From assembly GCF_008084145.1 (NCBI RefSeq), contig NZ_VSDO01000006.1, positions 422,366-486,365 of the forward strand: a stretch of 64,000 bases of DNA. Direction: 5' to 3'. Each line of letters begins with the position of its first letter. Positions within the stretch are counted from its first letter, which is position 1. Shown here in pieces: positions 1-64,000 of the stretch. The DNA is from Paenibacillus faecis. Lineage in GTDB: Bacteria > Bacillota > Bacilli > Paenibacillales > Paenibacillaceae. The translations under genes and the position numbers were made by a program. A model generated the notes under the pieces. It saw nothing but the letters and a program-made list of their open reading frames with translations. It was not told where the DNA came from and did no database searches.

Positions 1-1022
<1,022 letters not shown>

Positions 1023-1192
1023 GATCGGAAGGAGGCTCATACCCGAAGGTAATGAGGTGTTCCATCCGAGTGATGCTTTATTCGAAAGAGCCTTAGCTCA
1101 ATCAGTTACTGACGAGAAAATTAATTCTCATAGGATGGATTTTCAACCGACACAGGGTCGATTTAAATTCCATCGTTTTAATACTCACTCGT

Positions 1193-1207
1193 TGTTCAGT
1201 TTTCAAA
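1193..1207 (-). promoter_or_regulatory. boxA-like element in rRNA leader
   Basis: On the minus strand the leader contains TTTGAAAACTGAACA, which resembles the boxA/processing-region sequence found in Bacillales rRNA leaders and spacers. It lies between the promoter and the 16S 5' end, where rRNA antitermination signals are expected. The assignment is by resemblance only. Confidence 0.4.
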
Positions 1208-1257
1208 GATCAACTTCGTTTATTTTGTCATCGCTGTGTTTCAGCGGCGACTTTTAT

Positions 1258-1287
1258 AATATATCATGTTCGCCTCATTTAAGTCAA
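1258..1287 (-). promoter_or_regulatory. rRNA operon promoter (SigA type)
   Basis: Minus strand: TTGACT at 1287-1282, an 18-bp spacer, TATATT at 1263-1258. Transcription would start near 1250, giving a leader of about 230 nt before 16S. A second, weaker TTGAAA hexamer at 1336-1331 may belong to an upstream tandem promoter; short GACTTGAAAA-like direct repeats fill 1281-1340. The 1023-1433 interval otherwise holds no gene. Confidence 0.6.
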
Positions 1288-1433
1288 GTACTTTTTTTCA
1301 AGTCATTTTTTTAAATCTATTTGACTTGCTTTTCAAGTCCTGTGTCTCTCAGGGGCGAGATCTAATTTAACACAGAATGAATAGAGCAGTCAACTATTTT
1401 TACAAAAGATTATTATTGGAAAAATCAGGTTGT

Positions 1434-2312
1434 TTATGCCCAATATCGTATTTCTCTGCCGCACACGGATGCGTCGCCGGAAATCACCGCTGATTGTTTA
1501 ACGAGAGAGCGATATACAAGCTTTCGAATCATCATCGGCAGTTCTTCCCGGATATAGCCTAATTCCGGCAACTCCAGCAGTTCCTGAATACTCCACGCTT
1601 CCTTCCGGCTCCCCAGAATCCGCAAGAGCGGCGAACAACAGTCCTCCATCCTGGACATAACGGAAAATTCGCAAGCTAATAGCACCAGTTCAACGCGTTG
1701 TTCGAGGGTTTCCTTGCTGTCGGTAAGCTCGTCAAATAATTTGCGCACCACGGTATTTATGGATTGAGTTTGCTCCCAAACACGATCCCCCGGTACAATC
1801 CCCTCATCGATCAATTCGATGCGAGCATAATGTTTTAAGGATTGCAGGACGCAATAATAAGCATCCATGAAATCCTGTTCGTGGGCATAATGTTTGGCCT
1901 CCACATAAGTACGCAGAAATCCGGCAAATTCCTTTAGCTTCCGCCGTTCTCTCATCCCGCCGCCGAAACGGGTTAAATCTTTGCGCAACTCCGTCACTTT
2001 TCCTCCCACGTCCCAAATAACCTCCCCTTGCAGGAAACAATGCACGATATCGGGATGCTCACCGCTGACCACCCATTGCAGCAGCTCGTTTCGTCCGATG
2101 TACCTCATCTGATACTGCAGGGAGCCGCTTAAACAATGTTCAATCTGAATAAGGCTTGAATCCGTCTCTTCGCAGACCACCAATACGAGCAGCTCAAAAT
2201 CATGCAGCAACGAGCCGCTAAACATACTGCCGGGGTGACGGAAGCCTACAGCTCCTAAAGCTTGATGACCGCTCTTCTCCTGGCTTTTAAAAGAAAAAAA
2301 GGTTGGCTCCAC
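1434..2312 (-). CDS. ygxA: nucleotidyltransferase-like protein (YgxA family)
   Basis: A 292-aa soluble protein resembling B. subtilis YgxA, whose N-terminal half is related to nucleotidyltransferases and whose C-terminal half is helical. No catalytic GS...DxD motif is obvious, so enzymatic activity is unproven. It starts with GTG at 2312 behind AGGAGGGTAAC. The main support is synteny: in B. subtilis ygxA lies between an rRNA operon and ygzB/perR, and here the same neighbours occur (16S on one side, ygzB then perR on the other). Role unknown; family assignment moderately sure. Confidence 0.65.
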   Translation of the reverse strand: MEPTFFSFKSQEKSGHQALGAVGFRHPGSMFSGSLLHDFELLVLVVCEETDSSLIQIEHCLSGSLQYQMRYIGRNELLQWVVSGEHPDIVHCFLQGEVIWDVGGKVTELRKDLTRFGGGMRERRKLKEFAGFLRTYVEAKHYAHEQDFMDAYYCVLQSLKHYARIELIDEGIVPGDRVWEQTQSINTVVRKLFDELTDSKETLEQRVELVLLACEFSVMSRMEDCCSPLLRILGSRKEAWSIQELLELPELGYIREELPMMIRKLVYRSLVKQSAVISGDASVCGREIRYWA

Positions 2313-2326
2313 GTTACCCTCCTGGC

Positions 2327-2355
2327 TTGGCGTATTAATGCCGATTCGTTATAAT
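2327..2355 (+). promoter_or_regulatory. SigA promoter of ygzB
   Basis: TTGGCG at 2327-2332, a 17-bp spacer and a perfect TATAAT at 2350-2355. It lies in the divergent intergenic region between the ygxA-like gene and ygzB and gives a leader of about 70 nt. Confidence 0.6.
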
Positions 2356-2432
2356 ATAGTTCTACGCTTCTTTAAAGTTTCCTTCTTCCATTTTGGAATG
2401 AGATTATTCAAAAGAATTGAGGTTTTATAAAC

Positions 2433-2834
2433 ATGTTCTTTAAATCCAGTAAGATTAATGAATTTCGTTTATGGGGCCTTCTGTTGACGATGTCCGGAAT
2501 GGGACTGATGGTTCTGGGGACAGCAGGCATCGTTTTTTGGGGCCAATCCGGCAAGGTCATCGCCGGGATCGGCCTGGTGATCGGTTTGATTGCCATGATG
2601 GCCAGCATGGCCATCTATTTTTGGGCGGGGATGCTGTCGACTTCCGCCGTCCAGTTGGAGTGTCCGGAGTGCCACAAGCTGACGAAAATGTTGGGAAAGA
2701 CGGACCGGTGCATGTTCTGCAAAACCATTTTGACCTTGGACCCGAGCCAGGCGACCATAACGGCGGAAGAAATAGAGCGCCAGCAAACACTCGGCCATTC
2801 CCCAGAGACTCACACGAACGTAAAAAAAGGTTGA
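2433..2834 (+). CDS. ygzB: YgzB family membrane protein (UPF0295)
   Basis: 133 aa. Two membrane segments (about residues 13-35 and 42-64) are followed by a small cytoplasmic zinc-ribbon-like domain with two Cys pairs (CPEC near residue 76, CMFC near 94). The blocks YFWAGMLST, TKMLG and LTLDP match B. subtilis YgzB as remembered. The C-terminal tail of about 25 residues is longer and less conserved. The function of the family is unknown; four cysteines suggest metal binding. It is divergent from the ygxA-like gene and convergent with the GH18 gene, and its stop codon lies inside the following terminator hairpin. Confidence 0.85.
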   Translation: MFFKSSKINEFRLWGLLLTMSGMGLMVLGTAGIVFWGQSGKVIAGIGLVIGLIAMMASMAIYFWAGMLSTSAVQLECPECHKLTKMLGKTDRCMFCKTILTLDPSQATITAEEIERQQTLGHSPETHTNVKKG

Positions 2835-2866
2835 ACAAGGCTTCCCTTGTCCAACCTTTTTTTTAT
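2827..2866 (+). terminator. Rho-independent terminator, bidirectional
   Basis: A 12-bp stem (GGTTGAACAAGG / CCTTGTCCAACC, 2829-2840 and 2845-2856) with a CTTC loop, followed by eight T on the plus strand and preceded by seven A. It can end ygzB (+) and the GH18 gene (-), which converge here. The ygzB TGA is inside the left stem. Confidence 0.9.
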
Positions 2867-4590
2867 TTAGATATTTGCTGCAACACTTCCCATGCTTCAT
2901 CGGCAGCAAAACTTCGGGTCCATGTTGCTACTCCCGCCAAACCCAGAGACTGCGCCAGTTCGACCCGCCGCTGCAGCGACGTCTTGTCCTCCAGCCAAAT
3001 GCGGTTCAATGCGTTGTCTTCACGATACTCCACGTAGTTCTGTCCGGTTTCTTCCGACAAGGACGGTTTTAGCTTTTTCTCGCGGATCAAGCGCTGAGCT
3101 TTTTCCATGCCGATCGCTTTTGATTTCATTTTGACTTCCCCATCCTTGACCGTTTCCGTCCAAACCCGCGTATATAGCGGAATTCCGAGGATGAGCTGAT
3201 CGGGGGATACGTCGTCCTCTTCCAAGATGCGGGTGACGGAAGAATGCACCCAAGGTAGCGAAGCCACCGAACCGGCTTCGGGACTGGAAGCCCAATGCTC
3301 GTCATAAGCCATCAGAATCAAATAATCGACGGCTTCGGCCAGCGCCCTTCGATCCAGAAAGGCGGACCACATCTCGCTGTTGGATTTCGGCGTTACATCG
3401 ATGGAGACGACAAGCCCGTATTCCATGGCCAACGGCCGCAGCTCCCTCATAAATTGGGACAGATTAGGCCCGTCCTTCGTATGAACATTTTCATAATCAA
3501 TATTAATGCCATCAAGATCATATAACTTGGCGTAATGCAGCATTTGAAGGATCGTGTTCATCCGGCTTTCAAAAGAAGACAGCGCCTCCGTCGTCAAGTC
3601 CGGATCAAAGCTATTGCTGAACAACCCCCAGACCTGCATCCCCTGATTATGGGCCCAGCGGACATAAGCCGGGTCCGCCTTGCTGCGGACGTTCCCGCTG
3701 CCGTCGACCAACGAAAACCAGGTCGGACTCACCACGTTCACCCCGGGCAATTTACCGATGGAGGAAGGCTTCGGAGCAACCTCGTAAACGGCCTCCCAGG
3801 TCATGTTGATCTTCTTGGCCTGCCATTTTTTCTTCGCCGGCGACAAGACCGGTTCAAGTTCGGGAACGGTACGATCCTCTCCGGCCACCGTGTCCTTTTG
3901 TTTTACATACCCCGTATATCCGTTATAAAGCTGGACATAATACCATTCATCCCGGGTATCCAGAAGCCTTAATTGGGTGCCTGGTTTCATATCGGCTAAA
4001 ATAGGCGAGTGAATGCTCGGATCCGTCCGCAGCGGAACCGTAAAATCATCCTTTTTCGGATCTTCGCGAACAAGCCTGTGCTTGACCGTTTCACCCGGTT
4101 TCATGAGCAAAACCGCGCCGGAAGCGGCATCCTCATGCACTTCCATGCCGTACAGCTCCTTCAACAGATAGGCGGGGACATACAGAACGCCCTCCTTTTC
4201 CTCAGGAGCAAAGCGCAGGCTCATCGGCTTGTTATTGACTTTTCCCGTCTTCTCATTGGTTTTCAGCAAAACTAACTTTTTGGGCGTTGTCAAGATGACG
4301 GACTCGGATTCTTCCTCATATCGGATATGGGGATCAACTGCGGTTTGAATCATCGGAAGAGGCAGCTTAAGCCCGTCCCCCTCGCCTATAGCGCTCCCTT
4401 CCAGCAGTTCTCCTCCGACAAACATCGGTTTGGCAACCTTCCCTTTCCAATCCGGTTCCGTATGTTCCCGGTTCGGCAGGAATTCCGCTGAGTACCAGTA
4501 CGCTCCAACCGCTAGGATCAACAAAGCCAGCAACCATTTCCCCCGGCCTCTCCGTCTGGATCTTCTGTGGAGCCTTTTTCTGCTGTTCAA
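2863..4590 (-). CDS. membrane-anchored GH18 family glycosyl hydrolase with SH3 domain
   Basis: 575 aa. A basic N-terminus and one membrane segment (about residues 19-36) point to export. Residues 55-165 look like a copper-amine-oxidase-N-type 'stalk' domain, 185-235 are a bacterial SH3 domain, and 265-570 are a GH18 barrel. The catalytic strand reads DGINIDYE, with the acidic Glu of DxxDxDxE kept and Asn in place of one Asp, as in the YaaH/YdhD group of spore and cell-wall hydrolases. The likely substrate is peptidoglycan or a related N-acetylglucosaminyl polymer. The start is a TTG at 4590 behind GAGG; no ATG lies nearby upstream of the membrane segment. Confidence 0.8.
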   Translation of the reverse strand: MNSRKRLHRRSRRRGRGKWLLALLILAVGAYWYSAEFLPNREHTEPDWKGKVAKPMFVGGELLEGSAIGEGDGLKLPLPMIQTAVDPHIRYEEESESVILTTPKKLVLLKTNEKTGKVNNKPMSLRFAPEEKEGVLYVPAYLLKELYGMEVHEDAASGAVLLMKPGETVKHRLVREDPKKDDFTVPLRTDPSIHSPILADMKPGTQLRLLDTRDEWYYVQLYNGYTGYVKQKDTVAGEDRTVPELEPVLSPAKKKWQAKKINMTWEAVYEVAPKPSSIGKLPGVNVVSPTWFSLVDGSGNVRSKADPAYVRWAHNQGMQVWGLFSNSFDPDLTTEALSSFESRMNTILQMLHYAKLYDLDGINIDYENVHTKDGPNLSQFMRELRPLAMEYGLVVSIDVTPKSNSEMWSAFLDRRALAEAVDYLILMAYDEHWASSPEAGSVASLPWVHSSVTRILEEDDVSPDQLILGIPLYTRVWTETVKDGEVKMKSKAIGMEKAQRLIREKKLKPSLSEETGQNYVEYREDNALNRIWLEDKTSLQRRVELAQSLGLAGVATWTRSFAADEAWEVLQQISK

Positions 4591-4611
4591 CGTTATATAC
4601 CTCGCTTCTTA

Positions 4612-4660
4612 AAAAAATAAAACGTGAAGAAACTCCCGAAGGAATCCCTCACGTTTCTCA
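4612..4660 (-). terminator. terminator of perR
   Basis: Minus strand: AAACGTGA / TCACGTTT outer stem with an inner GGA...TCC stem, followed by TATTTTTTT. It lies immediately 3' of the perR stop. Confidence 0.75.
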
Positions 4661-4680
4661 ATACCCGCAGGTTGGCTGAA

Positions 4681-5106
4681 TTATCGATTTCGGCAGGTTT
4701 CGCAAATTCCGTGCAGTTCCATCCGATGTCCATGGACGATGAAACCGGTCACCTCTTCGGCCTTCTGTTCGACTTCCATAAGGGATGGATAAGAGAAATC
4801 TTTGATTTTACCGCATTTTTCGCAAATGATATGATAGTGATCCGAAACATCCGCATCGAAACGGCTGGAATTGTCACCGTAGGTCAGTTCGCGAACCATT
4901 CCGGCTTCCATCAGCATCTTAAGATTGTTATATACGGTTGCCACGCTCATATTCGGAAAACGGGGCTCAAGCGCCCGGTAAATTTCATCCGCGGTCGGAT
5001 GTCCCATGCTTTCCATAAGATAAGTTAAAATGGCATGACGTTGCGGCGTGATGCGTACACCGTTACTCTTCAACTGGTCTAGCGCATGCTGTACGCGTGT
5101 CGCCAT
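4681..5106 (-). CDS. perR: peroxide-responsive repressor PerR (Fur family)
   Basis: 141 aa when started at the ATG at 5106, which aligns with the start of B. subtilis PerR; a longer in-frame start at 5142 lacks support. The N-terminal winged helix carries [12 protein letters not shown] and [13 protein letters not shown]. The regulatory iron/manganese site residues are present: His in SMGHPTAD, Asp in SSRFDAD, and the two His of SDHYH. Two CxxC pairs (CEKC, CETC) form the structural zinc site. PerR senses H2O2 by metal-catalysed histidine oxidation and represses peroxide-defence and metal genes. It is monocistronic, with its own promoter and terminator. Confidence 0.95.
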
Positions 5107-5164
5107 AGTGCCCACCGCCTTTAAAATAATGCAAAAAAACACGCTTAAATAGATTTACAAATTT

Positions 5165-5194
5165 ATTGTACGGTCATCACAAATCGTTTGTCAA
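5165..5194 (-). promoter_or_regulatory. SigA promoter of perR
   Basis: Minus strand: perfect TTGACA at 5194-5189, 18-bp spacer, TACAAT at 5170-5165. The leader is about 55 nt. No convincing Per box (TTATAATNATTATAA) overlaps it. Confidence 0.7.
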
Positions 5195-5245
5195 CGAACC
5201 TGCCGTTCCCACCGGGTCGGCACATCCCTTTTTAGATCAAGAGGT

Positions 5246-7084
5246 TCAGCGTTTGGTCACAATTAGGTCGCTGTTGCCATCCACCTTAATTTGATACTCC
5301 CCACTTCCGATGATTCCCTTCATCTCCTTGTTTTCGATGTAAAAAGGAAGATCGGTATCGATGTTGCCGTAACCGCTGGATCCCGCGAAGGTATAATTCC
5401 CGGTATCGGGAATCTCGATACGCATCTCGCCAACCGCACTATAAACGCTCCAATCTCCGCCGATCTCATCGGTGGAAACGTGAATTTTTCCATTAAGCGA
5501 TTCCGCTTCAAGATTCAAAGGAACTCCATCGATCGTGATATTCCCGTTTTTGGTGCTGGTCTTGATCTCGGCTTCGGCATGAACCAGCGAAATATCGCCG
5601 ACCATCGTGGAGAGCGAGGCATTGCCGTTAATGCCGTTCGCCTTCAAGCTGCCGCCTTGGGTGTCCACGCTCACATCACCGAATATCCGGTACAGCTCCG
5701 CGTTGCCGTTCAACGTCTTCGCCGAGACATTGCCGACCACATCCCAAAGCCGTAAATTTCCGTTCCCAGTCTGCAGTTTGATGGACTTCAAGGCTTGGAC
5801 CCGGGTCAGCACCACATTCCCGCTGGAGGTATTGATGTCCAAATCCAAGAAGCGATTTTCCGGCAAAATGACGGTGAGATTTACCCGGGGATGACGCCTT
5901 CCGGATTCCCCATAGGTCAGATCCTTGACGGTAATCGCCAACGCTTTTCCGACGGAGGTATCGATCGTGGTCTTCTCTGCGATCTTTTCGGCTTCCTCGG
6001 TCTGGATTTGGTCTACCCAAACCGTGGAGCGGATCTGAATCCCTTCTATCTCGGCGCGCTTGATTTCAATATTGCCGTTGATGCCGTTAATATGAATCTG
6101 CTCGGTGTCCAAATCGATCGGAACCTCGATCACCGGCCGCTCCTCCCGAAACCCTTCCTCCATGCTAAACTCCGATCCGGCGGTAGCCAGGTCCAGGCTG
6201 ACGCGATTCCATAGGTGAAGGTAATGGTCCTGCTGAGTAACCGCAAAAACCGAAAAACCGAGAAATACGGCGATGGCCATGCCCTTGATATCCGCGCGCA
6301 TTCTTCGTTCCGGACGTTCCGTATGCCTTCTGTTTCGGATAAACACCACCGTGTATTCCACGCCGCTGGCGATCAGAACAACAGGCCACCAACGGGGCAG
6401 AAGCAGCAGCAAATCCCACCCGTTCATCCGGTCAATGAACAGCAGGACGCCTACCGCCATTAAAAGCGCCGAGGCGGTAAAGCGCCCCGTACGGATCAGG
6501 CGACGGCGGCACTCCCTCACGATCAGCCAACATCCGGCCAAGATAAGGGCAACCGAAACCGCATAACCCGCGGACCACTGGATGAAGCCTTCCAGCCAAG
6601 GCGGTTTTTGCCTGAACAGGAACAGGACCGCTCCCCCTGCCATCAGCAGGCCTCCCGCAACGATGCCGCGGCGAATCCCGCTATAGCCTTTTTCTGCTTT
6701 GCGCCCTTCCGGTAAGGCTTCCTCCGCTTCCGTTTGCGCGCGCTTTACCCTGGCGTTGACGACGTCCGTAGATTGCAGCACGTCATATATACTATAGAAA
6801 TAAATGACCGGAATCATGAGGCCCAGCAAAATCAAAAACGGAACGTTAATCCCGGAGCGAACGGAAGAAAAATAAATCAGCGCCGAGGCGTCGAGCAGCA
6901 CGCCATAGATCAAAAGGGCCCCTTTCGCGAACATCTTTAAATAGAGATGGCCCAAACCGGGAAATATCGCCCCGAGGAAACAGGCGATGAACTTGCGCTT
7001 TCGTCGTCTCGGCCGAAAACCGTAATTTCGAACCGTCTGTGCGCCGGGATGACGTCGTTGTTTTTTTACGGGTTTGTTATTCAT
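5246..7084 (-). CDS. DUF4097-type beta-repeat membrane protein
   Basis: 612 aa from the ATG at 7084 (GGAAGGAG six bases upstream; an ATG two codons earlier overlaps that site). The basic N-terminus carries RRHPG. About six membrane segments fall in residues 35-110, 140-250 and 270-290. An extracytoplasmic C-terminal half (about 310-610) has repeating short beta units such as INGNIEIK, TGNGNLRL, LNGNAEL and NGNASLS, typical of DUF4097/DUF4098 'adhesin-like' beta-helix domains. Such domains occur in envelope-stress proteins of the LiaF/LiaG type. Ligand and function are unknown. It is transcribed alone, between perR and a GNAT gene. Confidence 0.7.
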   Translation of the reverse strand: MNNKPVKKQRRHPGAQTVRNYGFRPRRRKRKFIACFLGAIFPGLGHLYLKMFAKGALLIYGVLLDASALIYFSSVRSGINVPFLILLGLMIPVIYFYSIYDVLQSTDVVNARVKRAQTEAEEALPEGRKAEKGYSGIRRGIVAGGLLMAGGAVLFLFRQKPPWLEGFIQWSAGYAVSVALILAGCWLIVRECRRRLIRTGRFTASALLMAVGVLLFIDRMNGWDLLLLLPRWWPVVLIASGVEYTVVFIRNRRHTERPERRMRADIKGMAIAVFLGFSVFAVTQQDHYLHLWNRVSLDLATAGSEFSMEEGFREERPVIEVPIDLDTEQIHINGINGNIEIKRAEIEGIQIRSTVWVDQIQTEEAEKIAEKTTIDTSVGKALAITVKDLTYGESGRRHPRVNLTVILPENRFLDLDINTSSGNVVLTRVQALKSIKLQTGNGNLRLWDVVGNVSAKTLNGNAELYRIFGDVSVDTQGGSLKANGINGNASLSTMVGDISLVHAEAEIKTSTKNGNITIDGVPLNLEAESLNGKIHVSTDEIGGDWSVYSAVGEMRIEIPDTGNYTFAGSSGYGNIDTDLPFYIENKEMKGIIGSGEYQIKVDGNSDLIVTKR

Positions 7085-7181
7085 CGCCATCTCCTTCCCC
7101 AGTAAATATATTTATATATTAGTATAATAATACCCTATTCTATTACTGCCTGTAATATGGAATAACTGGGCCCCGATAGAC

Positions 7182-7230
7182 AAAAACACACCCTTCCGGC
7201 CGCATGGCCCAGAATAGGTGTGCTCGTGTT
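7182..7230 (-). terminator. terminator downstream of GNAT gene
   Basis: Minus strand: a stem built on GCACACC / GGGTGTGT with an inner GGGCC...GGCC helix, followed by TTTTTG. It overlaps the 3' end of the GNAT gene and ends the gatCAB-GNAT run. Confidence 0.65.
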
Positions 7231-7696
7231 AAGTCCGATGAAAACGGAAAACCGTGAGTCCCGCGCCGGGTATGGATTTGACGCTCTCGCCCGGCATAAA
7301 TCCGAACTTCCGGTACAATGAGACAGCAGGTTCATTATGGGTCCCCGCCGTAACGGCAAATGTTCGGATCTCCGGATGATGGTCGATCACATGTTTCAGC
7401 AAAGAAGCGCCGATCCCTTTGCGCAGATGATCCGGGTGGATCATCAACCGGGTAATTTCCAGGGTGTTTGCGGCGGTGTCCGCCGGAGCCGTCACAATCG
7501 CCCCGAGGAGTTCGCCATCCGCCGAAAGCACCCCGTAAAAATCCTCGTCACTGTTTCGAATGGACTCGAATGTTTCCGGCAGCGGCGGAACATCCCTTAA
7601 TCCCATCGCCTCAGCCTCCAGACGGTAAGCCGCATGCTGGAGACTCCACAACTGCTCCACCGTGTCCGGATTCTGCAGCGATAGACGTACGATCAT
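7229..7696 (-). CDS. GNAT family N-acetyltransferase
   Basis: 155 aa, a complete GNAT fold. The acetyl-CoA pyrophosphate-binding loop reads HLRKGIGASLL (motif A, around residue 98), preceded by LEITRLMIHP and followed by the C-terminal NEPAVSLYRKFGFMPGE signature. The acceptor substrate cannot be predicted. It starts 39 nt after the gatB stop in the same direction and may be a fourth gene of that operon. Confidence 0.85.
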   Translation of the reverse strand: MIVRLSLQNPDTVEQLWSLQHAAYRLEAEAMGLRDVPPLPETFESIRNSDEDFYGVLSADGELLGAIVTAPADTAANTLEITRLMIHPDHLRKGIGASLLKHVIDHHPEIRTFAVTAGTHNEPAVSLYRKFGFMPGESVKSIPGAGLTVFRFHRT

Positions 7697-7735
7697 ACGG
7701 ATGCCCCCTTGACTGCTTCCGGCCGTTCCGGAATG

Positions 7736-9175
7736 CTAATCTTTCAGAACCTCGACCAATAGTTTGTTTACGAGTCCAGGGTTCGCTTTGCCCTTGCTTT
7801 GCTTCATGACTTGGCCTACGAGGAAGCCGATGGCTTTCTCCTTGCCCGCTTTATAGTCCTGTACGGAAGCCGGGTTGTTCGCCACCACTTCTTTGACGAT
7901 TTCCAGAATGGCGCCTTCGTCGCTGATCTGCACCAGACCTTGCTCCTCGACGATCTGCTGCGGCAGCTTGCCGCTCTGCAGCATTTCCTTGAAGACCGTC
8001 TTCGCGATCTTCGAGCTGATGGTGCCTTTTTCGATCAGGTTGATCATTTCGCCGAGCCCTTGACCCGTCAGCTTCACTTGCGGAAGTTCCAATCCGTTGC
8101 TGTTCAGATAGCCGAGCAAATCGCCCATGATCCAATTGGATACGGCTTTGGCATCGGACGTATATTCGAGGCTGTTCTCGAACAAGTCAGCCAACGGCTT
8201 GGACGAGGTAATGACGCCGGCATCGTACTCCGGCAGTCCGTATTCCGCCGTATAACGGGCCTTGCGCGCGTCCGGAAGCTCGGGAATCGAAGCCCGGATC
8301 CGGTCTTTCCACGCCTGGTCGATATGGATTTTCACCAGATCGGGATCGGGGAAGTACCGGTAGTCGTGGGCTTCTTCTTTGCCGCGCATGGAGAAGGTTT
8401 TGCCTTGGGCTTCGTCCCAACGGCGCGTCTCCTGGACAACTTCGCCGCCTTCGTCCAAAATCTCGGCCTGACGGTACTGCTCATATTCCAGCCCGCGCAC
8501 GACGCCGCGGAAGGAGTTCATGTTCTTAAGCTCGGCGCGAGTACCGAATTCCTTCTGTCCCCACGGACGAAGACTGATATTGGCGTCGCAGCGCATGGAG
8601 CCTTCCTCCATCTTCACGTCGGAAACCTCGCAATATTGCATGATCGCGCGCAGCTTCTCGAGATAAGCCCTCGCTTCTTCCGGCGAGGAGATGTCCGGTT
8701 CGGACACGATTTCCACCAGCGGAGTACCGACGCGGTTAAAATCGACCAAAGAAGCGTAGCCTCCGTCAACGTGCGTCAGTTTGCCGGCGTCCTCCTCGAG
8801 ATGAAGGCGGGTAATGCCGATGCGCTTCGTACGCCCATCGACTTCGATATCGATATATCCGTTCTCCCCGATCGGTTGATCGTACTGGGAGATCTGATAA
8901 GCTTTGGGCGAGTCCGGATAAAAATAGTTTTTACGGTCGAATTTGCTGACATCGCCGATTTCACAGTTCAAGGCCATGGCCGCCTTCATGGCGTAATCCA
9001 CCGCCTGGCGGTTCAAGACGGGCAGAACGCCCGGATGTCCCAAGCAGACCGGACAGGTGTGCGTGTTGGGCGGAGCGCCGAATTCCGTAGAACAGCCGCA
9101 GAAGATTTTGGTCTTCGTGTGCAATTCCACGTGCACCTCCAACCCGATTACCGTTTCATATTTGGATGTTGACAT
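7736..9175 (-). CDS. gatB: aspartyl/glutamyl-tRNA amidotransferase subunit B
   Basis: 479 aa, full length. The N-terminus has the hallmark [15 protein letters not shown] followed by FCGCS and CPVCLGHPG, giving paired cysteines for the zinc site. The conserved YYFPDPDL type motif (here [10 protein letters not shown]) is present. The C-terminal 150 residues form the YqeY/tail domain that recognises tRNA. The subunit phosphorylates Glu-tRNA(Gln) or Asp-tRNA(Asn) and accepts ammonia from GatA. It lies 24 nt downstream of gatA. Confidence 0.97.
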
Positions 9176-9199
9176 ATTGACCCTCCTGTAAATCCCCCA

Positions 9200-10654
9200 T
9201 TACAACGACGGGCGTTGTTTGTGGTGGTCCGTATGAGCTTCAAACGCATGGGCTACCCGAAGCACGCTGCTTTCGTCAAACGCTTTGCCGATGATTTGCA
9301 ATCCGACCGGAAGGCCGTCCGCAAAGCCGCAAGGCACGCTGATCGCCGGAACGCCGGCCAGGCTGACCGGAATCGTCAGAATATCGTTAAGGTACATCGT
9401 CAACGGATCATCCACTTGCGATCCCAGCGGGAAGGCGGTGGTCGGTGCCGTAGGTCCGATAATAACGTCGTATTTCTCAAAAGTCTGGTCAAAATCGCGT
9501 TTGATCAAGGTGCGAACCTTTTGCGCCTTCAAATAGTAGGCATCATAATAACCCGAGCTGAGGGCATACGTCCCCAGCATAATGCGGCGCTTCACTTCCG
9601 GTCCGAAGCCTTGGCTGCGCGACTCCAGGTACAAATCCAGCAAGTTGCCCGCATGATCGGCGCGCACGCCGTAGCGAACGCCGTCAAAGCGCGACAGGTT
9701 GGAGGAGGCTTCCGAGGAAGCCAGCAGATAGTAGGCCGCGACCGCATATTCCGTATGCGGCAAGGACACTTCCTCCCAAACGGCGCCGAGCCCTTCGAGA
9801 ACTTTCAGCGCAGCCATGACGGCATCCTTAACCTGAGGGTCCACGCCATCCAAATATTCCTTAGGCACCGCGATGCGCAGCCCCTTCACATCACCGGTCA
9901 ACGCCTCCAGATAGTCCGGAATCTCGACATCGGCGGACGTGGAGTCTTTCGGATCATGCCCCGCAATGGCTTGCAGGACGTAAGCCGCGTCTTCGACGTT
10001 TTTCGTAATCGGACCGATTTGGTCCAGCGATGAAGCAAAGGCGACCAGCCCGTAGCGGGATACGAGACCGTAAGTCGGTTTCAAACCGACGACACCGCAA
10101 TAGGAAGCCGGCTGGCGAATCGAGCCGCCGGTGTCCGAGCCGAGCGTAAAATAGGCTTCGCCCGCGGCTACCGCAGCGGCGGAGCCCCCGCTGGAGCCTC
10201 CCGGAACGCGGCTTAAATCCCAAGGGTTACGCACCGGGTGAAAGCTGGAATTCTCGTTGGACCCGCCCATGGCGAATTCATCCATGTTCAGCTTGCCGAC
10301 CGTTACGGCTTCCGCCAACTTCAGCTTCGCAACTACCGTCGCGTCGTAAATCGGATCATAATTCGCCAAAAATTGACTGGCGCAAGTCGTGCGCAGACCT
10401 TCGGTCACCATATTGTCCTTGATTCCTACAGGCAGCCCAAAAAGAAGGCCTTTCTCTTCCCCGCCGGCCAATTTATTGTCGAGCCTTGCCGCTTCCGCGC
10501 GGGCCCCTTCTTCATTCAACGTTAAATAAGCGCCTACTTGTCCATCCCGCTCCGATATTTTGGCGAAAGCATCGCCCACCAAATCGGTCACGGACAGCTC
10601 CTTCTTGCTGAGCCGATTATGTACCTCCTGTAAACGCAAATCAAAAAGACTCAC
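9200..10654 (-). CDS. gatA: aspartyl/glutamyl-tRNA amidotransferase subunit A
   Basis: 484 aa. The amidase-signature catalytic triad is visible: Lys in GIKDNM, and the two Ser in [13 protein letters not shown] and [13 protein letters not shown]. The enzyme hydrolyses glutamine and passes ammonia to GatB. It starts with GTG at 10654 behind GGGAGGATGCGCCA. gatC lies 24 nt upstream and gatB 24 nt downstream, the standard Bacillales order. Confidence 0.97.
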
Positions 10655-10678
10655 TGGCGCATCCTCCCTTCGTAATAT

Positions 10679-10966
10679 CTATTCAAGTACCGCAGGCACT
10701 TTAAATTGCCCGTCTTCTTCGTCCGGCGCATTCCGGAATACCTTCTCCTGAGGCAGACTTTCGTGCACCTCGTCTTCGCGCATGACATTGCTGAGATGCA
10801 GGACATGGGTCGTCGGCTCCACGCCTTCCGTATCCAATTCATTCAGCTTGTCGGCATATTGTAAAATCGCGTTCAACTGTTCCGTGAACATTTCCCGCTC
10901 TTCGTCGCTCAAGTTCAACCGGGCCAGTTTGGCCACATGCTCCACGTCTTTTACCTGGATGCTCAT
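10679..10966 (-). CDS. gatC: aspartyl/glutamyl-tRNA amidotransferase subunit C
   Basis: 95 aa, typical for GatC. The conserved N-terminal block [16 protein letters not shown] and the middle [14 protein letters not shown] are intact. GatC wraps around GatA and stabilises the GatAB complex. First gene of the operon, behind AAGGAGG and a strong promoter. Confidence 0.97.
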
Positions 10967-11037
10967 TTGCTTTCCTCCTTAAACGTCCCTGCGGGGGCTG
11001 ATTAGTTCATTCTACCATGACGATTCAGATGAATAAA

Positions 11038-11066
11038 ATTATATTGTAGAAATTGGACGAGTTCAA
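11038..11066 (-). promoter_or_regulatory. SigA promoter of gatCAB
   Basis: Minus strand: TTGAAC at 11066-11061, 17-bp spacer, perfect TATAAT at 11043-11038. The leader to gatC is about 65 nt. Confidence 0.75.
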
Positions 11067-11115
11067 TCCGTTAACGCGAAACCTGGCGAAAGCCTGCGGA
11101 ACAGCGGAACATACG

Positions 11116-11143
11116 AAAAAGAGCCGGCATCGCCGGCTCTTTA
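11116..11143 (-). terminator. bidirectional terminator
   Basis: A 9-bp perfect stem (AGAGCCGGC / GCCGGCTCT) with a 3-nt loop, TTTTTCG on the minus-strand side. It overlaps the stop codon of the 127-aa gene and sits upstream of gatC. Confidence 0.85.
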
Positions 11144-11524
11144 TATCCATGCTCGCAAATTCACCTGTTTGATGAACTCGGCCTGAGACATAACTTCCTT
11201 TGTTGGTTCCTTCTGCCCATCCGCATCCTGATCGCCGCCATTCATTACATGCATAAACAGCTTCTCGTTATGCGTCGCCAGAGCGTAATCGATCAGCGCT
11301 TCCTTCGTAGTCCGCTCGGCTTCATACTCCAAAAGCAGTTCCTCGGACTCCACATCACTGGAGGGAACGTAGTAATTGCGTCCTGTCTTTGGAGCGCGGA
11401 TCACGTAATCAAACGCATTATCCGGATTACGGTCGTAAGCAATAACGTAGCCATATTCCCCAACAGGAAGATTCTGCTCAAAAGCATCTCCGACGATTAC
11501 GACTCTCTCTCCCAACTGCAGCAT
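11141..11524 (-). CDS. uncharacterised 127-aa protein
   Basis: Not recognised. A soluble acidic protein whose first 70 residues (LGERVVIVGDAFEQNLPVG, YGYVIAYDRNP, YYVPSSDVE) look like a small beta-barrel of the KOW/SH3 kind, followed by a helical region and a polar tail. No membrane segment or catalytic motif is visible. It has a good ribosome site (GGGAGGTAGACG) and its own terminator, and is upstream of and codirectional with gatCAB. Confidence 0.6.
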   Translation of the reverse strand: MLQLGERVVIVGDAFEQNLPVGEYGYVIAYDRNPDNAFDYVIRAPKTGRNYYVPSSDVESEELLLEYEAERTTKEALIDYALATHNEKLFMHVMNGGDQDADGQKEPTKEVMSQAEFIKQVNLRAWI

Positions 11525-11709
11525 CGTCTACCTCCCTGATTTATTCATAAGTTATTTTTCTATCCTACTAAAAAAATCGGAGATGGGCAACATTTTGCAG
11601 GGAAGTCGAGCCGGGAGCCGCGAAAATTTTAGGATTTGTTCAATTTTCATAGAAGCGCATGTCGATACCAGGCCAAAAGGGCGTTTCATACAGCCCGCCT
11701 CCCAGTAAA

Positions 11710-11850
11710 GCCGAGTGCATAGGAGCGAGTGACAGCGGCTCGAAGAGGCGCTATAAAGCCGAGTGCGTCGAAGCAAATGATAACGCCAAAGAGGCGCTTT
11801 CAAGCCGAGTGCTTCGGAGCGAGTAATAGCGGCCCAAAGAGGCGCTATTT
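11710..11850 (+). repeat. three tandem units of about 47 bp
   Basis: Units begin with GCCGAGTGC at 11710, 11758 and 11804 (steps of 48 and 46 bp) and run through (G/C)GGAGCGAGT, a variable AT(A)GCGGC block and GAGGCGCT(A/T)T. The third unit continues directly into the left arm of the palindromic element, so the two structures are joined. Confidence 0.8.
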
Positions 11851-12024
11851 TGTCGAATTTGGCTCACCGGAGGGAAATAGCGGTCTAAAAAGGCCTTATT
11901 TTTGTGTAAATCGAGCCAAATCGTGATTTTCGGGCCCGAGCGATTACAATAAGGCCTCAAATGACCACTATTATCCTCGCGAAGCCAAATTGGGCCTGAA
12001 TAGCGCCCCAAAAGGCCGCTAATG
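11824..12024 (+). repeat. palindromic interspersed element, copy 1
   Basis: An imperfect inverted repeat of about 200 bp. Outer arms: 11824-11864 pairs with 11983-12024 (shared blocks AGCCAAATT, AATAGCGCC, GGCCGCTA). Inner arms: 11876-11903 pairs with 11947-11975 (AATAAGGCCT...GACC(A/G)CTATT). The centre is near 11924. A homologous copy is at 43017-43215; the two share an identical 23-bp block (11841-11863 and 43032-43054). No reading frame is conserved. Confidence 0.85.
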
Positions 12025-12599
12025 CGGTAGCAGCTGGCTCGAAGCTTGGGCGGGTGCAATAATGCGGCAGCTGAGGGTTAGGGAATGCGTGTTTACGGCT
12101 TGTCGCAGGAGATCGGCGGACTTAAGATGGGGACATTCACTTTAAGGGAAGGAGTATAGCCAGTGAAAATTCCGAATCGTCGCTATGGGGATGTCCCTAT
12201 ACTGCGATCCCCAAAAAACGCAAAAAAAGAACGCAAACCGGGACAATTCCTCAGCTTGCGTGCTTCGCAGGGTTAACAATATTTATAGACATGATTCTAA
12301 CAAAGGACGGCAGGCTTGTCCAGTATTTTTGCACTTTTTGTGCAAAAATTTGTTGTAAAACCGCTTAAGAAGTCATTCGAATTGGCCATCGGCCAGCCCT
12401 CCCTTGGATCTCGGCAGATCGGCAAGGGCGTTTTGCGCTGTCATGGTGTCGAATTCGGCGGCTCCACATGGGCTAGCAGACTTACAGGCCGCATTCGACC
12501 GCAGTATAGGAAATTGCGGATGCGCCGAACGCCTTCGCCACAACGGTTTATGGGCGGCACCTGGCCAGGCTGGATGCCACGTCGGGGCGGGGCTCAAAA

Positions 12600-12788
12600 G
12601 ATGCAAATATGCAGGAATTTCCGCCAAATTGTCGAGCCGTCCTACAAATTGATGTAAAACTGCAGGAATTTCCGGCCAAAGACTAGAGAGCGCTCTTTTC
12701 ACGAGAAAAAGCCTGCAGATTTGCAGGAATTCTAAAAACTCAGCCCGATGCGAGCGAAAAAGATGCAGATTTGCAGGCATTTCCGACC
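12600..12788 (+). repeat. four-unit 16-mer repeat array, copy 1
   Basis: Four near-palindromic 16-mers related to (GA/CC)TGCAGATTTGCAGG begin at 12600, 12651, 12712 and 12762 (steps 51, 61, 50). Each is followed by (A/C)ATT(T/C) and usually CCG. The same four-unit architecture occurs inverted at 62233-62422 with steps 50, 61, 50, and the sequence between the units is partly conserved (AAAAAG before unit 4 in both). Confidence 0.85.
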
Positions 12789-12807
12789 ATAGGCTCGATT
12801 AAACGCA

Positions 12808-13437
12808 TCAACCCGAAACGTAAGGGTTGTTCGCCCGCTCGAATCCGATACTCGTTTTGGGACCATGGCCCGGATAGACCTTGGTTTCGTCGGCAAAACG
12901 GAACAAAGTGCCGCGAATCGAATTGTACAGGTCCGCCTCGCGCCCGCCGGGAAGATCCGTCCGCCCTACGCTCAATTTGAACAGGCAATCGCCCGAGAAC
13001 AAATCGTCGCCGCAAAGAAAACTCACGCTGCCCGGGGAATGTCCGGGCGTATGGTATACCGTAAACTCGTGGCCGATCAGCTTAATCTTCTGTCCTTCGG
13101 CCAAATCAAACTCCGCCGGTTCGCACGCGATCGGCCCCGTCACCGTCGGCCACATCAAGGAACCGTTCAGTTTAGGGCTCGTCAGCCACTCGCTTTCCAA
13201 AGGGTGCAAGTAAACCGGGCAGCCCTTAAGCTTCCGAATCTCCTCCACGCCGCCGATATGATCGAAATGGGCATGCGTCAACAATATCGCTTCAATCTCC
13301 AATCCTTCAATTCTCCGCAGCAGAGGACCCGGATTCATGCCGGGGTCGATAATAACGGCCCGACCGTCGTCGTCCCCCCGAAGCAGATAAGCGTTCGTTT
13401 GCAAAGGTCCCAAAGAAAAGCTCTCTATTCGCAGCAT
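12808..13437 (-). CDS. MBL-fold hydrolase, glyoxalase II-like
   Basis: 209 aa. The zinc-binding signature THAHFDH is at about residue 54, a further His is in HTPGHSPGS, an Asp in FSGDCLF and a His in VYPGHGP. Size and motif order fit the YqgX/hydroxyacylglutathione-hydrolase-like group found in Firmicutes, which may hydrolyse thioesters. Third gene of a DedA / thioredoxin-like / MBL operon; it starts 6 nt after the thioredoxin-like gene's stop. Confidence 0.85.
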   Translation of the reverse strand: MLRIESFSLGPLQTNAYLLRGDDDGRAVIIDPGMNPGPLLRRIEGLEIEAILLTHAHFDHIGGVEEIRKLKGCPVYLHPLESEWLTSPKLNGSLMWPTVTGPIACEPAEFDLAEGQKIKLIGHEFTVYHTPGHSPGSVSFLCGDDLFSGDCLFKLSVGRTDLPGGREADLYNSIRGTLFRFADETKVYPGHGPKTSIGFERANNPYVSG

Positions 13438-13443
13438 ATTATT

Positions 13444-14010
13444 CTACATTCCGGAGATCAGGGTGCGCAGCTCGCTGACGACCGAGGCGTTGACTCCGGC
13501 TCCTTCCTCATATTTCTCGGCCATCTTTTGGCGGACAGCTCCGATCTTCTCTTCATAATCTGGGGCCTCCCGGTCGGGATTCTCCTGTTTGAATTCCACC
13601 ATCAACTCCTGGACATGGGCAGGCCGGGGTCCCCAGTGTCCAAGCACGTAACCGCCCGTATCGGCAAAAATAACAACCGGAACCGAACGCCCGCCCATGG
13701 TTAGAAAGTGATCCATCAGATCCTGATGTTCTTCCAAAATAAACACTTCCGTCTTCCATCCGGCCGTTTCGAGCACCCGGAACACCACCGGTACATTGCG
13801 GACGACGTCTCCGCACCAATCCGCCGCGAGAATCAGCACCCGCACGTCATCCCGGTAATTCAAACTCTCGAAAAATTCACGGTCCTCATCCCGGATCCAG
13901 GCAAAATTCGCATACCCCGCGGCAAAAGTCTCCTTGTTCCGTTCCATGCCCTCCATAAATTGCCGGGGCGTGATGCCCTTTCCGAATTTGTAAGCGACGT
14001 TGACACTCAT
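13444..14010 (-). CDS. thioredoxin-like protein with a single active-site Cys
   Basis: 188 aa from the ATG at 14010 behind GAAAGGAG; the start overlaps the dedA-like stop as ATGA, indicating translational coupling. The fold matches the 'Thioredoxin_9' group of thioredoxin-family proteins: a helical N-terminus, then LILAADWCGDVV where CxxC would be, and a cis-proline loop GRSVPVVI. Only the first cysteine is kept (WCGDVV), so a dithiol reductase reaction is unlikely; a monothiol or binding role is inferred. Confidence 0.75.
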   Translation of the reverse strand: MSVNVAYKFGKGITPRQFMEGMERNKETFAAGYANFAWIRDEDREFFESLNYRDDVRVLILAADWCGDVVRNVPVVFRVLETAGWKTEVFILEEHQDLMDHFLTMGGRSVPVVIFADTGGYVLGHWGPRPAHVQELMVEFKQENPDREAPDYEEKIGAVRQKMAEKYEEGAGVNASVVSELRTLISGM

Positions 14011-14624
14011 TCCAATTCTCCTTTCTTTCGCGAGGTGCCGAACCATTTTACCAATAAATAAACGACAAGCAGCGCAAGGGCCACCAACAGAATCGGCATG
14101 ATATACGCCCCGGCTTTCTCATCGATGTGTTTCCAATTTTCGCCCAGCAGCATACCCAGGTATACAAACAATACCGTCCATGGGATTACCGCCAGCGTGG
14201 TCAACAGCAGAAACTTGCCGACCGGCATTTTGGCCATCCCCGCCGGGATCGATATCGCATGTCTTGCAACCGGAATAAACCGGGCCGTAAAAATAACGCC
14301 GGGACCGTATTTGAGAAACCACGCTTCGGACACATCGATATGTTTCTTCTGAATCAAAATGTACTTGCCGAATTTCTCCAAAATCGGCCGTCCGCCGTAG
14401 CGTCCGATCCAGTAAATGAACAGTTGGGCGACCACCCCGCCGACCACGCCAAAAAAGACCGCACCTACAAAATTAATCGTTTTGAGATGTACCAGATAAC
14501 CTCCATAGGCCAGTACGATTTCGCTGGGAATAACCTCAATCATCAGGCCGAGCATAATGCCGAAATACCCCAACTGCTGAATCCATTCAAAAAGAACGCC
14601 TATCACATTTGAAATCCATTCCAC
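14007..14624 (-). CDS. DedA family membrane protein
   Basis: 205 aa, with about five membrane segments and two re-entrant loops. The family signature is present: IEVIPSEIVLAYGG in the first loop, GRYGGRPILEKFGKY in the middle, and FTARFIPVARHAISIPAGMAKM in the second loop with the essential arginines. DedA proteins are undecaprenyl-phosphate or phospholipid flippases linked to envelope and membrane-potential homeostasis. First gene of a three-gene operon. Confidence 0.9.
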   Translation of the reverse strand: MEWISNVIGVLFEWIQQLGYFGIMLGLMIEVIPSEIVLAYGGYLVHLKTINFVGAVFFGVVGGVVAQLFIYWIGRYGGRPILEKFGKYILIQKKHIDVSEAWFLKYGPGVIFTARFIPVARHAISIPAGMAKMPVGKFLLLTTLAVIPWTVLFVYLGMLLGENWKHIDEKAGAYIMPILLVALALLVVYLLVKWFGTSRKKGELE

Positions 14625-14785
14625 CTTGCCGTCCCTCTTCCCCTACATTTAAGCGCAAGGCTCAAATGTCTTTTTTCACCAGTCTATTCTATCATAGCGG
14701 GGGACATGCATCCACTCGCCCGTCCCGGCCAAAGTGTCTCCCGAGCCGACGGGCGCATATGCTGTTTCAAGAAGGAGGCGGGAAC

Positions 14786-15097
14786 ATGAACAACAAACCG
14801 GGGAAACACGCCGCGGCTTTGCCGACCCCCAGAAAAATCCGCCGAAGCTGCAGCAAAGAGCTCTACCGCACAATCAAACGGCTCGGCGTATATATTCCCG
14901 AAGAACGAATCAAGCAAGGTGAGGAACTCTATTATAAAAAAGTGATCGGAAACCTGCTGTGGATCGGCGAAAATATCAGCAACCGAAAGGTGCTCGCGGA
15001 CTGGTGGGACGAAAGCGTCAGCGCCGAGCTCGCCGAATTGTGGCAAGTGGACCGGGACGCCCTCTCCAAAGCGTTTCGCCACGCGTTCGGCGGGTGA
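14786..15097 (+). CDS. uncharacterised 103-aa basic protein
   Basis: Function not recognised. The start at 14786 is set by AAGGAGGCGGGAAC; the frame is open further upstream but without a ribosome site. The protein is soluble and helical, with conserved-looking blocks LPTPRKIRRSCSKELYR, GEELYYKKVIGNLLWI and a C-terminal DALSKAFRHAFGG. It is divergent from the DedA operon. A similar small protein in Paenibacillus is, from memory, sometimes labelled 'dehydrogenase', but nothing in the sequence supports that. Confidence 0.65.
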   Translation: MNNKPGKHAAALPTPRKIRRSCSKELYRTIKRLGVYIPEERIKQGEELYYKKVIGNLLWIGENISNRKVLADWWDESVSAELAELWQVDRDALSKAFRHAFGG

Positions 15098-15150
15098 GGA
15101 GTCCCGGGAGGCGGCACGGCGGCTCAGCAGCACGGCGGCTCAGCGGCACG

Positions 15151-17355
15151 TCAGCGCGGGCGGGCGGAAGCCTCCCCGGGGCGGGGAGGCGGCAATCCGG
15201 CGGCCCCGGCCCGCAGCTTGCGGGCGAGAGCGACGGCTTCTGGAGTTAAACGGAAGCCCCTGTCATTGCGAAGCTGCCGGGTCTGCTCCGCCAGACGGTG
15301 GAAGCGCCGGAACGCTTCCATCCCCGCCGAAGCGGTGGAGGCCGCCTGCGGCAGCTTGCCCGCGCTTTTCAGCCTGTCCGCCAGCAGGCTGATGCCTTCC
15401 AGCGCCGCCGTCTGCACGGCACGGCTGTAGCGGTCGAGCTCCGCCGCGCGGCGGAGCGGACCGAGCGCGGCGGCATCCCCCTGCCGCGCAAGGGCAAAGC
15501 CCAGCGCGAGCGCTAGGCCGGGATGGCTCCGCTCGTAGGCCATCCCGCCGCGGAGCACCTCGGCCGCCGCTTCGGCTTCGAGCCGGCCGGCCAGCGCCAG
15601 GCGGAGCTCCGGCCGGGCCGGGGCCAGCGCGAGCGCCCGCTCCAGCAGCCGCGCGGACTCCGCCGCCGCCCGGACGCCAGGCGGGCCAACCTCCGCCAGC
15701 CGCTGCAGGCGAAGGCTTTCCGCCTGGCGGAAGGCGGACAACCCGCCCGTCAGCAGCACCGCCGCCAATCCCCCCGCCAGCAGCCGGTCAAGCTGAACGC
15801 GTCTTTTACCGTTCATGCGGTCGACCAACCTCCGCGTCTTCCCCGGCCTACGGCCGAATGAGCCGCCAGACGGCCCCAGCCCCCAGACCGCCAGCCATAG
15901 GACAAGCATCCAGTACAATCCGTAGCTCATGTCGAAGTCAACCGCGCTGTGCAGCAGCAAAACCAGGAAAGCCGGCAGCAGCCTGCCGGGCATACGGGAA
16001 CGCCGCATCCGGACAACGGCGAAACCCAGCCAGACGAGTAACGCCAGCAGCCCGATTCCCCCGAGATCAAGCGCCAGATCGAGATATCCGCTGTGCACCT
16101 CGTTTCCCACGTAAGGGCGACTCTGGACGGTGCGATGCAGCCACCGCCAGGTATCGCCTCCCCGGCCGAGCCACGGCCATTCACGCAGCAACCGCAGTGC
16201 GTCCGCATACATCTCGCCCCGGGCGAGCCAGGTAGCGGCACTATAGAGCCGTTCGCGCAAGCCGGCGAAGGCCAGCGCTGCACCGAGCGCGGCGGCAAGC
16301 ATAGCTGCAGGCACGGCCGCATGCAGCACGGCGCCTGCAGCTAAAGCGCCGCTCCCCCGGCGCCGGTCGCCGGGCGCCCCGAGCCGCTCGGCGCTGCGGG
16401 CCGCCAGCGCGGACAGCGCCGAAGCGGCCGCGAGCCCGGCGGCGAGCGCCAGCAGCCCGGGCAGCGCGGGCGGCGCCAGCTGCGCGGCGGCGAGCTGCCG
16501 GGCGAGCGGCGCGGCCACGGCCAAGGCGGCGGCGCTGTGCAGCGCGTAGCGCAGCCGTTCCCGGCCGCGCAGCAGCAGCCAGCCGGCGGCCCAGCCCGCG
16601 GCCGCGGCGGCGAACGCGCCGCGCGACTCCGTCAGCAGCAGCGCCAGGGCGAAGACCGGGGCCAGCGCGCCGGCCCCGCAGCCCCGCCAGCGCGCTGGCC
16701 GGGTGAAGGCGGCGCCCGGCATCCGGGCGAGGGCGGTCAGCCGCTCCAGCAGCGCGGCCGCCATCACGGCCCCGAAGGTGTTCGGGTACTGGAGCAGACC
16801 GCCCAGCCGGGCCCCCGCCGCGGCCACTTCGCGATCCGCCGTGCGCAGGATCGCCCCCGGGGCGGGCAGCAGCCCGTACACGGCCGCCAGCGCCGTGACC
16901 GCAAGCCCGCCGGTGACGAGCAGCCAGCCCCGCTCCAGATAGGCGGGGCCGCCCCGTCCCCTCCCCGCGGCCAGCAAACCCAAAGAAAAAGCCCCCAGAA
17001 ACAGCCAGTGGATGGACGCCAGAACCGTCGATTGGTAAGATACCGGACTCATCAGCAGCTGAATTCCGTAGAAGGAGGCGATGATAAAGGGACCGGCGAT
17101 GAGGGGCCAATCCCCGCCCGGAAGTGCGGCATCCCCTCCCCTACACCACGATTTCCTTAACAAGGCGACCATCGCTGCAGCCGCCGTCAGAAGCCATAGC
17201 GAAACCGGAACGAGCGTTAGAAGAGACGCCCGGTGAAACATGCCCCCGGTCAAGGCCAAAAAGGCGACCGTCCCCAAGACCGCTCCCCGAATCATCACGT
17301 CCGACCGTGACTTTATATTGAATCTTCCTGTTGCTCTCCGTTCCTGTCCGGCCAT
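15151..17355 (-). CDS. O-antigen ligase/polymerase-like membrane protein with C-terminal repeats
   Basis: 734 aa from the ATG at 17355 behind GGAGGGGAGGCT. About 12 hydrophobic segments cover residues 25-510. The loop GNEVHSGYLDLALDLGGIG resembles the catalytic-loop signature of Wzy_C/O-antigen ligases. The C-terminal 200 residues are Ala/Leu/Arg-rich and helical (LLERALALAPARPELRLALAGRLEAE), resembling TPR repeats. It probably polymerises or ligates a surface polysaccharide; the substrate is unknown. The central part (about 16,400-16,950) is extremely GC-rich, well above its neighbours, which may reflect codon bias in Ala/Leu/Arg runs rather than transfer. Confidence 0.7.
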   Translation of the reverse strand: MAGQERRATGRFNIKSRSDVMIRGAVLGTVAFLALTGGMFHRASLLTLVPVSLWLLTAAAAMVALLRKSWCRGGDAALPGGDWPLIAGPFIIASFYGIQLLMSPVSYQSTVLASIHWLFLGAFSLGLLAAGRGRGGPAYLERGWLLVTGGLAVTALAAVYGLLPAPGAILRTADREVAAAGARLGGLLQYPNTFGAVMAAALLERLTALARMPGAAFTRPARWRGCGAGALAPVFALALLLTESRGAFAAAAAGWAAGWLLLRGRERLRYALHSAAALAVAAPLARQLAAAQLAPPALPGLLALAAGLAAASALSALAARSAERLGAPGDRRRGSGALAAGAVLHAAVPAAMLAAALGAALAFAGLRERLYSAATWLARGEMYADALRLLREWPWLGRGGDTWRWLHRTVQSRPYVGNEVHSGYLDLALDLGGIGLLALLVWLGFAVVRMRRSRMPGRLLPAFLVLLLHSAVDFDMSYGLYWMLVLWLAVWGLGPSGGSFGRRPGKTRRLVDRMNGKRRVQLDRLLAGGLAAVLLTGGLSAFRQAESLRLQRLAEVGPPGVRAAAESARLLERALALAPARPELRLALAGRLEAEAAAEVLRGGMAYERSHPGLALALGFALARQGDAAALGPLRRAAELDRYSRAVQTAALEGISLLADRLKSAGKLPQAASTASAGMEAFRRFHRLAEQTRQLRNDRGFRLTPEAVALARKLRAGAAGLPPPRPGEASARPR

Positions 17356-17374
17356 AGCCTCCCCTCCTCGATAC

Positions 17375-17416
17375 AAAAAAACAAGCCAACACCTCAAGTG
17401 TTGACTTGTTTTTATC
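17375..17416 (-). terminator. bidirectional terminator
   Basis: Stem ACAAGCCAACAC / GTGTTGACTTGT (17381-17392, 17398-17409; one mismatch) with a 5-nt loop and a run of T on either side (minus-strand T run at 17380-17375). It separates the methyltransferase gene from the O-antigen-ligase-like gene downstream. Confidence 0.85.
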
Positions 17417-17481
17417 GCCTCAAACGCTTATCCCGCTTGATACGCCGGGACGAACTGCATGTCACCGGCTCTTTCGCTGCT

Positions 17482-18663
17482 TCATTTTCCTGCGGGGAGA
17501 AGGTCTCCGCAAGCTTTTTCGAGGTAAGGCACGGCGCTCAAAAAGTCCCGAAATGCGGCATATTCGTTCCATAAGCGCTCTCGTTCCGCGGCCGAAACCT
17601 CCCCCTTGACCGCCCGGATCAGTATGTTCTTCGGGGTGTGCTCCATGTCGATAAACTCAAGCAATTGGGTTTTGTAGCCGAGAATATCCAACAGCTTGGC
17701 CCGGATGGCGTCGGTCGCCAACGCGGAAAAGCGTTCCTTCAAGATGCCATGGGACAAAAGCGGCTCAAGCACCGGGCTTGCCACTTGCCCGAACAATTCG
17801 TGCTGGCAGCAAGGGACGGACAGGATCACCGACGCGTTCCAGCGAACGGCCTTCTCCAGCGCGGCGTCGGTCGCCGTATCGCAGGCGTGCAGGGTTACGA
17901 CCATATCGACTTCGCTCAATTCGTCATAGTCCGCAATATCCCCGACAAGAAAGCGCAAATTGCGGTATTGCAAATCTTTCGCCAGCATTCCGCAATGTTC
18001 GATGACATCCGATTTCAGATCGAGTCCGACGACATTCAACTCTCTTTGCAATTCGATCGACAAATAGTGATATAACGCGAACGTCAAATACGATTTGCCG
18101 CAGCCGAAGTCCACGATCGTTACCGGCCGGTTTTCGGGGAGGTGGGGAAGCACATCCTGGACCATTTCGAGGAACCGGTTGATCTGCCGGAATTTATCGT
18201 ACTTTTTGGCCAATACCTTGCCGTCCGCGTTCATAATTCCGAGCTCCACCAAGAACGGAACCGGCTTCCCTTCCTCAAGGATGTACTGTTTGGCCCGGTT
18301 ATGGGCGAGCGTCCCCGGTTTTTTGGTAGGGGACTTGGTCAGAATCGATACTTTGTACTTTTTGCTGATCAGCACCTGATAATCGGCTTGCGCCGTGCAC
18401 AGGAGCCCTTGGCGGAACGTCTCCGCGAACAGCTTCATAACGGCGGACTCGAGCTCCGCGGCCGGGATATTCTCATGAGTAACCTTTTTGCTGAAGTGAT
18501 AAGTGAACTGGTAATGAAGCGTGCCTTTAAGCAGGACCGGTTTGATGACGGTCTTGTTGTAACTGTCTTCCCCTTCCCCCGCCTTTCGGCGCTGGCTCAA
18601 TGTCGCGGAAATAAGCCCGCCCTGCTCCGAAATGTGACGTACCAGATTGCGTAATTCCTCCAT
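17482..18663 (-). CDS. class I SAM-dependent methyltransferase (METTL25/Methyltransf_32 type)
   Basis: 393 aa. A unique N-terminal domain of about 170 residues is followed by a Rossmann methyltransferase domain with motif I VDFGCGKSYLTFALY (about residue 187), an acidic loop VVGLDLK, and motif IV-like VTLHACDTATD followed by SVPCCQHEL. The CDTATD and PCCQHE blocks are typical of this family. The target is unknown (RNA or protein). Monocistronic, with a terminator downstream. Confidence 0.8.
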   Translation of the reverse strand: MEELRNLVRHISEQGGLISATLSQRRKAGEGEDSYNKTVIKPVLLKGTLHYQFTYHFSKKVTHENIPAAELESAVMKLFAETFRQGLLCTAQADYQVLISKKYKVSILTKSPTKKPGTLAHNRAKQYILEEGKPVPFLVELGIMNADGKVLAKKYDKFRQINRFLEMVQDVLPHLPENRPVTIVDFGCGKSYLTFALYHYLSIELQRELNVVGLDLKSDVIEHCGMLAKDLQYRNLRFLVGDIADYDELSEVDMVVTLHACDTATDAALEKAVRWNASVILSVPCCQHELFGQVASPVLEPLLSHGILKERFSALATDAIRAKLLDILGYKTQLLEFIDMEHTPKNILIRAVKGEVSAAERERLWNEYAAFRDFLSAVPYLEKACGDLLPAGK

Positions 18664-18720
18664 TAAGACCGCTCTCTTTCCAAAATGAGTTGAATTGATT
18701 AAACCAATACGGGCTGTGCT

Positions 18721-19407
18721 TTACACGCCGTTTGGGCCGACTTCATTGTATGCTAAACCGGCGGTTCTGGCGAGCCAAGCTTCCAGTCCTTCCCGGACTT
18801 CAGTCTCGGGGAGGCCGCCTTCCTCCAGCTTCCCCGGGTCCAGCGCCAACAAGCGGGTATAAAAGGCGACTCCCTCTTCCCGCCGGGCCGACCCGCTTTC
18901 CAGCAGACGATACAGCGCATTTTCCGCAAGCGCAAAATTCCCCCTGCTTTCTTCATAGCCCATAAGCAGGCGTTCGGTATCCTCCGGAAGCCGGAAACCT
19001 TTCAGACTTTCCTGTAGCTCCGACACTTCGCCGTGCAGTTCCCATAATCCGGGGTCGGCTCCGTACGTATGGGCCGCCAAATATAGGTGCAGCGCCTTCC
19101 TCGCGCGGAGGACGCCTTCCTCCGGCTGTCCCGACGCCGTCAAGACATCGGCTTCTTCCTTCATCAGCCGCGCCAAACTTTGCAGTTTATCCGACTCCAC
19201 CGTCCCGCCGGTCCGCATCATTTCCACGATGTCTTTGGCCGAAAGGGAGCCGAGCAGCCGGGAGTTCAGCCGGAACAGCTTTCTATAAAGCTCGTCGAGC
19301 TCCCATAAGGCTTCGGTCCATTTGCGCTGCTGCTTCAGACCGAACACTTTGCCGATCATCTCCGTCATTTCCTCAAGCATCCGAACCAGGTAATCTTTCC
19401 GCAGCAT
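18721..19407 (-). CDS. helical DUF6483-type protein
   Basis: 228 aa, entirely helical, soluble. The opening LRKDYLVRMLEEMTEMIGK and the LWELDELYRKLF segment fit a Bacillales family I recall as DUF6483; the rest looks like TPR-type hairpins (ALHLYLAAHTYGADPGLWELH). No catalytic residues. It has a good ribosome site (GAGGAGACGGAGCCT). Its function is unknown and the family name is from memory. Confidence 0.55.
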   Translation of the reverse strand: MLRKDYLVRMLEEMTEMIGKVFGLKQQRKWTEALWELDELYRKLFRLNSRLLGSLSAKDIVEMMRTGGTVESDKLQSLARLMKEEADVLTASGQPEEGVLRARKALHLYLAAHTYGADPGLWELHGEVSELQESLKGFRLPEDTERLLMGYEESRGNFALAENALYRLLESGSARREEGVAFYTRLLALDPGKLEEGGLPETEVREGLEAWLARTAGLAYNEVGPNGV

Positions 19408-19483
19408 AGGCTCCGTCTCCTCTGCAAGGTTGGTTTATTTAAGAACAAATTGTAAGTCATTTTGACGTGAATATCCAGTTAAC

Positions 19484-19535
19484 GCAAAACAGGAGGCCTC
19501 CCCGCATCGGACGAACGACGCGGGGATGACCTCCG
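19484..19535 (-). terminator. terminator of the alpha/beta hydrolase gene
   Basis: Minus strand: GGAGGTCATCCCCGC pairs with GCGGGGAGGCCTCC across a 13-nt loop, followed by TGTTTTG. A strong stem with a short T tract. Confidence 0.65.
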
Positions 19536-19581
19536 GTGATGGCGCTTCAGTTGTCCGAACACGCGATTGCCTAAGCGGCCG

Positions 19582-20382
19582 TTACTTGCTCGCGGACGAT
19601 ACGCCGCGCAAATAGTCGCGGATGACGGCGGCGAGCTGTTCGGGCGCTTCGTACATGCTCATATGGCCGGCGCCCTTGATCACCGCCTTGGTGACCGACG
19701 GTCCTTCCGTCGTGAAGGTGCGTTCGATCGGGATGACGGCGTCGTTTTCTCCGGCTACCAGCAGCACCGGCAGAACGGTGGAAGACAATACGTCACGGCG
19801 GTCCGCCCGTTCCCGCATAGCCAGCGCGGCGCCTGAAGCTCCTTGCGGCGGCGTCTTGTACCCGATTTCTTTCGCGCGGTTCACTTCTTCGGTCAGCGTT
19901 TCGCGCAATTCCGGCGCGAACAATCCCGGCACAAGCCCGTCCACAAACGGGGTAATCCCTTTATTGCCGATCGTGGCCACGGCCTGAAGGCGCTTCTCTT
20001 TGGCCTCCTCGCCGTCCGGGTAAGCGGTCGAGTGAATGAGGCCGAAGCCTTTTAATCGTTCGGCATACCGTTGGGCCAGAGACAAGGTGACGTATCCGCC
20101 CATGGAGTGGCCGAGCAGCGTAAATTTCGAAACGCCCAGACGGTCCATCAACGCGACGACATCGTCCGCCATCCGTTCGATCGTATAAGCTCCCATCGGA
20201 GCGTCCGTCGAGCCGTGTCCCCGAAGATCCGGCATGATTACCCGGTAATCATCGGCCAACATCGGTCCGATTTTCTCCCAATAAGCCGAGCTTCCGCAGA
20301 AGCCGTGAAGCAGAACAACGGCCTCTCCCTGGCCCTGTTCCTCATAAGCCATCGTGAATCCCTCAACAGTTACTTTTTCCAT
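19582..20382 (-). CDS. alpha/beta-fold hydrolase
   Basis: 266 aa from the ATG at 20382 (a GTG one codon earlier is possible). Oxyanion-hole motif LLHGFCGSS; nucleophile elbow GHSMGGYV (Ser near residue 96); catalytic Asp in GENDAVIP; His in GAGHMSMYEAPE. A single-domain esterase or hydrolase of the BioH/RsbQ-like group, substrate unknown. Transcribed alone. Confidence 0.85.
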   Translation of the reverse strand: MEKVTVEGFTMAYEEQGQGEAVVLLHGFCGSSAYWEKIGPMLADDYRVIMPDLRGHGSTDAPMGAYTIERMADDVVALMDRLGVSKFTLLGHSMGGYVTLSLAQRYAERLKGFGLIHSTAYPDGEEAKEKRLQAVATIGNKGITPFVDGLVPGLFAPELRETLTEEVNRAKEIGYKTPPQGASGAALAMRERADRRDVLSSTVLPVLLVAGENDAVIPIERTFTTEGPSVTKAVIKGAGHMSMYEAPEQLAAVIRDYLRGVSSASK

Positions 20383-20484
20383 CACGCTTCCCTCTCTTTC
20401 TATACCTCATACGGGTTTATATTCGTTTACTGTCGCTCTTAAGTTGTATGTAGTGATCGTCCCGATTCCTATATTTAATCCGAT

Positions 20485-21024
20485 TCACGCGCCTCTGAAA
20501 CCGCGCCCGATCGCTTCGGCCAATTCGTCGGCCATCCGCATCACCTTGTAAAGCGAAGTCATTTGCAGCGTCCAGTACGGCTTAGGCCCGTTGATGTTGA
20601 CGACGGCCGCCACGCTGTAATGGCCAACGGCCGGCAGCGTTCGTCCCACCGATTGGGCGGGGAGCAGCGGCTGACCCGACGCGAGATAGCAGCCGACGGA
20701 GGCCGGCGTTCCGAGGCAGGCATCGATCGCCACGATGATATGCTCTTTGGGAACCAGGGAGGCCCGCATTTCCAGGTTGGAGGCATCGCAAGGAAAATCC
20801 AGCGTCCCGATCACATTCGCAAACCCCTGTTCCGTGAGGCGTGTTCCGACTAGCGGACCGAGCGCATCGCCTGTGGATCGGTCGGTGCCGATGCAGAGAA
20901 ATGTAATCTCCCGCGCCGCGTGCCTCCTTCGTACTTCCAAAAAGAACTCGGGGAGATCGCCGCCGGTCAGCTTTTTTCGTGCAAAGCCCGTTTCGGGCAG
21001 TACCTGCCTTTCATCCATGAGCAT
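20485..21024 (-). CDS. yyaC: spore protein YyaC (DUF1256, GPR protease-like)
   Basis: 179 aa. Signature blocks FLCIGTDRSTGDALGPLVG, IIVAIDACLG and VGHYSVAAVVN match the YyaC family, related to the spore germination protease GPR. It indicates an endospore former. Start at 21024 behind GAGAGGGGATGAA. A clear SigE, SigF or SigG promoter was not identified. Confidence 0.85.
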   Translation of the reverse strand: MLMDERQVLPETGFARKKLTGGDLPEFFLEVRRRHAAREITFLCIGTDRSTGDALGPLVGTRLTEQGFANVIGTLDFPCDASNLEMRASLVPKEHIIVAIDACLGTPASVGCYLASGQPLLPAQSVGRTLPAVGHYSVAAVVNINGPKPYWTLQMTSLYKVMRMADELAEAIGRGFRGA

Positions 21025-21111
21025 TTCATCCCCTCTCTTTCAACCGAATTAACCTGATTGTACCGCAAATCCCCCGGATCTAGCAAAAAGGGTGTGCCCG
21101 CGGGCCAAGCG

Positions 21112-21120
21112 TGGTACAAT
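21112..21120 (+). promoter_or_regulatory. extended -10 promoter of yfkK
   Basis: TGGTACAAT, an extended -10 element about 35 bp before the yfkK start. No good -35 is apparent. Confidence 0.45.
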
Positions 21121-21157
21121 AACCGGGATATGAAACGAGAAAGGATGTTGATGATCC

Positions 21158-21382
21158 ATGGACTTAACTCAAAAAAGCCAGGAAAACGTGGAATATATGA
21201 TCGAGGCGATCAAAACGAAGCTGAAAATGGCGACCGGAGCCGCCATGAACGCTTCCGCATTTAACACGGACCAATATGAAGACATTTTGGACATTTATGA
21301 TTTAGTGATGAGCAAAGAACGGCTCAGCATTTCCGAGGTGGAGGCGGTCGCTCAGGAATTGGGCAATTTGCGCAAGAAGTAA
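21158..21382 (+). CDS. yfkK: YfkK family protein (DUF1128)
   Basis: 74 aa, the normal family length. It aligns along its length with B. subtilis YfkK: DLTQKSQENVEYMIE, then FNTDQYEDILDIYDLVMSK, then a C-terminal ELGNLRKK. Small acidic helical protein of unknown function. Start chosen for AAAGGATG 10-12 nt upstream. It lies between two oppositely oriented genes. Confidence 0.85.
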   Translation: MDLTQKSQENVEYMIEAIKTKLKMATGAAMNASAFNTDQYEDILDIYDLVMSKERLSISEVEAVAQELGNLRKK

Positions 21383-21420
21383 CCTGCCTCTGTTCCTCGT
21401 TCTTCTTCGCCCGCATTCGT

Positions 21421-22134
21421 TTAAGGCATGTCGACGATCAAAAGCTCCGCCATACCTTCCCCCGTCTTCCGGAGGACCAGATCGTCCGGGCAGCGAATTC
21501 TTGCCGCATCGCCGGGCCCCAGCGAAAACCGCTGGTTTTCGCACGACAGCTCGACATGCCCCTCGACGACAAACAGATGCTGTCTTCGATGGGATGTACG
21601 GATCAAGTGCTCCTCCTGATCCGTCAGCACGGGGGCAAACAGATTTACATCCTGATGAATGCGCAGGAAGTCCCCGTCTCTTTTCCCGCTGATGACCGGC
21701 ATCCAATTCCCGATCCGCTTCTCCCTTGGAATTCGGCGGGAGCTCTCGGCGGGAGGAAGACCTTGGCCCTCCGGGAGAAACCACATTTGAAGGTAACGCG
21801 CCGGCTCGACCGGGGAAGGGTTGGCTTCCGCGTGGATGATCCCCGTACCCGAGCTGAGCACCTGGAACGAGCCTTCCTCTAAAGGCTCCAGCCCCGCGGA
21901 CCCGGCGGAACTTTTCAAGGAACCGGATATTACATAGGTGACGATTTCCAGATCATGATGGGGATGGGCCTCCAGTTCTTTACCGGGAGCGAGCGTATGG
22001 TCGTTCAACACCAGAAGGCAGCCGAAATGGGCGTTCCCGGGGTCATTGTAATCTGCGAAGGAAAAGCTGAATTCGCTCTGGACAGGACCGGCATGGGCCG
22101 TATGCCTCTCTTCCGAAGTGACTATTTTAATCAT
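21421..22134 (-). CDS. pirin family protein
   Basis: 237 aa, bicupin. The N-terminal metal-binding cupin carries HPHHDLEIVTYVISG and later GTGIIHAEANP; the C-terminal cupin has lost metal ligands (LFVVEGHVEL). This is the arrangement of YhhW/YhaK-type pirins, some of which have quercetin dioxygenase activity. The true substrate is unknown. Start at 22134 behind GGAGGATTAAG. Confidence 0.85.
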   Translation of the reverse strand: MIKIVTSEERHTAHAGPVQSEFSFSFADYNDPGNAHFGCLLVLNDHTLAPGKELEAHPHHDLEIVTYVISGSLKSSAGSAGLEPLEEGSFQVLSSGTGIIHAEANPSPVEPARYLQMWFLPEGQGLPPAESSRRIPREKRIGNWMPVISGKRDGDFLRIHQDVNLFAPVLTDQEEHLIRTSHRRQHLFVVEGHVELSCENQRFSLGPGDAARIRCPDDLVLRKTGEGMAELLIVDMP

Positions 22135-22228
22135 CTTAATCCTCCTCGCCTATAACACCATACTGGATTTGCTACATTTTTACCCCTATGCCCCATCGGC
22201 TAATCAATAAGCGCGACCCTTCGGTCCG

Positions 22229-23233
22229 TCATACATCGCCAAGCCGGAAAACCGTTTGTGTCGTCCCTACCTTCATGCCTTCGTCATTGCGGATTTCCGT
22301 CGAAAACGCCGTTCTCAGTCGTTCCACGGTATCCTTGTTGTCGTAGCCTAACTGCTCCAGAATCGTCAGTGCGATCAAGCCCCACTCCTCTTCGGACCCA
22401 TCCATGATTTTGAAGGCGACGCCCAGCCGCTCTTTTCGCAGACCAAAAGCGTAAACGCCCTTAAAGCCTCCTTTGGCGACCAGATTGGGATCTTGAAGCA
22501 GCAGCGTATCGATCCGTCCGGTACCGCTGACCATCTCCGGATGGCGGTTCATCGCCTTCCCGACCGTAGCCGCCGCCGCGGCTGTCGCGCGATCGTCAAT
22601 GCGGTCGGGACAAGCGAGTTTCAAATAAGCGTTAGCGAGCGCGGACAGCGGAAGATGGAAGACGGGCAGACCGCATCCGTCGACGGCACGGCGTATGCTC
22701 GGCAACGGCAGGCCGGCGAGGGAGGCCAGCGTCTCCCAGATTTCCCGCTGCACGGGATGATCGGGATCGCTGTAGCTATCCAGCGGATACCCGCGCATTT
22801 TGCTGTAGGCCATGAGGCCCAGGTGCTTTCCCGAGCAATTGTGATACAGACGCCGGCGCTCCCCTCCGCTGCGCAGCAGCCGCTTCTTTGCGGCGGCATC
22901 CAGCGGAAGACTTGGCGCGCAAAACAGTGCGTTTTCATCGAGACCGGTTTTTCGGAGGAGGCTCTCCAATGTCTCGATGTGCATTTGCTCGCCGCGATGC
23001 GATGCCGTCATAATCGCAATTTCGTCGTAACTTAAACCGAATTCCTCCGCAATCCCTGCGCGAATTCCCGGAATCGCCTGGAACGGTTTGGCCGCCGACC
23101 GGGTAAATACGCCAAAATCGGGGTCCCCTACCGCTTTGATGACCCTGCCCTTCTCATCCACAATGCATATATGACCGCGGTGGGTGCATTCCAGCATCCC
23201 CCCGCGGGATTCTTCCACCAATATATTTTCCAT
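22229..23233 (-). CDS. asparaginase II family protein
   Basis: 334 aa from the ATG at 23233, which stands six bases after AAAGGAAG; the open frame extends far upstream but has no second ribosome site. Blocks VFTRSAAKPFQAIPGI, MTASHRGE and LYHNCSGKHLGLMAY belong to the asparaginase II family. Known members hydrolyse L-asparagine. It is divergent from the YtxH gene. Confidence 0.85.
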   Translation of the reverse strand: MENILVEESRGGMLECTHRGHICIVDEKGRVIKAVGDPDFGVFTRSAAKPFQAIPGIRAGIAEEFGLSYDEIAIMTASHRGEQMHIETLESLLRKTGLDENALFCAPSLPLDAAAKKRLLRSGGERRRLYHNCSGKHLGLMAYSKMRGYPLDSYSDPDHPVQREIWETLASLAGLPLPSIRRAVDGCGLPVFHLPLSALANAYLKLACPDRIDDRATAAAAATVGKAMNRHPEMVSGTGRIDTLLLQDPNLVAKGGFKGVYAFGLRKERLGVAFKIMDGSEEEWGLIALTILEQLGYDNKDTVERLRTAFSTEIRNDEGMKVGTTQTVFRLGDV

Positions 23234-23458
23234 GGCCATCTTCCTTTCGCACATCAAACTTCCATCCCTCCAGTATAGTACAGCAGGCCTCGGTTCGCCA
23301 TTCATGAATACCGAAGAAAACGTGACCGCGGCAAAGCATCCGGTTGTTTCACCTCGTCCCGGATCGTTTATATACGAAGTAAGAAAAGCACCTGAAGTCA
23401 CCATTTCAATCCGCTTTTTCATCCAATGACGAATATCCATATAAAGGAGCGATGCAAA

Positions 23459-23899
23459 ATGAATAAAGCCGAGACGGAATACCCAGTACAAAGCGGTGGC
23501 ACCTTTACGAAGGGGCTCGTGATCGGAGCGCTGCTCGGTGCGGCCGCAGCCCTGCTGTATGCGCCGAAGCCGGGACGCGAACTGCGCAGCGACTTGTCGG
23601 ACAAGCTTTCCACCGCGACGGACAAGTCCAAGGAGATGGCGGCGGTTGCCTGCGAAAAAGGTTCCGAGCTCGCCAAAACCGTTGTCTCGAAAACAACCGA
23701 TCTTGCCAAAACGGTCGGCACCAGCGCCAGCAACATCGTGTCCAGCGTAAAAGAAGCATCCGCGGATGTGTCGGAGGACATTAAGCAAGAAGTTCAAACC
23801 GTCGGCAAAGAGGCGGAAAAAAGCTCGGAGGACGTAAAACAGGAGGTTAACCAGGCTTCGAGTGAAGCGAAACGCGAGTTTGGTTCTTCCGTGAACTGA
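23459..23899 (+). CDS. YtxH domain protein
   Basis: 146 aa from the ATG at 23459 behind AAAGGAGCG. A GXXXG-rich N-terminal membrane segment (FTKGLVIGALLGAAAALLYAPKPG) is the YtxH signature; the rest is a long amphipathic Lys/Ser/Glu helix with 11-residue-like periodicity (SDKLSTATDKSKEMA), as in LEA-type stress proteins. In B. subtilis ytxH is a SigB-controlled general stress gene; no SigB-type promoter is visible directly upstream here. Confidence 0.85.
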   Translation: MNKAETEYPVQSGGTFTKGLVIGALLGAAAALLYAPKPGRELRSDLSDKLSTATDKSKEMAAVACEKGSELAKTVVSKTTDLAKTVGTSASNIVSSVKEASADVSEDIKQEVQTVGKEAEKSSEDVKQEVNQASSEAKREFGSSVN

Positions 23900-23927
23900 T
23901 CTATGTAAACGGGGCTGTCCCCTGAAC

Positions 23928-23960
23928 ATCGCCAGCTCGGGCAGCTGGCGATTTCTGTTT
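23928..23960 (+). terminator. terminator after the YtxH gene
   Basis: Perfect 10-bp stem ATCGCCAGCT / AGCTGGCGAT (23928-23937, 23943-23952) with a 5-nt loop, then TTCTGTTT. Confidence 0.75.
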
Positions 23961-23996
23961 GTGAGCCTAAATTCATCGTCGCAAGGAGGAAGGCCG

Positions 23997-24326
23997 ATGG
24001 CACGCTTAAATCCGTACGGCACCAAAGACACCAAAGACCATCCCTTTGAACTCAGGCATGAAGTAAAACGGTTGAACGGCAAACTGGACAGCATTGCGGA
24101 TATGCTGGAGAAAGCCGACTTTAAAGATATTTTGGAAAACTATACGAATCCGAAAAAACGGGTGCTAACCAACTTTGTGGCCGGCCTCTCCCGCGGGCTG
24201 GGACTCAGTGTGGGGACCTTCGTCATCCTCGGTCTGCTGGGCTGGCTTCTCAGTTTGTTCGTGGATTTGCCGATGGTTGGCGATTATATCAAAAGCCTGC
24301 AAGATTACATTCAATCCAAGCCGTAA
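23997..24326 (+). CDS. DUF5665 family membrane protein
   Basis: 109 aa, starting at 23997 behind AAGGAGGAAGGCCG. A helical cytoplasmic part (LRHEVKRLNGKLDSIADML) precedes NPKKRVLTNFVAGLSRGLG and one membrane segment (about residues 70-90) ending VDLPMVGDYI. This layout matches the DUF5665 family of Bacillales as remembered. Function unknown. It lies between two other small stress-type genes on the same strand. Confidence 0.7.
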   Translation: MARLNPYGTKDTKDHPFELRHEVKRLNGKLDSIADMLEKADFKDILENYTNPKKRVLTNFVAGLSRGLGLSVGTFVILGLLGWLLSLFVDLPMVGDYIKSLQDYIQSKP

Positions 24327-24381
24327 GGATACAATAACTTTGCATTTTGATGACTATAGCATGGCAAAGGAGGGTTCCCCC

Positions 24382-24606
24382 ATGGGATTCAAATCAGCGG
24401 AGGAAGAACAACAGGAGTACGTGGAGAAACAGATTCGGGAGGCTCGTGAAGGCGAATACTCCGGGCATAAGGATATCGTTTCGGCCGAGAACGGCTCGAT
24501 GGTCAATGACATGGAGGACTTAAAACAGCTTGGCGAAGATATGGATGAGATGAAGACGAACAGCGAGGATCATGAAGAGGGATTAATGAACGATCCCGAG
24601 CAATAA
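24382..24606 (+). CDS. small acidic protein, function unknown
   Basis: 74 aa from the ATG at 24382, which has AAAGGAGGG seven bases upstream. Very acidic and hydrophilic (Glu/Asp-rich, many Met), with no membrane segment or cysteine. Probably disordered. It follows the YtxH and DUF5665 genes on the same strand. Not recognised. Confidence 0.6.
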   Translation: MGFKSAEEEQQEYVEKQIREAREGEYSGHKDIVSAENGSMVNDMEDLKQLGEDMDEMKTNSEDHEEGLMNDPEQ

Positions 24607-24643
24607 ACCTTCCGGCACGGACGTCGAATCGGAAGTGCGCACA

Positions 24644-24678
24644 AAGGTTGCCCTTATCCGCAGGGCAACCTTGTTTTT
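24644..24678 (-). terminator. terminator at the end of the SigB operon
   Basis: 11-bp stem AAGGTTGCCCT / AGGGCAACCTT. On the plus strand it is followed by GTTTTTG, on the minus strand by TGTG. It separates the convergent small acidic gene and corA. Confidence 0.7.
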
Positions 24679-24689
24679 GATCGTGATGT

Positions 24690-25670
24690 TCACAGATTTG
24701 AATTTTCCTCTTCCACTTCCAGCAAATCCCCGGTCCACCCCTTTGCCCGAATCCAGATGTAGAATCCCGCTGTGGTAAGCAACGTGATTCCGCAGATCAG
24801 CGCAAAGCCGAACAGGCCCTGTTTGACCCAGGGAAGAAAATCGAAATTCATCCCCCAGATCGCCCCGATCACCGTGGCCGGGGTGAATACCGCGGTCATG
24901 ATCGTCAAGGTTTTCATAATGTCATTGCCCCGAAATCCCGAAACCGCGTCATCAATGGAAATCAAGGTGTCGATTTCTTTCTCGTAGTGTTTGACGAGGC
25001 CGCTCATTCGCTCGGCGCGATATAAAAAACGCCGGAACGGGATGCTGTCCTCCATTTGCTCCAAATAAGCTTCGCGCGCAGCCGTCACCAGTTCCAAAAA
25101 AGGAATGAACAAATTGGACCAATGCAGAAGTTCGAAGCGGGCGCTCAAAATCCGGTCCATCAAATACTTCCGGTTGCGCTTCTTCATCAGCTCCTCAACC
25201 TTCCGCAAATTCCGTTCAAAGCGGTCCATCCCCACCCGAAAGTAATGAAGAATCACCCTGGTAAGGACGAATAACCCGTCGACCGGCCGCGGGCAATCAA
25301 GCAGCATGATCTCATTGTCTTTTTGATTCATCACCCGAGTGGTATTGGCATCAAAATTGATGGTGACAAGCACGTCGGCGCTCACAAAAAAATGAGCCAG
25401 CAGGCAATCGGCCTGCGTATCCTTGATCTCTTCCTGCACCGAATAAAACAGGGAGCCATATAGAATGGGCTCCCTGCCGTCCGGAAATCTTACGGATAGT
25501 TGGTTGGATTCCATCTTGGGAAGCGCATCCAGCCATTCCCGAGTCAAAGGGTAATTCTGCCGGAGACGCCTGACCTTCGGGCTATCCCATTCGTCCTCCT
25601 TCACTTCGAGGTCGATCCATGACCAGCCTTGTCCGCTCCGCTTCACCCTCAGTTGATTCTCCACTTCCAT
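24690..25670 (-). CDS. CorA-type magnesium transporter family protein
   Basis: 326 aa. A large cytoplasmic funnel domain (about 1-255) is followed by two membrane helices, with the selectivity motif GMN in IWGMNFDFLPW (about residue 275) at the end of the first. The acidic pore loop MPEL is absent and replaced by DFLPW, so ion preference may differ from canonical Mg2+/Co2+ import. It starts 25 nt after sigB, behind AAAGGAG, and the first terminator after sigB is beyond it, so it is probably the last gene of that operon. Confidence 0.8.
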   Translation of the reverse strand: MEVENQLRVKRSGQGWSWIDLEVKEDEWDSPKVRRLRQNYPLTREWLDALPKMESNQLSVRFPDGREPILYGSLFYSVQEEIKDTQADCLLAHFFVSADVLVTINFDANTTRVMNQKDNEIMLLDCPRPVDGLFVLTRVILHYFRVGMDRFERNLRKVEELMKKRNRKYLMDRILSARFELLHWSNLFIPFLELVTAAREAYLEQMEDSIPFRRFLYRAERMSGLVKHYEKEIDTLISIDDAVSGFRGNDIMKTLTIMTAVFTPATVIGAIWGMNFDFLPWVKQGLFGFALICGITLLTTAGFYIWIRAKGWTGDLLEVEEENSNL

Positions 25671-25695
25671 GGCTGTACTCCTTTACTCGATGCCG

Positions 25696-26469
25696 TCACA
25701 ACGTGTTCGAGTTGGACATAATCTGCTTCAGCTTCTCCGTCGCCCGCTTTTGAATCCGGGATACGCTCATTTGGGATACGCCCAGCTTCTGGGCGATCGC
25801 GCGCTGGGATTGCCCCTCTTGAAAGGCCAATAACAGCACCTGCTGTTCCTGCTCCTTCAGCTGGCTGAGCGCTTGTTGCAAATCCATCCGCTTTTCGACG
25901 GTATCGTAATCGTCCGCATCCGAGCTGATCAGCTCGCCGAGCGTTGCCGCGCTTTCCTCCTGAGATAACGGCGAATCCAGCGACACATAGTGATAGCATT
26001 CCCGGCCGGCCAATACTTCCACCGTCTCCTCCACGGATAACTCCAGATAGTCGGCGATCTCTTTTACGTCAGGAGACCGCTCCAACTTCACGGTCAGTTC
26101 ATCGATCGCCTGCTGGACGAGGGCTCCCTTCTCCTTGATTCTTCGCGGCACTTGAATATACCAGGACTTGTCCCGCAAAAAATTCTTCATGTGACCGATC
26201 ATGCTCTTCATCGCGTAAGGCTCAAAAGGAATTCCCATTTCGATATCGTACTGCTGCAGCAGACGGATCAACGCCATTTGCCCCACTTGGTAAAGATCTT
26301 CATAGAGATCGGGACGGTTGCGCGCGATTTTTCCCGCCGCCATTTTAACCATCGGCTCATATTTCTGAATCAGGACGGTGGCGATGTCATTGTCCTTGGT
26401 TTGTTGATATTCCCAGATCATACTGGTGGATTCGTTTAAAGACTCGGGGGGAGTCAATTTATCCGTCAT
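25696..26469 (-). CDS. sigB: RNA polymerase sigma factor SigB
   Basis: 257 aa, of the SigB/F/G group. Region 2 has DLYQVGQMALIRLLQQYD and core-binding helices with the -10 recognition segment; region 3 starts at YIQVPRRIKE; region 4 ends with the HTH QRAIAQKLGVSQMSVSRIQK. The start ATG overlaps the rsbW stop by 4 nt (ATGA), as usual for the anti-sigma/sigma pair. The genes rsbV and rsbW directly upstream fix the identity as SigB rather than SigF, whose partners would be SpoIIAA/SpoIIAB; the surrounding sensors also favour SigB. Confidence 0.9.
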   Translation of the reverse strand: MTDKLTPPESLNESTSMIWEYQQTKDNDIATVLIQKYEPMVKMAAGKIARNRPDLYEDLYQVGQMALIRLLQQYDIEMGIPFEPYAMKSMIGHMKNFLRDKSWYIQVPRRIKEKGALVQQAIDELTVKLERSPDVKEIADYLELSVEETVEVLAGRECYHYVSLDSPLSQEESAATLGELISSDADDYDTVEKRMDLQQALSQLKEQEQQVLLLAFQEGQSQRAIAQKLGVSQMSVSRIQKRATEKLKQIMSNSNTL

Positions 26470-26909
26470 ACCTTCTCCTCGCTCTTCATTAAGCGGCGAG
26501 TCATGACTACCTTTGTTCCCTTTCCGGCTTCATTCATTACGCTAACGTCATCCATTAACGCCTGCATGAGATAGAAGCCGAGACCGCCGATTTGGGCTTC
26601 ATTCAAATTTTTATCGTGCAGCGTCGACCGTTCACCCCACGAATCAAAGCTCTCCCCTTCGTCTCTGACCGTAATGGACAATGCATCACCGATGATTTCG
26701 AAAGTAACCTCCATCATGCCGTTCGTATCCTTGTAAGCATACAAGACCGAATTGTTGCACGCTTCGGATACGGCCACCTTCATGTCTTCGATTTCTTCGT
26801 ACGAGAAACCCATTTTTGAAGCTATTCCATACAGGTTTAACCTGACTATATCCACAAACTCCGCAGTCGCCGGCAAACTGATTACAACTTTTTGAACCTC
26901 GTCTATCAT
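26466..26909 (-). CDS. rsbW: anti-sigma-B factor / serine kinase RsbW
   Basis: 147 aa, a GHKL-type kinase. N box VSEACNNSVLYAY, G1-type loop TVRDEGESFD and G2 loop GGLGFYLMQALMD are intact. RsbW binds SigB, and phosphorylates RsbV on serine. Starts 16 nt after the rsbV stop and overlaps sigB. Confidence 0.92.
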   Translation of the reverse strand: MIDEVQKVVISLPATAEFVDIVRLNLYGIASKMGFSYEEIEDMKVAVSEACNNSVLYAYKDTNGMMEVTFEIIGDALSITVRDEGESFDSWGERSTLHDKNLNEAQIGGLGFYLMQALMDDVSVMNEAGKGTKVVMTRRLMKSEEKV

Positions 26910-26925
26910 GATACTCTATCCTTTC

Positions 26926-27264
26926 CTATTGGGAGTTCTCCTGGGCGGCAAAAAACTTCGCGATTCCGGTCATATCGAACAGCTTTTGAATTTGGTCCGG
27001 CACTTCCTTCACCAAAAAGCCGGCTTCCATTCCATGCCTGGTCTTTAAGATCGACAGCAGAATTCCTATGCCGGTACTGTCGATATATTTGAGTTCTTTC
27101 AAGTTGATGACCAGGTCTTGTTTGTCGTTGAGAGCAAGGGGCTCCATCACCTGGCGAAAATCCGGAGCAACGGAAAGATCAAGCTCACCGCGCAGATAGA
27201 CGGTGCATGTCCCGTTTTCCACTTGCGACGTAACGGTAAACTTCTCATTTTTATTTGTATTCAT
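26926..27264 (-). CDS. rsbV: anti-sigma factor antagonist RsbV
   Basis: 112 aa from the ATG at 27264 behind AGGAGAG. STAS domain with the phosphorylatable serine in LKYIDSTGIGILL. Unphosphorylated RsbV binds RsbW and frees SigB. A SigB-type promoter lies 36-61 bp upstream of the start, suggesting autoregulation of rsbVW-sigB. Confidence 0.92.
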   Translation of the reverse strand: MNTNKNEKFTVTSQVENGTCTVYLRGELDLSVAPDFRQVMEPLALNDKQDLVINLKELKYIDSTGIGILLSILKTRHGMEAGFLVKEVPDQIQKLFDMTGIAKFFAAQENSQ

Positions 27265-27299
27265 AGACACTCTCTCCTGAATTGTGGTTTCTTTATAAA

Positions 27300-27325
27300 T
27301 AACCCGGACCAAGGCCGGATGAATC
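27300..27325 (-). promoter_or_regulatory. SigB-type promoter before rsbV
   Basis: Minus strand: GATTCA at 27325-27320, 14-bp spacer, GGGTTA at 27305-27300. It matches the SigB consensus (GTTT at -35, GGGTAT at -10, spacer 12-15) and shares its form with three other sites in this window. The -35 overlaps the stop codon of the upstream hybrid kinase. Leader about 30 nt. Confidence 0.6.
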
Positions 27326-28973
27326 AGTGGACCGAAGTTTCAGTCATGTAATTCTTGCTGTATTTGGATAAAACCGTCTTTACTGAAGCCAGTTTGAGCG
27401 GCTTGCTGATGTAATCGTCCATTCCGGCCTGTTGGCATTTGGATCGGATGCCGTCCATCACGTTGGCCGTCATCGCGATGATTTTCGGTTCCTTGCCGGG
27501 GATCTGCTGCTCCCGAATTTTACGGGTAGCCTCCAGACCGTCCATCTGCGGCATCTGCAAATCCATGAATATAAAATCATAGTTTCGGTTAGCCGCCATT
27601 TTCACGGCTTGAAGACCGTCCTCAGCCACCTCCGGCTCATAACCGAGCTTCTGCAGCATATTGACCATCAACCGCTGGTTAATCGGATGGTCGTCCACAA
27701 TCAGCATGCGCTCCTTGGACTCCGCTTCGCCCGGAAATACCGATTCTTGGGCGGCGCAAGCCAATTCCGCGCTTTCATCCACATATTCGCTCGCACGGAC
27801 CGTAAAGACAAACGTAGCTCCTTTTTCCTCCAGGGTCTCCACCCGGATCGAGCCGCCCATCATCTGCACCAGCGTTTGGCAAATCGCCAGTCCCAAGCCG
27901 GTTCCTCCGTATTTGCGGGTCATGGAAGAATCCAGTTGGGAGAACGGCTTGAACAGGCGGTCCACTTTATCGGGAGCAATCCCGATCCCCGTGTCCTTCA
28001 CGGTAAACTCCAGCAAATGCTTGTCCCTGTCTTTTTCTTTACAGTTGACCATCAGATAGATTCCGCCCTGTTCCGTAAACTTCATGGCATTGGCAACCAG
28101 GTTGATCAGCACTTGGCGGAGGCGGCCCATGTCGCCGTACAGAACCGGCGGAATCCGGTCGTCGACGAAGGAAACCAGCTCCAGCCCTTTCCGGGCGGCA
28201 TCCACCGAAAAGAGGCCGATCACCTCCTGAATCGTCGATCTGAGCTCAAACGGGCTTTCCTCCAGCTCCATTTTGCCGGATTCCATTTTCGTAAAATCAA
28301 GAATATCATTGATAATCGTGACAAGCGTATCCGCGCTGCCCCGAATAATTTCGGCGTATTCCTTCTGGTCCTCCTTCAGTTCGGTTTCCAGCAGCAAATC
28401 GATCATGCCGATAACCCCGTTCATCGGAGTCCTGATTTCATGACTCATCATGGCCAGAAACTCCGTTTTGGCTTTCGCCGCAATTTCCGCAGCCTCTTTG
28501 GCCTTGACCAACTCCTCATTGGTCCGCTCCAATTCCAGCGTTTTTTGCTGCAAAAGCATACTTTGGGTTTTCAGCCGCTGATTCGTCAGGTACATGTCCA
28601 CAAATCCCTCAATCTTCGATTTCAGAATTTGCGGGATAAAAGGTTTCACCATGTAGTCGATCGCTCCGGCGGAGTACCCCGCGAACAAGTGCTCCGCCTC
28701 CTTGCTGTTGGCAGAGATGAAAATGATCGGAATATCCTTCGTCTTATCCCGGGCCTTTATCAGCTTAGCGGTCTCGATCCCGTCCAGTCCGGGCATTTGC
28801 ACATCGAGCACAATAACCGCGAAGTCCTCTTTCAATAAATACCTCAGGGCTTCTTCGCCGGAAGTCGCTTTGACCAAATTATATTGTTCACTTTCCAGGA
28901 CCGCTTCCAAGGCCATCAGGTTCTCGGGGCGGTCATCTACCAGCAAGATATGAATCGGCTTTTCAACCCCCAT
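27324..28973 (-). CDS. hybrid kinase, REC-HisKA-HATPase-REC
   Basis: 549 aa from the ATG at 28973 (AGGAGG five bases upstream). Receiver 1 (residues 6-125) with phospho-Asp in [11 protein letters not shown]; coiled coil 130-180; HisKA with His in [15 protein letters not shown]; HATPase with [13 protein letters not shown] and [12 protein letters not shown]; receiver 2 with Asp in [11 protein letters not shown]. It has no membrane segment or sensor domain, so it is a soluble relay protein probably driven by receiver 1. It lies between the CheR gene and rsbV. In the known RsbKYM loci I recall no second soluble hybrid kinase here, so its role is inferred. Confidence 0.85.
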
Positions 28974-28991
28974 GGAATCCTCCTGCATCCT

Positions 28992-29867
28992 TCATTTAAT
29001 CTTCCGATACATTTTCTCCACCCGGTCCAGCGGTTCATAACAATCATCGTACTCCGTAAAATGAATCGATTCCTTCGCTCCCAGCACCAGGACGCCGAAG
29101 TGGCTCAAGCTTTGATGGAACAAGGAATGGACCCGGTTTCTCAGCGTTTCGTCAAAATAAATCATCACATTCCGGCAAAAGATAACATTGAACTCGTTAA
29201 AGGACTGATCCGTGGCCAAGTTGTGCTCGGCAAAAATCATGTTCTTGCGCAGAAAGGGCTGAAATATGACGGAATTGTATCTCGCCGTATAGTACTCGGA
29301 AAAAGAACGGGTGCCCCCCGCATCCTGATAATTTTTCGTATACAGCTTCATTTTCTCAATTCCGAACACGCCCTCTTTGGCTACCTGTAACGAGCGGCCG
29401 TTCATGTCGGTGGCGTAAATCCTCGCCTTATCGTATAGACCTTCCTCATGGAGAAGAATGGCCATCGAATAAACCTCTTCCCCCGTCGAACACCCCGCGT
29501 GCCATACCCGGATATACGGATAAGTTCTCAGCAGGGGAACGACCTTTTCGCGAAAAGCGCGAAACAGGGACGGGTCCCGAAACATCTCCGTGACGGGAAT
29601 GGACAGGCTGTAGACCAGGCGTTCGAAACACTCCCGGTCATGCAGCACTTTTTCCTGCAAAGCGGAAATGGTCGTCACACGCTCCGCGTGGACTTGGTGC
29701 CATATCCTCCTTCTAAGCGAAGGAAGCGCGTAATTGCGGAAATCGTATCCGTACAGCCGATGGACCCCTTCCAGGAGCAGTTCGATTTCCAATTGCTCCC
29801 GCTCGTCCGGCGAGGTCCAGCCGCACGTATCGTTATCCGGATATTCCGAAAAATCACTGGGTGTCAT
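28992..29867 (-). CDS. CheR-type protein-glutamate methyltransferase (RsbM-like)
   Basis: 291 aa from the ATG at 29867 (GGAG eight bases upstream); a start 11 codons earlier at 29900 is possible. N-terminal CheR helical domain with YGYDFRNYALPSLRRRI; catalytic domain with FRDPSLF, SAM loop WHAGCSTGEEVYSMAI, ATDMNGRSLQ and FCRNVMIYFD. No chemoreceptor gene is nearby. By position next to the sensor kinase it corresponds to B. cereus RsbM, which methylates the sensor RsbK and dampens SigB activation. Confidence 0.82.
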   Translation of the reverse strand: MTPSDFSEYPDNDTCGWTSPDEREQLEIELLLEGVHRLYGYDFRNYALPSLRRRIWHQVHAERVTTISALQEKVLHDRECFERLVYSLSIPVTEMFRDPSLFRAFREKVVPLLRTYPYIRVWHAGCSTGEEVYSMAILLHEEGLYDKARIYATDMNGRSLQVAKEGVFGIEKMKLYTKNYQDAGGTRSFSEYYTARYNSVIFQPFLRKNMIFAEHNLATDQSFNEFNVIFCRNVMIYFDETLRNRVHSLFHQSLSHFGVLVLGAKESIHFTEYDDCYEPLDRVEKMYRKIK

Positions 29868-29954
29868 AGGTTCAACTCCGATTACAAAAGAACTGGGCAT
29901 CCCTCCCTGAACGGGAAAAGATCCGCTTACCGTATATTTAACCTTTCCTCAAGG

Positions 29955-32900
29955 TTACGAATACAACCATACCCGCATTAGCGAAAGCAATTGATCCGTC
30001 TGAATCGGTTTTTTCACATAATCCGAAGCGCCCGCCTCGATGCATTTCCCCCGATCGTCCTTCATCGCTTTGGCCGTAAGCGCGATGATCGGCAGTTTGG
30101 CGAACTGCGGCATCTTCCGAATTTCGCGCATCGCCTCATAACCGTCCATTTCCGGCATCATCATGTCCATCAATACCAGATCGAAATCCCTCTGCTCTTG
30201 AAGGGTCTCGATCGCTTCCCGGCCATTCTCGGCATAAACCACATTCATGCGGTAACCTTCGAGAACGCTGGACAGGGCGAACACGTTGCGCACATCATCG
30301 TCGACAAGCAGAATCTTTTTGCCTTCGAACAATTCTTCCTTGTTGTGAAGCTTCTGCAAAATCCGGCGCTTGTCCTCCGGCAGCTCCGCTTCGACGCGAT
30401 GGAGAAACAGCGTGGTTTCATCCAACAGGCGTTCGGGCGATTTCACATCTTTGATGATGATCGACTCGGCATATTTGCGGAGCCGCAGTTCTTCCTGCTT
30501 GTTCAGGTCTTTGCCGGTGTAGATGATGATCGGCAAATCGTTCAATTCCTCATCGTCGCGAATTTGGTCCAGCAGATCGAAGCCCGTGATATCGCTCAGC
30601 ATCAAATCCAGCACCATGCAGTCGTAATGCTGCTCGCGAAGCTCCCGCAAGGCCTCTCCACCGGTGGAAACCGCCGTGATCATGACATCGTCATGGCCGA
30701 TGAGCTCGATGATCGAATGTCGCTGCACATCGTCGTCCTCGACGATCAGCAGATGTTTGAGACTCTTTTCGGTAAAAGATTCGATATGCGAGAAGGCCCG
30801 CTCCAGATGCTCGCGCGAGGACGGTTTGCGCAGGTAAGCGATCGCCCCCATCATAAGCCCCTGCTTCGCATCGTCAACGACCGAAATGACATGCACCGGA
30901 ATATGCCGGGTTTCGGCGTGGCTCTTCAATTCGTTCAGGATGGACCAGCCGTCCATCACCGGCAGTTGGATATCGAGGATAATGGCATCCGGCAAATACT
31001 CCCTCGCCATTTGCAGTCCGACATCCCCTTGGACGGCAATCAGGGTTTTATAACCGTGGCTCCGGGACATATCGAGCAGAATCTTGGCGAATTGAATATC
31101 GTCCTCAATGATGAGCATGATTTTGTCGCCGCTGGCGAGCAATTCACGGTCGTCCTCGACCGGTTCCGCCGCGGCCGCCGTCTGCTCAACCGGACGGACG
31201 TAAGTGCTCTGGCTGTAGTAAGGGGCGACGACGGCATTCGAAACGGCCGCTTCCTGCTCGGCCACAAACAGCCGGTTCGGCGCCTCCTTCGGCAGATACA
31301 ATGTAAAGGTGCTGCCTTCGCCCTCTGCGGACCGCACCGTGATCAGGCCGCCCAACAGCTTCGACAGCCCCTGGCTGATCGACAGGCCGAGGCCGGTACC
31401 GCCGTACTTTCGGCTGGTCGTACCGTCCACTTGCTGGAACGCTTCGAATATAATCTCCATCTTGTCTGCCGGAATACCGATCCCCGTATCCGTCACCGCC
31501 ATTTCCAGATACTGACGGGAAGGATCCAGACCCTCCGGCAAGTTTTCCGGCTCCGCGGTACCGATACGGAGCGAAATTTCCCCTTGGCTCGTAAACTTGA
31601 AAGCGTTGGACATCAGATTCCGCAGGATCTGCTTGATCCGGTGCCCGTCCGTATGAATTTCGGCCGGAACGGAAGCATCCGCCTCGATGTTCAGCACGAT
31701 TCCGCTCTTCTGCGCGACCGGACCAAAGTTTTGTTCCACGAAGCGCGTCAAGTCGTCGAGTCGGACCGATTCCCGGTTGATCTCCATCTTGCCGGCGTCC
31801 ACTTTCGACAAATCGAGGATCTCATCGATCATTTTGAGCAGATCCGCGCCGGACATATGAATCGTATGCGCGTACTCGATCTGCTTCTCGGTCAGGTTGC
31901 GCTCCTTATTTTCATATAAGAGCTGGGACAGAATCAGCAGGCTGTTTAACGGGGTCCGCAGCTCGTGGGACATATTGGCCAGGAACTCCGACTTGTACTT
32001 GCTGGTTTGCGCCAGCTGAGCCGCATGACGCTCCAATTCCAGCTTCGTCTGTTCGATTTCGTCGTTCTTCTCCTTGACCTCCTGCACTTGTTCCTCCAAG
32101 GCCCGGGTCTTGGCTATCAACTCGGTGTTGAAGTGCTCCAGTTCTTCCTGCTGCCGCTGCAGCAGTTCTTCGGAACGCTTCAGCGCCTGCGTCTGCTTCT
32201 CCATACTTTCGTTGGATCTGCGCAGTTCCTCCTGCTGGGTCTGCAGCTCTTCCGATTGAACCTGAAGCTCCTCCGTCAAGGCTTGAGACTCCCGAAGCAG
32301 TTCTTCGACCCGCAGGCGGCGGTTGATATTGTTCAGAATGATCCCCAGGTTGGAGGCCAACCCGGACATCAACTGCTCCTGAACCGGGGAAAACGGCTCG
32401 AAGGAGGCGAACTCGACAACCCCCATCAATTCGTCTTCAAACATGACGGGATGGATATAAATGTGGTTCGGCTGCGACTCGCCCAACGCGGAACGGACGG
32501 AAACATAACCGTCCGGCGTCTCCTGCAGCGAAATCGGCTTCCTGTCGAGCGCCGCTTGTCCAATCAGCCCTTCTCCAACCCGGAAGGCCTCGGGAGTATT
32601 CAAGTCCCGACCGCCGGCATAGGTTCCGGCCAAGTAGAGCTGATCGGGGTTCTTATCCTCGTAACGGATATACATCGCTCCGTAACGGGCGCCGACCACC
32701 GGCGTAAACTCGCTGATGAACATTTGTGCGATCTGCTCCAATGAATTGATGCCATGCAGCAGATCCGTAATCCGGGCAAGGTTCGAATTGACCCAGGATT
32801 GGTCCTTCTGCAACTGAAGGAACTTTTCCTCCGCCTGCTGCTTCTCCTGCAAATCTTCCGACATCTCCTGAAAAATTCGGGCGACTTCCCCGATTTCGTC

Positions 32901-33617
32901 CTTAGTGGGAATAGCCACTTGTTGAATGGCGTCCAATTCTCCCTTGCCGAAATGGTACATCATTTGATTGACCGCATTTAAACCGCGGGCAATGCTCGGT
33001 AGAATCCATAGGACGATCCCGAGCCCTACCAGAAGCCCAACCGCCATCGTGGAAATGGTCAGCCGGATCGAACGTTCGTATTCCGCCTGCGTTTCCTTGA
33101 TGGCCTCTTGAATTTGCGCGTTGTAGTAATCACGATACTCGTTCAAGGTGTTCAGCAAATGATCCTGAACCTCTTGGCCGGTGGACAACCGGTAATTATT
33201 CGCCGCCTCGTAATCTCCGCGATTCAGCAGGGCCAGCACATGGTTTTTATAGTCCTCGAAGGCGTCCAAGGCATTGTCGATCGTTCCAATGACCTGCTGC
33301 TCATCGGCGGATCGGGCTTTCAATTTGACCTGTTCATAGTAATCGGCCGCTTTTTGAGTCTTGGTTTCCAATTTTTTCTGCTCAACAGCCGTATAGTCCT
33401 TATCTTGCCTTTGCAGCATATTCGTTAAAATGCGCGCGATATCGTTGTATTCGCCCCGCATCCCCGATGTGTTCTGTATCACGAAATATTTGTCGCTATA
33501 AATGTTGTCCAATTCATCATTCATATACCTTAAACGGTCATAACCGGTGAACGTCAAAATCAGCATGATGATTAAGAGCGAACTGAAGCCGATGACCAGC
33601 TTGCTGCGGATTTTCAT
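29955..33617 (-). CDS. membrane hybrid sensor kinase with three receivers (RsbK-like)
   Basis: 1220 aa from the ATG at 33617, which overlaps the upstream stop as ATGA. TM1 at 7-27, helical extracytoplasmic domain 30-185, TM2 186-208, HAMP to about 262, GAF about 290-435, a long Gln/Glu-rich coiled coil 440-565, HisKA with NMSHELRTPLNS, HATPase with NLMSNAFKFTSQG and GTGLGLSISQGL, then three receivers with Asp in ILDIQLPVMDG, VLDLMLSDITG and LMDMMMPEMDG. B. cereus RsbK is a similar hybrid kinase that phosphorylates the phosphatase RsbY. The extra receivers here suggest additional inputs or a phosphate sink (inference). Confidence 0.85.
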   Translation of the reverse strand: MKIRSKLVIGFSSLLIIMLILTFTGYDRLRYMNDELDNIYSDKYFVIQNTSGMRGEYNDIARILTNMLQRQDKDYTAVEQKKLETKTQKAADYYEQVKLKARSADEQQVIGTIDNALDAFEDYKNHVLALLNRGDYEAANNYRLSTGQEVQDHLLNTLNEYRDYYNAQIQEAIKETQAEYERSIRLTISTMAVGLLVGLGIVLWILPSIARGLNAVNQMMYHFGKGELDAIQQVAIPTKDEIGEVARIFQEMSEDLQEKQQAEEKFLQLQKDQSWVNSNLARITDLLHGINSLEQIAQMFISEFTPVVGARYGAMYIRYEDKNPDQLYLAGTYAGGRDLNTPEAFRVGEGLIGQAALDRKPISLQETPDGYVSVRSALGESQPNHIYIHPVMFEDELMGVVEFASFEPFSPVQEQLMSGLASNLGIILNNINRRLRVEELLRESQALTEELQVQSEELQTQQEELRRSNESMEKQTQALKRSEELLQRQQEELEHFNTELIAKTRALEEQVQEVKEKNDEIEQTKLELERHAAQLAQTSKYKSEFLANMSHELRTPLNSLLILSQLLYENKERNLTEKQIEYAHTIHMSGADLLKMIDEILDLSKVDAGKMEINRESVRLDDLTRFVEQNFGPVAQKSGIVLNIEADASVPAEIHTDGHRIKQILRNLMSNAFKFTSQGEISLRIGTAEPENLPEGLDPSRQYLEMAVTDTGIGIPADKMEIIFEAFQQVDGTTSRKYGGTGLGLSISQGLSKLLGGLITVRSAEGEGSTFTLYLPKEAPNRLFVAEQEAAVSNAVVAPYYSQSTYVRPVEQTAAAAEPVEDDRELLASGDKIMLIIEDDIQFAKILLDMSRSHGYKTLIAVQGDVGLQMAREYLPDAIILDIQLPVMDGWSILNELKSHAETRHIPVHVISVVDDAKQGLMMGAIAYLRKPSSREHLERAFSHIESFTEKSLKHLLIVEDDDVQRHSIIELIGHDDVMITAVSTGGEALRELREQHYDCMVLDLMLSDITGFDLLDQIRDDEELNDLPIIIYTGKDLNKQEELRLRKYAESIIIKDVKSPERLLDETTLFLHRVEAELPEDKRRILQKLHNKEELFEGKKILLVDDDVRNVFALSSVLEGYRMNVVYAENGREAIETLQEQRDFDLVLMDMMMPEMDGYEAMREIRKMPQFAKLPIIALTAKAMKDDRGKCIEAGASDYVKKPIQTDQLLSLMRVWLYS

Positions 33618-34783
33618 GCCTTGCCTTCTCCTCCTTTTAATGTGATCCACACCAGGCACTTGTCATCTTCCCGGTCCTGGGGGGGATCTTCATGAAACAG
33701 CAGTCTCTCCATCTCTTCCTTATTAAAGTCGTGCGAGACCCGCACTTGGCGCTCCAGCCAATCCAATTGCTCCTCCTGCGTACCGTCCACGCATTCGATC
33801 AACCCGTCGGTATAAAGCACCACATGGCCTTCACCCTCATAAAAAACCGTCTGCGGCGCCGCCTCGATTTTGTCGAACAGCCCTACCGGCGGACAAACCG
33901 CATTCAGCTTGGCGACTTCCTTGCCTTCTTGATAGAACAAGGCCGGAGGATGCCCCGCGTTCACATAATCGATCTTCTTATGCTTCGTATCGACCACGAG
34001 GTAGATCGCCGTGAAATAGTACTGTACAAGCTGGCTGTCTATATAGAGCATATTGAATCTGCGGTTCAGTTCCTGAATGACTTTTTCGGGTTCGACATAG
34101 GTGCTGACGGTGTCCTTTAGGACCGAGGCGATAAACATGCAGAACAGCGACGAGGATATACCGTGGCCCATCATATCCAGCAAAATGATCCCGTATCTCC
34201 CGTCTCCGAGCGGATACCAGGAATACAGATCACCTGCCAGTTCAAAGGAAGGTTTGTAGAGCGCGTCGATCTCAAAGTGAGGATCCCGGATAGGCGAGCT
34301 TAATACGGCATTTTGAATCAATGCCGCCAGCTTCAGTTCCTCCTGAATCCGCTGGTCCCGCTCCTTGTGCCAGTCCTTCTCGTGCTTCAATCGTAAAGCC
34401 AGACGGATTCGGGCCATCAATTCCACCTTGTTGATCGGTTTGGTAACGTAATCGACGGCTCCGGCATCAAGGGCTTCAGCGAGCTTCTTGGAATCACCGA
34501 CCGCCGTGACCATAATGATCGGAATGTCCTTGAGGTTCTCGTACTGCTGCAGTAGCCGGCAGGCTTCGATGCCGTCCATCTCGGGCATCATCATATCCAG
34601 CAAAATCAGATCGATATCGGAATAGCCACTCCCCATCGGAGCGCCGGGTGTCTCAATCCCCAGCCTTTGAAACATTTCCAGGGCCGAAGAAACGGCCACC
34701 GTGTCTCTATAATCTTCTTTCTTCAAAATCTCTCTTATAATAATGATATTTGTCGGATTATCGTCCACGATTAAAATTCTCAT
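33614..34783 (-). CDS. REC-PP2C phosphatase (RsbY-like) acting on RsbV
   Basis: 389 aa from the ATG at 34783 behind AAGGAGAG. Receiver domain 1-125 with acidic DD at 7-8, phospho-acceptor Asp63 (LLDMMMPEMDG) and Lys in YVTKP. A linker helix leads to a SpoIIE-type PP2C domain with FELAGDLYSW, LDMMGHGISSSLF and LYTDGLIE (metal-binding Asp residues kept). In this family phosphorylation of the receiver activates dephosphorylation of RsbV-P, releasing SigB. Translationally coupled to the sensor kinase. Confidence 0.88.
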   Translation of the reverse strand: MRILIVDDNPTNIIIIREILKKEDYRDTVAVSSALEMFQRLGIETPGAPMGSGYSDIDLILLDMMMPEMDGIEACRLLQQYENLKDIPIIMVTAVGDSKKLAEALDAGAVDYVTKPINKVELMARIRLALRLKHEKDWHKERDQRIQEELKLAALIQNAVLSSPIRDPHFEIDALYKPSFELAGDLYSWYPLGDGRYGIILLDMMGHGISSSLFCMFIASVLKDTVSTYVEPEKVIQELNRRFNMLYIDSQLVQYYFTAIYLVVDTKHKKIDYVNAGHPPALFYQEGKEVAKLNAVCPPVGLFDKIEAAPQTVFYEGEGHVVLYTDGLIECVDGTQEEQLDWLERQVRVSHDFNKEEMERLLFHEDPPQDREDDKCLVWITLKGGEGKA

Positions 34784-34849
34784 AAATCTCTCCTTAGCCA
34801 TCTGAAAAGATCTAAATCTGTTCTCAGAATATCATGTTTCCACGGGGAA

Positions 34850-34866
34850 TTGTCATAATATGACAA
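34850..34866. promoter_or_regulatory. perfect 17-bp palindrome at the phosphatase promoter
   Basis: TTGTCATAATATGACAA, an 8-1-8 perfect inverted repeat. It begins one or two bases 3' of the proposed -10 box (minus strand) and so covers the expected start site, as a repressor operator would. It does not match Fur, PerR, Rex, CcpA or LexA consensus. The regulator is unknown. Confidence 0.55.
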
Positions 34867-34867
34867 A

Positions 34868-34897
34868 ATTCTACCTACATAGACAAGATTTGCACAA
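34868..34897 (-). promoter_or_regulatory. SigA-type promoter of the signalling operon
   Basis: Minus strand: TTGTGC at 34897-34892, 18-bp spacer, TAGAAT at 34873-34868. Weak -35. The leader to the phosphatase start is about 80 nt. Confidence 0.45.
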
Positions 34898-34901
34898 AAC
34901 T

Positions 34902-34950
34902 CCAAAAACATAGATAAGGAATGGGGACTACCCGCCCATTCCTTATCTAT
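34902..34950 (-). terminator. terminator of the YflT-type gene
   Basis: Perfect 15-bp stem TAGATAAGGAATGGG / CCCATTCCTTATCTA (34911-34925, 34935-34949) followed on the minus strand by TGTTTTTGG. It insulates the stress gene from the signalling operon. Confidence 0.85.
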
Positions 34951-34976
34951 AAGTTTGGAAACCTGAAATATTTAAC

Positions 34977-35321
34977 TCAGGCCGTTCTCTTCGCGATGAC
35001 CAACACTCTGCCCAGATCCAGTTCCTTCTCGTAAAATCTCGCTTCCGATTCGGTAAATCCCAGAGAGATGATTTTGGCGCGGAGCTCGTCGCCGCGCGAC
35101 CGGAACAGATTGGCGATCGCGGTAAACACGCCCTCTTCCTTCAGTCCGATGTGGCCGGCATCGGCCGCCTCGGCGATCCGATCGCTCCGATCCTGGTCAT
35201 GGGCCAGCACATAAATATGTTCAGCTGCATATCCGGCGGAGTGAAGTTCTTGAACCGTCTCTACAGCCTGTACACCATTCTCTACGATTTTGGCATAAGC
35301 TTTGTTGTCGATCGTGCTCAT
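34977..35321 (-). CDS. general stress protein, YflT family
   Basis: 114 aa. The YflT (GsP17M-type) domain is visible: VQAVETVQELHSAGYAAEHIYVLAHD near the N-terminus and a C-terminal GFTESEARFYEKELDLGRVLVI. Family members are SigB-controlled general stress proteins of unknown biochemical role. A very good SigB-type promoter precedes it. Confidence 0.85.
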   Translation of the reverse strand: MSTIDNKAYAKIVENGVQAVETVQELHSAGYAAEHIYVLAHDQDRSDRIAEAADAGHIGLKEEGVFTAIANLFRSRGDELRAKIISLGFTESEARFYEKELDLGRVLVIAKRTA

Positions 35322-35377
35322 GATACCCGCTCCCTTCCAAGCAGTCTATTCAATACATTCCAAAAATCTAGGTTTAA

Positions 35378-35403
35378 TTACCCTGTTAGCTCTTAAATGA
35401 AAC
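35378..35403 (-). promoter_or_regulatory. SigB-type promoter of the YflT gene
   Basis: Minus strand: GTTTCA at 35403-35398, 14-bp spacer, GGGTAA at 35383-35378. Close to the SigB consensus. Leader about 50 nt. Confidence 0.75.
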
Positions 35404-35420
35404 AGCTTGAAGCCAAGATT

Positions 35421-35963
35421 TTACGATACGGTATCGTCAAATAAATCCGCCCCGGTGATTTTGCCGGTGTCCGCATCCTTATAAAGTTTCAAAGCGGCGT
35501 GTCCCCGGATGTAGACGTCCCCGTCCTCGGCCACAAAGTCCGGCTTGCCGAGATAACGCTCCAACCAAGGCTTTTGCAAAGGTATGACCTTGCCGTTCAA
35601 TGTGATGTTTTTTGGAGACGGCCCCGTGTGTACGTAGTAAACAAGATCTTCGTAGAGACCTATCGCCAAGTTGCCGTAATGAAGTTCCGTAAACCCCGTA
35701 AAATCATCTTCCTCGATTCGTTCCGGTTCCCCTTTTTTCGACAAAATCAGCTGAACATCATCGGATAAAGAGACACCGCCCATCGAATCGAAGTGTTCAA
35801 GCCGCTCCGCGGTCATCGTTCCCCGCGCAAGGGAAGAAAGCGGAGCTTGCAGCAGGGCCAATTCAGCGACAGGCTCCGCGGGGGGCGGCCCCATGGCAGA
35901 CGACGCCGAAAAACCGGCAAAGGGAGAAAGTAGTCCGACCAGCAGCAACAGCGCGTTCAACAT
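35421..35963 (-). CDS. secreted protein of unknown function
   Basis: 180 aa from the ATG at 35963 (GTGAGGAAC upstream). N-terminal signal peptide NALLLLVGLLSPFAGFSASSA, then a mature domain with GYTELHYGNL-like strands (GFTELHYGNLAIGLYEDLVYYVH) and GKPDF/KGEP repeats that recall lipoprotein-type beta folds. Not recognised. It lies between SigB-type stress genes, but no SigB promoter was found for it. Confidence 0.6.
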   Translation of the reverse strand: MLNALLLLVGLLSPFAGFSASSAMGPPPAEPVAELALLQAPLSSLARGTMTAERLEHFDSMGGVSLSDDVQLILSKKGEPERIEEDDFTGFTELHYGNLAIGLYEDLVYYVHTGPSPKNITLNGKVIPLQKPWLERYLGKPDFVAEDGDVYIRGHAALKLYKDADTGKITGADLFDDTVS

Positions 35964-36063
35964 GTTCCTCACCCTTTCTGATTGTTTCCGTTGTCCGGCA
36001 TAGGGCCCTATCCGCAAACCTGTTCAGCTATCCCTTAAAAGATAACCTATGTACCGCCCGGAA

Positions 36064-36570
36064 TCAGGAACGGTATTTCTGCCACAACCCTGCGGCCACA
36101 TCCACCCATTTCATCCAGCCCGGCGATTTGTGCGCGTCTTTCGGGTGCGGCGCCTGATACGCCGGATCATAGTTCTGCACTTCGGCCGGCGTCTGAGCTA
36201 CCACCTTGTTTGAAGAAACATTGGCAGCCTTGGACCGTTTGGGCTGGCTTTTAATTCGATCGATAAACGCCGTGGAGACCTGCTTCGCGGCCAGGGTAAC
36301 CTCGTTCAATACTTCACCCACGTTTTTCACCGATTCGAGCACCGGATCGATCTGCTCCATCTTATGCTGCAAATCCCCGGTCAAATCGTTGGCATGCCGC
36401 ACCACATGCTTTACTTCATAACTAAGCTCGTCAATTGTCTTTTGAACTTCCTGCAAGGTTTGCGTCGTTTTGTCGAGCGATTTCTCCGCCGCTTTCAACG
36501 TTTTGATCAAAAAGATGACAAGTACCGTAAATGCTACGGCAATCAGCGCAACGCTCAGTTCCCAAATCAT
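36064..36570 (-). CDS. DUF948 protein (YtxG-like stress protein)
   Basis: 168 aa. An N-terminal membrane helix (about residues 4-24) is followed by a coiled coil with heptads (LDKTTQTLQEVQKTIDEL) and the DUF948 block VLESVKNVGEVLNEVT, then a disordered tail. B. subtilis YtxG is a related SigB-regulated protein. A SigB-type promoter stands 44-69 bp upstream. Confidence 0.82.
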   Translation of the reverse strand: MIWELSVALIAVAFTVLVIFLIKTLKAAEKSLDKTTQTLQEVQKTIDELSYEVKHVVRHANDLTGDLQHKMEQIDPVLESVKNVGEVLNEVTLAAKQVSTAFIDRIKSQPKRSKAANVSSNKVVAQTPAEVQNYDPAYQAPHPKDAHKSPGWMKWVDVAAGLWQKYRS

Positions 36571-36613
36571 ACCGTTCCCTCTCTTTCTGTAAGGATGCTT
36601 CGATACACCATAG

Positions 36614-36639
36614 TTACCCTAAGCCCTTAGTCCCGAAAC
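36614..36639 (-). promoter_or_regulatory. SigB-type promoter of the DUF948 gene
   Basis: Minus strand: GTTTCG at 36639-36634, 14-bp spacer, GGGTAA at 36619-36614. It lies back to back with the divergent SigB-type promoter at 36679-36703. Confidence 0.72.
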
Positions 36640-36678
36640 AAAGCGTCAAACAGCCAAAAACTGCCTGTTTACGGGCTT

Positions 36679-36703
36679 GTTTCAGACCAAAATCCCCGGG
36701 TTA
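36679..36703 (+). promoter_or_regulatory. SigB-type promoter of the DUF1328 gene
   Basis: GTTTCA at 36679-36684, 13-bp spacer, GGGTTA at 36698-36703. The leader to the DUF1328 start is about 115 nt. Confidence 0.65.
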
Positions 36704-36826
36704 ATGAAAGCTACAAGCAACCGGTTCTCCCGGATGACCCTCCTAGAGGGAAAGCCGACCGGTTGGCAAAAACTGCTTCCTAAGTACCACTATACAACAA
36801 TTTATGATGAAAGGAAGATGATTCGC

Positions 36827-36991
36827 ATGCTGAAATGGTCTATGATTTTTTTGGTCATTGCCTTGATTGCCGGAATATTCGGATTCTTTAATATCGTCGC
36901 GGCAGCGGCCTCCATCGCCAAAGTGCTATTCTTCATTTTTCTTGTCTTATTTGTGATTTCTCTGTTTGCAGGAAGAAGCCGTTCTTTGTAG
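36827..36991 (+). CDS. DUF1328 small membrane protein
   Basis: 54 aa from the ATG at 36827, nine bases after GGAAG. Two membrane helices: MLKWSMIFLVIALIAGIFGF, then AKVLFFIFLVLFVISLF. The family (YtjA-like, UPF0391) is widespread and stress induced; biochemical role unknown. The open frame upstream of 36827 is not needed. Downstream is a strong terminator. Confidence 0.85.
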   Translation: MLKWSMIFLVIALIAGIFGFFNIVAAAASIAKVLFFIFLVLFVISLFAGRSRSL

Positions 36992-37019
36992 AGAAAACGA
37001 TTTAAGGCTCCTTCCCTGT

Positions 37020-37083
37020 CAAAATTAGAAAAAGCGCGAGATGCCAAGGTTGAGACCTTGCTCTCGCGCTTTTTCTAATTTTG
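37020..37083 (+). terminator. bidirectional terminator with perfect 21-bp stem
   Basis: AAAATTAGAAAAAGCGCGAGA pairs perfectly with its complement at 37063-37083 (loop holds an extra CAAGG/CCTTG stem). T runs are formed on both strands. It separates the convergent DUF1328 and YpmS-like genes. Confidence 0.9.
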
Positions 37084-37085
37084 TC

Positions 37086-37661
37086 TTACAGCCATGTTTC
37101 CAAATATCCGGCCAACTCGATCCAATCCAAAGCAAAGCGCATTTTTAGCGAATGCTCCTGAAAATCGACCGCCTTAATCTTTACTACGTCCGGAAGAGCG
37201 GCATCAAGCTGAACGGTGATCGGCTTCAAGCCAAAAGTTCCCGGGGAAAGTTCCAAACGACGTGCCCGCAGAAATTCGGGAGTCAGTGTCAACTGTCCGG
37301 CGGAATATTCCATCCGGTATCCGGCACGGAAGCCCGCCTCTAGGCCCCCCCAAGAAACATGGATACGGGCCTCCAGCCGGTCTCCATTCAACTGAAACTC
37401 CGCCCCGGTCACGGTTACCGGGAGGTCATTCTTCTCCAGATAATCCGTCAGCGCTTTTTTGGCCAGTTGGTTCAATTCCCGCTCGGATAGCGTCAATTCC
37501 GCCCGCCGGGTCTCCGCCATCGCAAAGAGCTTGTCCTTCCATGAAATCTCGGAATACCGCAGGTCCAGTTGATCCGTTGGACGGATATACAAAATCAGAC
37601 CAATGACGATCGACACGACCGCCAAAAGGATAAACCCGATAAAAAGTCTCCTTTTCCTCAT
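37086..37661 (-). CDS. membrane-anchored protein, possibly DUF2140/YpmS-like
   Basis: 191 aa from the ATG at 37661 behind AAAGGAGGCAGC. One N-terminal membrane anchor (residues 6-24) and an extracytoplasmic domain with TLSERELNQLAKKAL, then long beta strands (VTVTGAEFQLNGDRLEARIHV). The layout resembles YpmS (DUF2140), but similarity is weak by eye. Function unknown. Confidence 0.5.
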   Translation of the reverse strand: MRKRRLFIGFILLAVVSIVIGLILYIRPTDQLDLRYSEISWKDKLFAMAETRRAELTLSERELNQLAKKALTDYLEKNDLPVTVTGAEFQLNGDRLEARIHVSWGGLEAGFRAGYRMEYSAGQLTLTPEFLRARRLELSPGTFGLKPITVQLDAALPDVVKIKAVDFQEHSLKMRFALDWIELAGYLETWL

Positions 37662-37799
37662 GCTGCCTCCTTTCATTTCCCAAAAATGCCCGGAAATAAC
37701 TGTAAAAGAATTTAACAAAAAAATGATTCTTAGGTTGCTTGGCTGTTTATATGAACTATTAGAATATATATTTTATACTGTTTAAGGAGGAATAGATTC

Positions 37800-38213
37800 A
37801 TGAAAAAAATAGCAGCACTATCCGCTTCCATGCTCCTCACCGCCGCTTTGGCGACGAGCGTGTCGGCAGACCCGGCCACGACGACTACAGAAACGAACGA
37901 GGTTCCAACCGTCGTGGGACAAACCGTCGAAGTAACCGGAACTTCTTCTTCGCAGGGGTCCAGCGTAACGGACATCACTTACTTGGATTTGGACGAGCCG
38001 ATCGTCTCTCCGGATGAACTCATTCTTGCGCCAAAACCGGTTACGCTTACCAAGATTACGTATTTCTATGAAACTCCGGGCGGCAAGGCACTGAGCGCCC
38101 TGGCGCCCCAAAAAGTCAGTCCGACGGGCCAAATTGTCAACAACTGGGTTGAAATATATACCTGGCTCGGAAAAGCCTGGATTTATCTCCCGGGCTACAC
38201 TCCTACCTATTAA
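37800..38213 (+). CDS. secreted protein with C-terminal SH3-like region
   Basis: 137 aa. Signal peptide KKIAALSASMLLTAALATSVSA cleaved near residue 23; a Thr/Ser-rich linker; C-terminal ITYFYETPGGKALSALAPQKV...WVEIYTWLGKAWIYLPG with the strand pattern of bacterial SH3 domains. Start behind AAGGAGGAATAGATTC. Likely an exported envelope protein. Family not recognised. Confidence 0.7.
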   Translation: MKKIAALSASMLLTAALATSVSADPATTTTETNEVPTVVGQTVEVTGTSSSQGSSVTDITYLDLDEPIVSPDELILAPKPVTLTKITYFYETPGGKALSALAPQKVSPTGQIVNNWVEIYTWLGKAWIYLPGYTPTY

Positions 38214-38252
38214 TTTATAAGAGGATGACGTGAAAGTCATCCTCCTAACGCG

Positions 38253-38302
38253 AAATCGCTCCGCAGACACGGGATCCCCTGTTCTTGCGGAGCGATTTTT
38301 TT
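38253..38302 (+). terminator. bidirectional terminator
   Basis: 13-bp stem AAATCGCTCCGCA / TGCGGAGCGATTT with T run on the plus strand. It lies between convergent genes. A second small hairpin (GAGGATGAC / GTCATCCTC) is at 38221-38244. Confidence 0.85.
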
Positions 38303-38327
38303 CACTGCGATTATGATGACTTAAAGA

Positions 38328-39374
38328 TTATTTCAACACACTCCCGCCATATAAGAAGCGGTGTTTCCAAGATCCATCAAACTTGTCCACACGCACGCCG
38401 CCCGATTTGGCCGAATAGGTATGAAGCAATTGACCGTCGCCCAGATAGATGGACACATGCGTAATCCGCTCATTGTTGACGTCCACCCCTTGATAGGCCG
38501 ATGGGGAGGAGCCGCGATACTCCATAAAGAAGACCAGATCGCCTCGCTTCAGGCTTCCGATATCGTAAACCGCGGTGCCGTTGTCCCGGACCCATTGCCC
38601 CTGTTTGCGGGAATCCGCGGGAAGAACGATGTCGAGCGCTTCACGGTACGCTTGGCGCACAAAATCCGAGCAATCAAAGCTCGTTGTCGTGCTGCGGTCC
38701 GAACCGAACTCATACGGGGTCCCCAGATACTTTTGCCCCGTCCGGATGACCGATTCGATTCGCTCGCTGATGGATGGAGCCCCCGGAGCGGGAGCAGGGG
38801 ACGGCGTAGGCACGCTAGGAACCGGCACGGTAGGCGTCGGCCCGGGAACCGTGCCTCCGATTTCCAAGTATTTGTCGGACGTACTCACATAGCCGATTTG
38901 CCCGCTTTCGGTAAGTACTTTATAGAAATAATTATTGCTGCGCTCCAGTACCGTAACCGCGCTCCCTTTCCGCAGCATACCGAGCACTCGTCCGGATGCG
39001 GACGGCTCGTCCCGGAAATTCACGCCGTATTTGACGACGGCGGAAGCCCCTTGCGGACTTGGCGTCGGCGTTGCAGCCGTTTCCCCAACGCTGATATATT
39101 TATCCGACGCACTCACATAGCCGATCGAGCCATCGCCGCTCTGCACCTTATAAAAATAGTCGTTGCTCCGTTCCAACACGGTAACATCCGAACCTTTTTT
39201 CAATAATCCGATCACCCGGCCCGAAAGCGAGGGTTTGTCGCGCAAATTCACTCCGTTCTCGATGTGGCCTCGAGTCACAACCGAAGAATTTGCCGCTGAT
39301 ACATCTTGCTGCATGGACGTAAAAGTAGTTAGCATTACAACGCTCATCGCGATTACCGCTATGCTTCGTTTCAT
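38328..39374 (-). CDS. secreted NlpC/P60 endopeptidase with two SH3b domains
   Basis: 348 aa. Signal peptide (residues 1-27), SH3b domain 1 (about 33-98), SH3b domain 2 (about 110-175), a Pro-rich linker (PTPTVPVPSVPTPSPAPAP), and NlpC/P60 domain (210-345). Catalytic Cys in SFDCSDFVRQAY, His in ITHVSIYLGDG, third residue His in LLHTYSAKSGG. It probably cleaves gamma-D-Glu-diaminopimelate bonds in peptidoglycan. The two SH3b domains share GRV(I/L)G(L/M)L(K/R)KGS and YFYKV, so they are a recent internal duplication. Confidence 0.9.
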   Translation of the reverse strand: MKRSIAVIAMSVVMLTTFTSMQQDVSAANSSVVTRGHIENGVNLRDKPSLSGRVIGLLKKGSDVTVLERSNDYFYKVQSGDGSIGYVSASDKYISVGETAATPTPSPQGASAVVKYGVNFRDEPSASGRVLGMLRKGSAVTVLERSNNYFYKVLTESGQIGYVSTSDKYLEIGGTVPGPTPTVPVPSVPTPSPAPAPGAPSISERIESVIRTGQKYLGTPYEFGSDRSTTTSFDCSDFVRQAYREALDIVLPADSRKQGQWVRDNGTAVYDIGSLKRGDLVFFMEYRGSSPSAYQGVDVNNERITHVSIYLGDGQLLHTYSAKSGGVRVDKFDGSWKHRFLYGGSVLK

Positions 39375-39452
39375 AATTTATGCCTCCTGAGGATATTCTT
39401 GATGTCTATAGGCGGATTCTGTATCGTTCCTCCTTTCTTTGGACTTGTTCCC

Positions 39453-39481
39453 ATTATAGACCATGTCGAACTTTGTCTGAA
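39453..39481 (-). promoter_or_regulatory. SigA promoter of the NlpC/P60 gene
   Basis: Minus strand: TTCAGA at 39481-39476, 17-bp spacer, perfect TATAAT at 39458-39453. Leader about 70 nt. Confidence 0.55.
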
Positions 39482-39543
39482 TCCGTCGATTCACACACAT
39501 TTCGATGGCGTTGTACTCCTATTAGACTAGCTGGGAGGCAAAT

Positions 39544-39580
39544 AAAAAGGGCCCGATTTCCTATACAGGAAACCGGGCCC
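39544..39580 (-). terminator. terminator of the CDF transporter gene
   Basis: Perfect or near-perfect 14-bp stem GGGCCCGATTTCCT / AGGAAACCGGGCCC (39549-39562, 39567-39580) with TTTTT on the minus strand. Confidence 0.85.
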
Positions 39581-39591
39581 GGTCTTTCGCC

Positions 39592-40485
39592 TTACTGACT
39601 CTTCTCTTTTCGCGATTCCGCCGATTTCGGTTCAACGTGGACATGGACATGCATCACATTTTTGATTTTCCGCATCCGCTCCTCCACTAAATCACTGATA
39701 TGATGCCCTTCAATGACCGACAATTGCGGATTGACTTCGATTACGACGTCAACGAGCACATGATTTCCGTGTACGCGGGCTTTTAAATCCTTAATGCCCT
39801 CCACTCCCGGAATCCGGGCGATGGTCCCCCTTAAATCGCTGAGTTCCCGCTCGTCGAACCCGTCCGTAAGACTGTGGGTCGATTCACGGAATATTTCCCA
39901 TGCCGTTTTGCATATCAAAATCCCTACCGCTACCGCGGCAACGCCGTCCAGCCAGGGGATGCCGAACTGGGCTCCCACAATCCCGACCGCGGCCCCGATG
40001 CTCACCAGGGCGTCCGAAAGATTATCCTTGGCCGCCGCCATCAGAGCCTGGTTATTGATCTGCTTGGCCAATTTGCGGTTATACAAATACACGCCGCCCA
40101 TCGCCACCGCACAGATCAAAGCTACTCCGGCGGACAAAATATCCGGCTCGGCATGCCTCCCCTCAATCAGGCCGCGCACCGCCGTGATAATGACCTGGAT
40201 GCCCACCATAGCCATAATAAACGACGCAACCAGAGCGGCGATCGTTTCCGCGCGGAAATGGCCGTAAGCATGATCGGAATCCGGCGGCTTCTGCGAAATA
40301 CGCAGTCCGATCAGCACCGCGACAGAGGCTACGATATCCGTCAAATTATTAAAGCCGTCCGCCAGCAGCGCGCTGGAGGCGAATATGTAACCGCTGATCA
40401 GCTTGAATGCCGACAGCAGCAAGTAAGCGGCGATACTGACCCAAGCTCCCCGTTCCCCTTTTCGTATATCTTCGTAAATATCCAA
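39592..40485 (-). CDS. cation diffusion facilitator (CDF) transporter
   Basis: 297 aa if started at the TTG at 40485, which has GGAGG 10 bases upstream and gives the family-typical N-terminus LDIYEDIRKGERGAWVS; the frame is open to 40515. Six membrane helices; metal site residues in ADGFNNLTDIV and HAYGHFRAETIAAL; cytoplasmic C-terminal domain with VHGNHVLVDV and MHVHVHVEP. Expels divalent metals such as Zn2+, Fe2+ or Mn2+ in exchange for protons; specificity not predictable. Confidence 0.88.
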   Translation of the reverse strand: MDIYEDIRKGERGAWVSIAAYLLLSAFKLISGYIFASSALLADGFNNLTDIVASVAVLIGLRISQKPPDSDHAYGHFRAETIAALVASFIMAMVGIQVIITAVRGLIEGRHAEPDILSAGVALICAVAMGGVYLYNRKLAKQINNQALMAAAKDNLSDALVSIGAAVGIVGAQFGIPWLDGVAAVAVGILICKTAWEIFRESTHSLTDGFDERELSDLRGTIARIPGVEGIKDLKARVHGNHVLVDVVIEVNPQLSVIEGHHISDLVEERMRKIKNVMHVHVHVEPKSAESRKEKSQ

Positions 40486-40621
40486 GTTCTCCGCACCTCC
40501 AGACCGGAACATCAAGACCTAAGTTATCAAAGTCGTTACATCATCGTAGCAAATGAAATCCGTGTAAGTCCAGAGAAACAGTGTTGCCCCCGGCAAAAGT
40601 GGTCAAGGCTCATTATTCCCG

Positions 40622-40650
40622 TTGTACGCTTATTTAAAAACGTTTAAAAT
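40622..40650 (+). promoter_or_regulatory. SigA promoter of the 62-aa gene
   Basis: TTGTAC at 40622-40627, 17-bp spacer, TAAAAT at 40645-40650; leader about 30 nt. Confidence 0.55.
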
Positions 40651-40687
40651 AAGGGCAGCCCCCTTCTATTTTGAGGAGATGATTGTG

Positions 40688-40876
40688 ATGACGGAAAACA
40701 AAGAGCCCCGGAAAATCGATCTGGCCGAAGCGATGCGCCAGAAGCTGCAGCAGAAGAAACAGCAGCAGCAAAACGCCAACAAACCGGGGATGATGGGAAA
40801 TCAGCAGACCAAAACGTTGAAAAGCCAAAACAACAAAAAGCCGAATAATCAGCGCCGTCGGACCGGAGGCTCCTAG
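40688..40876 (+). CDS. small Gln/Lys-rich basic protein
   Basis: 62 aa from the ATG at 40688, nine bases after GAGGAG. After KIDLAEAMRQKLQQKKQQQQ the sequence is low complexity, rich in Gln, Asn, Lys and Arg, ending NNQRRRTGGS. Probably disordered and nucleic-acid binding by charge (inference). It has its own promoter and a strong terminator, which argues that it is real. Family not recognised. Confidence 0.6.
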   Translation: MTENKEPRKIDLAEAMRQKLQQKKQQQQNANKPGMMGNQQTKTLKSQNNKKPNNQRRRTGGS

Positions 40877-40894
40877 AGCCCTTGCCCGGCCGCA

Positions 40895-40935
40895 AAAACA
40901 AGCCGCAGCTGTCGTAAACAGCTGCGGCTTGTTTT
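40895..40935 (+). terminator. bidirectional terminator
   Basis: Perfect 18-bp stem around CAAGCCGCAGCTGT with a 5-nt loop (CGTAA), ending GTTTTGTTG on plus and TTTTTG on minus. Separates the 62-aa gene from ykpA. Confidence 0.9.
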
Positions 40936-40993
40936 GTTGCGTATCCTTCGGTACGGTATTCGGTATTAATTGTGAATTGCGGTCCGGTTGATG

Positions 40994-42619
40994 TTACGCC
41001 TCTTCCGGATACATCGTCTTGCGCAAGTTTTGAATTTCTTCGCTCTCCAGATATTCATCATAAGTCATAACACGGTCAATAATACCGTTAGGCGTGATTT
41101 CAATAATCCGGTTGGCGATCGTTTGAATGAACTGATGGTCATGGGAGGTAAACAGAATCGTCCCGTCGAAATCGATCAGCCCGTTGTTCAGTGCCGTAAT
41201 GGACTCGAGATCCAAGTGGTTGGTCGGTTCGTCGAACAGCAGCACGTTGGCGCCGTTCAGCATCATTTTAGCCAGCATACAGCGAACCTTCTCGCCCCCG
41301 GACAACACGCTGGCCTTCTTCAGCGCCTCCTCGCCGGAGAACAGCATCCGGCCAAGGAAACCGCGCAGGAAGGTTTCGTCCTGGTCATTGGAGTACTGAC
41401 GGAGCCAATCGACCAAATTGAGGTCCACCCCGTCGAAGTATTTCGAGTTGTCTTTCGGGAAATACGCTTGCGATGTCGTTACGCCCCAGCTGTATTCGCC
41501 GGCATCGGCTTCCAGCTCGCCCATCACGATTTGGAAGAAAGTCGTCTTGGGCAGCGAATTCGGACCGACGAAAGCGATCTTGTCGCCCTTGTTGACGACG
41601 AAGCTCACATTGTCGAGCACCTTCTCGCCTTCCAGGCTCTTGGTCAAACCGTCCACCGTCAGCAGCTGCTTCCCGGCTTCGCGTTCCGCTTTAAAGTGCA
41701 GGAACGGATATTTCCGGTTGGACGGACGGATATCGTCGAGCGTAATCTTGTCGAGCTGCTTCTTCCGGGAAGTCGCCTGTTTCGATTTGGAGGCATTGGC
41801 GGAAAAGCGTTGGATGAAGGCTTGGAGTTCCTTGATCTTCTCTTCCTTCTTCTTGTTCGCATCCCGCTGCATTTGCAGCGCCAATTGGCTGGACTCATAC
41901 CAGAAATCATAGTTGCCGACGTACATCTGGATTTTGCCGAAGTCGATATCCGCGATATGCGTACATACCTTGTTCAGGAAGTGGCGGTCGTGGGACACGA
42001 CGATGACGGTGCCTTCATAGTCCATAAGGAAGTTCTCGAGCCATTGGATCGATTCCAGGTCCAAGTGGTTCGTAGGTTCGTCCAGCAGCAGGTTGTTCGG
42101 ACGACCGAACAGCGCTTGCGCCAGGAGGACGCGGACCTTCTCGTTGCCGCTGAGCTCCTTCATATTCTTGTCGTGCAGATCGCGCGGAATGCCGAGACCG
42201 ATCAACAACGCGGCCGCGTCAGGCTCCGCATCCCAGCCGTTCAGCTCCGCGAATTCGCCTTCCAGCTCACCCGCGCGCATCCCGTCCTCTTCGGAGAAAT
42301 CGGCCTTGGCATAGAGCGCGTCCTTCTCTTTCATAATCGAATAGAGGCGCGCGTGCCCCATAATTACCGTCTCCAGTACAGGGTACTCGTCATACTCGTA
42401 ATGGTTCTGCTTCAGAACGGCCAGGCGTTCCCCCGGCGTCATGCTGACTTCGCCCTGGTTCGGCTCGATCTCCCCCGCCAAAATTTTCAGAAAGGTCGAT
42501 TTCCCCGCTCCGTTGGCTCCGATCAACCCGTAACAGTTGCCCGGCGTAAACTTTATATTTACATCTTCGAAAAGTGCCCGTTTTCCATATCGGAGCGTTA
42601 CACCATTAGTACTGATCAT
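40994..42619 (-). CDS. ykpA: ABC-F family ATPase YkpA
   Basis: 541 aa, two ATPase domains and no membrane part. NBD1: Walker A GANGAGKST, signature LSGNEKVR, Walker B LLLDEPTNHLDLES. Inter-domain linker with KSKQATSRKKQLDKI. NBD2: signature LSGGEKVRCML, Walker B LLFDEPTNHLDLES, but Walker A reads GPNSLPKTT, lacking the GxxxxGK form; as remembered, B. subtilis YkpA has the same peculiarity. ABC-F proteins act on ribosomes; the role of this subgroup is not settled. Confidence 0.92.
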   Translation of the reverse strand: MISTNGVTLRYGKRALFEDVNIKFTPGNCYGLIGANGAGKSTFLKILAGEIEPNQGEVSMTPGERLAVLKQNHYEYDEYPVLETVIMGHARLYSIMKEKDALYAKADFSEEDGMRAGELEGEFAELNGWDAEPDAAALLIGLGIPRDLHDKNMKELSGNEKVRVLLAQALFGRPNNLLLDEPTNHLDLESIQWLENFLMDYEGTVIVVSHDRHFLNKVCTHIADIDFGKIQMYVGNYDFWYESSQLALQMQRDANKKKEEKIKELQAFIQRFSANASKSKQATSRKKQLDKITLDDIRPSNRKYPFLHFKAEREAGKQLLTVDGLTKSLEGEKVLDNVSFVVNKGDKIAFVGPNSLPKTTFFQIVMGELEADAGEYSWGVTTSQAYFPKDNSKYFDGVDLNLVDWLRQYSNDQDETFLRGFLGRMLFSGEEALKKASVLSGGEKVRCMLAKMMLNGANVLLFDEPTNHLDLESITALNNGLIDFDGTILFTSHDHQFIQTIANRIIEITPNGIIDRVMTYDEYLESEEIQNLRKTMYPEEA

Positions 42620-43543
42620 TTAAATAATCCCATCCTTTATCCATTGTCCACTACTGGGTCAATATTATAGCATAGATCCTCCCCGAAGCCCATTCATTGA
42701 TCGTGAAGAAGCTGAAAAATGAAAAAGAAGCGAATCCCGGAAATCTTCGAATCCGGTGTCACCGGGTTATCCGGTTATCTGGACATCGGGTCACCCGGGA
42801 CCCTTTAATTTAATCTTCGGACCTGGAAAAACTGGCAGATGAAGGGGTTGGTTTGTAGGAGCCGGTTGTTTTGCGGCGATCTAATGGATTCAAACGGCCG
42901 GAGAGGTGATTGTACGAAGGAGTAGAAGTAGAAGCGCGGGCGCACCTTCCATTAGTTTCGACAAAACGGTCGCGGGGCCTGCGATCCACTCTCCCTTGAA
43001 GTCGGCAGGTTAGTGGATAAAGGCTTTTTGGGGCGCTATTTTGTCGAATTTGGCAAAATGAGACGAAATAGCGGTGTTTTGGGCCCTTATTTTGAGAAAA
43101 AACGGGGCAAAACCTGATTTCGGGGCCTCCGCCAGGGCAATAGGGCCTTTTTTGACCGCTATTTTTCCTCTGGAGCCGAATTGGGCCGAAATAACGGCTT
43201 TTTCGGCCGCTATTTCGGCGGAAGCTCCCGCTAAACAGCACCGGCCGGCCACGCTGCACACAGCGGCCCCCCCTGCGGACGACGGCCTCGGCCTGGCCCT
43301 TGGCACGGGCCCATATCCGCCCTGCCTACTCTGCCCGGCCGGCGCTTCCGCCGAACTCCGCCACACGCCCGCTTGCTCTGCGCTGACTGGGCTTCCGCCG
43401 GGCACCGGCCCTCCCCCGCCTTGCGCTGACCTGCCTGCCCGGGCCTCCGCCGTCACACGCCTCGCCCCCGGCTGCCGAGCTCCGCCGTCGTTCCCGCTCC
43501 CCCGCCTGCTCCGCCTGGCCCGGCCTCAAGCCGGGCTCCGCCG
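42620..43543 (+). other. 0.92-kb gene-free region with repeats
   Basis: No credible gene. It contains a cluster of GGTGTCACCGGGT / CCGGTTATC blocks at 42755-42802 upstream of ykpA, the second palindromic element (43017-43215), and a C-rich stretch with degenerate CTCCGCC/CTTCCGCC repeats (43216-43540). Open frames there are biased Ala/Arg/Gly/Pro translations. Confidence 0.7.
43017..43215 (+). repeat. palindromic interspersed element, copy 2
   Basis: Same architecture as 11824-12024. Outer arms 43017-43055 and 43175-43215; inner arms 43066-43094 and 43139-43168 (AATAGCGGT...GGGCCCTTATT against AATAGGGCC...GACCGCTATT). Same orientation as copy 1 with an identical 23-bp block at 43032-43054. 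Arms differ between copies but pairing is preserved in both, suggesting that the fold matters. Confidence 0.85.
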
Positions 43544-44491
43544 TCACGCCTCCGGGAAGCGCAGCGTCTCGCCGTGCAGCAGCACGCGGATCGCCGACTC
43601 CGGAATGCCGCGCTTCCGCCGGTCGGCTTCGAGCCGGTCGAGCGCCTCGCGCGCCGTGTCGTCGGCCAGCCGGAACGTGCCGTAATGCATAGGCACCATC
43701 AATTTGGCTTTGACGTCCACGAAAGCCTGGAGCGCCTCTTCCGGCGTCGTGTGCTGGCTCGTCATGAACCATTCCGGTTCATACGCGCCGATCGGCAGCA
43801 GCGCCACGTCGATGTCGAAGCGCTCGCCGATTTCGGCGAAGCCGCGGAAATAACCGCTGTCTCCGGCAAAATACACCACCTGCCGCTTCACCTCTTCCCG
43901 GGGATTCGCCGGTTCCAGCACGAATCCGCCCCAATGGGAGGTGTTCGTATCGAACAAAGTGCGCCGGGTCCAATGCTGGGTCGGCACGAACGAGATTTTG
44001 GCGTCCCCGATCCGCAATTGCTCCCACCATTTTAATTCCCGGGTCCGCTGGAAGCCCTTGCGCATCATTTTACGCGCCAATCCGCTGGGCACGATGATCT
44101 GCGTCCCGCTTCCGTAAAGCCGGCGGATGGACGACACGTGCATATGGTCGTAATGGGAGTGCGAAATCAAAATCACGTCGATATCCGGAACGTCGTCGAT
44201 GGGAATCCCCGGTGCCCCGAGCCTCCGCTGAAACCCCATCCGGGAAGCCCAGACCGGATCCGTTACGATATTTAAGCCTTCATATTGGATGAGAAAGGTC
44301 GAGTGACCGATCCAGGTGATCGACGTTTCCTCTTTATTGCCCAGCAGATAATCCAGTTGGGGTTCCGAATTCGGGATAATGTAGGAATAATCTTTTTTCT
44401 TTCTGCGGCGCTCCTCCCGCCATTGCTTAAATTGCTTTAACGTTTTGTCCGTACTGACATTGTCAAGGTTGTTGTAGCGCGTTCTCGGCAT
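43544..44491 (-). CDS. MBL-fold hydrolase (UlaG/NAPE-PLD type)
   Basis: 315 aa from the ATG at 44491 behind GGAGGAAG. Zinc signature ILISHSHYDHMH, preceded by WIGHSTFLIQYEGLNIVTDPV, then PTQHWTRRT, VYFAGDSGYF and MHYGTFRL. This layout is that of N-acyl-phosphatidylethanolamine phospholipase D-like and UlaG-like metal hydrolases. Substrate unknown. Upstream sequence (43216-43540) is repeat-rich. Confidence 0.88.
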   Translation of the reverse strand: MPRTRYNNLDNVSTDKTLKQFKQWREERRRKKKDYSYIIPNSEPQLDYLLGNKEETSITWIGHSTFLIQYEGLNIVTDPVWASRMGFQRRLGAPGIPIDDVPDIDVILISHSHYDHMHVSSIRRLYGSGTQIIVPSGLARKMMRKGFQRTRELKWWEQLRIGDAKISFVPTQHWTRRTLFDTNTSHWGGFVLEPANPREEVKRQVVYFAGDSGYFRGFAEIGERFDIDVALLPIGAYEPEWFMTSQHTTPEEALQAFVDVKAKLMVPMHYGTFRLADDTAREALDRLEADRRKRGIPESAIRVLLHGETLRFPEA

Positions 44492-44605
44492 ACCGAGACT
44501 TCCTCCTTCCATTCCTGTCCATCCGCCGGATGATGTTTTTATTCATTGTAAATCACCCAAGGAAGCAAATCCAAATTTGACGGCCGGTCCGATCGGTCAT
44601 ACCGA

Positions 44606-44707
44606 TTAATCCGAAGGATCTTTATACCTCCAGGCGAATACAAACAAAAACACAAGCGCGAAAACAACGACAAGCCAAGGCGCCACCATGATCATAAAAT
44701 GTTCCAT
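44606..44707 (-). CDS. cydS: cytochrome bd oxidase small subunit CydS
   Basis: 33 aa. It starts MEHFMIMVAPWLVVV and ends WRYKDPSD, with one membrane helix. Length, position just after cydB (10 nt) and the Met-rich N-terminus before an AP motif match Geobacillus CydS, which sits beside the haem b595 region of subunit A and may block an oxygen channel. AAGGATGAG lies upstream. Normally missed by gene finders because of its size. Confidence 0.75.
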   Translation of the reverse strand: MEHFMIMVAPWLVVVFALVFLFVFAWRYKDPSD

Positions 44708-44717
44708 CCGCAAACCC

Positions 44718-45749
44718 TCATCCTTTCTTCGGCGAATGGCCTCGCACATATTTAGCGTCGAACAGGAACAGCCGCATCAGCAAGATAAGCGAAGGGACCA
44801 AGACGAGCAGCCCGGCGACGAAAGCGGTAATCAGCGCTACCGCCATCGTTTCGTTCGTGATGGCTTCATAGATGCTGACCTGTTTATACAAAATGTACGG
44901 CAGATGAGACCGGCCATAGCCGTACCAGGCAAAGCCGAACTGGAAAATAACCAGCAAAAACGACCAGCCGAGGTGACGCCTTTTCCAAACAAAGTAAACC
45001 GCCAGCAGGAAACAAATCAGCGAGGCGATAAACATCCACGCCATCTTCAGCATATTCGCGAAATGCTCGGGATTTTGCAGGTTAATCTGAAAAAAGGCAA
45101 ACACACAGGCCAGAATCGTCGGCCCGCTCCACATCAGCGCATAACCCCGCAGCACCTCAAAGGCGCCGGAGTCGCCGGCCCGGTCGGCGTAAAAGGCCAA
45201 AAACATGGCCGAAATATATAGCACCGATACCAGGGCCAGCAAGATGACCGACCAGGTATACGGATTACTGAGAAACCGGCCCCAATCCAACACGACGCGT
45301 CCCGCTCTTTCCTGGATAATCCCGCCTTCGGAAATCGCCAGTACGGTCGACAGAGCCGCCGGAATCAACAGGCCCGTCGCCCCGTAGATGGCCATGTAGA
45401 GCTTGTTGTTCTCTTTGCTGCTGCCATAGGTATTGTAGGCGTAATAAGCCCCCCGCAGCGCCAGGAGAACCGTGGCCAGACTGCCGGGAACCAGCAGCGC
45501 CGTCCCGTAGTAATAGGCGGAATCAGGAAAGAAACCGACCAGACCCACCACGAAGAAGATGAGAAACACATTCGTCACTTCCCAGACCGGGGAGAGATAG
45601 CGCTGGATGATGTTGTGCACTTTATTTTTATGACCGGTAATCACGCTGTAATAGCTGAAAAAGCCCGCTCCGAAATCCACCGAAGCCACGATCAGGTACC
45701 CGAACAAAAACGTCCAAAGCACCGTAATGCCGACCATCTCATAACTCAC
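44718..45749 (-). CDS. cydB: cytochrome bd ubiquinol oxidase subunit II
   Basis: 343 aa with about nine membrane helices. N-terminus ITVLWTFLFGYLIVASVDFGAGFF is the subunit II signature; the protein belongs to the YthB group of Firmicutes bd oxidases. Starts with an ATGA overlap of the cydA stop. Together with CydA it reduces O2 to water using menaquinol at the membrane, under low oxygen. Confidence 0.92.
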   Translation of the reverse strand: MSYEMVGITVLWTFLFGYLIVASVDFGAGFFSYYSVITGHKNKVHNIIQRYLSPVWEVTNVFLIFFVVGLVGFFPDSAYYYGTALLVPGSLATVLLALRGAYYAYNTYGSSKENNKLYMAIYGATGLLIPAALSTVLAISEGGIIQERAGRVVLDWGRFLSNPYTWSVILLALVSVLYISAMFLAFYADRAGDSGAFEVLRGYALMWSGPTILACVFAFFQINLQNPEHFANMLKMAWMFIASLICFLLAVYFVWKRRHLGWSFLLVIFQFGFAWYGYGRSHLPYILYKQVSIYEAITNETMAVALITAFVAGLLVLVPSLILLMRLFLFDAKYVRGHSPKKG

Positions 45750-47101
45750 TTCCCATCCCCTCCCGCTATACCGAGCTCTTTCATCTCCTCAGCCACATCC
45801 TTGTTCCGGAACAGCTTGGCGAGCACATAAATGCAGGACACGCAGAGGATGATGTATAGAACGATGAACAGAATCAGCATGGAGCCCACATGCTCCGACG
45901 AAGTCGCCGCTTCCGACACCTTCATGTAGCCCCTTACGATCCAAGGCTGCCGGCCGAATTCGGCAAACATCCAGCCGAGTTCGATCGCGGTCATGGCCAG
46001 AGGTCCCAGCGCCACGATGCCGAGCAAAAGCCATTTCGGATACCCCTTTCCCCGCAGCTTGCCCGGAAGCCGCTTCCGCAGCAAAAACAGGAAAGGAATC
46101 AGCACAAGAAGCATGCCGATCGTAACTTTCAGATCGAACATATAGTGTATCAACAACGGCGGCCGCTCATCCTCCGGGAACTCCTCCAGGCCGATCACTT
46201 TCGTATCCGGCGAACTGCCCGCCAAAACGCTGAGCGCGTACGGAATCTCCAACGCGTACTTGACCTCGCCATGCTCGTCCAGTACGCCGCCGTAAATGAG
46301 CGGTGCCCGCTCCATCGTGCGGAAATGCCATTCGGCGGCCGCCAGCTTCTCCGGCTGGTATTGAGCGAGGAATTTTCCCGAGAAATCGCCGATGACCGCG
46401 GTGCTGAGCGCAAAGACGAAAGAGGCGGTGACCGTGAGCTTCAGCGCCTTTTTGAAATAAGCTTCCTTACGTCCGCGGAGCAGGCTGAACGCCGCGATTC
46501 CCGCCAGCAGCCCGGCGCTCAGCGTATAGGACGAGGCCAGCACGTGCGACACTTTCGTCGGCGTCGCCGGATTAAACATGGCCACCAACGGCTGGACATC
46601 GGCGAACACGCCGTTCTTTAACGTAAATCCCTGCGGCGTGTTCATAAACGCGTTCATAGTCGTTATAAAAAACGCGGAAGCCGAGGAGCCGATGGCTACG
46701 GGCACCAAGAGCAGCAGATGGTAGATCGGTTTTCTGAACCGGTCCCAGGTATACAGATAGATCCCGAGAAAAATCGCCTCGATGAAAAAGGCGAACGTCT
46801 CCATAAACAGCGGAAGCGCGATCGCCCGGCCGGCTACGCGCATAAAGGTCGGCCAGAGCAAGCTGAGCTGCAGACCGATGGAGGTTCCCGTCACCACGCC
46901 GATCGCCACCGAGATCACAAAGCCTCGGGCCCACCTGCGGGCCAACAGCGTATATTGGGGATCATTCGTGACGATCCCCCGCCATTCGGCCAAGGCGATC
47001 ATCATCGGAATCCCGACGCCGACGGAAGCGAATATAATATGAACGAACAGCGTTACCCCGGTAAGAATTCGACTTAAAGTCACCGGATCCAGGGACATCA
47101 T
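45746..47101 (-). CDS. cydA: cytochrome bd ubiquinol oxidase subunit I
   Basis: 451 aa, about nine membrane helices. Conserved LTGVTLFVHIIFASVGVGIP with the high-spin haem His, RWARGFVISVAIGVVTGTSIGLQ, the METFAFFIEAIFLGIYLYTWDRF block, and GREPWIV-like GRQPWIVRGYM near the C-terminus. The quinol loop is short, as in YthA/cyanide-insensitive type oxidases. Second gene of a four-gene operon: 35-aa peptide, cydA, cydB, cydS. Confidence 0.92.
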   Translation of the reverse strand: MMSLDPVTLSRILTGVTLFVHIIFASVGVGIPMMIALAEWRGIVTNDPQYTLLARRWARGFVISVAIGVVTGTSIGLQLSLLWPTFMRVAGRAIALPLFMETFAFFIEAIFLGIYLYTWDRFRKPIYHLLLLVPVAIGSSASAFFITTMNAFMNTPQGFTLKNGVFADVQPLVAMFNPATPTKVSHVLASSYTLSAGLLAGIAAFSLLRGRKEAYFKKALKLTVTASFVFALSTAVIGDFSGKFLAQYQPEKLAAAEWHFRTMERAPLIYGGVLDEHGEVKYALEIPYALSVLAGSSPDTKVIGLEEFPEDERPPLLIHYMFDLKVTIGMLLVLIPFLFLLRKRLPGKLRGKGYPKWLLLGIVALGPLAMTAIELGWMFAEFGRQPWIVRGYMKVSEAATSSEHVGSMLILFIVLYIILCVSCIYVLAKLFRNKDVAEEMKELGIAGGDGK

Positions 47102-47116
47102 GCCGACACCAACTCC

Positions 47117-47224
47117 TTAGTAGTAGTTCATGAACCGAACGGCACTTTTGATAAACGCATATAACATAATGGCGGCGACAACCAGACAGACAATGGTCAA
47201 TGTTTTTTCCTGCTTTTTGAACAT
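47117..47224 (-). CDS. 35-aa single-helix membrane peptide preceding cydA
   Basis: Start ATG at 47224 behind AGAAGGGGGACAAGACC; stop TAA 15 nt before cydA, whose own ribosome site (AAGGAG) begins with the stop codon. It begins MFKKQEKTLTIVCLVV, has one membrane helix of about 18 residues and ends in VRFMNYY. Not recognised. The tight spacing and good ribosome site make a real gene likely; a fourth subunit or assembly factor of the oxidase is an inference. Confidence 0.65.
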   Translation of the reverse strand: MFKKQEKTLTIVCLVVAAIMLYAFIKSAVRFMNYY

Positions 47225-47343
47225 GGTCTTGTCCCCCTTCTGGTAACCGTCCCTTGTTTTCCCATGGGTAGCATGTGCTAATCGGGTTTCACTTTATTCC
47301 TTACCCCGCCCTGCCGCGGTTGAAGACACCGTGTCGCAAATTG

Positions 47344-47372
47344 TTGGGATCTCAGCCGGCATCGGTTAAAAT
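47344..47372 (+). promoter_or_regulatory. SigA promoter of cvfC
   Basis: TTGGGA at 47344-47349, 17-bp spacer, TAAAAT at 47367-47372. Start codon is 28 bp further. Confidence 0.5.
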
Positions 47373-47400
47373 AGACTTTGGAAGGAGATGTGAACATCCT

Positions 47401-48546
47401 ATGAAAATTGTATTTATCGAACCGACTCCGAGTCCCAACTCCATGAAACTGCATTTGGACGAGACTCTGGAACCGGGGATCCGCAAAACATACACGCTCG
47501 ACAACGCCCGTTCCGCGCCGGCCTGGATCCGTCAGTTGCTCCAGATCCCGGGGGTCAAGAGCATTTTTCACACCGCCGACTTTATCGCGCTGGACCGGAA
47601 AGGCCATGCCGACTGGGCGGCGATCTTGGCTGAGGTCCAGGAGCAGTTCGGGCAGGAACGGGTGGACTCGGCCTGGGATCCGGAGGCGGCCGAAGCGGCG
47701 GGCTACGGCGAGGCCCAGGTGTTTGTCCAGTTTTTCCGCGGCATCCCGATGCAAATCCGCGTCAAATCCGGCGCCCGCGAGGAACGAATTTCCCTCGCGA
47801 CGCGCTTCGTCTCCGCCGTCACCGAAGTGGCCAGCGCCACGCTGATCAAGGAGCGCAAGCTGACGGACTACGGCGTCCGCTACGGCGAGCTGGAGGAGAT
47901 CGCGCGCGAGGTCGAGCAGGAGCTTGAGGCGGCCTATCCGCCGGAACGGCTGGAGGCGATCAAGGCCCAGGCGATCGCGCACGGACGCAGCGAGACGGAA
48001 TTCGTCGAGCAGCGGCGCGAGCTGAGCCTGGACGAGGTCCGCGAACGGCTGCGGCACGAGGATTGGCACGTGCGTTACGCCGGGCTCGAGGCGCTGCAGC
48101 CGGGACCCGAAGCGCTGCCGCTGCTGGCGGAAGCGGTCCGTGATCCGCAGATGCAGGTCCGCCGGCTCGCGGTCGTGTATCTCGGCGACGTGCGCACGCC
48201 GGAAGCGCTGGAGCTGCTGTACGGGGCGCTGCGCGACAGCTCCGCCGCCGTCCGCCGCACCGCCGGCGATACGCTGTCCGATATCGGCGACCCCGCCGCA
48301 ACCGGACCGATGATCGCCGCGCTGCAGGATCCGAGCAAGCTCGTCCGGTGGCGGGCCGCCCGCTTTCTTTACGAGGTCGGCACGGACGACGCTCTGGATG
48401 CGCTCAAGGCCGCCGTGGACGATCCCGAATTCGAGGTCGGTCTCCAGGCCCGAATGGCCGTGGAGCGGATCGAATCCGGCGAGCAGGCGGCCGGTACCGT
48501 TTGGCAGCAGATGGCCAAACGCGACCGCCCAGCCGACAAATCGTAA
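47401..48546 (+). CDS. cvfC: conserved virulence factor C family protein (NifU-N plus HEAT repeats)
   Basis: 381 aa from the ATG at 47401 (GGAG about 14 nt upstream). The N-terminus IEPTPSPNSMKLHLDETL is the Nfu/NifU N-terminal signature, followed by IPGVKSIFHTADFIALDRK. Residues 235-375 form HEAT-like repeats with VR(R/Y)LAVVYLGDV, RRTAGDTLSDIGDP and RWRAARFLYEVGTD. CvfC of Staphylococcus aureus has this arrangement; its molecular role is not settled. Transcribed alone. Confidence 0.85.
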   Translation: MKIVFIEPTPSPNSMKLHLDETLEPGIRKTYTLDNARSAPAWIRQLLQIPGVKSIFHTADFIALDRKGHADWAAILAEVQEQFGQERVDSAWDPEAAEAAGYGEAQVFVQFFRGIPMQIRVKSGAREERISLATRFVSAVTEVASATLIKERKLTDYGVRYGELEEIAREVEQELEAAYPPERLEAIKAQAIAHGRSETEFVEQRRELSLDEVRERLRHEDWHVRYAGLEALQPGPEALPLLAEAVRDPQMQVRRLAVVYLGDVRTPEALELLYGALRDSSAAVRRTAGDTLSDIGDPAATGPMIAALQDPSKLVRWRAARFLYEVGTDDALDALKAAVDDPEFEVGLQARMAVERIESGEQAAGTVWQQMAKRDRPADKS

Positions 48547-48567
48547 GACAATGTCATAATTTTGATA

Positions 48568-48596
48568 TTGTCCGGCCGACCGGCTTGCTATATACT
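48568..48596 (+). promoter_or_regulatory. SigA promoter of the riboswitch-permease unit
   Basis: TTGTCC at 48568-48573, 17-bp spacer, TATACT at 48591-48596. The transcript starts shortly before the lysine riboswitch. Confidence 0.55.
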
Positions 48597-48644
48597 AATA
48601 CATTGTTGCAAGACCGAGTTTATCAATTGAATAGGAACCTCATC

Positions 48645-48846
48645 ATTTCAGGTGAGGTAGAGGTCGCGACTGTGAAGAGTACACTGGAGGAGGCGTTTGA
48701 AGCCGCCCGTGATTCCTGTGGAAAGGCGCCGTCGCCGAAGCATCGCCGCATGGCTTCTGTACCGCGGCGTGCTGGGGCTGTTACCGAAAGGGACAGAACT
48801 GTCACGGTTATTCTTCACCGGAAGAACCGTGTTGAGCTATCTTGCA
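48645..48846 (+). ncRNA. lysine riboswitch (L-box)
   Basis: The consensus strings occur in order: GAGGTAGAGGTCGCGAC, GAAGAGTA, GGAGGA, CTGTGGAAAGG, GTCGCCGAAGC, TGGGGCTG, ACTGTCA and GAGCTATCT, which pairs with the 5' GGTAGAG to close stem P1. This is the lysine-binding aptamer found before lysC and lysine transporter genes. It is followed by a terminator and a lysine-type permease, so lysine binding should cause early termination. Confidence 0.92.
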
Positions 48847-48876
48847 GAATGGTGAGGGTGCATCGGTATATATGTC

Positions 48877-48907
48877 AGGCCGCGGATCCCTTTCCGCGGC
48901 CTTTTTC
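48877..48907 (+). terminator. riboswitch-controlled terminator
   Basis: Perfect 10-bp stem AGGCCGCGGA / TCCGCGGCCT with a 6-nt loop and TTTTTCT. It sits between the lysine aptamer and lysP, the expected expression platform. Confidence 0.9.
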
Positions 48908-49008
48908 TATTTTCCCGGTCCCGCAGCTTGAATTTCCCGCTTCTGGAGGATACTAGATGCAGGAATGACGCAAATCTTATTTATCTTTTATAGAGTGGAG
49001 TGTTATGG

Positions 49009-50478
49009 ATGAGCAAAAAAAATATCAGCACCGCGCAGTCGCTCAAGCCCGGCTTGAAAGCCCGGCATATGACGATGATCGCGCTCGGCGGCTCCATCGG
49101 TACGGGCCTGTTTCTCGCCAGCGGCGGCGCGATCGCATCCGCCGGTCCCGGCGGCGCCCTTCTGGCCTACGCGGCCGTCGGCATTATGGTGTATTTTCTG
49201 ATGACCAGCCTGGGGGAACTCGCTACCTATATGCCGGATTCGGGTTCTTTCGAAACCTATGCTTCGCGGTTTGTCGACCCCTCCCTCGGCTTCGCGATGG
49301 GTTGGAATTTCTGGTACAACTGGGCGATTACGATCGCGGCCGAGCTGTCCGCGGCTACGCTGATTATCAAGTACTGGTTCCCGGAAAGCTCCTCCCTGCT
49401 GTGGAGCGTTCTGTTCCTCGCCCTGATCTTCGGACTGAATGTCCTGTCCGTCAAAGGCTACGGCGAATCGGAGTATTGGTTCGCCATGATCAAGATCGCC
49501 GTTGTCATTGTGTTCCTGATTGTCGGCGTTCTGATGATCTTCGGCATTATGGGCGGTGAAGCGATCGGCTTCAAGAACTTTACCGTGGGAGACGCTCCGT
49601 TCCATGGCGGATTCTTCACGTTCCTCGGCGTCTTCATGGCCGCGGGATTCTCCTTCCAGGGTACGGAAATGGTCGGCGTGGCGGCCGGGGAGAGCGACAA
49701 TCCGCGCGAACATGTGCCGCGGGCCATCCGCCAAGTGTTCTGGCGTATTTTGCTGTTTTACATTTTGGCGATCCTGGTGATCGGCCTGATTATCCCGTAC
49801 ACCAACCCCAACCTGCTCAAAGACGGGCTGGAGAGCATCGGGGTCAGCCCGTTCACGCTCGTCTTTGAAAAAGCCGGCATGGCCTTCGCCGCTTCCGTCA
49901 TGAACGCGGTCATTCTGTCCTCCGTGCTGTCGGCCGGCAACTCCGGGATGTACGCGTCTTCGCGCGTCCTGTACTCCCTGGCCAAACGCGGCAAAGCGCC
50001 GAAGTTTCTCGCCAAACTGAGCCGCCGCGGGCTGCCGGTCAACGCTCTGCTGCTGACGACGCTGATCGGCATGACCGCCTTTTTCGCCTCCCTGTTCGGG
50101 GACGGTGTCGTCTATAACTGGCTGCTGAACGCCTCCGGGATGTGCGGATTCATTACGTGGCTCGGCATCGCGATCAGCCATTACCGTTTCCGCCGGGCCT
50201 TTGTCGCCCAAGGACGGGATTTGAAGGATCTGCCTTACAAAGCAAGATGGTTTCCGTTCGGCCCGCTGTTCGCTTTTGTCCTCTGTATCATCGTCATTTT
50301 GGGACAAAATATGGCCGCCTTTACAGGCGGCCGGATCGATTGGTATGGCGTTGTCGTTTCTTATATCAGCATTCCGCTGTTCCTTGCCGTCTGGCTGGGG
50401 TATAAATGGATCAAGCGGTCGAAGCTTATCCCTCTGCAGGAGTGCGATCTCGATACGCCGGCCCGGCCGATGGAATAG
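49009..50478 (+). CDS. lysP: lysine-specific permease-type amino acid transporter
   Basis: 489 aa from the ATG at 49009 (GGAG eight bases upstream; a GTG at 49000 is less likely). Twelve membrane helices of the APC superfamily. The start LKARHMTMIALGGSIGTGLFLASGG and SLGELATYMPDSGSFETY, together with GTEMVGVAAGES, are typical of the LysP/GabP subgroup. The lysine riboswitch upstream makes lysine the likely substrate. Confidence 0.9.
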   Translation: MSKKNISTAQSLKPGLKARHMTMIALGGSIGTGLFLASGGAIASAGPGGALLAYAAVGIMVYFLMTSLGELATYMPDSGSFETYASRFVDPSLGFAMGWNFWYNWAITIAAELSAATLIIKYWFPESSSLLWSVLFLALIFGLNVLSVKGYGESEYWFAMIKIAVVIVFLIVGVLMIFGIMGGEAIGFKNFTVGDAPFHGGFFTFLGVFMAAGFSFQGTEMVGVAAGESDNPREHVPRAIRQVFWRILLFYILAILVIGLIIPYTNPNLLKDGLESIGVSPFTLVFEKAGMAFAASVMNAVILSSVLSAGNSGMYASSRVLYSLAKRGKAPKFLAKLSRRGLPVNALLLTTLIGMTAFFASLFGDGVVYNWLLNASGMCGFITWLGIAISHYRFRRAFVAQGRDLKDLPYKARWFPFGPLFAFVLCIIVILGQNMAAFTGGRIDWYGVVVSYISIPLFLAVWLGYKWIKRSKLIPLQECDLDTPARPME

Positions 50479-50517
50479 GGGCGGCATAGAACGGCGAGCC
50501 ATTAGTAGGGTCTGGGT

Positions 50518-51654
50518 TTAGTCTGTTTCCCAGTGGATCTCCACGCGAAGGTCCCCTGTCCCGTCCAGGGGCTCGGCAAAATACTGGATGTGATCGATGC
50601 TTCTTAAATCGTAGAGGGTCCCGAGGTTCTCGACCAGGAGGTCCTCAGCGCCGGCATAGCGAACCGTGACGGTAAGCCCGCCGGCCCGCAGCTCCTGGCG
50701 GACCTTCTCCTTCAGCTCCGCCGCCGTGCGGACGGCGCTGTCGGGGTCATACAGTTCGAAACCGAGCTGCCGCTCCAGGTTTCGGTACGCCTCCGCATCC
50801 GCTCCCCCCCGGTTCGCCAGCCCGCGCACAACTTCGCGGTAAAGCGTGGCAGCCGCCGGATAGCGCGAAGCGGTCCAATGATGATCCTTCCGCATCTGGG
50901 CGTCGGTTTGTAAATAATATTCATATCGGATCCCGTCCTTCGGCGCGGACAGCGGATCGTTCCAGGTGGTATCGAGATGATACCACCTGTTTTCTAATCT
51001 TACGAGGTTCCAGGCATGGAGCTGGCCGCCGGCCACACCCTCGACGATCCGGTTTTCGATCCCCGCTCCCTTAAGAAGCTTGTAAGTCAACAAGGTGTAC
51101 CCCTGACAGACCGCTTGACCGGACTTTAAGGCTTCATAGGCCGTATACTTCTTCAGTTCCTTGTCATACTCCAAATTCTGCACCACGTAATCATGAATGG
51201 CCTTCACCCTCTGATGACTGTTCATATCGGGCGTGATAATCCGTTTTAATATTTCCGCGGCCTTCTGATCCACAAAGCGCGTATTCTCCGCGGTTTCTCG
51301 ATAGTCGACGTTTAAATGGATCTTCGCCATACCGGCCGTTCCCCGCCAAGTATAGGCGTACCCTTCGACCACATATTTCGTGTACGGGTCGGATTCCAGC
51401 GCTCCCTCCATCGCCTGCTTCAGCAGCTTCTCCAGTTGTTTCGTCGGACCCTTGTATTTGATAGTCATAGAGGTTGCACGGGCCTTCAGTCCGGCGGCCA
51501 TCTCCTGCTGTACAGCGTCAGCGGAGGTGACATAGGCTTTGCTTTCGGTGGAGGCAAATACCGAAATGGTGCTCCAATTGGCGGGAACGCTTCCTACCAG
51601 CACAGCTCCCAGCAGCCCTGCCGTCATCCAACGTCTAGTCGTACCTTGTCCCAT
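50518..51654 (-). CDS. secreted transglutaminase-like protein
   Basis: 378 aa. Signal peptide (residues 1-34), an N-terminal domain of about 110 residues, then a transglutaminase-like core with triad Cys in SGQAVCQGYTLL, His in GQLHAWNLV and Asp in YHLDTTWNDP. A C-terminal helical/beta tail of about 110 residues follows. It may be a cysteine protease or crosslinker in the envelope. Start behind AGGAGGTTAGAGGGAAT. Confidence 0.85.
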   Translation of the reverse strand: MGQGTTRRWMTAGLLGAVLVGSVPANWSTISVFASTESKAYVTSADAVQQEMAAGLKARATSMTIKYKGPTKQLEKLLKQAMEGALESDPYTKYVVEGYAYTWRGTAGMAKIHLNVDYRETAENTRFVDQKAAEILKRIITPDMNSHQRVKAIHDYVVQNLEYDKELKKYTAYEALKSGQAVCQGYTLLTYKLLKGAGIENRIVEGVAGGQLHAWNLVRLENRWYHLDTTWNDPLSAPKDGIRYEYYLQTDAQMRKDHHWTASRYPAAATLYREVVRGLANRGGADAEAYRNLERQLGFELYDPDSAVRTAAELKEKVRQELRAGGLTVTVRYAGAEDLLVENLGTLYDLRSIDHIQYFAEPLDGTGDLRVEIHWETD

Positions 51655-51961
51655 ATTCCCTCTAACCTCCTCTGTATGCCAACGGTCGGTTCCTGGAATG
51701 TGATGCGGGCGAATCCGGTGTCTTTAAGCCCATTGTAGCACAGGCTGTCCTGCAAAGGTCTTCTAGTTTTGTCGAGGCGGATGGGGGGGAAAACCGCGAA
51801 AAATGTTCCCCCGCCGATCCAATGAAATGACGTGAAATCGACTTATTTTATGACATCGTCTTGCCCAAATCGAATCAAGCTTTGGTATAATTAAACTAAC
51901 TTGTACTGTGATATAAATCATTGCATATTCAAACTCAATAGAAACGGAGCGGTCAAAAGCT
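51655..51961 (+). other. divergent intergenic region with two extended -10 promoters
   Basis: Minus: TGCTACAAT (TACAAT at 51737-51732) for the transglutaminase gene. Plus: TGGTATAAT (TATAAT at 51886-51891) for the 65-aa gene. Nothing else is seen. Confidence 0.5.
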
Positions 51962-52159
51962 ATGACCATTGTCAATCTTTCGGATATTTCCATCGAATTG
52001 TTCGTTACCGTCATGTTCTTTTTGCTGATTATCGCTCCCTTGGTCAGTCTAGGGGTGCTGCGTTTGTTTCAGGGCCGGAAAAAAGCGGGCTTCGGCTTGA
52101 TCGGAAGCGGTGTCATCGGCTACTTCGTCTTTCAGCTTGTGGTAAGTCTGCTTAGCTAA
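51962..52159 (+). CDS. small membrane protein, two helices
   Basis: 65 aa. Helix 1 about residues 12-33, a basic loop FQGRKKAG, helix 2 about 44-63. Not recognised. GGAGCGG lies 12 bases upstream. It has a promoter with extended -10 and a terminator at 52211-52257, supporting a real monocistronic gene. Confidence 0.6.
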   Translation: MTIVNLSDISIELFVTVMFFLLIIAPLVSLGVLRLFQGRKKAGFGLIGSGVIGYFVFQLVVSLLS

Positions 52160-52210
52160 CCTCGTTTGTTTAGGCAATCCATAAACCGGCTCAGGCCGCG
52201 CAAAAATAAG

Positions 52211-52257
52211 GAGCTGTCCAGGTAGCGGTGCAATCGCTGCGGCGGAACAGCTCTTTT
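52211..52257 (+). terminator. terminator of the small membrane protein gene
   Basis: Stem GAGCTGTCC / GGAACAGCTC with an inner GTAGCG / CGCTGC stem, then TTTTCT. Confidence 0.7.
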
Positions 52258-52281
52258 CTATCGACGATCAAACCGCAGCAC

Positions 52282-52337
52282 AAAAAGGGGACCCCACGGT
52301 CCGATCTCCGATCGTAGGGTACCCCTTCGTTTTTTTC
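52282..52337 (-). terminator. terminator of the trxB-glutaredoxin operon, bidirectional
   Basis: Stem AAGGGGACCCCACG / CGTAGGGTACCCCTT with an inner CGATC stem; TTTTT on the minus side, TTTTTTT on the plus side. Confidence 0.75.
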
Positions 52338-52347
52338 GGAAAGGCGC

Positions 52348-52584
52348 TTATTCCGCCTCAGCCAAAACTTTCTCAAACTTGGTTTTGTTCATCCCCAAAA
52401 TGCGATGCTCCCCGATTACGGTCACCGGAACCGCCCGCATTCCCATATCCCAAACCTGTTGGGCGTACTCTTCGTTCTGCTCGATGTTACGCTCCTCGAA
52501 AGCGACGCCCTTCTCGCTCAGAAAGCTTTTGACTTGACGGCAGTGAGGGCAGTTGGTGCTTGTGTATACAATGACATTGTCCAC
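52348..52584 (-). CDS. glutaredoxin-like protein
   Basis: 78 aa from the GTG at 52584, which follows GGGAGGGACCC; the longer frame upstream overlaps trxB without a ribosome site. Active site CPHC in YTSTNCPHCRQVKSFL, cis-Pro in AVPVTVIGEH. This is the NrdH/YruB-like group. Lying 26 nt after trxB, it is probably reduced by that reductase. Confidence 0.8.
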   Translation of the reverse strand: MDNVIVYTSTNCPHCRQVKSFLSEKGVAFEERNIEQNEEYAQQVWDMGMRAVPVTVIGEHRILGMNKTKFEKVLAEAE

Positions 52585-52610
52585 GACGGGTCCCTCCCTT
52601 CCGACTAGGA

Positions 52611-53561
52611 TTAGTTCGCGGCCACCGCGGCGGCTTGATGTTCCAGATTCTCGATGTATCTCTCGCAATCAAGCGCAGCCATACATCCGCTGCCCGCCGC
52701 GGTAATCGCCTGACGGTAGCGCGTATCCTGCACGTCTCCGCAAGCGAACACGCCAGGGACATTGGTTTCCGAAGTGCCCGGCTTCACGATAATATACCCG
52801 TTCTCATCCAAATCGATTTGTCCGCCGAGGAAGCCGGTGTTCGGATGATGTCCGATCGCCACGAACACGCCGGCCGCCGGAATGATCTCCTCTTCCCCAG
52901 TCGCGTTATTTCGCACTTTCAGCCCCGTTACGCCGACATCATTGGTTACCACTTCCAGCGGCGTGCGGTTGAGCGCCCATTCGACCTTCTCGTTGGAACG
53001 CACGCGGTCCTGCATGATCTTCGAGGCGCGGAGCTCGTCGCGGCGATGCACCAGAGTTACCTTGGAAGCGAAGCGTGTCAGGAAGCCCGCTTCCTCCAAC
53101 GCGGAGTCTCCCCCGCCCACGACGATGATTTCTTTCCCCCGGAAAAAGAAGCCGTCGCATGTGGCGCATGTGCTGACCCCGCGGCCGACATTATCGGTTT
53201 CTCCCGGAATGCCGAGGTATTTGGCGGAAGCACCCGTCGACAGGACGATCGTTTCGGTCACCAGTTCCCCCAGACCTTCCACTTGAAGCTTGAACGGCCG
53301 GGAGCTCATATCCACGCTGTTCACCCAGCCGGTCCGGAATTCCGCTCCGAAGCGCTCGGCTTGTTTGCGCATATTATCCATCAATTCCGGCCCCTGGATC
53401 CCCTCGGGAAATCCGGGAAAGTTCTCGACTTCCGTGGTGGTGGTAAGCTGTCCGCCCGGCTGCGGTCCTTCGATGACGAGGGGGTTCAAATTGGCGCGGG
53501 CCAGATAAATCGCGGCGGTTAACCCCGCCGGTCCGGTTCCGATAATAATCGATTTATACAT
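52611..53561 (-). CDS. trxB: thioredoxin-disulfide reductase
   Basis: 316 aa. FAD-binding GTGPAGLTAAIYLARA at the N-terminus, redox motif CATC in VSTCATCDGFFFRGKEI, NADPH-binding VVGGGDSALEEA and the C-terminal VFACGDVQD. Electron donor to thioredoxin and probably to the glutaredoxin-like protein encoded next. Confidence 0.96.
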   Translation of the reverse strand: MYKSIIIGTGPAGLTAAIYLARANLNPLVIEGPQPGGQLTTTTEVENFPGFPEGIQGPELMDNMRKQAERFGAEFRTGWVNSVDMSSRPFKLQVEGLGELVTETIVLSTGASAKYLGIPGETDNVGRGVSTCATCDGFFFRGKEIIVVGGGDSALEEAGFLTRFASKVTLVHRRDELRASKIMQDRVRSNEKVEWALNRTPLEVVTNDVGVTGLKVRNNATGEEEIIPAAGVFVAIGHHPNTGFLGGQIDLDENGYIIVKPGTSETNVPGVFACGDVQDTRYRQAITAAGSGCMAALDCERYIENLEHQAAAVAAN

Positions 53562-53613
53562 ATAATAAATCCTCCTTCAAAGGCAGTCTGCGAATACTAC
53601 AACTATGAAACTA

Positions 53614-53642
53614 ATTATGTGGAATCCCCGCCGGAGTGTCAA
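53614..53642 (-). promoter_or_regulatory. SigA promoter of trxB
   Basis: Minus strand: TTGACA at 53642-53637, 17-bp spacer, CATAAT at 53619-53614. Confidence 0.7.
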
Positions 53643-53716
53643 CAATCGTACCGGAGGGGTTCGGTGAAGTTTATATGAAGGTCTGATGAAGATGATCGCC
53701 GCATCTCCCGAACCAT

Positions 53717-55660
53717 TTATCGAAGCAGACGCAGACCGTTCAATATGACGAGAATCGTGCTGCCCTCGTGCCCGATGACGCCGAGCGGAAGCGGAATCCC
53801 CTGCACAAAATTGCCGGCGATCAGCAGCAGGATCACGACTCCGGCGAAAATCAGGTTCTGCTTCACGATCCGCCGGGCCCGGACCGCCAGCGAGATCGTA
53901 TCGGCGACGCGTTCCAGATGGCCGTTCATCAGCACGACGTCGGCCACTTCCAGTGCCGCGCCGCTGCCGCCGTCGCCCATCGCGATGCCGACGCTGGAGG
54001 CCGCCAGCGCCGGGGCGTCATTGACGCCGTCGCCGACCATCGCGGCCTGCCCGAACCGGGCGCGGAGCTCGCCGACATGGCGGACTTTGTCCTCCGGCAG
54101 CAGGCCGCCGTAGACCAGGTCGATGCCCGCCTCCGCGGCCACGGCCCGGGCCGTCTCGACGCGGTCGCCGGTCAGCATCGCGGACGTCACGCCAAGCTGC
54201 CGCAGCTGCGCCACGGCCCGCTTGGCCTCCGGGCGAATCTCGTCGCGAAGCGCGATCAGCCCCGCATAGCGGCCGTCACACTGGATGACGGAAACGGTGT
54301 GCCCCGCTTCCGCCAGCTCCAGCGTCTTGGCCCGGAGCGGATCCGGCAGCATCGCGTCCTGGAGATCCGCCTTGCCGATCCGCCACAGCCGGCCCTCGAC
54401 GACCGCTTCGACGCCCCAGCCCGGCTGGGCCTTCATCTCTTCCGCCGCGGTAAGATCCAGCCCCTCTTCCTCCGCCCGGCTCACAATGGCGCGGGCCAGG
54501 GGATGGCCCGACAGCCGTTCCGCCGACGCGCAGGCGGAGAGGACTTCGCGGCGGTCCCAGCCGTCCGCGGCGATCAGGGCGGTGACGACCGGCGTCCCGG
54601 TCGTCAGCGTGCCGGTCTTGTCGAACGCGACGACTTTGACGCCCGCGAGAAGATCCATGTAGGCCGCGCCTTTGAACAGCACGCCCTTACGGGCGCTCCG
54701 CGACATCGCGGACAGCATGGCCGGCATGACGGAAGACACCAGGGCGCAGGGAGAAGCGACGACCAGAAACACCATCGCCTTATAAAACGTATGCGGCCAG
54801 GACCAGCCGAACGCAAACGGAGCCAGCAAAAGCAGCGCGGCGGTCACGAAAACAACGCCTTTCGCGTAACGCCCCTCCAGCTTTTTAATAAACCTCTGGG
54901 TTTGCGGAGTTTCCTGTTCCGCCTGCTCCACCATCGCGACAATTTTGGCGAACAGGGTGTTCTCGGCCGGCCGCGTCACCTCAACATAGAGCGCCCCCTC
55001 CCCGTTCAACGTCCCGGCATACACTTCATCCTCCGCGGTTTTGTCGACCGGAATGGATTCCCCGGTTATCGCCGACTGATTCACGGAGGACCCTCCGCTG
55101 CGTATGATTCCGTCCGCGGGAATGACCTCCCCCGGTTTTACCAGGACCAGGTCGCCCGCAGCCAAATCCGCCGCCGCAACCTGCTTGACTCCGCCCTCTT
55201 CCACTCTCAGCGCCGTTTCCGGTTTGAGCGCGATGAGCGCGGAGATATCCTTGCGGCTGCGTTCGCTCGCAAAACTCTCCAGCGCGCCGCTCAGCGCAAA
55301 AATAAAAATCAGCATCGCCCCTTCGTTCCAGTAGCCGATCGAGGCGGCTCCCACCGCCGCCGCGATCATCAGCAGATTGACGTCCAGGTCTTTGTCCCGG
55401 ATTAGCGTGGCGATACCTTCGCGGGCTTTCATGAATCCTCCGAGGCCGTAAGCGGCAATATACAGCATCACGGAGAGCTCGCGGGACCATCCCGAAACTC
55501 CCCAGCCTGCCAGCATAAGCGCTCCGCTGCCCAGCGCCAGCAGCATCTCGCGATGGCGTAACAACCGCAGGAGCGACTCCCGGCGTCGTGGATTCGGTTC
55601 TTGGGTATTCTTCGTACTCGCTGATACGGACAATGATTTATGGATGGCTTTGGCTTGCAT
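53717..55660 (-). CDS. P1B-4-type metal efflux ATPase (PfeT/CoaT-like)
   Basis: 647 aa from the ATG at 55660 behind AAGGAGGAAATCGAA. Six to eight membrane helices; transmembrane metal motif SPCALV instead of CPC; phosphorylation site DKTGTLT; TGES in the actuator domain (SAITGESIPVD); HP motif GHPLARA; hinge GDGVNDAPAL; and the C-terminal HEGSTILVILNGLRLL. SPC with HEGxT is diagnostic of P1B-4 pumps, which export Fe2+ or Co2+ (B. subtilis PfeT is PerR- and iron-regulated). No N-terminal CxxC metal-binding domain. Fur-like sites lie in its leader. Confidence 0.88.
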   Translation of the reverse strand: MQAKAIHKSLSVSASTKNTQEPNPRRRESLLRLLRHREMLLALGSGALMLAGWGVSGWSRELSVMLYIAAYGLGGFMKAREGIATLIRDKDLDVNLLMIAAAVGAASIGYWNEGAMLIFIFALSGALESFASERSRKDISALIALKPETALRVEEGGVKQVAAADLAAGDLVLVKPGEVIPADGIIRSGGSSVNQSAITGESIPVDKTAEDEVYAGTLNGEGALYVEVTRPAENTLFAKIVAMVEQAEQETPQTQRFIKKLEGRYAKGVVFVTAALLLLAPFAFGWSWPHTFYKAMVFLVVASPCALVSSVMPAMLSAMSRSARKGVLFKGAAYMDLLAGVKVVAFDKTGTLTTGTPVVTALIAADGWDRREVLSACASAERLSGHPLARAIVSRAEEEGLDLTAAEEMKAQPGWGVEAVVEGRLWRIGKADLQDAMLPDPLRAKTLELAEAGHTVSVIQCDGRYAGLIALRDEIRPEAKRAVAQLRQLGVTSAMLTGDRVETARAVAAEAGIDLVYGGLLPEDKVRHVGELRARFGQAAMVGDGVNDAPALAASSVGIAMGDGGSGAALEVADVVLMNGHLERVADTISLAVRARRIVKQNLIFAGVVILLLIAGNFVQGIPLPLGVIGHEGSTILVILNGLRLLR

Positions 55661-55707
55661 TTCGATTTCCTCCTTCGTAATGTGCTTCAGGTTAAAAAGG
55701 GCTAATT

Positions 55708-55726
55708 GAGAATGAATACTATTGTT
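55708..55726. promoter_or_regulatory. second Fur/PerR-like site
   Basis: GAGAATGAATACTATTGTT, 12 of 19 bases like the Fur consensus. The sequence ATTGAGAA(T/C)GA is shared with the better site at 55783. Closer to the ATPase start. Confidence 0.35.
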
Positions 55727-55744
55727 AACCCCCTTAAAATGGCA

Positions 55745-55777
55745 CATGCTGCTCCGGGATAGCCCCGAAGCAGCATG
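55745..55777 (-). other. hairpin in the ATPase leader
   Basis: CATGCTGCTCCGGG pairs with CCCCGAAGCAGCATG (about 13 bp with one bulge, 3-5-nt loop). It lies between the two Fur-like sites in the proposed leader. There is no T run, so it is not a simple terminator. Confidence 0.55.
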
Positions 55778-55782
55778 TTATT

Positions 55783-55801
55783 GAGAACGATAATCATTTT
55801 T
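55783..55801. promoter_or_regulatory. Fur-box-like operator before the metal ATPase
   Basis: GAGAACGATAATCATTTTT matches the 19-bp Fur consensus GATAATGATAATCATTATC at 15 of 19 positions. It could be read by Fur or by PerR, whose boxes are similar. Confidence 0.6.
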
Positions 55802-55842
55802 GAACTAAGACAATAATTTTGTATTGGTGAAACTTTATTGCC

Positions 55843-55871
55843 ATTTTAAACTAACCCTCTGCATTTGTAAA
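55843..55871 (-). promoter_or_regulatory. SigA promoter of the metal ATPase gene
   Basis: Minus strand: TTTACA at 55871-55866, 17-bp spacer, TAAAAT at 55848-55843. The leader would be about 175 nt and contain both Fur-like sites and the hairpin. Confidence 0.55.
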
Positions 55872-55894
55872 GGCAGGTCGCGGAAAATAGACGG

Positions 55895-57271
55895 TTACTT
55901 CTCGGAAAATACGATTTCTTTCGGCCCTACGATAACCTTCGTCTGCTCCGCGATCACTTGCGCCTCCGCCTTCTCCGTCCCATCGGCACTCCGCTTTTTC
56001 TTCTTCAGCACATCATAAGTAAAGAAAGCCGCACCCTTCTCATCGATTCCGTAGGTATCGTTACCGTCCGGCACGATCCTGTAGGATTTGACGTGCGCGG
56101 TGGATGCGTCAAGCCAGCTTACGATATCCAGCGCGCGGTCGTCTCCCGCTTCCGCCCGAAGCGATCCCAAAGCCTTTCCGTCTTTGTCATAGAAATCGAT
56201 CCGCTGCGGTGCGATGCTCAGATAGTCGATATCGATGTCCTTGATCCGGCCTTGCCCCTCCGGCGATGACTCCATCCAGGCGATCGAACCGGCCGGATTC
56301 CATTTCAGCTTCTCGGACGGGACGTACTTGTCCGCAGGCAGCTTGATTTTCCCCAGCGGGGTGCCGTCCATCTTATAGAAAGTTACCTGCCCGCTCTCGT
56401 CGTCGTGAACGAACCGTTCCAGGTCGGGCGACGGGAACAGGGAGGGAGCCCCGGTCGTGGAGTGGGGAATCACCCGGAACAACCGCTCGGGAGCTTCATC
56501 TTTGCCGCCCCGCAAATCAAACACCCTGACCAAGCCGAGATAGCTCTGCAAAAACAGCTTTTTCCGCCCGCCATCCCACCGATACTGATAGATATAGTCA
56601 TAGTCGCCTTTCTCGTTCAGCGGCCAAAAATCTTCTCTGATCCGCGTGATTTCTCCCGTTCGGGCGTTGAATTCGGAAAGGTGAAACTTGCCGCCGTTAT
56701 TCGTCATTTCCGGTTCGAGGAACAGTACCCTCGTCTCATCCAGTTTGACCAGCAGCTGTCTAATAAACGCATTGTACCAGGGGTTATTTGTGTCCGTTAT
56801 CGTCTCGCTCCACACGGTCTTTACCTCGGCTTCGCCGGGTTTATGGGACAACATCACTTTAACGGCCCCCTCGTCCCCGGAAAACACGTTGGCCATCACC
56901 AGCGTCTCTCCCTCCAGCTCAACAATAGCTCCGTTATCGATGAAGTAATCCTCTTTCAGACCGGCCGGTACCGCGACTAGCGCTCCGTCCGCATTGCGGC
57001 TTGCGTTGAAAGCGCCCGGCGTCCGTTTGTCCTGCTGCGCCGCTGGCGGGGTCTCCGATGCTCCGCCTTGCGCTTCTTGCTTGACGTGTGCATCCGCCTT
57101 TTGAGCATTCGTTATTTGAGCTTCCGCTTGCTGCGCACTCCCCTTCATCGACAAAGATGTATTCTCCCTGGCTCCTTCAAGGCCTTTCCCCGGACCACTC
57201 GTCGGAGAGCAGCTCGCCAGCAGCAGTCCGGCGGCGACCATCGTCGGGAGCAGCCAATCCATTCTCTTCAA
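55895..57271 (-). CDS. lipoprotein of unknown function
   Basis: 458 aa. Type II signal peptide with lipobox LLASC (Cys near residue 21). A Gln/Ala-rich linker (25-90) is followed by a beta-rich domain of repeating FD/FYK/DG strands (FYKMDGTPLGKI, FYDKDGKALGSL), probably a beta-propeller or sandwich. No catalytic motif. Family not recognised. Confidence 0.65.
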   Translation of the reverse strand: MKRMDWLLPTMVAAGLLLASCSPTSGPGKGLEGARENTSLSMKGSAQQAEAQITNAQKADAHVKQEAQGGASETPPAAQQDKRTPGAFNASRNADGALVAVPAGLKEDYFIDNGAIVELEGETLVMANVFSGDEGAVKVMLSHKPGEAEVKTVWSETITDTNNPWYNAFIRQLLVKLDETRVLFLEPEMTNNGGKFHLSEFNARTGEITRIREDFWPLNEKGDYDYIYQYRWDGGRKKLFLQSYLGLVRVFDLRGGKDEAPERLFRVIPHSTTGAPSLFPSPDLERFVHDDESGQVTFYKMDGTPLGKIKLPADKYVPSEKLKWNPAGSIAWMESSPEGQGRIKDIDIDYLSIAPQRIDFYDKDGKALGSLRAEAGDDRALDIVSWLDASTAHVKSYRIVPDGNDTYGIDEKGAAFFTYDVLKKKKRSADGTEKAEAQVIAEQTKVIVGPKEIVFSEK

Positions 57272-57402
57272 AATATAACCTCCTCCATCCTATACGATCA
57301 TGATGGACCGTTAATATACGCTGCCTATAACATAAACGATGTTGTGCTCCCGTTCGTTTCACCTTAGCTATTTATTTACCCGCTATTTGCTCTCCTATAA
57401 AA

Positions 57403-57452
57403 AAAGCCGCCGCCCGGGACGGACCTCACCGTGATCCCGGGACAGCGGCTTT
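57403..57452 (-). terminator. terminator of metY
   Basis: Minus strand: AAAGCCGCTGTCCCGGGA pairs with TCCCGGGCGGCGGCTTT and is followed by TTTTATAGG. Strong stem. Confidence 0.8.
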
Positions 57453-57469
57453 CGCTTGATTGACTGGAA

Positions 57470-58825
<1,356 letters not shown>

Positions 58826-58950
58826 TCACATAAAATGTTATTTGAAAATAGGAAATCCGATAAAAAAACTGAGAATTAAAATAGCATGCAGGAATAGCCC
58901 CCGAAACTCCCCTACAGAGTGCTTTATCGCCTGATGTTTGGCGGCATAAA

Positions 58951-59002
58951 CAAAACGACGGCAGATCAAGCTCCGCGGAAAAGTGGAGCCGGCTGCCGCC
59001 GT
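58951..59002 (-). terminator. terminator of the fumarate-reductase-like gene
   Basis: Minus strand: CGGCAG...CTGCCG outer stem with an inner CTCC/GGAG stem, followed by TCGTTTTGTTT. Confidence 0.7.
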
Positions 59003-59042
59003 ACAATTTTACTTTATGAAAAAACCATCCATCCCTCGCTGT

Positions 59043-60965
59043 CTATAGACCTAACGCTTCCGCCGCAGCGCTTTCCCCACCTAGACGACCGGACGTAAAG
59101 GAGTAGCCGAGCCCAACTCCGTTGCCCACGTATGTATCGTTGAACAATACGCCCTCGGATTCCAAGCCGACCGCATACAAGCCTTTGACCGGTACCCGCT
59201 TGTCATTCAGCACTTGAAACTTTGTGTTGACCAGCAGCCCGCCGACCGACCCCAAGTTGTTGACCTCGGCGATCACTGCATAATAAGGACCTTCGGTTCC
59301 CATCGGTAGCAGGTATTCCCCGGCCTTCCCGAATTCCGTATCGATCCCCGTTTTGGTGGCTTCCGCATAGTTGTTGAACGCCGCTCTGAAGACCTCAACA
59401 TCCATGCCGGCGTTTTGGGCCAGTTCTTCAACCGTCTCGCCTTTGTAACCGTCCCCGTTCTTCACCATCGATTCAAACACCTTCTCCGCGTTGTCCCACG
59501 GCTGCTCCAGCGTAAACCGATCCTTGAAATCGGCATAGAACTCCGGTGGCATGCCGGGAAGCTCCGGCGCTTTAACCCCCTTCATCCCTTTAGAGGCAAG
59601 GGCGTCCAATTGCGACTTAGATACGATCACCAAATGGTAAGGTCCGTTAAACGCACTCGTATTAGCGGCCGCTACCGAAGTGAGCGTGGCCGCCTCATCC
59701 CGGAATCTTGCCCCTGATGGGCCGACGTTCATGAAATTAGGCAGATAGGACACCATCAGCGGATAACTGGCTTCAAAGGAAGAGTACTCTTTCTTCAACT
59801 TCGCCGTCGCTCGAGCCAAGGTCTGGTGAAGCATCTGACCGCCGAAGTTGTCCGGAACCTTCGCTCCGGCCGCCCAGGCCATTTTCAGCCCCTCGCCCAC
59901 ATTTTGACCCAAACCTCCGTTGACGCCTTCAAAACCGAAGCTCTCCTTGACCATTTCCTTATTCCCGGCATAACCGCCGGTCGCCATCACTACGCTTTTT
60001 GCCGTGATCTCCAAGGTGGTACCGTCGGTTTTTACCGCTTTGACGCCGGTCACCTCTCCGTGCTGCCCAGTCATAAGTTCTTTGGCCGTTGTTTCCGTCA
60101 AAACTTGTCCTCCATGCTGTTCTACGGATTCGGCCAACATATTACGCAGCAGCTTCTCCCGGGTGTCGTAAGCCGGCAGCATATGCAACTGCTCCCCCGC
60201 AAAATTGATAAACGTAGTCTCGTAGCCTTTGCTCTTTAGCCAGTCGTAAGTTTCACCGGATTTTGTGACGTACTGTCGGATCGCCGCCGCATCCACTCTC
60301 CAGTGGTTATTGACAATCCAATCGGCGATTTCTTTTTCCACGTTTACTTTCACGCCGTTTTCAACGGCGACCGAGGAGTTGTAGAACTTCCCTGCCCAGG
60401 AGAGGTTGCTCGCCCCGCCGATAACGCCGGTCTTCTCGAGAATGATGACCTTCGCTCCTTTGTCCGCCGCCGTTACGGCCGCCGACACCCCTGAGGCTCC
60501 GGCACCGACAATTACGACGTCCGCCACTAGTTTTTCCGTTTTGCCTTCGCCGGCCTTTTTGATCTTAGCGGCTTTCAGCGTCTCCAGATCTCCCCCGGCC
60601 TGTTTCACCGCGTCTTCAACCGCGGCTACCAAGGCCTGACTGGAAAGGCTCGCTCCGCTGACCGCGTCGACGGACAGGGTCTGTCCTTCAAGAATTTGTT
60701 TTTTTACCTGCTCGATCGCGTTATCTCCCAAACCCGCAGTTTCCGTTTGACTGATAACCTGAATATCCTTGATGCGGTCCGCCTGCTCCATGGTCACTTC
60801 TACCTTGATAGTTCCGTCTTTTCCTTCGGCCTGTCCCGTATACTTGCCCGCTTTAAATCCGCCGGAGGCTTCATTCACCTTATCCCCTTGACAACCGCCC
60901 AGCACAGCTGTAATCAGAAAAAAACAGCAGCTGAGTATAAAGACTTTCATCCATCCCTGTTTCAT
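59043..60965 (-). CDS. lipoprotein flavoreductase, FMN-bind plus fumarate reductase domains
   Basis: 640 aa. Lipobox VLGGC (Cys near residue 25). FMN-binding domain (40-115) with SGAS motif DAVSGASLSS for covalent FMN. FAD domain with DVVIVGAGASGVSAAV and VVMATGGYAGN; substrate-binding region with GARFRDE, and C-terminal GVLFNDTYVGNGVGLGYSFTSGR. This is the layout of secreted fumarate or urocanate-type reductases. No haem domain, so it takes electrons from another membrane carrier. Substrate unknown. Controlled by a MerR-type operator directly upstream. Confidence 0.88.
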   Translation of the reverse strand: MKQGWMKVFILSCCFFLITAVLGGCQGDKVNEASGGFKAGKYTGQAEGKDGTIKVEVTMEQADRIKDIQVISQTETAGLGDNAIEQVKKQILEGQTLSVDAVSGASLSSQALVAAVEDAVKQAGGDLETLKAAKIKKAGEGKTEKLVADVVIVGAGASGVSAAVTAADKGAKVIILEKTGVIGGASNLSWAGKFYNSSVAVENGVKVNVEKEIADWIVNNHWRVDAAAIRQYVTKSGETYDWLKSKGYETTFINFAGEQLHMLPAYDTREKLLRNMLAESVEQHGGQVLTETTAKELMTGQHGEVTGVKAVKTDGTTLEITAKSVVMATGGYAGNKEMVKESFGFEGVNGGLGQNVGEGLKMAWAAGAKVPDNFGGQMLHQTLARATAKLKKEYSSFEASYPLMVSYLPNFMNVGPSGARFRDEAATLTSVAAANTSAFNGPYHLVIVSKSQLDALASKGMKGVKAPELPGMPPEFYADFKDRFTLEQPWDNAEKVFESMVKNGDGYKGETVEELAQNAGMDVEVFRAAFNNYAEATKTGIDTEFGKAGEYLLPMGTEGPYYAVIAEVNNLGSVGGLLVNTKFQVLNDKRVPVKGLYAVGLESEGVLFNDTYVGNGVGLGYSFTSGRLGGESAAAEALGL

Positions 60966-61024
60966 TTCATTCTTCCCTCTCTTTTTTACTCGTTCTGATT
61001 TAGCATCTTTAAACAGCCTGATAA

Positions 61025-61040
61025 TGTGATTTTTTTCACT
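61025..61040. promoter_or_regulatory. Fnr/Rex-like site
   Basis: TGTGATTTTTTTCACT: TGTGA, six bases, TCACT, one mismatch from the Fnr/Crp consensus TGTGA-N6-TCACA and similar to Rex sites. It is downstream of the MerR-type promoter, in the leader of the flavoreductase. Confidence 0.45.
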
Positions 61041-61084
61041 TATAAAGATATACTAAAGTTGCTTCACCCACAGGCTCCCCCTGA

Positions 61085-61115
61085 AGTTTAAACCTTGGTG
61101 CAGCACCAAGGTCAA
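61085..61115 (-). promoter_or_regulatory. MerR-type promoter with 19-bp spacer and operator
   Basis: Minus strand: -35 TTGACC at 61115-61110, spacer of 19 bp, -10 TAAACT at 61090-61085. The spacer holds a perfect 10-1-10 palindrome ACCTTGGTGC-A-GCACCAAGGT (61092-61112). Over-long spacers with a palindrome between the hexamers are the hallmark of MerR-activated promoters. The next gene upstream encodes a MerR protein. Confidence 0.85.
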
Positions 61116-61140
61116 GCGAAATCGCCGGTAAAGTTCCGCG

Positions 61141-61953
61141 TCAAATCGCCATATATACCTCCAGGTAATACCAGGTTTGTTTCTCCCGTTTTTCATTCAC
61201 AATGATCCGCCCGACGATGTCGCCCCGCAAACTATATCCGTTGTTCCGCAAGTAATCGAACATAAAGCTTAGAGATGATCTCGATATATTCTCTTTCTGA
61301 TGCACCCGGATCGTCGCCGAGATGCCGATGGCCGGAGGCAAATACTCCGCTTGTTCCGGCACGGTAACTTCCAAGCTTCGCACATCGTCTTCCATCAAGG
61401 ATAATCCCCAGCTGTAATCCCAGTCATCCTGCTCGTCCGCGTCCGTCTCTCCCGACTCGATCCGGAAGGAGTAGAACGTAAACGGAAGCAGCTCCATCCA
61501 GGTCGTTACATCCCATTTCAGGGCATCGTTTCTCAATAAGCGGTTCTTCTTCGTTTGCTTTAACCGATACATGCCGGGTCTCGTTTTAATATGGCATTGA
61601 TTCATCGTTGCCTCCAGAGATTCAAGCTCCCGGTAAATTTCGTCGATCTTTCCCAGGAGCATGGTGCTTCTGCGAATCTGAGCCTGCAAATTATGACGGC
61701 TGTCGCCCACTTCTTCCCTAATTTGGTCCAGCGTCGATTGCTGCATCATATCCGCCACGCTTTGCAGGGGCAGCTGCAGGCTCCGATACCAGCGGCTCAT
61801 CAAAAGATCCCTCGCGTCAAAATCATCAAAATACCGGTAGCGGTTCTTCTCATTTTTGCTGGGCTGGACAATATTGTGCTTCTCATATAACCGTAACGTG
61901 TCCCGCGTGATCCCGAGCAGAGCCGAGAATTCGCCAATATTGTATTCCATCAT
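61141..61953 (-). CDS. MerR family transcriptional regulator
   Basis: 270 aa. N-terminal MerR winged helix YNIGEFSALLGITRDTLRLYEKHNIVQPS...NRYRYF (residues 3-45), coiled coil to about 125, then an effector-binding-like domain of about 140 residues (GyrI/BacR-like). Start at 61953 behind GGAGGACGTGA. Its stop is only 29 bp from a MerR-type operator that drives the flavoreductase, so it is almost certainly that gene's regulator; the ligand is unknown. Confidence 0.9.
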   Translation of the reverse strand: MMEYNIGEFSALLGITRDTLRLYEKHNIVQPSKNEKNRYRYFDDFDARDLLMSRWYRSLQLPLQSVADMMQQSTLDQIREEVGDSRHNLQAQIRRSTMLLGKIDEIYRELESLEATMNQCHIKTRPGMYRLKQTKKNRLLRNDALKWDVTTWMELLPFTFYSFRIESGETDADEQDDWDYSWGLSLMEDDVRSLEVTVPEQAEYLPPAIGISATIRVHQKENISRSSLSFMFDYLRNNGYSLRGDIVGRIIVNEKREKQTWYYLEVYMAI

Positions 61954-62059
61954 TCACGTCCTCCATTCCTCTTAATCATGGACGACTCTCATCATACAAG
62001 AGGGACTCGTGAGATAATATAACCGTGTTCACAAACCGGGCTCAAGCGCTAACCATAAT

Positions 62060-62487
62060 CACCCGTCAAATGGGTGGTTTGCTCTAAAGCTATAAGCCTT
62101 TATTACCGGCTCGCGTCTAAAAGCGCTAGCTTTCACTACGTTCAAGCTACTATGTGCCTTTGCCGCTTTTGCCTACCCTTGAAGGGATGCGATTATTACT
62201 AGCTAGTACCCGTCAGACAATCTTGCTAACATAAAATTCCTGCATATCTGCATGCTTTTTTCCTGTTTGGACTCAAAATTTCTAAATTCCTGCAAATCTG
62301 CAGGAATTTTCGACGAAACCGGCTCGTTTCTCTAAAATCGCTGGAAATGCCTGCAGATTTGCATCTTTTTTCGAATTCCCACGGGACCGGCCAGAAATAC
62401 CTGCAGATTTGCATCCTTTTGGAGTTACGCCCCCATTCAGATGGCTTTTGGCTATAAGCATCACTACACCACCCGCATAGCAGGTGT
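62060..62487. repeat. hairpin-bounded inverted repeats, possible IS remnant
   Basis: Left: CACCC-N7-GGGTG hairpin (62060-62076) then, within 27 bp, TATAAGCC. Right: GGCTATAAGC (62450-62459) then a CACCTGC/GCGGGTG-type hairpin (62468-62487, minus strand). As rc pairs, both ends read GGGTGGT...(T)TATA(A)GCC. The arrangement resembles ends of small IS200/IS605-like elements, but no transposase remains and the repeat array sits between them. Confidence 0.3.
62233..62422 (-). repeat. four-unit 16-mer repeat array, copy 2
   Basis: Cores CCTGCA(T/A/G)AT(C/T)TGCA(G/T)(G/C) start at 62239, 62289, 62350 and 62400 (steps 50, 61, 50). Read on the minus strand this is the same order and spacing as 12600-12788. 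Best core, CCTGCAAATCTGCAGG, is at 62289-62304. Confidence 0.85.
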
Positions 62488-62528
62488 TTTTTGTTTCGCA
62501 CGCTTGCCAGCTCAACTGGCTAAAGCCC

Positions 62529-62556
62529 AAAAAAGACACTTCCCCCGGAAGCGTCT
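62529..62556 (-). terminator. terminator downstream of the ABC transporter genes
   Basis: Minus strand: GACGCTTCC pairs with GGAAGTGTC around GGGG, followed by TTTTTT (62534-62529). It is about 135 bp beyond the ABC ATPase stop. Confidence 0.75.
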
Positions 62557-62688
62557 ATCATATCTAGATTTAGGAATATACGTTCATTCTGGCCTTTTCC
62601 CTAATTAGCGTCGGATTGTACTTCGTACTGTTTAAGCTGTACCGCGTATCGCGAACCGGCTTCGTCCGCGGAGTCAGCCGTATGTTCT

Positions 62689-63549
62689 TTAACGCACCAC
62701 GCTATCCCGTCCGTACTGGCGGACAAAGTAGGCGTCCTCCAAGGTCGGCTCCGCCAAAGTCAGCCCCGGGAAAGGGCGATTTCCCCCGATCAGGCGAACA
62801 TAAATGCCCTCCGCCATCTCACGAAAGTGAATCATATTCCGTTGGGAGCAGTTCTCGAACTGCTCCCGGGTTATAAGGCCCTCCCAAACTTCCAAGGGCA
62901 ATTCGTCGTTCCAGCGGCGCGTCCCCCCTTCGAAACCGATCTTTCCCCGGTTGAGCCAAATGACATGATCCGCCGCTTCATCCCATTCGTTCATTTCGTG
63001 CACGGCGGCGATGACGGTCCTCCCTCCAGCATAACGGGACAAGTAACTGATTGCCATTTTCCGCTCGGCTGTATCCATCGCATTAAGCGGCTCATCCAGG
63101 AACAGAAAATAAGGTGCGGCCAAAAGAGCCTGAGCCAGGGCGATGCGGCGGCGAATCCCAAGCGAAAGCAGCTTGATCTTGTGGTTTCGGTATGGAATCA
63201 GGCGAAAATCGGACAATAGCGCATCGATCCGTTCTCGATGATACACCCCCTTCAACTCCGCCAAATAAGCGAGCAGACGGTATACCTTCATCTCCTCGTA
63301 GAGTTCGATCTCGGCCGGCACATAGCCGATTTGGCTCCTGAGCAGCGGCAGATCTTCGGCGGCGGACCGCTGGCGGTACAGGATTTCCCCCCTCCGGGGC
63401 AGTTGAAGGGTCGCCAGCAGCTCCAGCAGCGTTGTTTTCCCGGCTCCGTTCGCCCCGACCAACAGCGTCAGCCCCGGGGGGATGCGGAGCTTCCCGATTT
63501 CCAGGGTCAGCTCCCCCATAGGGTGGCGTATATTTTCCAGCATAATCAT
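62689..63549 (-). CDS. ABC transporter ATP-binding protein
   Basis: 286 aa. Walker A VGANGAGKTTLLE, Q-loop region IGYVPAEIELYEEMKV, signature LSLGIRRRIALAQALL, Walker B FLFLDEPLNAMD, H-loop AAVHEMNEWDEA. The C-terminal 70 residues are an extra domain typical of ABC-2-type exporters. Overlaps the permease gene by 4 nt. Substrate unknown. Confidence 0.9.
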   Translation of the reverse strand: MIMLENIRHPMGELTLEIGKLRIPPGLTLLVGANGAGKTTLLELLATLQLPRRGEILYRQRSAAEDLPLLRSQIGYVPAEIELYEEMKVYRLLAYLAELKGVYHRERIDALLSDFRLIPYRNHKIKLLSLGIRRRIALAQALLAAPYFLFLDEPLNAMDTAERKMAISYLSRYAGGRTVIAAVHEMNEWDEAADHVIWLNRGKIGFEGGTRRWNDELPLEVWEGLITREQFENCSQRNMIHFREMAEGIYVRLIGGNRPFPGLTLAEPTLEDAYFVRQYGRDSVVR

Positions 63550-64000
63550 GGCCGCTCTCCTCCGTCCGGCCCCCCGCTCATACGCAGGCTGCGGTAGTAG
63601 GAACGCAGAAGCAATATGCCGCCGGCAAGCAGCATTCCCCCGTCCACGGCCGCATTAGCGTTCATTGTCCATTCGTGCGTCCGGGTATATTCCTCCAGCA
63701 CGAACCAGAGCACATAGGCTGCCGCAGCGACCGCACAAGCCAGGCTCATGCCTTTGCGAAACAAAACGTACATGGCCGCTCCCGCGGTCAACATGGAGAT
63801 CCCCAGCCATTCGAGTAAAAAGGGGATAAACGGCAGCGTCGTTTCCCCGGCCCACGAAACGCGCAGCCCGACCACCACCGAACTGATCAACGCCCAACTC
63901 AACATCAAGGCGATGACCATAAGCATTCGGCTGTAGACCACCAGCGCCGGCGGGTAAGGGGTAATGCTTTCTATGGCACGCATACCGCGGTCCCAGGAGC
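63546..64000 (-). CDS. ABC-2-type permease, 5' part outside window
   Basis: Partial: the C-terminal 150 or so residues. The frame is open to the window edge (upstream codons S-W-D-R-G before the first Met at 63983), so the real start lies outside. Four membrane helices are visible (LMVIALMLSWALISSVVVG, FLLEWLGISMLTAGAAMYVLF, and two near the C-terminus). Its stop overlaps the ATPase start, as for cotranscribed transporter subunits. The family is inferred from context. Confidence 0.7.
   Translation of the reverse strand, partial: SWDRGMRAIESITPYPPALVVYSRMLMVIALMLSWALISSVVVGLRVSWAGETTLPFIPFLLEWLGISMLTAGAAMYVLFRKGMSLACAVAAAAYVLWFVLEEYTRTHEWTMNANAAVDGGMLLAGGILLLRSYYRSLRMSGGPDGGERP

Follow-up and report, generated by a model that had tools for sequence, protein, structure and literature searches.

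The four-unit repeat array found in a 64,000-nucleotide stretch of the Paenibacillus faecis genome (GCF_008084145.1, contig NZ_VSDO01000006.1; the stretch is called the window and the genome G000 below) is a real feature, and it is larger in scale than first noted. Each array has, in our judgement, about an even chance of being a double-stranded DNA landing platform for a putative dimeric DNA-binding protein. Protein-binding sites, one of two roles put forward in an earlier note on this DNA, remain the likely role; the units are constrained and stand in mirror order, and pairing within them is not supported.

The two arrays of the window

Both four-unit arrays were confirmed, with steps between unit starts of 51/61/50 and, for the second read on the minus strand, 50/61/50. 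Their parts and neighbours are as follows.

12600..12777, + strand: array 1, four units, steps 51/61/50; an "old" copy with diverged spacers
12600..12615, + strand: array 1 unit 1, GATGCAAATATGCAGG
12651..12666, + strand: array 1 unit 2, GATGTAAAACTGCAGG, degenerate
12712..12727, - strand: array 1 unit 3 (CCTGCAGATTTGCAGG on the + strand), pointing inward from the right
12762..12777, - strand: array 1 unit 4 (GATGCAGATTTGCAGG on the + strand), pointing inward from the right
12808..13437, - strand: metallo-beta-lactamase fold gene; array 1 lies about 30 bp beyond its 3' end
61141..61953, - strand: MerR-type regulator gene; array 2 lies about 285 bp ahead of its start
62058..62527, - strand: non-coding carrier repeat enclosing array 2, ends approximate; left-end motif at about 62510-62527, right-end hairpin at about 62058-62078
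62239..62415, - strand: array 2, four units, minus-strand steps 50/61/50; a "young" family copy
62400..62415, - strand: array 2 unit 1, GATGCAAATCTGCAGG
62350..62365, - strand: array 2 unit 2, GATGCAAATCTGCAGG
62289..62304, + strand: array 2 unit 3 (CCTGCAGATTTGCAGG on the minus strand), pointing inward
62239..62254, + strand: array 2 unit 4 (CATGCAGATATGCAGG on the minus strand), pointing inward
62689..63549, - strand: ABC transporter ATPase gene; array 2 lies about 270 bp beyond its 3' end

With up to three mismatches, CCTGCAGATTTGCAGG has 11 matches in the window against 0.49 expected, a count reached in 0 of 100 shuffles. Array 2 sits inside a non-coding repeat whose left-end motif and right-end hairpin resemble, by eye, those of an IS200/IS605-like non-autonomous element; around array 1 no such carrier was found, the left-end motif being absent from the 700 bp upstream. 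The description of the array as present twice and inverted holds for the two copies, but the inversion carries little information, because the array itself is mirror-symmetric. Neither copy overlaps a gene called from codon usage, although mechanical open reading frames cross array 1. The window also holds a lysine riboswitch (48650-48847, + strand) and, at its edge, a truncated 16S rRNA gene (1-1020, - strand).

Copy number and distribution

A DNA search of G000 with array 1 gave 41 matches on six of nine contigs (the best 40 of 205 candidates scored), which, apart from array 1 itself and two fragments of one copy, are full-length at 68-72% identity. Searched as TGCAnATnTGCA-n49-TGCAnATnTGCA with up to two mismatches, the genome holds at least 149 U2-U3 places against none for the reversed pattern, which disposes of the possibility that only two copies exist. 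Regarding scattered single units, a weight-matrix sample of 863,900 bases (the window and 40 stretches, 35 of them picked around hits) contained 49 four-unit, four three-unit and no two-unit clusters, beside 32 isolated unit hits against about 9 expected from shuffles, and the first 100 kb of contig 1, taken irrespective of hits, contained four four-unit clusters and one isolated hit (1 expected). Random scatter thus fails to describe G000, where quartets prevail, but two other genomes are less clean: in 400 kb each, with about four isolated units expected, G392 has 12 single, two double, five four-unit and one seven-unit occurrence, and G006 has six single, two double, one triple and four four-unit occurrences. 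Arrays also stand at the very start of two G000 contigs (G000:C6:130-321 and G000:C7:129-318), which perhaps reflects repeats breaking the assembly. The density along contig 1 looks uneven: by hand count, the places listed for it form about eight clusters up to 0.85 Mb and about 33 over the 0.94 Mb that follow.

When the gap is left free between 30 and 60 bp, the pair matches 22 of 40 same-genus genomes, some of them by one match that is possibly chance, and the reversed control gives none in all 40. Pair counts reach 348 in G000, 199 in G028, 102 in G006, 89 in G011 and 64 in G061; G008 has 30, G021 24, G030 19 and G013 13. The exact pair is absent from the other 18 of the 40, and the system is therefore not essential across the genus. 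Among named genomes, a scan for four exact units gave at least 75 stretches, with 20 named sources among the matches listed, all of these being Paenibacillus (such as Paenibacillus macerans), Cohnella, Fontibacillus or Paenibacillaceae bins; from such named matches the order was taken as Paenibacillales. The pair search across that order matched 124 of 392 genomes, the reversed control exceeding zero in a minority of them (at most 11 in G106 and 4 in G312). A sequence-only profile built from 63 arrays matched 206 of the 392 at E<=1e-3 and 119 at E<=1e-10. In a class-wide draw it matched 23 of 299 genomes, 10 within the order and 13 outside; 12 of these 13 matches are background-like, with E from 8e-6 to 9e-4, and E<=1e-10 was consequently taken as the threshold. 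The remaining one, G437 (L316), in the class but outside the order, has E 8.6e-15 and clear arrays with steps 51/61/51.

Unit anatomy and spacing

The unit can be written AAA-n4-TGCA-n4-TGCA-n4-TTT and the order within an array is -> -> <- <-. Each site is built of a pair of TGCA blocks, set 8 bp apart around an A/T-rich middle, with a T-tract at a distance of about one turn. Among 412 inward-oriented units from other species, both TGCA blocks hardly vary, the A-rich middle reads AAWG and the T-tract lies 5-7 bases past the inner TGCA, with a weaker A-tract counterpart on the outer side.

The middle step is 61 or 62 bp in 153 of 157 arrays and the outer steps are 50 or 51 bp in 307 of 314, with hand-derived means of 50.6/61.3/50.6 bp; part of these arrays came from searches that prescribed some of the steps or all of them, and data with open spacing are the proper test. 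With an open range of 42-72 bp, 39 of 72 steps are 50 or 51 bp and 13 are 61 or 62 bp. In 45 stretches of 20 kb unselected for arrays, exact units that follow one another at 13-140 bp give 19 distances, every one of them 50-52, 61-62 or 111-114 bp. The mean steps amount to 4.82 and 5.84 turns at 10.5 bp per turn and to 5 and 6 turns at 10.1-10.2, so that the suggestion of all four sites on one face of the DNA stands at the latter pitch but not at the former.

Spacers are shared only within recent families, and the geometry is kept across unrelated spacers. Another form occurs in G230 (L108, L231, G230:C1:1177259-1177629): here the units stand in tandem rows, from three up to at least eight per row with steps of 51-52 bp, unlike the quartets. 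G111 too has tandem unit rows at about 51 bp. Meanwhile, one G000 array split by 1.7 kb was considered as a variant and rejected as such: the intervening segment (L041:13780-15473, contig 1) is an IS66-family element (Pfam DDE_Tnp_IS66) inserted inside an array unit; AAATCTG flanks it at either end, and array parts lie to its left and right.

Constraint on units and spacers

In an alignment of 39 of 40 young G000 copies, the IS66-disrupted copy being excluded, divergence from the consensus is 0.016 for the TGCA cores, 0.059 for the other unit positions and 0.133 for the spacers, and 0 of 10,000 random sets of spacer columns were as low. Private singletons, which are expected to arise mostly after dispersal, number 7/1248 at core positions, 28/2496 at other unit positions and 61/3471 at spacer positions; the cores have threefold fewer than the spacers (p=0.0013).

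The same contrast was found between species at shared places, with LytR, aminotransferase and CorA families assigned by Pfam. An array adjoins a hemL-like aminotransferase gene (Pfam Aminotran_3) in nine of 31 genomes (L216, L217, L218, L220, L223, L224, L225, L231 and L155; a weak two-unit hit in L210 is excluded), six of the nine lying in the gap between LytR and the aminotransferase; this seems a high-looking count in an array-rich sample, 30 of the genomes having been selected as array-rich and the 31st, Cohnella zeiphila, being the query locus. Five of the six gap cases were compared, the tandem form of G230 being omitted. Across four same-genus species, identity is 0.87-0.97 in the units, 0.64-0.86 in the spacers and 0.54-0.72 in the 60-bp flanks, and these four arrays look orthologous. 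Their steps, 51/62/51, 51/63/51, 51/63/52 and 52/63/52, show a slight drift of the geometry, with a middle step of 63 in three of four and an outer step of 52 in two of four. The gap arrays of C. zeiphila and G230 may be independent, the former because its spacers are at shuffled level. At a CorA locus in two of the four species, units are at 0.88, spacers at 0.55 and flanks at 0.57, against 0.44 when shuffled, and arrays from different loci in the same two genomes give 0.80 for units and 0.44-0.45 for spacers, which is the shuffled level. The proposal that unit geometry is under selection is supported by this constraint, greater on units than on spacers copy by copy, and by the near-fixed steps; detection was unit-based (up to two mismatches per 8 core bases), by which decayed copies could be hidden.

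Position relative to genes and chromosome

By the crude gene calls of a simple codon-usage script, none of 120 arrays (0/49 in G000 and 0/71 in other species) shares 30 bp or more with a called gene, and the arrays lie mostly beyond gene 3' ends. Convergent gaps make up 21 of 47 array-bearing gaps in G000 and 19 of 50 in other species (loci of at least 3 kb from the named-genome scan), against 72/514 and 29/221 elsewhere (p 2e-6 and 1e-4). Divergent gaps are depleted, with 1/47 and 1/50 against 101/514 and 48/221 (p 0.0012 and 0.0004). Flanking stop codons lie at a median of 133 bp from the array in the other species (n=81), and flanking start codons at 350 bp (n=40).

A strong pull to the origin or terminus was rejected, the distribution in G392 and G006 being uneven and not clustered. 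GC skew, from 20 evenly placed samples each, puts the origin near 0 in G392 and at about 1.8 Mb in G006, a genome with two ParB-type genes at 1.83 Mb. By hand count, the origin-proximal half holds 23 of 36 array rows in G392 and 62 of 106 in G006 among the matches listed; 100 of these 106 rows are listed and reach 6.31 Mb, with at most six beyond, below average density.

As for the cognate protein, a recurrent neighbour gene was sought by all-against-all BLAST of the open reading frames at array loci of other species and was rejected, only common families being found; the largest group is ABC-transporter-like, at 13 loci and mostly more than 1 kb from the array. The flanks of ten low-copy or tandem loci have no gene in common. 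A ParB-type link was also rejected, as such genes do not clearly follow the arrays: two strong matches are present in each of 40 genomes, and a weak third occurs in 5/12 array-rich and 6/28 other genomes and is absent from G028 (199 pairs).

Mobility and alternative explanations

Of 49 sampled G000 arrays, 15, including array 2, have the carrier left end within 700 bp upstream, 10 of them with both ends, and 34 have none in that distance. By eye, the hairpin ends of this carrier, found with array 2 and further G000 arrays, are like those of IS200/IS605-type non-autonomous repeats; the 34 arrays without a left end, and genomes that hold arrays without a Y1 match, set the arrays apart from such repeats. 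Arrays lie inside amplified repeats in all three genomes examined, so that part of their spread is due to mobility. These repeats reach beyond the array in G000 and G392 (in the latter with about 60 bp of common flank on each side) and mainly on one side in G006 (about 50 bp). Mobility helps some arrays to spread and does not define them, because five array-rich genomes have no Y1 match. A phage origin was rejected: the viral contigs searched gave no three-unit matches and 11 two-unit matches, none with these steps on inspection, among them a 50-bp tandem repeat (L323) and a weak 48/58/48 chain (L320).

The main rival to a binding platform, which we hold to be rather unlikely, is a selfish, MITE-like, transposase-bound element, each half of which would carry two transposase-binding sites, inverted at the other end, the geometry being retained because transposition requires it. 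It accounts for lineage-specific amplified families with common flanks in G000, G006 and G392 and for a copy number that is patchy between genomes, and avoidance of genes and promoters is expected of any tolerated mobile insertion. However, private mutations spare the TGCA cores and arrays at the same place in several species keep their units better than their spacers; such constraint on individual settled copies speaks against a purely transposase-binding element. In addition, the amplified repeat of G000 and that of G392 enclose the array and do not have it at their ends, no linked transposase recurs among the neighbours, Y1 gene numbers do not follow array numbers, and G230 and G111 hold the tandem rows at about 51 bp. 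Another reading, REP/BIME elements mobilised by Y1 (RAYT-type) transposases, is very improbable. More than 100 intergenic copies of palindromic units in both orientations, the carrier ends at 15 of 49 sampled G000 arrays (both ends at 10) and the 14 and 7 Y1 matches of the two richest genomes, G000 and G028, would agree with it, but Y1 matches occur in 7/12 genomes with at least ten pairs and in 13/28 others (Spearman 0.13, p=0.42). The Y1 link was rejected as 5 of those 12, namely G011 (89 pairs), G008 (30), G021 (24), G030 (19) and G013 (13), lack a match; conversely, G017, of the same genus, has 20 Y1 matches and zero exact array pairs, and the units lack a hairpin signal.

That absence bears also on multi-hairpin RNA or bidirectional terminators, the least probable of the readings. 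The units are indeed short palindromes with T-tracts, and terminator-like shapes occur on 84/98 array strands in G000 and 78/142 in other species; a strict rule finds a terminator at only 5/81 gene 3' ends facing arrays, a figure that comes without a background rate. Nevertheless, complementarity within units at flank positions 1-5 (0.585, 0.502, 0.498, 0.447, 0.738) equals that between a left half and the right half of another unit of the same array (0.598, 0.475, 0.512, 0.465, 0.715), so that the halves track a species-wide consensus and not each other; the excess of same-unit complementarity over an all-species shuffle at most positions is expected from this shared consensus. The covariation check called for earlier, run with RNAalifold on 63 arrays, gave a term of -0.12, with two-sided change in 3/16 predicted pairs and no support for pairing, and most young copies conserve GA/GG mismatches in their first two units. 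The window arrays have no Rfam match at gathering score; when four further loci were scanned under lax settings, the sole Rfam hit was mir-367, which scored 27.8 bits where 54 are required and falls inside an array of L148. By a laxer rule, array-facing genes do not differ much from other genes in having a terminator of their own (30/62 vs 100/265 and 19/54 vs 37/131), and a terminator role is not supported; nor, given the complementarity control, the covariation term and the Rfam result, is the multi-hairpin RNA that had been the second suggested role. Operators of an ordinary global transcription factor are improbable as well: unit symmetry and size fit, and the TGCA-n4-TGCA spacing seems similar to that of the tra-box and PlcR-box layouts, but divergent gaps are as rare as 1/47 and 1/50, start codons are more distant than stop codons (medians of 350 and 133 bp in other species) and the units come mainly as quartets.

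Comparison with known systems

Short double-stranded chromosomal sites repeated for a dedicated binder are known from parS and Spo0J/Noc, and the sopC centromere of the F plasmid has palindromic sites in tandem at a regular multi-turn spacing. The site matS, bound by MatP, is reported as 13 bp long with 23 copies in Ter (PMC3330122). The arrays resemble matS-MatP and parS-Spo0J/Noc in being short double-stranded sites repeated on the chromosome, here for a putative binder; unlike these, they come mainly as fixed quartets, at least 149 of them in G000, and are not confined to Ter or the origin, and, unlike parS, they are not clearly followed by an extra ParB-type gene. Unlike sopC, they are dispersed chromosomal quartets in mirror order, with no partition genes noticed alongside. 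REP/BIME elements are described (PMC2817692) as dispersed intergenic palindromic units, more than 100 per genome, with regular spacing and protein binding. The arrays are also dispersed and intergenic, with more than 100 copies per genome, but they consist mainly of four mirror-order units at 50/61/50, lack a hairpin signal and a Y1 link, and have spacers that are unconserved between families; the conserved hairpin kept by compensation that marks REP/BIME is not found in their units. In the main text of a REP survey (PMC12306157) a word search finds "Paenibacillus" 0 times, and the portions of the literature searched gave no description of phased four-site arrays.

Proposed binding complex and its meaning

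The preferred unit number, mirror order, phasing, free spacers and site constraint are what a cooperative complex on double-stranded DNA needs. We infer both the protein and its job: one dimer would bind each unit, and four dimers would assemble into one mirror-symmetric complex over about 190 bp, in which the DNA is probably wrapped or sharply bent, since the steps fit 10.1-10.2 bp per turn better than 10.5. The job may concern the architecture or topology of the chromosome, for example the anchoring of loops or the insulation of transcription units from each other, which would be favoured over classical promoter control. As the arrays are apparently preserved by selection, they probably hold a chromosome-shaping protein. 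We suggest more tentatively, as a possibility, that Paenibacillales and at least one genome outside the order possess an undescribed architecture system, in which a candidate protein would close into a mirror-symmetric complex of four dimers on each phased quartet, present up to well over 100 times per chromosome beyond gene ends as a bacterial counterpart of insulators or loop anchors, with the site sequence drifting between species and the geometry nearly fixed.

Even if the repeat proved selfish, its settled copies would still show constraint at the sites. A 200-bp bait would serve to retrieve a cognate protein directly. If the proposal is true, the natural variants in spacers, units and tandem forms would suit the study of supercoiling and loop partitioning, and the rule of four sites in two facing pairs at 5/6/5 turns would predict a defined multi-dimer complex; a large bacterial group would then carry a site system ruled by geometry and not by sequence.
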